IMG/VR virus record: IMGVR_UViG_3300046804_000570
Location: 1 to 20,834 of that record
DNA length: 20,834 nt
Direction: 5' to 3' (one strand)
From: a virus
In this document: piece after piece, positions 1 to 20,834 of the stretch
Position numbering within the stretch: the stretch's first letter is position 1
Layout of the letters: every line of letters begins with the position of its first letter
Notes under the pieces: generated by a model
Seen by the model: only the letters and a program-made list of their open reading frames with translations
Database searches by the model: none
What the model was told of the DNA's origin: nothing
Position numbers and translations under genes: made by a program

Positions 1-145
1 TATTTGTTGTAGAATTATTATATCTATCAATCAAATACTGAAAGTAATCGTTGTCATCACCAAATTCAACCCAATTGTCTCTTTTAGATTCAACTGTAGT
101 TGGTGGTTTATGCGATTCAAAATTAAAAATCTGAATATTACTCAT
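1..145 (-). CDS. Probable portal protein, N-terminal fragment
   Basis: An open frame starts with ATG at 145 and runs without a stop through the left edge, giving 48 residues. The start reads MSNIQIFNFESHKPP, and a later stretch has W-V-E-F-G-D-D-N-D-Y followed by YLIDRYNNS. This pattern (Trp, Gly, Asp-Asn-x-Tyr, then a hydrophobic helix ending in Tyr-x-Asn-Ser) is what I recognise at the start of portal proteins of flavobacterial siphophages. A portal is the dodecameric ring at the head vertex through which DNA is packaged. The gene overlaps the end of the upstream gene by 8 nt, which suggests translational coupling. The family call rests on this short N-terminus only and the rest of the protein lies outside the window. 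Confidence 0.6.
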   Translation of the reverse strand, partial: MSNIQIFNFESHKPPTTVESKRDNWVEFGDDNDYFQYLIDRYNNSTTN

Positions 146-464
146 AGAATATTATGTTTTGAGTGCTTTCTACGTATTCGCCATTATTAACCGAATAAGT
201 TGCAATCGTTTGATTTGTGCAAAATACTTTATCACGATAAACTAAGTCTTCTCCATACTTGATTGTCATATCATAGAAATGACCTTCTTCTAATGTTAAG
301 ATCTTAGAAAATGTTGAATAATATGATGAAGTCGTTGTTGTAATTGAATATGTAGTAGAAACATTTGTCGATTCGTTTCTTAAAATTAAAGAAGTTCCAC
401 TACTTTTTCTAGTAGGGATAAATCTTACTGTCTGCGCAGTTCCTATTTCTTTTAATACTATCAC
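138..464 (-). CDS. Putative virion (tail/head-tail) protein, 108 residues
   Basis: A 108-residue protein rich in Thr and Ser and predicted mostly beta from its alternating pattern. It includes a segment LEEGHFYDMTIKYGED followed by YRDKVFCTNQ. I know similar small beta proteins beside tail and portal genes in flavobacterial phages, but not an assigned function. The start is GTG at 464; an ATG two bases upstream (466) is out of frame and stops at once. It is preceded by a hairpin (504-531) and by the ACGTTTAT motif, so it may head its own transcript together with the portal gene it overlaps. Confidence 0.6.
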   Translation of the reverse strand: MIVLKEIGTAQTVRFIPTRKSSGTSLILRNESTNVSTTYSITTTTSSYYSTFSKILTLEEGHFYDMTIKYGEDLVYRDKVFCTNQTIATYSVNNGEYVESTQNIIFYE

Positions 465-470
465 ATTCTA

Positions 471-478
471 TAAACGTA
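471..478 (-). promoter_or_regulatory. ACGTTTAT start-site motif, copy 1
   Basis: On the minus strand TTTACGTTTAT ends five nucleotides before the GTG start at 464. The same 8-mer sits exactly five nucleotides before the starts at 3844 and 10615. TACGTTTA resembles the Bacteroidota -7 element TAnnTTTG with one mismatch, but I see no TTTG at the -33 position. It may be a phage-specific promoter element or a translation start signal. Confidence 0.45.
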
Positions 479-503
479 AAAAAATATGGTTTGTTTTTAA
501 ATG

Positions 504-531
504 GAAAGAGGGACAATCAAGTCCCCCTTTC
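504..531 (-). terminator. Hairpin after the tail-tube-like gene
   Basis: An 11-bp stem (GAAAGGGGGAC paired with GTCCCTCTTTC) with a 6-nt loop lies 23 nt after the stop of the 1081-554 gene. One pair is a G-U wobble in minus-strand RNA but an A/C mismatch in plus-strand RNA, which fits minus-strand transcription. The following U-tract is poor (CAUUU), so it may be a weak terminator or a 3'-end stabiliser. Confidence 0.55.
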
Positions 532-553
532 AAAACACACAAAAAACAATCTA

Positions 554-1081
554 CTAAGACCCAGTTACTACTGTAAATCCAGCACTTGTAAGTGAAGCCC
601 CTAAGAAGTTTGCAGGTACTGGCTCTTGACCAGTTAATACTAATGTATAACCTGAAAGATCTCCCATTGCCGCACCAGTAACGATTGTTCCTCCAGTTAC
701 TTCACAACCATGTTGTAAACCAGCATAGAAGAAATTGCCATTAGTGTCTTCAACAATTACTTGAGGACGACCGTATGCCAACAATTTAACTTGCTTGTGG
801 TCTGCAATTGATAATTTTTTCAAAGTCAAGTTAATAACTTGCTCGAAGAATGTTGTTCCGTTCTCACGGCTAGATGTAATTGTTTGCTCGAAAGATGAAT
901 TTCCTTTTACCTCATACTTATAAGCTGAAGGAGTTCCTGCTACGCTATCAATTACATCAGTATCGGTTCCATCATATGTGTAACCTGTCGCATCTCCCCA
1001 GTTAACAAAGTAGACAGCCTTTAAGCCACCGGTACTCGTTTTGCAAGGTTCGATACGTCCTAATGAAATATCACAAGCCAT
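554..1081 (-). CDS. Probable major tail (tube) protein
   Basis: A 175-residue protein starting MACDISLGR. The open frame extends 11 codons further upstream, but I chose the ATG at 1081 because it follows a typical A-rich leader (AAATACAAACAAA) and because the longer version would begin almost inside the preceding hairpin. The early motif SLGRIEPCKTSTGGLKAV, the Gly/Thr-rich beta content and the position directly after the major capsid gene match the abundant tail-tube proteins of Bacteroidota phages as I know them. It is flanked by hairpins on both sides (1110-1133 and 504-531), which suits a separately controlled, highly expressed virion gene. Tail-tube assignment is by family resemblance and context; no catalytic motif exists to confirm it. 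Confidence 0.6.
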   Translation of the reverse strand: MACDISLGRIEPCKTSTGGLKAVYFVNWGDATGYTYDGTDTDVIDSVAGTPSAYKYEVKGNSSFEQTITSSRENGTTFFEQVINLTLKKLSIADHKQVKLLAYGRPQVIVEDTNGNFFYAGLQHGCEVTGGTIVTGAAMGDLSGYTLVLTGQEPVPANFLGASLTSAGFTVVTGS

Positions 1082-1109
1082 TTTGTTTGTATTTAAAAAG
1101 TTAAAAATT

Positions 1110-1133
1110 AGCACCCCGAATTAACGAGGTGCT
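1110..1133 (-). terminator. Intrinsic terminator-like hairpin after the capsid gene
   Basis: A 24-nt inverted repeat forms a 9-bp stem beginning AGCACC and ending GGTGCT, with loop TTAATT plus one T-T mismatch. In the minus direction it follows the capsid stop by about 12 nt and is followed by AATTTTTAACTTTTT. In the plus direction it is followed directly by TTTTTCTTTT, so it could also stop antisense transcription. It sits between the two genes whose products should be most abundant in the virion. Confidence 0.7.
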
Positions 1134-1147
1134 TTTTCTTTTAGCTA

Positions 1148-2101
1148 TTAGTTAGCTGAGTTAGTGATTCCGTAAGTAACGATATCTTCAACGATTCCGT
1201 ACTGAACACCAGCAGTTAATCGCATAACAACACGTACGTTTTGAGAACCGTCGATGTCAGCCATATCAATAACTTTAACTTCTGTCATGTCAGTCATTAA
1301 GCCTGTACCGAAGTATAAGTTATCTTTTAATGTAGCACAAGCAGTGTTAGAAGCTAAACCGTTTGCAACAAAGATCTTAACGCCATCGAATGATAATGAA
1401 CCATTGTTGTACCATTGAGTTCCTTGAGCGTTTGTACCGTTAGCGCCTAAACCTGAAGCACCAAATCCACCTAATGCACGAACATAAGCACGAGCGATGT
1501 TTTGTGAAACGTAGATGTAAAGGTTTTCGTTAGTGTAAAGAGTTGAAGGAATAGCATCAACGATTTTGCCTAATTCAGCAACAACGTTAGAAGCTGTTAC
1601 AGTTGTACCAGCAACTTCGTTTGCAGTTGGAAGTGCAGCATCAGCAGCTAACAATGTCATAATACCATTGAATTCACCAGCGTTAGCAGTAACACCAGTC
1701 CAGATGTTAGTTTCGTTCTTTGCAGCAACTTTAGCAGCAACGTGAGCTACTAAGAAATCAGCGAAAGATTTTGGAAGAACATCAAATGCAGAATATCCTT
1801 GTTGTGCCGATAACCAGTCGCTGTGGAAATCTTTTTTGCACAATTGAAGGTTAACTTGAAACTCTTCTGGTTGTAAAATACGCTCAGTTAAAGTTACAGT
1901 TGAAGTAGCAGTAAAATCACAAGTAGCATCTTTTAAGATTGCATCAGTAGCGATTTTCTTGATAACCTCTTTGTACTTTACATTAGGCTTGATCTCAATA
2001 CCACCGTTGTCGATAGTTGGAGAAGATAATAATGCTGCTGCGATGATTTTATCTTTAAACTCACCCGCATAAGTTGTTGTGATTGACGTTGTAGTTGCCA
2101 T
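1148..2101 (-). CDS. Probable major capsid protein (HK97-like fold)
   Basis: A 317-residue protein starting MATTTSITTTYAGEFKDK. It has the features of flavobacterial phage capsid proteins as I know them: an N-terminal segment ending ILKDATCDFTATSTVTLTERIL, a central Ala-rich region (residues about 115-170), a Gly-rich run (LGGFGASGLGANGTN) and a C-terminal beta region with RVVMRLTAGVQYG. The length is typical for HK97-fold subunits. It follows a scaffold-like gene and a protease-like gene, the usual maturation partners, and is followed by an intrinsic terminator-like hairpin. The start has an A-rich leader (TAAATCAAGAAATG). The call is by resemblance and context; virion mass spectrometry would settle it. 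Confidence 0.75.
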   Translation of the reverse strand: MATTTSITTTYAGEFKDKIIAAALLSSPTIDNGGIEIKPNVKYKEVIKKIATDAILKDATCDFTATSTVTLTERILQPEEFQVNLQLCKKDFHSDWLSAQQGYSAFDVLPKSFADFLVAHVAAKVAAKNETNIWTGVTANAGEFNGIMTLLAADAALPTANEVAGTTVTASNVVAELGKIVDAIPSTLYTNENLYIYVSQNIARAYVRALGGFGASGLGANGTNAQGTQWYNNGSLSFDGVKIFVANGLASNTACATLKDNLYFGTGLMTDMTEVKVIDMADIDGSQNVRVVMRLTAGVQYGIVEDIVTYGITNSAN

Positions 2102-2118
2102 TTCTTGATTTAATTAAT

Positions 2119-2700
2119 TTAGTTGAATAATATTTTATAAACTGAATCCTGAATGTTCTTAGCGCGGTTCTTAGCGTACTTAAAACCTTCTGGCTTAACA
2201 CCAGCTTCAGGGTTAAATGAGATTGCTTCTGAAGCTTCTTCTTCTGAAGACAATTGTACTTCTTCTTCTTTTTGTTGAGCAGCTAATTTTAATGATTCGA
2301 TCTCTGCTTTTAACTCAGCGATTTGTGCTTCAAAGAAAGTCTCTTTTGAAACTGATTCAACAATACGCTTAGGAGTTGGAGCAGCAGGTTCAGCCTCTAA
2401 TTCAGGAGCAACTGCTTCTTCTGGTGCCGCTTCGTTTTCTGGTCCTACTTCTTCTTGCATAGGTCCAATTGCTGCAATAACACCTTCAACTTCTACGGTT
2501 ACTGTGTTACCATCTTCTAATTCGTACTGACCTACAGGCATAGGTACGATTCCGTCTGGCGTTACAATGCCAATTGAGTATTCAGGCTCAAACGCTTCAG
2601 CTTCAACGACAGTGATACCGTCTTCTAGCTTCATCTGAGCAAGCTTTACCTCAACAGACAATAAAGCCTTGATCTGGTTTAACTTGTTTTTGTATTTCAT
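2119..2700 (-). CDS. Putative capsid scaffold protein
   Basis: A 193-residue acidic protein. Residues about 1-80 form a compact beta-like domain containing VTPDGIVPMPVGQYELEDG. Residues about 82-110 are a low-complexity Glu/Ala/Pro linker. Residues about 120-150 form a predicted coiled coil (EAQIAELKAEIESLKLAAQQ). The basic C-terminus ends KNRAKNIQDSVYKILFN. A coiled coil plus basic tail directly upstream of the capsid gene is the classic scaffold layout, with the tail binding the capsid subunit. No sequence motif proves the role. A minor capsid or decoration protein is the alternative. Confidence 0.55.
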   Translation of the reverse strand: MKYKNKLNQIKALLSVEVKLAQMKLEDGITVVEAEAFEPEYSIGIVTPDGIVPMPVGQYELEDGNTVTVEVEGVIAAIGPMQEEVGPENEAAPEEAVAPELEAEPAAPTPKRIVESVSKETFFEAQIAELKAEIESLKLAAQQKEEEVQLSSEEEASEAISFNPEAGVKPEGFKYAKNRAKNIQDSVYKILFN

Positions 2701-2719
2701 TTTATTAATTGTTTACTGT

Positions 2720-3073
2720 TTAAAAATTGTACTTTTTACGATAAGCCAATGTAACATCTGCTTCTTTTAATAAAGCATTATAGTTTGGATCTGTATCTGT
2801 AGCCATGCCAATATTTTCATAAGCTTGATTTATTTTTTCCAAAACTTTCATTGATTCTTTAAACACCATTAATGCTTTCTGGCCGTTTACTGATACTTTA
2901 TCATACAAAGCATTTGCTTTATCTCCGTCAGATTTTATTGCATCATTAAAACTTTTTAATAATTTTAGTAACGATTGAGCATCTTGCGTTAATCCTAATT
3001 CAACCTTTTGGGATTCTAATTCAACTTTATCTTCTACAAAAAGCTTATTAAATACTTTCTTATCTGTATTCAT
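2720..3073 (-). CDS. Small helical protein in the capsid module, unknown
   Basis: A 117-residue protein, mostly predicted alpha-helical and Lys-rich, starting MNTDKKVFNKLFVEDK. I do not recognise a family. It lies between the Cys-rich 61-residue gene and the scaffold-like gene, 19 nt upstream of the latter, so it is co-transcribed with the capsid assembly genes. It has no signal peptide or membrane segment. An assembly or scaffolding accessory is possible but is inferred from position only. Confidence 0.6.
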   Translation of the reverse strand: MNTDKKVFNKLFVEDKVELESQKVELGLTQDAQSLLKLLKSFNDAIKSDGDKANALYDKVSVNGQKALMVFKESMKVLEKINQAYENIGMATDTDPNYNALLKEADVTLAYRKKYNF

Positions 3074-3090
3074 TTTATTTATTATTTAGT

Positions 3091-3276
3091 TTAGCTTCCA
3101 GATCCTACTGTGCGAGGCTCATTTGTATTAATTACTAATGAAGTTGCTTGACCAACTAAAGCACCAATGCCCTGATTGATTTCTTCTCCTTTGCAACACT
3201 CCTTTGAGTATGTGCCATCTTCACAAAGACAAGCCTCCTTGTTGCTTGCTTGTGGACTTGTTTTTTTATTTGCCAT
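3091..3276 (-). CDS. Small Cys-rich phage protein, unknown
   Basis: A 61-residue protein with four cysteines packed in 14 residues (C-L-C, then E-C-C, within EACLCEDGTYSKECCKG), followed by QGIGALVGQA. I have the impression of similar Cys-cluster small proteins in the capsid modules of other flavobacterial phages, but no function. The cysteine cluster could bind a metal or form disulfides in the virion. Its start overlaps the end of the protease-like gene by 11 nt. Confidence 0.55.
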   Translation of the reverse strand: MANKKTSPQASNKEACLCEDGTYSKECCKGEEINQGIGALVGQATSLVINTNEPRTVGSGS

Positions 3277-3844
3277 CTTCTAAAATATTTATGATTTGAT
3301 TTATTAATTCCTCATCTTCTATATCTTGGATTGACATTTCTAATTTGTCTGCAAAGTATCCTTCAATTGAAAAGCCTTTATATTTACCTTCCTTTGCATC
3401 TTTCCAAACTTTGTCATCTTCTATTTTCATAGAGATCATCCAAGTTCCTTTTGGTAATTCAAATCCGTATGCTTTTGATTTATCCATTTCTGGGTTATCA
3501 ATAATCCAAGACTCTACGACAGTTGCACCATCGAATTTAGTCTTATGATCTAGCGTAGCATTTGATTGATTTCCTTTTTGTAAGAATAACTCACTTGCTT
3601 TCTTAACTGTATTTTCAGAAAAGAATACATAGAATTCATCTTTACCATTCTTACGATAGATTTGCTTGTTAGGAATTAATGCCGCACCCATTAAGATGCG
3701 CTTCTCAGCATCAACTTCAGCCAAATCCATCTTATACTCTTTTGCTAAAGCAATAAAGTTTTCTTCAATTGCTGGAGCATCTACTAAGCTAACGGCATCA
3801 ATGCCATCAAGATCCTTTTCAATTACTAATTCTACAATTCTCAT
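3266..3844 (-). CDS. XkdF-like prohead protease-type protein
   Basis: A 192-residue protein that resembles the XkdF-like putative serine protease domain (Peptidase_S78_2). Visible landmarks are LMGAALIPNKQIYR (residues 51-64), the ATLDHK segment with candidate catalytic His100, VVESWIID (109-116), KGTWMISMKI (132-141) and GFSIEGYF (158-165) with candidate nucleophile Ser159. Such proteases cleave scaffold and capsid proteins during head maturation. The neighbouring scaffold-like and capsid genes support this. The first 45 residues contain the phrase AVSLVDAPAIEENF, common before this domain. The ATG at 3844 is preceded by the ACGTTTAT motif. Confidence 0.7.
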   Translation of the reverse strand: MRIVELVIEKDLDGIDAVSLVDAPAIEENFIALAKEYKMDLAEVDAEKRILMGAALIPNKQIYRKNGKDEFYVFFSENTVKKASELFLQKGNQSNATLDHKTKFDGATVVESWIIDNPEMDKSKAYGFELPKGTWMISMKIEDDKVWKDAKEGKYKGFSIEGYFADKLEMSIQDIEDEELINQIINILEDGK

Positions 3845-3849
3845 ATCGC

Positions 3850-3857
3850 ATAAACGT
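3850..3857 (-). promoter_or_regulatory. ACGTTTAT start-site motif, copy 2
   Basis: On the minus strand AAACGTTTAT ends exactly five nucleotides before the ATG at 3844, in the 40-nt gap after the tape measure gene. It is part of the palindrome AAACGTTT. It matches copies at 471-478 and 10621-10628 in sequence and spacing. Confidence 0.45.
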
Positions 3858-3884
3858 TTAAAAATTATCCTTGTTTTATTTTCA

Positions 3885-5681
3885 CTATCCTAAACTTGCA
3901 CTTTTAACGATATTTCTATCTAGTGCTTGTTGAGTAGTTACATCTTGAGATACAACATAAGCTTTAATTGGAGCCGACGATTGTACTGTTTTAGCAACTT
4001 GATTTGCAGTAGCAGGGCTAGTACCTACAACATTAAACATTGGAGCTCTTGGCGATTCAGCAGCAGGAGCAGATCCTCCACCTCCACCATTTGGAGTTTG
4101 TACATCGATAATGCTTTGTACGTTTTTCAAACCAGATGCAATAGCCAAACCTGCTGCAAGAGCTGCTCTAAATGGAGCATCAGGAGTAGGTATTGCTAAT
4201 TGAGAAGCGTAAGCTTGTTGAGCAGCCAAATAAGTTGAAATAGTAGTTGATGCAATAGCAGCAGCCTTTCCTTCATCAGTAGATTCTCCTAACAAATTTG
4301 ATGCTTGACTTAACATTTGAGCATAAGCGCCATATTGTTGATTTCTTGCAATTGCTTTTTGTTTTTCAATTTCTTCTTCTGCTGCAGCATTATCTTTTGC
4401 ATTCTGAAGACTTTTGTCCATTGCATTTTTAACTACTTCATTAGTATTTAATGCAGTTGACTTTACAATTTCAGCTTTACCGTTTTCAAAGTGTCTTTTA
4501 AGATCTTGTTCCTTTTCATAGTTTTCAAATTGGACTTCACCTTGTCTTTGAATCTCTTCATTAAAATCATCAGCCTCCTTTTGTCTTCTTGCTGCAGCTT
4601 TATCAGATCTTTCTTTCGCTAACGCATCTTGCTTTTCTTTATCTGCCTTTGCTCTTTCAGCATCTATCTTAGCAAGTTTACGACTAAGTTCTTTTGCTAG
4701 TGCAACTTGGTCTGCATTATCTTCTTTTAAAGCTTCATAGTATTCATTCTTAGCTTCTATCTTTTGCTTGGTATATTCATCAATTTGAGTACCATGTTCT
4801 TTTAAGAATTTAGCATTAGATGTGAGAGCTTTCTCTGCATCTTTCTGCATCTTTTCCATAGCTCTACTAGCCTCAGTTGTAACTCCAATGAAATCAGTAA
4901 ATGAATCATAAAGACCTCCTACAACCGTTCCTATTGAAGCCAAACCAGGAACTAACTTTAATGCAGCATTTTTTAACTTATCAAAGTTTGCAATCAATAA
5001 GCCAACACCAATTACTAAAGCACCAATACCTGTTGAAATTAAAGCAGCACGTAGTACCTTTAATCCAGTTGATGTTGCATTGTTAATAAAATTATATGCA
5101 GTTTGAAATATAGTCAAACTTTTAATTGCTGCACCTAATTGTCTTACGCTATTCGCTCCTTCTCGCATTGCTGCAAAACCTTGAGTAATAGCAAGTGCTG
5201 ATTGTACTTTTAGGATAGCTGCCTCTACACTTTTATTTTCTTTACCGAAGATAGCCATTGCTCCTTGAGTAGCAGCAAAAGCCCCTGAAACATATTCAAG
5301 TGAACCTCCTAATTTTTGAGTTAAAGTAGTTGCTGCAGAGTCAACAGCTAAATCTGTTTGAATTTGTGTCTTACGGTAATTACCTACAACAGTCAATAAT
5401 GCTTGGAACTCTTTACTTCCTTGTTTTCCAGCTAAAGATAGTTCGTATAGTCTATCTTCTGCTTCTCCCATTCTTGCAGTTAGTGGCTTAAGATCCCCAT
5501 ATACTTCTTCAAATGTTGCATCTAGGTTAATAGATGTGTTGTTAAGATCTTCAAATGATTGCTCTAAACCTTCTACAGCTTTTTTAGAGGTTTTAATTTG
5601 ACCAGTTAAATCTTTTAAATGGCTTTCTGTTTCTTGTACATTGTCTCTAATTACGAGATCTACTATTTTCTTTTCCGCCAT
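3885..5681 (-). CDS. Tail tape measure-like protein
   Basis: A 598-residue protein with an N-terminal coiled-coil region (about 1-110, including ESHLKDLTGQIKTSKKAVEGL), a long hydrophobic segment around residues 210-240 (ALISTGIGALVIGVGLLIANF), a charged Lys/Glu/Ala coiled coil (about 285-445) and an Ala-rich C-terminal part (IASTTISTYLAAQQAY, then AAGLAIASGLKNVQSIIDV) before a Gly-run. This helix-hydrophobic-coil layout and the C-terminal pattern are typical of siphophage tape measure proteins, which set tail length and help DNA enter the cell. At 598 residues it would imply a fairly short tail. The leader AAAGAGAAATAAA and the ATG at 5681 support the start. Confidence 0.8.
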   Translation of the reverse strand: MAEKKIVDLVIRDNVQETESHLKDLTGQIKTSKKAVEGLEQSFEDLNNTSINLDATFEEVYGDLKPLTARMGEAEDRLYELSLAGKQGSKEFQALLTVVGNYRKTQIQTDLAVDSAATTLTQKLGGSLEYVSGAFAATQGAMAIFGKENKSVEAAILKVQSALAITQGFAAMREGANSVRQLGAAIKSLTIFQTAYNFINNATSTGLKVLRAALISTGIGALVIGVGLLIANFDKLKNAALKLVPGLASIGTVVGGLYDSFTDFIGVTTEASRAMEKMQKDAEKALTSNAKFLKEHGTQIDEYTKQKIEAKNEYYEALKEDNADQVALAKELSRKLAKIDAERAKADKEKQDALAKERSDKAAARRQKEADDFNEEIQRQGEVQFENYEKEQDLKRHFENGKAEIVKSTALNTNEVVKNAMDKSLQNAKDNAAAEEEIEKQKAIARNQQYGAYAQMLSQASNLLGESTDEGKAAAIASTTISTYLAAQQAYASQLAIPTPDAPFRAALAAGLAIASGLKNVQSIIDVQTPNGGGGGSAPAAESPRAPMFNVVGTSPATANQVAKTVQSSAPIKAYVVSQDVTTQQALDRNIVKSASLG

Positions 5682-5803
5682 TTTATTTCTCTTTGAACTT
5701 GTTTAAAAAATCCTGTAAATGTTTTTGGATATTCATATTTTCCTTTTGCGATTTCAATGTTTTCGCTTTGTCCAAAATGATCTAATCCATTTAATAATAA
5801 CAT
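5663..5803 (-). CDS. Small 46-residue gene between tail-tip and tape measure genes
   Basis: An ATG at 5803 opens a 46-residue frame, MLLLNGLDHFGQSENIEIAK continuing to a basic end (REIKWRKRK). It fills the 133-nt gap between the 666-residue gene and the tape measure gene, begins 12 nt after the former stops and overlaps the latter by 19 nt. The tight packing and lack of other content in the gap support a real gene, but no family is recognised. It could be a tail chaperone-like small protein. Confidence 0.5.
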   Translation of the reverse strand: MLLLNGLDHFGQSENIEIAKGKYEYPKTFTGFFKQVQREIKWRKRK

Positions 5804-5814
5804 TATGTGCTTTA

Positions 5815-7815
5815 TCATACGTCTCTAAAATCTGTTAACAATTCAAGACTTACTTCACCTGTAGTAAGATCAGTTGTAAATGTATTAATAGTGTAACGTT
5901 TATCTCTGATAATTACACGATCATTTACTTTTATTTGAGAAAGCAAACTAGTAGGAAACATTGCTTTCATTTTAAATATCCTAGACTTATCACTAAATAT
6001 GTTATCTAAATATGACGAATAATAGTTTGCATATAGCGATTCTTCTTCAACATTTCCAGTGTATGTAGATTGTTCTGCTCCAAAGTTTAGCGTATAATTT
6101 ACCGAACTAATTGAAGTATCTTGACCAAATATATTTGCAACCGTATGGTTAGTCGTTGAGATTCCATCATTAAAATGATATTGCGACACAGTTTGAGTTG
6201 AGCCGTAATCGTACAAAATAACTGGCTTTGGAATATAAGGAATATAACTAGGCTTTAATGCATAACCTACTTGCATATTAGTACCTGTGAACTTATTATG
6301 CAATAGAGTTTCAAATGGTAATTCAATAGTGTATTCTTGGCCATCATTCTCTAATTCGTAGTACAAGTCACCATAAGGAACCTTAGATCTTGACATGTAC
6401 TCTACATTCAAAAATGATTCTGCTTCTTGATATTTAAAGTTTACCTTTTTGTAAGCCTTGCTTCTCTCAATATCAAATTCATCACCTATGATATAAGTTG
6501 TAATGTCACGAGTTGTTCCATTAGTATACCAATCCTCAAGTTGCTCTATCTTAAATACTCCACTAACCTCGGAATAGCATGTTAAATTAAACATCTTTAA
6601 TATTCCACTAAAGAACTCTTCTATTGTCATCTCAGGCATGTACTGTGCAAGATCCAATGTAGTTGTTGTAGTTTGCGTAGTGCTTTGAGTAACAGTCAAA
6701 TCAGTCATCTTAGTATAAGTGCTACCATCTAATCTACCTGTTTCGTAATAGTAAACAGATGTAAATGAGATTGCAGCAGTAGATGCAATATAAAACGTAT
6801 AAGCTCCAGATTCCTCTAATGGTAATTCCAAATACATTGGAGATGTCTGAGTCAAATAGCTTTGTGTGTTTATTACAACACCATCCTTATAAAGATAAAA
6901 GTAAAATAATTGAGCATCTTGTCCAACCGATGGCACACTAAATGTAATAGTGATGTTTGATTGTGCTTGATATTCTGGAGCAGTTGGCTTTACATAGTTA
7001 AGTGTATCGCTAAATACATTAAAAATACCTTGAGTTCCTGTTGTTGAAGTATTAGTTTGAAAGTTTAATTTGTTTGCAACTGTCTTTAACTCAAATGTTT
7101 CACTATTTTTTAGCCACAAAAATGCACGAGTAAATCTTGCATCACTTAAAAATGCACCATCAAATGTTACACCTAAACTTGAGGCAATTGCATCAAATAC
7201 TTTGCTAACTCTAATTGCAGGAAATAAATCAGAATAGTAAATTGGATGCGTATTTTTCTTAATATCCCAATTGTCTTTTGTTGTTCCGTTTGTGTTATAT
7301 GTCCAAACGTTCAAAGAAGATATTAATGGAAACATTACATCGTTACCTGCTCCACCAATTACACGATTTTTTACAACCGTTCCAGAATAACTAAAATTAT
7401 AAGAGCTTAAATTAAGATCCTTTAAAAACTTACCACCGAAAGCATCCTTTAATGAAATAAGAGATCCAAAGAAAGTCAATTGATAATTATCAGGTTGTCC
7501 TTTTTTATAACTTACTTTCTCTAATTGAATCTTTCCTTTTCTAAAACTAATTGTATCTAATTCTATGAACGCATTCTTTCTAGTTCTAGCATCAAAACCT
7601 CCATCAATAGAGTTCTCGTACCAATGTTTAAATATTGCATTATTAGTATCAGACGCAGGAACAGTAAACGATTGAGAGAAATCAGTAAAGACTTTTGAAA
7701 TATCATTAACATCCTGTATAGACGAAGTGACTGTGATCTTTTCGTCATTGAATAACTCAACACGATTAGCTAATCCAGTGACATCGTCATAAATATAAAG
7801 TGCTACAATTACCAT
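5815..7815 (-). CDS. Putative tail tip/baseplate protein (666 residues)
   Basis: A 666-residue beta-rich protein. Its N-terminal 60 residues contain the phrase DISKVFTDFSQSFTVPASDT, which I associate with large tail-tip or baseplate proteins of Bacteroidota phages. The middle is Thr-rich with many aromatic residues (YYFYLYKDG-like strands), and the last 60 residues (RIFKMKAMFPTSLLSQIKVNDRVIIRDKRY) look like a structural domain of the kind found in tail hub proteins. No catalytic motif is evident. Its start overlaps the stop of the preceding gene (TAATG), and it lies just before the tape measure gene. In classic siphophages distal tail genes follow the tape measure gene, so this placement is unusual. 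Tail fibre or hub are both possible. Confidence 0.6.
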   Translation of the reverse strand: MVIVALYIYDDVTGLANRVELFNDEKITVTSSIQDVNDISKVFTDFSQSFTVPASDTNNAIFKHWYENSIDGGFDARTRKNAFIELDTISFRKGKIQLEKVSYKKGQPDNYQLTFFGSLISLKDAFGGKFLKDLNLSSYNFSYSGTVVKNRVIGGAGNDVMFPLISSLNVWTYNTNGTTKDNWDIKKNTHPIYYSDLFPAIRVSKVFDAIASSLGVTFDGAFLSDARFTRAFLWLKNSETFELKTVANKLNFQTNTSTTGTQGIFNVFSDTLNYVKPTAPEYQAQSNITITFSVPSVGQDAQLFYFYLYKDGVVINTQSYLTQTSPMYLELPLEESGAYTFYIASTAAISFTSVYYYETGRLDGSTYTKMTDLTVTQSTTQTTTTTLDLAQYMPEMTIEEFFSGILKMFNLTCYSEVSGVFKIEQLEDWYTNGTTRDITTYIIGDEFDIERSKAYKKVNFKYQEAESFLNVEYMSRSKVPYGDLYYELENDGQEYTIELPFETLLHNKFTGTNMQVGYALKPSYIPYIPKPVILYDYGSTQTVSQYHFNDGISTTNHTVANIFGQDTSISSVNYTLNFGAEQSTYTGNVEEESLYANYYSSYLDNIFSDKSRIFKMKAMFPTSLLSQIKVNDRVIIRDKRYTINTFTTDLTTGEVSLELLTDFRDV

Positions 7816-8888
7816 TAAATCACGTTGTTTATTAAGCTAAATCCGTATTCAAACTCTATTTCGTAATTTATATTTCTATCTCTTAGCGAAGTCTTAAGAT
7901 CTGATTCTGTAGTAGTTATCTCTACTGGTTTACCATCTAAAAGTATTGTCTCAGATAACATAAGGTCTTGGATAAGTTCGCTGTAATTTTGGTTGACCCA
8001 TCCTGTATTTAATCTTATGCTTTGAGTTCCATTAATATTAAATGATTTAGTCTGAGCTTTACTAGTATCATAGTTAACATTGCTTGGAAGCATTCTAAAT
8101 GTAGTTCCTTCTGTTTTGATATTATTAGTTTGAGCTTTAAAGAAAGTTAAGAATTGCCAACCTCCGTATCTATTTATAAATTGACAAACTACAGGATCAT
8201 GCTTAGGCTCACAAACAGGAGTAACAACAAAAGACTTAGTTACATCTGTATACTCGCCTGTTGGTCTCCACTGAATATCTAATGTGTTTCCTTTGTTATA
8301 TTTAATTGATGTCGTTCTAAACGGAATCTTTATTACTCCTTTGTCTCCAGTGTCGTAAGTCACAGTAACTTCGTTTCTGCCGTGCTTATCTTTGTAGACT
8401 GCTCTAATCTCAGCAGGAGATGTTAAATCAGCATACACATTGACATATGGATAATTAGCTTCTGCTATTCCTTCTTCGTATGTGATTTCAATTGCAGTAT
8501 TTGCTAAAACAACAAAATCTTCGTTTGAATCTGTTTTGTTATAACCATCAGTATAAAGCGTGTAACCATTAACGCCTGCGTGAGTAGTTGTATCTAAAAG
8601 CGTATACGATCCAAGAGTTGCTTCTTTGTATCTTTCAATTTTAACATTAACCCACATTAACTCAGTTGTATCATCTGGTGCAACATTATCAATATACTCT
8701 CTGATGTATGGAGAAATATTATAAACATTTGCTCTTTGCGAAGTAGATGCAATTGATTTAGAAAAAGTATAAGTTGCTGTTCCAGGTTCAGATGAACCAT
8801 CATTCCATAGAAACAATTTAATCCTTGATCCTAATTGAGCAGTTTCGTTTACCGTTACAAAATAAGGGCTTCTTGCGTTAATTATCAT
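7815..8888 (-). CDS. Putative minor tail protein (357 residues)
   Basis: A 357-residue beta-rich protein starting MIINARSPYFVTVNETAQLG. A central segment CQFINRYGGWQFLTFFK (residues about 236-252) is a pattern I know from minor tail proteins of flavobacterial phages. There is no signal peptide and no enzyme motif. It is coupled on both sides: ATGA overlap with the upstream gene, TAATG with the downstream 666-residue gene. Together the two probably build the tail tip. Head-fibre or decoration roles cannot be excluded. Confidence 0.6.
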   Translation of the reverse strand: MIINARSPYFVTVNETAQLGSRIKLFLWNDGSSEPGTATYTFSKSIASTSQRANVYNISPYIREYIDNVAPDDTTELMWVNVKIERYKEATLGSYTLLDTTTHAGVNGYTLYTDGYNKTDSNEDFVVLANTAIEITYEEGIAEANYPYVNVYADLTSPAEIRAVYKDKHGRNEVTVTYDTGDKGVIKIPFRTTSIKYNKGNTLDIQWRPTGEYTDVTKSFVVTPVCEPKHDPVVCQFINRYGGWQFLTFFKAQTNNIKTEGTTFRMLPSNVNYDTSKAQTKSFNINGTQSIRLNTGWVNQNYSELIQDLMLSETILLDGKPVEITTTESDLKTSLRDRNINYEIEFEYGFSLINNVI

Positions 8889-9418
8889 TTTGCTTTCAAA
8901 TTATAATCTATAATGGTATCGACATCTTGACCAAATGCTTTCATTAAATCTACATCTATATATTTTTGATACCCTTTTTCAAATGGTTTTGTAAAGAATA
9001 GACTTGGCTTTAAACCAGTTGTAAAAATACTTCTAGCAATAATAAATGAAGTAGATTTATAACTTAAATATCTGCCTGACTCTCTATCTCTAAATTGTAT
9101 CTTCTTTCTTTCTACCCATTTACTTATTCCAGATGTTAATCCACCTTTTTTACCAGTTTTAGTACCGAACTTATATGGACTTTTAGGCGCCTTCTTAGAA
9201 GATCTTGATCCTCTTACACCTTGGTCTTGATAAGCACCATGCTCATCCATAATAAAACCAACAATAGTATAGTCGTCTTCGTTAACTATTTCACCTTTAA
9301 TACTATTATAAAGTGATTTAGTGAAGTTCTTCCCTTGCTTAGTCAAGTTAGATTTAGATTGAGAAACAACATAGTCTCTAAATCTTTTAATAAGTGCTTG
9401 AGTCTGCTTAAGTTCCAT
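8885..9418 (-). CDS. Putative HK97 gp10-like tail completion protein
   Basis: A 177-residue basic protein, MELKQTQALIKRFRDYVVSQ onward. I chose the ATG at 9418, which shares bases with the preceding stop (TAATG), over an in-frame TTG at 9424. The segment DEHGAYQDQGVRGSR followed by a Lys-rich stretch resembles the HK97 gp10-type proteins that link tail and head. A later ISKWVERKKIQFRD and SIFTTGLKPSLFFTKPFEKG complete a layout I have seen in such phages. The position between the tail terminator-like gene and minor tail genes fits. The family match is by eye and moderate. Confidence 0.5.
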   Translation of the reverse strand: MELKQTQALIKRFRDYVVSQSKSNLTKQGKNFTKSLYNSIKGEIVNEDDYTIVGFIMDEHGAYQDQGVRGSRSSKKAPKSPYKFGTKTGKKGGLTSGISKWVERKKIQFRDRESGRYLSYKSTSFIIARSIFTTGLKPSLFFTKPFEKGYQKYIDVDLMKAFGQDVDTIIDYNLKAK

Positions 9419-9873
9419 TAGCAAATAGTCATATCATTAGGCACTATAACATCAAATGTTAGTGTCCAACCAGCAATCTTATTTTCAAATCTATCTGTAA
9501 AAGGTTCAGCTGATGGATCAGATAAAATAAGCACTTGACTATTGTATAAAGATCCTCTCATTAAATCTGCTGTAAGTCTTTGTGCTACCGCTAGTCTTGT
9601 ATTTAAAACGTCTTGCTCATTGTCATTGCCTTCCCATATATCTGTAATCTCTGCCTTAGAATCATCTACTATATCCATAAAAAGGATTGATATATTAAGA
9701 CTAGTCGTTACCTCAGAAAGTGTGGCATTATTTATAATTATGTGTGATAACGGAAATATAGTTTGCTTTGTAAGATCTACGGCAAATATGTCACCAATTG
9801 AAACAGTATTAATAAAGACGTTTGCCTTTAGATATGTTTTTAATGTGTTAACTACGTAATAGTATCCGTTCAT
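9418..9873 (-). CDS. Putative tail terminator/completion protein
   Basis: A 151-residue protein starting MNGYYYVVNTLKTYLKANVF and containing TIFPLSHIIINNA and a C-terminal beta strand region (GWTLTFDVIVPNDMTIC). In the flavobacterial phages I know, proteins of this pattern sit in the head-tail connection block and are often labelled tail completion or tail terminator. It is coupled to the frameshifted product of the upstream gene by an ATGA overlap, which is itself evidence that the frameshifted frame is real. Function is inferred from pattern and place. Confidence 0.55.
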   Translation of the reverse strand: MNGYYYVVNTLKTYLKANVFINTVSIGDIFAVDLTKQTIFPLSHIIINNATLSEVTTSLNISILFMDIVDDSKAEITDIWEGNDNEQDVLNTRLAVAQRLTADLMRGSLYNSQVLILSDPSAEPFTDRFENKIAGWTLTFDVIVPNDMTIC

Positions 9874-10615
9874 TTGCTTGCGCGTTTAATCATTTTCATT
9901 TCTAAGTTTGCCTTTTGCGTTTCAAACGTCAAGTAAGTAAGGCACTGTCTTAATGGAAGTTTGGAAATTTCATCAAATCTTCTAACATCTCCTTGAGCGA
10001 GTGCATAGATAGATGAATACCATCCCCATCGTTTTCCGAATTGTGATTGCTCATCAAAACTGTTATCTCCGGATTCTGCTCCAAATAAGTCAGGGTACTC
10101 GTCATTAATTCGTTGCCTAAATGATAAAAAAAAACAACCGCACCTAAAGCAACATCTAAAGGAGCATGTTTCATTACATCAGAATAGGTTATCGATCCAT
10201 TGTAATCCTCTATCTCATACTTATCTGATACTTTCTTTTTTATTGGTCTATAAAGAACTGCCATTGCTTTGTGCATATCTTTCCAATCAACAATATAGGT
10301 ATCTAAATCAACGTATTCTCCTTGAGTCATATCGTCTAAGTTAGGAATGAATCCAAACTCTACTCCTCCCATTTTAAATCGTTGAATCAATTTATGCTTT
10401 ACTTTAAACATCTCTGTGATAGACTTTGTAATCTCTATCACGTCTTTGTGTTTAATGTTTGCAATTTCTTTTAGATCAACACCACAAAATAATTGCACCA
10501 TCTTTTGATGCAAGAATTCAGAATCTTCGTTTTGCTCTGCTATCTTAACAAACTTTTGGTATTGAGCCAATTTAATTTCATTAAGACTAGTAGGAACATT
10601 CAGTTCTAGTTTCAT
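9870..10615 (-). CDS. Tail-assembly-chaperone-like gene with -1 frameshift
   Basis: The zero frame from ATG 10615 encodes 221 residues and stops at 9950, leaving a 76-nt gap. After codon 163 or so a run of nine T occurs on the coding strand. A -1 shift there opens 85 more codons, ending with a TGA at 9870-9872 that overlaps the next ATG (ATGA), giving about 248 residues. The shifted frame reads FGKRWGWYSSIYALAQGDV and later FDEISKLPLRQCLTYLTF, which looks like a genuine phage domain. The zero-frame tail is unremarkable. Tail assembly chaperones of siphophages (lambda G/GT type) use programmed -1 frameshifts, so that is my preferred reading. A lost T in the homopolymer by sequencing or mutation would look identical. 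The N-terminal domain (about 1-120) starts MKLELNVPTSLNEIKLAQYQ. Confidence 0.65.
10126..10134 (-). promoter_or_regulatory. T9 slippery site for -1 frameshift
   Basis: Nine T on the minus strand follow GGTTG. In the zero frame the codons are GTT GTT TTT TTT TAT, so U-UUU-UUU fits the X-XXY-YYZ slip pattern with X and Y both U. After the slip the frame reads TTA TCA TTT. I did not find an obvious stimulatory hairpin by eye. Confidence 0.5.
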
Positions 10616-10620
10616 ATTAG

Positions 10621-10628
10621 ATAAACGT
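10621..10628 (-). promoter_or_regulatory. ACGTTTAT start-site motif, copy 3
   Basis: On the minus strand TTTACGTTTAT ends exactly five nucleotides before the ATG at 10615, within the 32-nt gap after the large terminase gene. It shares an 11-mer with copy 1 (471-478) and the 8-mer with copy 2 (3850-3857). TACGTTTA differs from the Bacteroidota -7 consensus TAnnTTTG at the last base. Confidence 0.45.
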
Positions 10629-10647
10629 AAAGATGAATTTTTTGTTA

Positions 10648-11859
10648 TTAGTAGACGAAATACTGTCCTTTATTGGGATTAGACAAGTGATAGAAGACGT
10701 TATAACGTATTGCATCGATGGCATGGTTGTAGTTGTCAATGACCAATCCAGACTTCTTGTCCGAGTAGATGTAGTTGTTGAATTCTTTTGCAATGTTTTG
10801 AGAGTTATGTTCTAAAACTATTTCATAATCTTGCATAAGAGCTAAGCCTGCAGTAATAGATCCTGCTCCTTTTTCTGTTGCAACTATATTACATCTTTGA
10901 CTTTGAAGCTCTGCAATAAGTCTAGGCTCTGCACTATCTGCTACGATTAAACCTGTTCCACAAACTTGTTTATTAATTACTGCAATTTCAGTGGTAGTTA
11001 GTTTTGGTTTGTATAGATGTTCTTTTACATAGATCTTTCTTTTGTTCTTATCTATTGCAACCTCAACTAATGTTGTTGGATCTATTGAGAATCCAAAGTC
11101 TTGACCAAATGATGTTTGTAAGTTATCAGGATTAAACGATCCAAAACTCCAGTTAGTAAATACTACACCTTCTGCTTTATCTAGCCAACCACCTAGGATT
11201 TGGTGCTGATACTTTTTTCTATTATATTCTTTTAGAGATTCAATTTGAGTTATGAAAGAGTCACTAAGATTTTCTATATTATCAAGATAGGTTGTATGAA
11301 TATATGTTGTGTCTTGCTTTGTGATTGATTGACCAGCATCAACACCTCTTGCCTCAAAGAATCTTTGATAAATAAAATGCTCCTTTGTTGTTGGGTTTAA
11401 AATAAGTATAACTCTATTCTGTTTGATGTTATGTCTTACAGATAAGTCAATTTTATCAAATACATCTTCATCTACTAATTCTTCTGCCTCATCTAATACG
11501 AATGTTGTTACTCCTGATAGTGATTTAAGATTTGCAGTCTGTGTACCAGATGAAGTCTTAATACCTTTAAATAGAATCTTTGACTTAGTCTTTAGATTAA
11601 TGATTTCATCTTTTGTAATCGAGAAATCATTATCAAGACCAGCCATTTCTATCTTTTCAACAAACTCAGGTATAATTGAGATGTGAGCCGAGACTAATGT
11701 GTATCTAGTAAATAGTATAACGTGACCAACTTCGTAAGTCAGAAGCAAAAGGAATGAGTTCAGAGCAAATGATTTACCTGAACCACGGCCACCAGTTATA
11801 ACGTAATACCGTGAATCGCTTGAGAATAGCGGAATGTATTTCTTATTAAGTTCTATCAC
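10648..11859 (-). CDS. terL: Terminase large subunit
   Basis: A 403-residue DNA packaging motor. The ATPase domain has Walker A GGRGSGKS at residues 23-30, Walker B TFVLDEAEE around 119-127 with Asp123/Glu124, and a coupling motif ILNPT at 153-157. The C-terminal RNase H-like nuclease has the acidic residues expected for metal binding: Asp254 (GQDFGFSID), Asp308 (IVADSAEP) and Asp382 (NHAIDAIRY). It translocates DNA into the prohead and cuts concatemers. The start is GTG at 11859, overlapping the small-subunit stop (GTGA), so the two subunits are translationally coupled. The length is typical of PBSX/SPP1-type large terminases. Confidence 0.95.
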   Translation of the reverse strand: MIELNKKYIPLFSSDSRYYVITGGRGSGKSFALNSFLLLLTYEVGHVILFTRYTLVSAHISIIPEFVEKIEMAGLDNDFSITKDEIINLKTKSKILFKGIKTSSGTQTANLKSLSGVTTFVLDEAEELVDEDVFDKIDLSVRHNIKQNRVILILNPTTKEHFIYQRFFEARGVDAGQSITKQDTTYIHTTYLDNIENLSDSFITQIESLKEYNRKKYQHQILGGWLDKAEGVVFTNWSFGSFNPDNLQTSFGQDFGFSIDPTTLVEVAIDKNKRKIYVKEHLYKPKLTTTEIAVINKQVCGTGLIVADSAEPRLIAELQSQRCNIVATEKGAGSITAGLALMQDYEIVLEHNSQNIAKEFNNYIYSDKKSGLVIDNYNHAIDAIRYNVFYHLSNPNKGQYFVY

Positions 11860-12116
11860 TTAAAGTTGACGATGTCTTTTAAATCGAAATCGTTAATCGT
11901 ATGTGTAGTGTTCTGATCAACAACCTGCTTAGGCATACCAAATTGATATTGGAAAAACAATTTAACTGCCCAGTCTTTATGATCTTCTAATGCTTGAGAT
12001 AATACTGCAAATGCTTTTGGTTCTAATGGAGTTAGTTTCTCTACTAGTGATTGTTCTTCTGCTTTAGATTTACGTCCGGCACCTTCTCTAGCGCCTCCTC
12101 TTTTTTTATCTTCCAT
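11856..12116 (-). CDS. terS: Terminase small subunit-like protein
   Basis: An 86-residue protein directly upstream of, and overlapping, the large terminase. It opens with a basic, Gly-rich segment GGAREGAGRKSKAEE (residues 7-21), which is common in small terminases and homing-type DNA binders. It continues with a helical region and ends in FQYQFGMPKQVVDQNTTH. Small terminases recognise the packaging site and regulate the large subunit. It is short for the family (usually 100-180 residues), so it may be only the DNA-binding and oligomerisation core. Confidence 0.75.
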   Translation of the reverse strand: MEDKKRGGAREGAGRKSKAEEQSLVEKLTPLEPKAFAVLSQALEDHKDWAVKLFFQYQFGMPKQVVDQNTTHTINDFDLKDIVNFK

Positions 12117-12130
12117 GTGAAAAAAAATGA

Positions 12131-12496
12131 TTATTCAAACTCGTTATAAACCTTTCTAAGTTGTCCAATCATATCTCTCCAACAAGAAGGACATGATGAA
12201 TCAACAAAAGGAGTATTAAATACTGATAAATAAATAGCTTGAAGTTCTCTTTGTATCTTTAAACTTAATGTGTTTGGATTAGATGCATAGAAGTCTTTAA
12301 GATATAGATAGTCTTCTTCTGATAAGCAATTAGGTTTCTTGTATGGAAAGATTGCGTTAAGTTTAGCTTTACGTTCATCACATCCGCAGTCCCAGTCTAA
12401 TGCTTTTGATAATGCTTCTACACCTGCTTTAATTCCAGTTGCTTCAGTGATCTTTTCTATAGTATCACCTAAGCCTTTTGATTTTCTTTTTGCCAT
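12131..12496 (-). CDS. Conserved phage protein with Cys pairs, unknown
   Basis: I take the ATG at 12496 (MAKRKSKGLGDTIEKITEAT) because it follows the leader AAAGAATAAAACA; an ATG at 12517 would add seven residues. The 121-residue protein has an N-terminal GLGDTIEKITEATGIK segment, then DWDCGCDERKAKLNAIFPYKKP, then SSCPSCWRDMIGQLRKVYN at the end. The CxC and CxxC pairs suggest a small zinc-binding site. I recognise the pattern from other flavobacterial phages, where it is uncharacterised. It lies between the sigma-like gene, which it overlaps by 28 nt, and the small terminase. Confidence 0.65.
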   Translation of the reverse strand: MAKRKSKGLGDTIEKITEATGIKAGVEALSKALDWDCGCDERKAKLNAIFPYKKPNCLSEEDYLYLKDFYASNPNTLSLKIQRELQAIYLSVFNTPFVDSSCPSCWRDMIGQLRKVYNEFE

Positions 12497-12924
12497 TGTT
12501 TTATTCTTTCTTTGCACCTTTTTAATGTTTGAAATATATTCATTAAAGGTATTCCTGAATCTTTAGCCATTTTTCTCATTGAGACATCTGTTGTCACATA
12601 GAGCATGTACATCTTTTTGTCATACCAATCCCATGTGTTAATAAAATCAATGTATGGTTTTAGTATTTCTTTTATTTCTTCTTCTCCTGTATTCTCTTCT
12701 TTTAGAGAGTATTCTATTTCTTTTGTTATTTCGACTTTCTCTACCTTTTTGTGATGAAGGTGATAGGTCATTGTTCTTAATACTTGATAGAAATATGCAA
12801 AATTAATATCTTTTCCGTAGACTCTTATGTATGATTCTTGGACAATGTCTTCTGCATATTCTTTTTCTCCAAATCCTTGGACTATCTTTATCCAGTGTTT
12901 GTGTTTAGAATAGATGTCATCCAT
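12469..12924 (-). CDS. Small sigma-70-like (ECF-type) factor
   Basis: A 151-residue protein with the two-domain layout of a minimal sigma factor. Residues 11-36 (WIKIVQGFG...YAEDIVQESYIRVY) match region 2, including the acidic DIVQE sequence that binds the polymerase clamp. Residues about 101-141 (KKMYMLYVTTDVSMRKMAKDSGIP, then FQTLKRCKERIKQ) match the helix-turn-helix of region 4. The linker is rich in Glu. It lies just upstream of the virion module, the usual spot for a late-gene activator, so it may direct host RNA polymerase to phage late promoters, possibly those marked by ACGTTTAT. That target is my inference. A sigma-like DNA-binding protein without polymerase binding is the alternative. 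Confidence 0.65.
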   Translation of the reverse strand: MDDIYSKHKHWIKIVQGFGEKEYAEDIVQESYIRVYGKDINFAYFYQVLRTMTYHLHHKKVEKVEITKEIEYSLKEENTGEEEIKEILKPYIDFINTWDWYDKKMYMLYVTTDVSMRKMAKDSGIPLMNIFQTLKRCKERIKQWQKENQKA

Positions 12925-13112
12925 TAAAGATCGTACAGTTTTTTCTTTATTTGCATATAATCTACTTGCAAGTTCTTATCTTCTTCTAAATAACCTAAGT
13001 GGCCAATGAATAGTTCTACCATATATAAGGCACAACTCTTTGCTCTTTCTTTATCTCCTGTAAAGAATAAACAATTATTGATTAAACTCTTTGCCTCCTC
13101 TTCGTGATTCAT
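12924..13112 (-). CDS. Small phage protein (62 residues), unknown
   Basis: A 62-residue predicted helical protein starting MNHEEEAKSLINNCLFFTGD and containing KERAKSCALYMVELFIGH. The pattern (an acidic first helix, then AK-x-CA-x-x-x-V) is one I recognise among small Bacteroidota phage proteins without function. It is coupled by an ATGA overlap to the upstream membrane peptide, and its stop overlaps the start of the sigma-like gene. Confidence 0.6.
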   Translation of the reverse strand: MNHEEEAKSLINNCLFFTGDKERAKSCALYMVELFIGHLGYLEEDKNLQVDYMQIKKKLYDL

Positions 13113-13222
13113 TGGTTTCTTCTTATTTTCTTTGCCTTCTGAGCAACTTTGTATGCTAAGTAGAATATAATTATTAACTCAAACAAAACAAAGCCTACAA
13201 TAGCAGTTATCAGATTATCCAT
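13109..13222 (-). CDS. 37-residue single-pass membrane peptide
   Basis: An ATG at 13222 encodes 37 residues: MDNLITAIVGFVLFELIIIF, then a short stretch and a basic tail (KAKKIRRNQ). Residues about 4-24 form a clear transmembrane helix and the cationic tail suggests the C-terminus faces the cytoplasm. It fills the gap between two genes exactly: the start lies inside the stop region of the DUF3310 gene (AATGGATAA) and the stop overlaps the next ATG (ATGA), a strong sign of translation. It could be a small holin-like, regulatory or host-takeover peptide, but nothing shows which. Confidence 0.65.
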   Translation of the reverse strand: MDNLITAIVGFVLFELIIIFYLAYKVAQKAKKIRRNQ

Positions 13223-13424
13223 TGAACTTATCAAGTTCGTGTTCTAAATACCATTTAGCTTTTTCAAGATCTTGCTTCTTGTTTGCTTTCTTGTCTGCTC
13301 TTAAAACATATTTAACAACGTTTCCAAGTGCAAAGTTTAATTGATATGCTTCTATGATATCAATCACTTCTAACCCTCTTGCTTTGTAATGCTCTGGATG
13401 GTTTACTAACTCATTCATAGTCAT
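13215..13424 (-). CDS. DUF3310 family protein
   Basis: A 69-residue protein with the DUF3310 signature: VNHPEHYKARGLEVIDII at the start, NVVKYVLRADKK in the middle and DLEKAKWYLEHELDKF at the end. The family is widespread in phages, sometimes loosely called nucleotide kinase, with no firm biochemistry. Two Met codons (13424, 13418) are possible starts. It is preceded by a 48-nt AT-rich gap and may begin a sub-operon of small genes that leads into the sigma-like gene. Confidence 0.8.
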   Translation of the reverse strand: MTMNELVNHPEHYKARGLEVIDIIEAYQLNFALGNVVKYVLRADKKANKKQDLEKAKWYLEHELDKFNG

Positions 13425-13472
13425 GAATTTACTATAATTATTTTCAAATAAAAAAATTATAATTCTGTTTAT

Positions 13473-13676
13473 TTATTTATTATAAGTTTTATTATAATAA
13501 TCTTTAGGTGAATGATTCATTCCATCAATTAACCCTTCTTGATATGCTCTATTAATATGTTCTTTCTCTATTTGCATTGCTATAGGGAAATATTTATCTC
13601 TAACGCATTCTATTTCAAAATTATATTGACTCATCTTTTCTATAAGATATTGAACTGCTGTTTGTGTATTTTCCAT
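13473..13676 (-). CDS. Small phage protein (67 residues), unknown
   Basis: A 67-residue helical protein starting MENTQTAVQYLIEKM and ending with the motif AYQEGLIDGMNHSPKDYYNKTYNK. The tail AY-x-x-G-x-x-DG followed by YYN-x-T(Y/F) is a pattern I know from many flavobacterial phages, without function. It has a good A-rich leader (CCAAATATAAA) and begins 2 nt after the VRR-NUC gene. Confidence 0.65.
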   Translation of the reverse strand: MENTQTAVQYLIEKMSQYNFEIECVRDKYFPIAMQIEKEHINRAYQEGLIDGMNHSPKDYYNKTYNK

Positions 13677-13677
13677 T

Positions 13678-14028
13678 TTATATTTGGTTTAGTTTATATT
13701 TATTTAATAATTCTATACAATCATCAATAGATCTTACAACAGCGTAATAGTATCCATGTGCTATTGCTAGTTTCTCAAATGCTCTTTGATCTGCTGATTT
13801 TACTCCTTTTGCTGTCTTTACTTCAACGAATAATCCATTCCAATTATCATTTGAAATCATCCAGAACATATCTGCAACTCCAGCTTTCACTCCTTCCATC
13901 TTTAGTTTTACGGCAACTACTATATTTCGTTTACCACCATTAGGTACAGAGAAGAATGGAAAGTTTTGAGTTAGATCTAACCATTTGCATATAGAGACTT
14001 GCAGTCTATGTTCCTCTTGATTTCTCAT
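13678..14028 (-). CDS. VRR-NUC domain nuclease
   Basis: A 116-residue single-domain nuclease of the VRR-NUC family within the PD-(D/E)XK superfamily. Key features are Glu5/Glu6 in the first helix, PNGGKRN (29-35), KMEGVKAGVADMF with Asp53, the catalytic VEVK (Glu69, Lys71), KSADQRAFE with Gln81 and the terminal YYAVVRSIDD. Stand-alone phage VRR-NUC proteins are predicted to act on branched DNA, such as Holliday junctions or replication forks, before packaging. It sits right after the nucleotide-metabolism cassette. If the phage DNA is modified, this enzyme would have to work on modified junctions. Confidence 0.9.
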   Translation of the reverse strand: MRNQEEHRLQVSICKWLDLTQNFPFFSVPNGGKRNIVVAVKLKMEGVKAGVADMFWMISNDNWNGLFVEVKTAKGVKSADQRAFEKLAIAHGYYYAVVRSIDDCIELLNKYKLNQI

Positions 14029-14029
14029 G

Positions 14030-14329
14030 TTAGTCTTTTACAAATGTTCCGTTTTGCATTTTGCCAGTTCTTTTAGCAATTACTTGATATGCAGAGTTAA
14101 TACAATCCTCAATCTTATATCCTTTTAATGCTGCTAGATTAGTTAAAACTACTACACAATCTCCGATTGCATCAATGAATTCATCGTCATCGTTTTTAAG
14201 TATTGCTTTTGCTAATTCTCCTGCTTCTTCTTGAAGCTTAATGTACTGAGTCTTAGGATCTCCTGATGCATAAATACCTTTGTTGTTTGCCCAGCTTCTA
14301 ATGCTATTGAATTCTTCTGTTAATTCCAT
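14030..14329 (-). CDS. MazG-like nucleotide pyrophosphohydrolase
   Basis: A 99-residue all-alpha NTP pyrophosphatase. The metal-binding motif EExxE is Glu34-Glu35-Ala-Gly-Glu38 (LQEEAGELAKAI), followed by ExxD at Glu50-Asp53 (EFIDAIGD), with Asp57 close by. These enzymes hydrolyse (d)NTPs to (d)NMPs. The start codon shares a base with the stop of the hydroxymethylase gene (TAATG), so the two are translated together. T4 gp56 destroys dCTP and supplies dCMP to its hydroxymethylase; by analogy this protein could be a dCTPase or dUTPase feeding the neighbour and clearing the unmodified nucleotide. The substrate is inferred, not shown. Confidence 0.85.
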   Translation of the reverse strand: MELTEEFNSIRSWANNKGIYASGDPKTQYIKLQEEAGELAKAILKNDDDEFIDAIGDCVVVLTNLAALKGYKIEDCINSAYQVIAKRTGKMQNGTFVKD

Positions 14330-14976
14330 TATTTTTTTAAGTTAAAGTGTCTTTGATAAATATGCATGTTGCATACAAAATGAGTATAAATACCTAAATC
14401 TAATTTTAATTCTTTTGCTACAAGCATTTGTAGTTTGCTAAAACAATACTGATCATTGCAGAATCCATATACTAGATCATTGCTTCTCATCATTACTTGC
14501 ATGTTTAGTCTTTCATTAGTAATGTAAAAATTGATAGCATAAGTGCAAATAGTATATTTATGATATAAATTTATTTCTTTTCCATCATATAATGAAATAC
14601 TAGCTTTTCTAGTTACTGGATCTTCACGTAACATATCAATAACTCTATATAACTGGCCATTTCTAAACCATTGATATCCATAATTAGAATTGACATGCCC
14701 TCTTTCATCCATCATAGATTTCCAAATAGATGCTCTTTCTGATATTGCTTCTGCGTTAGGATTTCCTGATAAATACCATTCCCATTCGTAGTCAGCGTAA
14801 CTCTTACTCCATTTTCTATAAGTTGTTTCTATTAGATTAGAATCAGGTCTTTCTATTTCAATAAGAGTATTAAATATCTGCTTAGTACCATTAGAACAAT
14901 CTTGACCATAGTTCATGATATGATCATAAAGGTGCTCAAAAGCCTCTTGTGCGTTAAAACATTTAATTGCGTACAT
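14329..14976 (-). CDS. dCMP/dUMP hydroxymethylase (thymidylate synthase fold)
   Basis: A 215-residue thymidylate-synthase-fold enzyme that aligns by eye with T4 dCMP hydroxymethylase gp42: YEWEWY (63-68), HVNSNYGYQWF (94-104), LREDPVTRKASI (116-127), catalytic Cys144 in YTICTYAINF, MRSNDLVYGFCND (163-175) against T4 MRSNDVVFGFRND, and MHIYQRHF (204-211) against T4 LHVYSRHF. Asp175 occupies the place of Asn177 in thymidylate synthase. In T4 gp42 the matching Asp confers dCMP preference, so 5-hydroxymethyl-dCMP is the predicted product. The dUMP form is the alternative. The gene overlaps the PLP gene by 14 nt and is coupled to the MazG-like gene. It is shorter than typical thymidylate synthase (about 264 residues). 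Confidence 0.85.
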   Translation of the reverse strand: MYAIKCFNAQEAFEHLYDHIMNYGQDCSNGTKQIFNTLIEIERPDSNLIETTYRKWSKSYADYEWEWYLSGNPNAEAISERASIWKSMMDERGHVNSNYGYQWFRNGQLYRVIDMLREDPVTRKASISLYDGKEINLYHKYTICTYAINFYITNERLNMQVMMRSNDLVYGFCNDQYCFSKLQMLVAKELKLDLGIYTHFVCNMHIYQRHFNLKK

Positions 14977-15868
14977 ATCCTTCGAAGTCTTTTAAATCGT
15001 TCCAGTCTCTATAAGAATCAATAAGCTTTTTATCAATAGTAGGCTTCTCTGATTCGCCTGCTACATTAAAAAACCAATCCCCTAATTTACCAAATTTATT
15101 TAGGTATTCCCAACCTTTTGCATCATAACTATTTTCACAATCAAACTCAGATGGAATTATATCTGCTAGAGAATCAAATGGTTTGTGATATGAATAGAAC
15201 TTAGCATTTCCTAATTCTCCTTGCTGAATGTTTCTACTTACTGCAACAGCATGAAAGTTTGTATTTGGTAATGCAATCTGAAGTGTTCTAACTAATACGC
15301 CTGTTGATATAACTGTCCACATTGTCTCAGGCTTTTCTTTGTCTTTAAAGTAATCGTAGACAAGTCTTACCCCTCCTGCTACAACATAAGGATGGTTTAA
15401 TCCTAGTGGTACATAATAAGCGCCAACTGCTTTAGCATACTTCTTTGCAATAATGTTTGCATTAGGCATTGCCGCTACTCGCATAAACAAAGGCTTAGCT
15501 CCGTATTCAATACATAATGCTTGGTGATCACTTACTTCTTTTGATGCAGGCATTACTAATGTAAGATCTAAACCGTATTTTTTACATAGATAAGATAAAG
15601 AAATACCGGCAAATCCTCTTCTAGGTTGAACGTATACAATCTCTTTTACTCCTTGTTTGACTAATTGTTGTATTAAAAACTCTCCTGATCTTGCTTTGTA
15701 TCCAACAGGACAAGCTAATGATTCATCTATTACATTGAATCCTTTTACTTTATTAACCTTAAACTCTTCAAATGAAGACTTAAAGTCTTTGGTTAGATCT
15801 AAATAGTCATGCAAATACATGGTATTAAGATCGTTGTTTTGAATACCATTCTGCTTATTTATAAACAT
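14963..15868 (-). CDS. Fold-type-II PLP-dependent enzyme, DNA modification
   Basis: A 301-residue protein resembling the tryptophan synthase beta / cysteine synthase / ACC deaminase superfamily. The likely Schiff-base lysine is Lys58 in CPVGYKARSGEFL, matching the FKDRG-type motif of that fold. RRGFAGISLSYLCKKYGLDL (84-103) matches the substrate-loop helix, though the usual GN(H) is replaced by RRG. NHPYVVAGGVRLVYDY follows, and STGVLVRTLQ (188-197) matches the Gly-rich phosphate-binding turn. About 50 N-terminal residues differ from housekeeping relatives. It is locked between the transferase-like and hydroxymethylase genes by 14-nt overlaps, so a role in building or tailoring an amino-acid-derived base modification is likely. 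The reaction cannot be read from sequence. Confidence 0.7.
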   Translation of the reverse strand: MFINKQNGIQNNDLNTMYLHDYLDLTKDFKSSFEEFKVNKVKGFNVIDESLACPVGYKARSGEFLIQQLVKQGVKEIVYVQPRRGFAGISLSYLCKKYGLDLTLVMPASKEVSDHQALCIEYGAKPLFMRVAAMPNANIIAKKYAKAVGAYYVPLGLNHPYVVAGGVRLVYDYFKDKEKPETMWTVISTGVLVRTLQIALPNTNFHAVAVSRNIQQGELGNAKFYSYHKPFDSLADIIPSEFDCENSYDAKGWEYLNKFGKLGDWFFNVAGESEKPTIDKKLIDSYRDWNDLKDFEGYVRN

Positions 15869-16760
15869 TGTTCGTGTAGGTTATATTGTTATTCATTAAA
15901 ATATGATCATTAGATTGGAAGTTGTCAATGTATCTGATAAAATCACATGCGACGTCTTCCATATCATAAGGCTTAGAAAAGTTCCCTGTTATATCACAAA
16001 GATAGCGTAATGCTTTGTCTTGCTTCATGTCTGGAAGTATTAACTTTAAACACTTTTTAGCATTAGATCCAATGTAAACATCTGAATCTCTGTCTACATA
16101 TTCAGGAAAATACTCTGCTAAATCCATTGCAAATGCAGTAAGAACAAAGTTCTGTCTCATGTATCCTCTTTCTCTTAGCCAATCGTTTCCGTGATCTACA
16201 ATCTCTTTTATTCCTACTTTACCTGATTTTTTAATAAAGTCTTTAATGTGATAAACAAGGTAAATAGATTCATTTAGTATAAAATTCCTTAATCCACCTT
16301 TAATCATTGGAAGTAGATATCCTTTTACATCACAGAACTTATCTTCAGGAAGAAAATACAACCATTGATTTCTATCGCTGATATCATTACGAAGTAGTTC
16401 TACAATCCAAAAGTTACCAAAGCCGTGAGTACCCCAAGGCTCATCAGTTGTTTTAGGTTTGTAATTAATACCAGATCCACATAGTCTAAACAAATAACAT
16501 AGATCAATGAAGTCTTCTTTTGTAATATGATTCTTAAGAAAGTTAATACCGTTTCCTTTCGGATCTAGCTCCTTGTGAACTAATGCTTCTAGTAGTGAAC
16601 TAAATGCAGCATACTTTCTATTGACAACATCATAAATTGGAACATGCCAAATAAGATCGTCATTAATGTCTTCTTTTGTATGTGATGCACCTTCGAACTT
16701 AAGCTCTTGCATCATTTTGGCTTTACTGTAGTAATCCAAAAAAGTATTGATCATTTCCAT
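15855..16760 (-). CDS. Amino-acid:DNA transferase / aGPT-PPlase-like protein
   Basis: A 301-residue protein that I relate to the helical families predicted by comparative genomics to attach amino acids or polyamines to activated hydroxymethyl bases (ADDT; alpha-glutamyl/putrescinyl thymine pyrophosphorylase clades). Landmarks are FRLCGSGINY (91-100), GTHGFGNFWIVELLRND (110-126), CDVKGYLLPMIKGGLR (143-158), GNDWLRERGYMRQNFVLTAF (191-210) followed by AMDLAEYFP, then YIGSNAKKCL and a terminal PYDMEDVACDFIRYID (264-279). The neighbours (hydroxymethylase, PLP enzyme, MazG) agree with that role. Two Met codons (residues 1 and 3) are possible starts; the gene overlaps the SGNH-like gene by 38 nt. 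The exact clade needs a profile search. I did not find the P-loop base kinase that usually activates the substrate. Confidence 0.6.
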   Translation of the reverse strand: MEMINTFLDYYSKAKMMQELKFEGASHTKEDINDDLIWHVPIYDVVNRKYAAFSSLLEALVHKELDPKGNGINFLKNHITKEDFIDLCYLFRLCGSGINYKPKTTDEPWGTHGFGNFWIVELLRNDISDRNQWLYFLPEDKFCDVKGYLLPMIKGGLRNFILNESIYLVYHIKDFIKKSGKVGIKEIVDHGNDWLRERGYMRQNFVLTAFAMDLAEYFPEYVDRDSDVYIGSNAKKCLKLILPDMKQDKALRYLCDITGNFSKPYDMEDVACDFIRYIDNFQSNDHILMNNNITYTNNVYK

Positions 16761-17679
16761 TTATGTAGTCTTTAATGTATATGTATTTAGATGGTCTAAT
16801 ATGAACAGATTGCTTTGCTTCCATATTATCAACAGAAAAGTTTTGATAGTCGAAATCCCACCAAATGTATTCCCAATTATTGCTTCTAGCTATTTCCTTA
16901 ATTCTCTTATTAAAGTAAAGAACTAACTCTGTTCTCAATTCTCTAGATCCGTAAAATGGTTTTCCTTTATATAAACCAGTGCCTGGAAGTTTTCTAGATT
17001 CCTCTTCTATTGGAATTAATTGAACTAAAGTTACAGATTTTAATCTAAGATCTTTTAATTGTCTTTCTAATTCAGTTAGCAACTTATCTATACCTTCTTC
17101 TCCATATTGATGTAAATGAAATCTAATATCAATGTTTCCAGCATAAAAAATTAGAGTATCAACTCCTTCAGGAATATAGTTTTTAAGACCTACTTTTAAA
17201 AATCCATGTAAAGTCTTGCCATCATTTCTGCTAATTGAATAACCTGGAAAATATGCAGACAATGAATGACTATCACCTAATACTAATTTTCTGCTTACTT
17301 TACTCAAATCTATAACTTCTGGGTCTTTAAAGCAAATATCTAAATGCTTTAATTCTTTTCTTTTAGTTAGAAGTAAGTTGTAATCAATAGGAGTATTAAC
17401 ACAATACACTTTTCCTTTAAACTCAGAAAATTGAACTAAAGAAATAATTTGTGATTCTTGGACACCTCCAAAAAAATTAAAAACATTTTCTCTATAGTTT
17501 ACTCCTTCATTAATTACTAATACATCATAATCACTGTAATTAGTTGAACTACCAAGTATTTCTACTCTTTGATTAAAGTATTTTTCTAGAGCAGATCTAG
17601 ATACAAAAGTCCATCCTGCATTATGTGAACTAAGCCTTGTGCTTAAGTTGTTCACGATTCCAATCATTCCAATTTTCAT
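16723..17679 (-). CDS. SGNH/GDSL-hydrolase-like protein in modification cassette
   Basis: A 318-residue protein. Residues 1-125 form a Rossmann-like alpha/beta segment starting MKIGMIGIVNNLSTRLSSHN with DYDVLVINEGVNY (50-62). The second part looks like an SGNH hydrolase: block I KLVLGDSHSLSAYFPG with candidate nucleophile Ser137, a GNID block at 181-184 (Asn182) and a terminal SVHIRPSKY with His293. The Asp normally three residues before that His appears to be Gln290, so catalysis may differ. SGNH proteins are esterases or acyl transferases. Here a role in adding, trimming or activating a group on the modified base is inferred from the overlap with the transferase-like gene. A glycan-type esterase is the alternative. 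The leader is CTAAATAAA. Confidence 0.55.
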   Translation of the reverse strand: MKIGMIGIVNNLSTRLSSHNAGWTFVSRSALEKYFNQRVEILGSSTNYSDYDVLVINEGVNYRENVFNFFGGVQESQIISLVQFSEFKGKVYCVNTPIDYNLLLTKRKELKHLDICFKDPEVIDLSKVSRKLVLGDSHSLSAYFPGYSISRNDGKTLHGFLKVGLKNYIPEGVDTLIFYAGNIDIRFHLHQYGEEGIDKLLTELERQLKDLRLKSVTLVQLIPIEEESRKLPGTGLYKGKPFYGSRELRTELVLYFNKRIKEIARSNNWEYIWWDFDYQNFSVDNMEAKQSVHIRPSKYIYIKDYINGNDQYFFGLLQ

Positions 17680-17680
17680 T

Positions 17681-17947
17681 TTATTTAGATTTAGTTATGT
17701 AATTATTCAATGAGCCTAAATAAGCTACTGCATCCAAAAGATTATCTTCTTTGTATGCGTAACTATGTCTTGATAATTTAAGAGCTACTAATACAGCATA
17801 GACGTCTTTTGCATCAATGTTTTTACCTGTCATACCAGATGCAATCATTGCTGCTCTATCCATTCCTTCTTCAAATGGACCGTACATTCTTTCTTTTTCT
17901 TCAGATCTATTGTTAACAATATCGTCTGCTTCTTTTAAAATATTCAT
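17681..17947 (-). CDS. DUF6378-like small phage protein
   Basis: An 88-residue helical protein with the pattern I associate with DUF6378: ILKEADDIVNNRSEEKERMYG, FEEGMDRAAMIASGMTGKNI, DAKDVYAVLVALKLSRHSY and LLDAVAYLGSLNNYI. The acidic and Asp-rich helices recall the all-alpha NTP pyrophosphatase fold, and the family is often found near phage nucleotide-metabolism genes, but no reaction is proven. Its start is coupled to the end of the upstream gene (both at 17947), and the SGNH-like gene begins just after its stop. Confidence 0.7.
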   Translation of the reverse strand: MNILKEADDIVNNRSEEKERMYGPFEEGMDRAAMIASGMTGKNIDAKDVYAVLVALKLSRHSYAYKEDNLLDAVAYLGSLNNYITKSK

Positions 17948-18699
17948 TATTCACAAGGTTTAATTTCTCCGGTTTCTGTTAAGTAAGCTTTAAAGTCTGC
18001 TAAGTTTTCAATGAATTCACGATAGCATTGAGCTTTACAAGCAATAATTAATTCTTCTTTGTTGTTGTATTTACTAAGAAATGAACTATAAATCCTTCTC
18101 TTATCTTCAGCAGATGCTTCATAGATTCCAAATTGAACTATGTAATCATATAGAACATGTAAGCCACCAGCAATCCAATTCATTTTAATTGACTTCTCTT
18201 GACAACGCATCATCTCTTGAGCATACATGTTTGCAGAGTTTATTGCTGCCATTTTAAGATCTGCATCAGAAGGAACAGGAGTAGGCGGCTCTACTTCTTT
18301 TTGCTTTACAATCTTCATTACTTCTCTTTTTTGTTCAAGAAATTTCTTAATCCATTGAACAAAATTACTAGGAGAAAAGAATACAACGTTGTTTCCTTCA
18401 GAATTGTAGTCGCCATTTAAACCTCGTTTTAAAGCGAGATTTATCTCGTCTACTGATAACTGTTCAAATGATCTAATATCTTCCATCAGAACTAACACAA
18501 GAGCCCTGTGCTCGTCGTCAGGCAGTGCTTTAGATCCTAACTTTATCTTTGCAAGTGAAATTGATCGCATTGCAAGATTCATTAAGTCTTGATCAGTTAG
18601 GCTAGATACCTTCAAAGAAGTTTGAGATTCTACGATTTCTTTTTCGTATCTAGATAAACCAGGAATTGAATTATTTGAAAGGGTTAATGAAAGTTCCAT
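17947..18699 (-). CDS. Putative replication accessory protein (250 residues), unknown
   Basis: A 250-residue, mostly helical protein starting MELSLTLSNNSIPGLSRYEK. The middle includes SVDEINLALKRGLNGDY and FFSPSNFVQWIKKFLEQ (about 99-128), followed by a charged Pro-rich linker (EVEPPTPVPSDAD) and a second helical domain. I see no P-loop and no nuclease motif. It follows the DUF4373 gene with a 29-nt overlap, the place where replication partners such as helicase loaders often sit, and the two-domain layout with a linker would fit a loader or primosome factor. That role is inferred from context only. Confidence 0.55.
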   Translation of the reverse strand: MELSLTLSNNSIPGLSRYEKEIVESQTSLKVSSLTDQDLMNLAMRSISLAKIKLGSKALPDDEHRALVLVLMEDIRSFEQLSVDEINLALKRGLNGDYNSEGNNVVFFSPSNFVQWIKKFLEQKREVMKIVKQKEVEPPTPVPSDADLKMAAINSANMYAQEMMRCQEKSIKMNWIAGGLHVLYDYIVQFGIYEASAEDKRRIYSSFLSKYNNKEELIIACKAQCYREFIENLADFKAYLTETGEIKPCE

Positions 18700-19432
18700 T
18701 TTTTATTTCTTCTGATAGTTGGTCGTGAACATTTTTCAAACTTATTAAATTCTGCTGAAATTTGCCAATTTCTTTTTTAGGCTCAACAGATCCTTTAGGA
18801 GAAAATAATCCTTGATAGTTATTAGAAATCGAATTATTAATCGCTAACTCAAGTTCTAGATCAGATTTAAGTTCCCAATCTTTTATTAGTTGCTTTTTAC
18901 CAGATTCAGTATAAGAAGATCTTTTTTCTTTTTTATAAGTAAACCATCTTTCAAACAAGAGTTCGCGTTCTGAAAGAACGTATTCTATATCTTCTTTTAT
19001 ATTATTTACTTTAATTTCATTTACTTTACTTTTCTTTTCTTTTATTTGTTGAACGGTCGTTGAACGGTCGTTAAGCATCCGTTTGGCGGCCGATGCTTTT
19101 CCTGCCAACATTCTCTGTTCTTTCATCTTAAAATATGGCTCTAAATAAACTAACATCTTAGGAGAGAAGAATTTGTTTTCTTGATCAAAATCAAACAATT
19201 CGTAATTGCAGATGACTGTTTTAATCTTAGCGTCTGATGTTCCAAACTCTTCTGCTAGTAGATCACAATCCTCTAATGGATACATCATGTCATGTTGATC
19301 TCTAAGCGTTTCCAAAAGCATAAAATATATGCCGTAACCTTCAATTCCAAGTTCTTTCCTTAGCCTTCTGATCTTACGATCATGACGTGCATTAGAAAAG
19401 TGCGGAAAGTAAAATGCCTCTTTTTGCATCAT
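18671..19432 (-). CDS. DUF4373/Lin1244-type replication protein
   Basis: I place the start at ATG 19432 (MMQKEAFYFPHFSNARHDRK; the second ATG at 19429 is equally possible) because the family normally begins about there. The longer frame, to 19501, runs through a terminator-like hairpin. Residues 6-100 form the Lin1244/Lin1753-type winged-helix domain (RKIRRLRKELGIEGYGIYFM). It is followed by a Lys-rich linker (NDRSTTVQQIKEKKSKVNEI) and a C-terminal helical domain from about residue 150 that resembles DnaD/DnaB-loader-like C-termini. Such proteins are thought to start phage replication. The linker coding region contains an 11-bp tandem repeat that could be the origin. Expression is probably set by the promoter and structured leader just upstream. 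Confidence 0.8.
   Translation of the reverse strand: MMQKEAFYFPHFSNARHDRKIRRLRKELGIEGYGIYFMLLETLRDQHDMMYPLEDCDLLAEEFGTSDAKIKTVICNYELFDFDQENKFFSPKMLVYLEPYFKMKEQRMLAGKASAAKRMLNDRSTTVQQIKEKKSKVNEIKVNNIKEDIEYVLSERELLFERWFTYKKEKRSSYTESGKKQLIKDWELKSDLELELAINNSISNNYQGLFSPKGSVEPKKEIGKFQQNLISLKNVHDQLSEEIKNGTFINPFK
19048..19069. repeat. Two tandem 11-bp repeats, candidate origin iterons
   Basis: GTTGAACGGTC occurs twice in perfect tandem and is followed by a partial third copy (GTTAAGC). Each unit includes AACG-GT-CGTT with inverted 4-bp arms. The unit length is not a multiple of three, so the repeat is not explained by a repeated peptide. It lies in the linker region of the replication gene, where some phages (lambda, for example) keep their origin. 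Confidence 0.45.
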
Positions 19433-19437
19433 ATAAA

Positions 19438-19490
19438 ATAAAAAAAGCCAGACATTGCGTAGGAGTGCAAGCTGGCTTTGGTTTTTAACC
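19438..19490 (-). terminator. Terminator-like hairpin at the end of the leader RNA
   Basis: On the minus strand an 8-bp stem AAAGCCAG/CTGGCTTT (19479-19472 with 19451-19444) is extended by an inner TTGC/GCAA stem and closes on the 8-nt loop ACTCCTAC. A TTTTTTTATTTT tract follows at once, the form of an intrinsic terminator. A small GGTT/AACC hairpin stands just before it (19490-19480). The replication gene start lies only about 5 nt after the U-tract, so the hairpin acts either as an attenuator or as the end of a short RNA. Confidence 0.75.
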
Positions 19491-19529
19491 CTATTAATCA
19501 CCTGATAGCTCCTACCCTGTCAGTTGATT
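19438..19529 (-). ncRNA. Structured leader/short RNA with kissing hairpin loops
   Basis: A transcript from the promoter at 19534-19564 would begin near 19528 and fold a first hairpin (stem arms 19523-19517 and 19508-19502, CTGA-C-AG against CT-A-TCAG with one A/C mismatch) exposing the loop GGTAGGAG. The terminator hairpin follows with loop ACTCCTAC. Seven bases, GTAGGAG and CTCCTAC, are perfectly complementary and lie wholly within the two loops. The match ends exactly at the stems, which favours a loop-loop (kissing) contact over an antiterminator helix. About 90 nt in all. It could be a riboregulatory leader of the replication gene or a separate phage small RNA. I do not recognise it as a known riboswitch class. 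5' and 3' ends are estimated. Confidence 0.55.
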
Positions 19530-19533
19530 TATG

Positions 19534-19564
19534 CAAATATAATAATATTATCTTAATTTGCAAA
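19534..19564 (-). promoter_or_regulatory. Bacteroidota-type promoter for the replication operon
   Basis: On the minus strand TTTG (19564-19561) is followed after 19 bp by TATATTTG (19541-19534). This is an exact match to the Bacteroidota primary-sigma consensus TTTG, 19-21 bp, TAnnTTTG. The -33 element lies in the last codons of the upstream gene. Transcription should start 5-8 nt downstream, near 19528, just before the first hairpin of the leader RNA. Confidence 0.75.
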
Positions 19565-19817
19565 CCCGCTTTTCAAATATGCCAGCGTAATGTGGGAAAT
19601 CTTCTTCGAATTTACGAGCAAAGTCGGCAGTATAGTTGTTGTTGACCTTGAACTCGTCGTTTTTCTGAATCATTGATTCCCATCTAATCCTTTCAAATAT
19701 TGCTCTAGAGCCAATTCTATTGTGGCCAATTGAGATCAATTCAAAAGCATAGTGAACAAATGCTTTGTAAATACTAGGATTTTTTTCTAGGTACTCTTGG
19801 AATGACAGATTTTTCAT
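19548..19817 (-). CDS. Small early phage protein (89 residues), unknown
   Basis: An 89-residue protein starting MKNLSFQEYLEKNPSIYKAF. Landmarks are FVHYAFELISIGHNRIGSRAIFERIRW and FKVNNNYTADFARKFEEDFP. The pattern of a helical start, a Gly-x-x-x-x-(G/S)-x-x-x-I-x-x-x-IRW segment and the NNNYTA(D/Y)-x-AR-x-F motif is one I recognise in Bacteroidota phages and prophages near replication genes, where it looks like a small winged-helix DNA-binding protein. The function is unknown. Its final codons contain the -33 box of the downstream promoter. Confidence 0.65.
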   Translation of the reverse strand: MKNLSFQEYLEKNPSIYKAFVHYAFELISIGHNRIGSRAIFERIRWESMIQKNDEFKVNNNYTADFARKFEEDFPHYAGIFEKRVCKLR

Positions 19818-19905
19818 TTTGTTTTATAAGTTTTAGTTTAACATAATTTGCTTTTAATTCTTTTGCAAGATGTTCTTGCCATTGGTTGAAAGTTAATTCT
19901 CTCAT
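19774..19905 (-). CDS. Small 43-residue coupled gene
   Basis: An ATG at 19905 overlaps the stop of the preceding gene (ATGA) and encodes 43 residues, MRELTFNQWQEHLAKELKAN followed by a basic tail (KLKLIKQNEKSVIPRVPRKKS). It fills the 84-nt gap and runs 44 nt into the next gene in another frame. The stop-start coupling is good evidence for translation, but the overlap is long. The first residues are similar to the start of the next protein (MKNLSFQEY), perhaps by chance. No family is known to me. Confidence 0.5.
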   Translation of the reverse strand: MRELTFNQWQEHLAKELKANYVKLKLIKQNEKSVIPRVPRKKS

Positions 19906-20156
19906 AATTTTTGAAGTTTTACAATATTCCAATTTGGAATTCCTATTGTTCTATTAATTAATGTTGGATGATTAAAGATCAAAGTTCTATCATCTTGAGT
20001 AGTATCAATCAATCTACTAGTGATTGTTTCAGTTGTAATACCAACTTTATATTCGCACTCGTACATTTCACCAATAGATAGTTTGTACTTTTTTACTTCA
20101 AAGATAAAGATCTCTCTTCCTGAATCTGCTTTTAATACGTCTGTGACATTTCTCAT
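19902..20156 (-). CDS. Small beta-rich phage protein (84 residues), unknown
   Basis: An 84-residue protein, MRNVTDVLKADSGREIFIFE onward, ending RTIGIPNWNIVKLQKL. Alternating hydrophobic and polar residues point to a small beta barrel or sheet. There is no membrane segment. It lies 4 nt after the preceding gene and is coupled to the 43-residue gene. I do not recognise a family. Confidence 0.6.
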   Translation of the reverse strand: MRNVTDVLKADSGREIFIFEVKKYKLSIGEMYECEYKVGITTETITSRLIDTTQDDRTLIFNHPTLINRTIGIPNWNIVKLQKL

Positions 20157-20160
20157 TTTT

Positions 20161-20370
20161 CTATGAATTTAAGTATTCGTTTATAACTTCTTCGAACTCT
20201 GTAATTACTTCTGGGTATCTAAGTTGACCCTTTTTGTTGTTGTAAATCTCTTGCTGAACTGCTGATGCTGTAAAAGATCTAGCAGTTATAGGAAGGATTC
20301 CTTTTTTATTTAACCTATCAGCAATAAGCTGATACATTATCATTTTAGGTATTTTACGCTTGTATGTCAT
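20161..20370 (-). CDS. Small basic protein, possible DNA-binding
   Basis: A 69-residue basic protein containing MYQLIADRLNKKGILPITARSF as a helix-turn, then SAVQQEIYNNKKGQLRYPEVITEFEEVINEYL. The spacing of two helices before the QQ segment resembles a helix-turn-helix, so it may be a small DNA-binding regulator, but the match is weak. It overlaps the end of the upstream gene by 17 nt. Confidence 0.55.
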   Translation of the reverse strand: MTYKRKIPKMIMYQLIADRLNKKGILPITARSFTASAVQQEIYNNKKGQLRYPEVITEFEEVINEYLNS

Positions 20371-20554
20371 CTTCTTTCTTGATTAATTTTTCGTACGGTC
20401 TAGTTCCGATTACTTTGTAACCTGACCACAATTGATCATCACAATATTTTAAATAATCTGCACTAGATTCAAATCTTTCTACGCTAGAATAATAATTGCC
20501 TGATGAAGATTTTAAATCTACACGCAATACTTGTGGATAAACTTCTGCTTCCAT
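20354..20554 (-). CDS. Small phage protein (66 residues), unknown
   Basis: A 66-residue protein starting MEAEVYPQVLRVDLKSSSGN and ending in an acidic, charged tail (LIKKEDDIQA). The phrase SADYLKYCDDQLWSGYKVIGTRPYEKL is not one I can assign. It starts one base after the stop of the upstream gene and is part of the early gene run. Confidence 0.55.
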   Translation of the reverse strand: MEAEVYPQVLRVDLKSSSGNYYSSVERFESSADYLKYCDDQLWSGYKVIGTRPYEKLIKKEDDIQA

Positions 20555-20555
20555 A

Positions 20556-20804
20556 TTAAAAAGGTAAATCGTTTTTATTTTCTGATGTCCAAATTACTTT
20601 GCCATTACCAAGATAATTCTTTGGTGTTTTAGCCTCACGCTCTTCTTTTGATTGTGATTGAAAAATACTTGCATTATTACCATACTTATCAACTTCGTCG
20701 TTGATTACAATTGTAACATTTAAGAATTGTCCTGTTTTACCATCAATTAATTTTGACATATCAAATTTAGTGATGTTTAGTGATGCGTTTAAAATAGTTG
20801 CCAT
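20556..20804 (-). CDS. Possible OB-fold/ssDNA-binding-like small protein
   Basis: An 82-residue protein, MATILNASLNITKFDMSKL onward, with FLNVTIVINDEVDKYGNNASIFQSQSKEE (about 28-56), YLGNGKVIW (64-72) and an acidic C-terminus ending DLPF. The five beta-like stretches and the acidic DLPF end recall the tail that bacterial single-stranded DNA-binding proteins use to recruit partners (DDDIPF type), so a small SSB-like role is possible. It is shorter than typical SSB (about 110 residues or more), and I know similar unassigned proteins in flavobacterial phages. The ATG overlaps the stop of a preceding frame (TAATG). Confidence 0.6.
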   Translation of the reverse strand: MATILNASLNITKFDMSKLIDGKTGQFLNVTIVINDEVDKYGNNASIFQSQSKEEREAKTPKNYLGNGKVIWTSENKNDLPF

Positions 20805-20834
20805 TAGCTAAGTTGTAATTTACGTTTTGTGAAT
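20804..20834 (-). CDS. C-terminal end of an upstream gene cut by the window edge
   Basis: One frame enters from the right edge, reads FTKRKLQLS and stops with TAA at 20804-20806, sharing bases with the next ATG (TAATG). The same coupling style is used elsewhere in this genome, so a real gene end is likely, but only nine codons are visible and its identity cannot be judged. Confidence 0.35.
   Translation of the reverse strand, partial: FTKRKLQLS

Follow-up and report, generated by a model that had tools for sequence, protein, structure and literature searches.

A short leader RNA with two hairpins, whose seven-base loops are exactly complementary to each other, precedes the replication initiator gene of a phage, and the kissing fold of this RNA is well supported by its sequence and by that of its relatives. 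The leader is located on the minus strand (19529-19440) of a 20.8-kb virus record of IMG/VR (IMGVR_UViG_3300046804_000570), the whole of which (20,834 nucleotides) is referred to as the window. As far as sequence comparison can tell, it belongs to a large class that has not been described, and the design, with ever-changing and always-matching loops, suggests a widespread and so far undescribed control of phage DNA replication by RNA. On balance, the leader RNA would probably work as a transcription attenuator of the replication operon, set by contact between the two loops. Phage replication is known to be controlled by RNA in few cases, and in phages of Bacteroidota in almost none; here, at least three sequence-unrelated leaders with the same layout were found at replication operons of phages, in well above 100 contigs of viruses and, as it appears, also in phages in culture.

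The nearest named phages to the window terminase are the Nonlabens phages P12024S/L (58%), hence the host is most likely a member of the Bacteroidota. The leader lies between a small gene that ends at 19548 and the replication initiator gene that starts at 19432; a homologue of the small gene was found before many leaders of the same type (type 1 below). Elsewhere in the window, a thymidylate synthase-like gene (14329-14976) adjoins a gene for a PLP-dependent enzyme of the PALP fold (14963-15868). The features of the leader and its neighbours are as follows:

19548-19817, minus strand: upstream co-directional small gene of unknown function (match to phrog_13625)
19534-19564, minus strand: promoter of the Bacteroidetes -33/-7 type, with TTTG at 19564-19561, a 19-nt spacer and TATATTTG at 19541-19534 (sequence)
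19496-19529, minus strand: hairpin 1, with a 5-bp lower stem, a purine.G mismatch, a 7-bp upper stem and the 8-nt loop GGTAGGAG (folding and covariation)
19509-19515, minus strand: kissing loop 1, GTAGGAG, the exact complement of 19459-19465
19480-19490, minus strand: mini-hairpin GGTT/AACC in the linker (folding)
19444-19479, minus strand: terminator hairpin with outer stem AGCCAG/CTGGCT and loop ACTCCTAC at 19466-19459 (folding; -14.6 kcal/mol alone)
19459-19465, minus strand: kissing loop 2, CTCCTAC, within the terminator loop, the exact complement of 19509-19515
19440-19446, minus strand: U-tract of the intrinsic terminator, 7 U (sequence)
18671-19432, minus strand: controlled gene, a replication initiator with a Lin1244_N N-terminus (PF14297, E=2.6e-14; phrog_2562 replication initiation protein, E=3.5e-18)

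The predicted transcript, of about 90 nt, would begin at the base of hairpin 1. The first-pass annotation had described a hairpin, a GGTT/AACC mini-hairpin and a terminator-like hairpin in series, and this order is confirmed by sequence and folding; the first hairpin is present as described but is longer, since a lower stem extends it. In the window its purine.G mismatch is A.G, one C.A mismatch lies within the upper stem, and the loop occupies 19516-19509. The minimum free energy of the leader is -26.4 kcal/mol (z = -2.4), and an equally good value was reached by 3 of 200 shuffles. The pairing of GTAGGAG (19515-19509) with CTCCTAC (19465-19459) comprises exactly 7 bp and is the sole pair of its kind at that spacing in the window, with 0.00 expected from 100 shuffles of the window, which bears out the earlier statement that the match is confined to the loops and improbable by chance. 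A search for trans targets in the window gave, as the only second copy of a loop sequence, one extra CTCCTAC at 4916. The end of the U-tract is separated from the first ATG (19432) by 7 nt, rather than by the five reported at first, and from the ATG common to the relatives by 10 nt.

Relatives of the initiator protein were found to carry the same leader with a different yet matching loop pair, GTGAGAG/CTCTCAC. In this family (type 1), the loop 1 variants GTGAGAG, GTCGGAG, GTCAGAG and GTGGTAG each occur with the matching partner. A pattern scan with two loop bases left free on both sides gave at least 119 stretches in viral contigs, and among the matches listed the free bases were complementary in 64/64 distinct elements fetched (AG 32, GA 25, CG 5 and CA 2). 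When applied to 84,980 genomes of bacteria and archaea as a chance control, the same pattern gave 21 matches, none of them complementary (0/21). A second scan specified only the mini-hairpin and the terminator and left both loops fully free; an exact 7-nt loop match was present in 54/54 distinct elements, which included GTGGTAG as a fifth loop type. The viral contigs are metagenomic and interrelated, so that all counts given here are of distinct sequences and not of independent events.

An alignment of 43 type 1 relatives had 99.2% of its cells paired, with changes on both sides in 17 of 28 pairs, and its covariation score was 0.428, compared with 0.139 for shuffled alignments and at most 0.085 for slid structures. 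The rows of this alignment were chosen for exact loop complementarity; therefore, the evidence for the kissing helix comes from the unbiased scans, while the alignment stands for hairpin 1. Both sides had changed at 11/12 pairs of hairpin 1, whose pairs were formed in 95.8% of cases versus 74.5% with the 3' sides shuffled, and the purine.G mismatch was kept in 38/44. Covariation was also observed at 3/3 pairs of the terminator inner stem. By eye, the linker mini-hairpin was GGTA/TACC in L097 and L141, and in L102 and L122 it had other sequences that still formed a hairpin. Type 1 hairpin 1 contained 74 G.U versus 8 A.C pairs, which indicates an RNA on the gene-sense strand. An antisense RNA on the plus strand, suggested at the outset, was rejected on this bias and because antisense promoter-like motifs were not clearly enriched (11/69 and 2/28, against a background of 6-8%).

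Other leaders were sought by a route blind to the RNA, in which relatives of another initiator were collected and the sequence upstream was read. This yielded leaders that have no sequence similarity to type 1 and follow the same plan. Type 2 (L313-L319, L320-L357) consists of a stem GCGTT/AACGC around the loop ATNNNAC, followed by a terminator with the loop GTNNNAT; when NNN was left free in both loops, these were complementary in 13/13 distinct elements with two alleles, ATGGTAC and ATGCAAC. These leaders precede the same initiator families as type 1. Type 5 (L263-L310, L359-L406) has a 7-nt loop between GGAAT and ATTCC and a further 7-nt loop between GCA and TGC in the terminator, followed by GGGNTTTTT. 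All seven bases were free on both sides, and a 7/7 match was present in 28/28 elements, with eight loop alleles. Relatives that retain the hairpins without the loop complementarity never occurred in the unbiased sets (64/64, 54/54, 13/13 and 28/28); two-hairpin RNAs with loops kept complementary by compensatory change were thus found in sets not selected for complementarity.

A generic scan for kissing terminators in all fetched loci gave 115 distinct hits versus 5 in locally shuffled sequence, a ratio that applies to loci enriched for such leaders and is not a genome-wide rate. A looser version gave 26 hits in 1 Mb of Bacteroidia chromosome, scattered in coding sequence, and single generic hits therefore count for little and the cases from cultured phages weigh less. 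With this weight, the cultured phages Tenacibaculum JQ, Flavobacterium 11b and Polaribacter Freya and Danklef appear to carry further versions. A probable leader with a 9-10-nt loop-loop match (AGCATCCTAC) lies upstream of the replisome-organiser operon of Tenacibaculum phage JQ (L407:35950-36060), which is a convenient bench model. Probable kissing terminators (CGGGCAGG; GGTGGAA), found by the generic scan only, are located in Flavobacterium phage 11b (L413:33630-33740) and in Polaribacter phages (L408:28560-28660, L409:36640-36740); those of Danklef_1 and Freya_1 are ahead of a regulator and, in Freya_1, also of a DNA replication protein. Riemerella phage CRP6 (L410, minus strand, about 31.3-31.5 kb) has a probable leader with 12 complementary nucleotides and a TATATTTG promoter, ahead of genes leading to an antirepressor, with a similar string (TTCAAACAAGA) at the next ATG.

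Single cases were noted as well. At about 2005-2090 of L284, a further kissing terminator immediately precedes an initiator of the MAIFRKI type: GTAGCAG is enclosed by AACCAA and TTGGTT, and the terminator loop contains CTGCTAC. The contig L038 contains a type 1 leader and, at 1480-1560, a second kissing terminator that is unrelated to it (GTTGCAGC/GCTGCAAC) and precedes a gene of the HNH type. An apparent instance of two leaders in one phage (59-kb IMGVR_UViG_3300027969_000114; L007, L202) was set aside, as the spacing and the matching contigs of about 29.6 kb suggest two joined phages, each with a leader of its own.

The gene that follows a type 1 leader always has the same direction as the leader, and its start codon lies 9-15 nt past TGGCTTTTT in 103/108; in types 2 and 5 the start codon lies 0-6 nt past the U-tract. 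The promoter motif by itself is not significant in the AT-rich window (27 matches versus 31.6 expected). The host-type promoter read from the window at first is upheld by its placing: TAnnTT[TC]G precedes hairpin 1 by a short, fixed distance in 45/70 type 1, 13/13 type 2 and 28/28 type 5 elements, against a background of about 2%. Between the U-tract and +40, TAnnTTTG was absent from every type 1 and type 5 element. A leader layout was accordingly found, with its own promoter, an intrinsic terminator and then a co-directional gene. Most genes behind types 1 and 2 encode a replication initiator or a replisome organiser, with swapped N-terminal domains; downstream of type 1 these are Lin1244_N, phrog_6251/1701 types and HTH_36, and the C-terminal part is often shared. 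Small ORFs or HNH genes are present now and then between a type 1 leader and the initiator. In L003 and L005, an ORF of about 55 amino acids that is membrane-like lies between the leader and the replication gene, and the spacing from U-tract to ATG is kept. Type 5 leaders, positioned further up in operons of this kind, are often followed by other small genes of the operon in place of the initiator.

There is no promoter motif between the U-tract and the gene and the upstream gene is co-directional, so that transcription reading through from it must cross the leader too; control of termination and readthrough, which the first-pass annotation had proposed for the contact, would therefore be the most economical function. 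In such an attenuator, a polymerase that starts at the leader promoter, or reads through from the upstream gene, would make hairpin 1 and then the terminator, and the pairing of the loops at that moment would set the share of polymerases that stop, whether toward stopping or toward readthrough. Since the terminator hairpin is beside the start codon, it could also affect translation of the readthrough mRNA. What would be set in the end is how much replication initiator is made and, with it, when or to what extent the phage DNA replicates. Pseudoknot-free folding of the nascent RNA without the 3' arm of the terminator gave the loop 1:loop 2 duplex a value of 0.60 and the upper stem of hairpin 1 a value of 0.26, indicating that, until the terminator has closed, hairpin 1 can face competition from the loop complementarity and that the order of folding matters. 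The 5' arm of the terminator was paired in the nascent RNA with a mean of 0.52 and up to 0.94, and this folding gave no clear conserved antiterminator. The 7-bp duplexes of 11 loop alleles are similar in strength, about -7 to -11 kcal/mol. Several points count against the attenuator. The terminator hairpin is stable alone and may therefore stop the polymerase whether or not the loops make contact; leaders of type 5 often precede other small operon genes; and with linkers of 15-20 nt and rods of about 25-30 bp, full kissing in cis is tight, as estimated from general helix dimensions.

The same architecture could act between molecules. The terminated leader would then be a self-complementary control RNA that accumulates with phage copy number and pairs with nascent leaders that share its loop type, so as to damp replication or keep related phages out, with loop types as specificity groups in the manner of ColE1 RNA I/II or P4 CI RNA. 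At least 11 loop sequences with similar duplex energy and few long cross-matches are known from types 1 and 5, several loop types occur within one metagenome (3300020043), and near-identical leader bodies are found with loops and downstream genes that differ. In type 5, the loops change no more slowly than the remainder of the leader, and 54% of the pairs at 90-95% masked identity have unlike loops; free drift of the structure would fit this, as would selection for distinct specificities. However, both complementary loops are in one molecule, and pairing in cis should win at low RNA concentration; moreover, type 1 loops evolve no faster than the rest of the leader, and the search pattern fixes part of the leader and thereby inflates the contrast between loop and body. 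Action in trans is accordingly regarded as possible though rather improbable, and the same doubt applies to its extension to a general, sequence-independent phage control in which variable kissing loops are specificity groups and the terminator is set in trans between sister or competing genomes. If it were true, the leaders would regulate replication and perhaps superinfection. It is unlikely that the RNA is a free-standing small RNA gene, with a kissing fold that serves compactness or stability only, a target elsewhere and an incidental downstream gene. The RNA is bracketed exactly by promoter and terminator, the gene behind it is not constant and small ORFs may lie in between, as a free-standing RNA gene would allow; yet the start codon stands a near-constant few nucleotides past the U-tract in three unrelated types, the variable loops leave no conserved exposed sequence for target binding, and the operon that follows lacks a further promoter motif nearby.

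A ligand-sensing riboswitch or a protein-sensed leader, the former raised in the first-pass annotation, would account for a leader with a terminator before a gene and for the conserved purine.G mismatch of hairpin 1, but is very improbable: the leader matched none of 4227 Rfam families at gathering level, and none meaningfully below it, and types 2 and 5 have no primary sequence in common with type 1. No conserved unpaired aptamer core was found across types 1, 2 and 5; the layout and the complementarity are all that these three sequence-unrelated types have in common. Inverted repeats of a replication origin, bound as DNA by the initiator, would explain why the element adjoins initiator genes, and can be given hardly any credence, as the stems favour G.U over A.C (74:8), the U-tract and promoter are in register, the loop sequences vary where a binding site should not, and loop-loop pairing is meaningless in duplex DNA. 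The immunity or lysogeny switch considered at first is disfavoured by searches for bacterial copies: all of the 21 pattern matches in the 84,980 genomes were chance matches, and a covariance model found 0/395 in Bacteroidia, a search for which a positive-control genome does not exist. Against named phages, BLAST of the window leader returned promoter-like or chance matches only, and BLAST of two other type 1 variants and one type 2 leader returned none. No description of such leaders was found in the literature searched, which left out most subscription journals.

The transcription attenuator favoured here offers a directly testable code, because the loops vary freely if they match: a swap of one loop is expected to cause failure and a swap of both to bring a return of function. 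The leaders also offer RNA engineering a natural supply of kissing-loop terminators in orthogonal sets.

Among known systems, Flavo-1, Bacteroidales-1 and other Bacteroidetes RNAs of Rfam are likewise structured (PMC2864571), and the window leader differs from them in matching no Rfam family. In the immunity of satellite phage P4, CI RNA acts with seqA and seqC in the leader, and control is by premature transcription termination (PMC4825925, citing Sabbattini 1995 and Briani 2000). There, as here, complementary segments are present in one untranslated leader before phage replication genes; unlike here, the P4 RNA is a processed antisense RNA in the lysogen, and the sequences are unrelated. In the leaders described here, the intrinsic terminator carries one of the two hairpin loops and there is no sign of lysogeny, with no genuine copy pointing to a P4-like prophage state in the bacterial genomes searched. 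The attenuators of pT181/pIP501-type plasmids are also situated before a replication initiator gene and derive specificity from kissing contacts of hairpin loops (PMC4878617), with attenuation being a prediction in the present case. Those plasmids depend on an antisense RNA made from the opposing strand, whereas here a single sense RNA contains both complementary loops, and an opposing promoter of the pT181 type was not clearly enriched (the 11/69 and 2/28 given above). In ColE1, hairpin loops of about 7 nt that are fully complementary control replication through RNA I and RNA II. The ColE1 loops are on two antisense RNAs, of which RNA II is a primer, whereas here both loops belong to the leader of one protein-coding operon.
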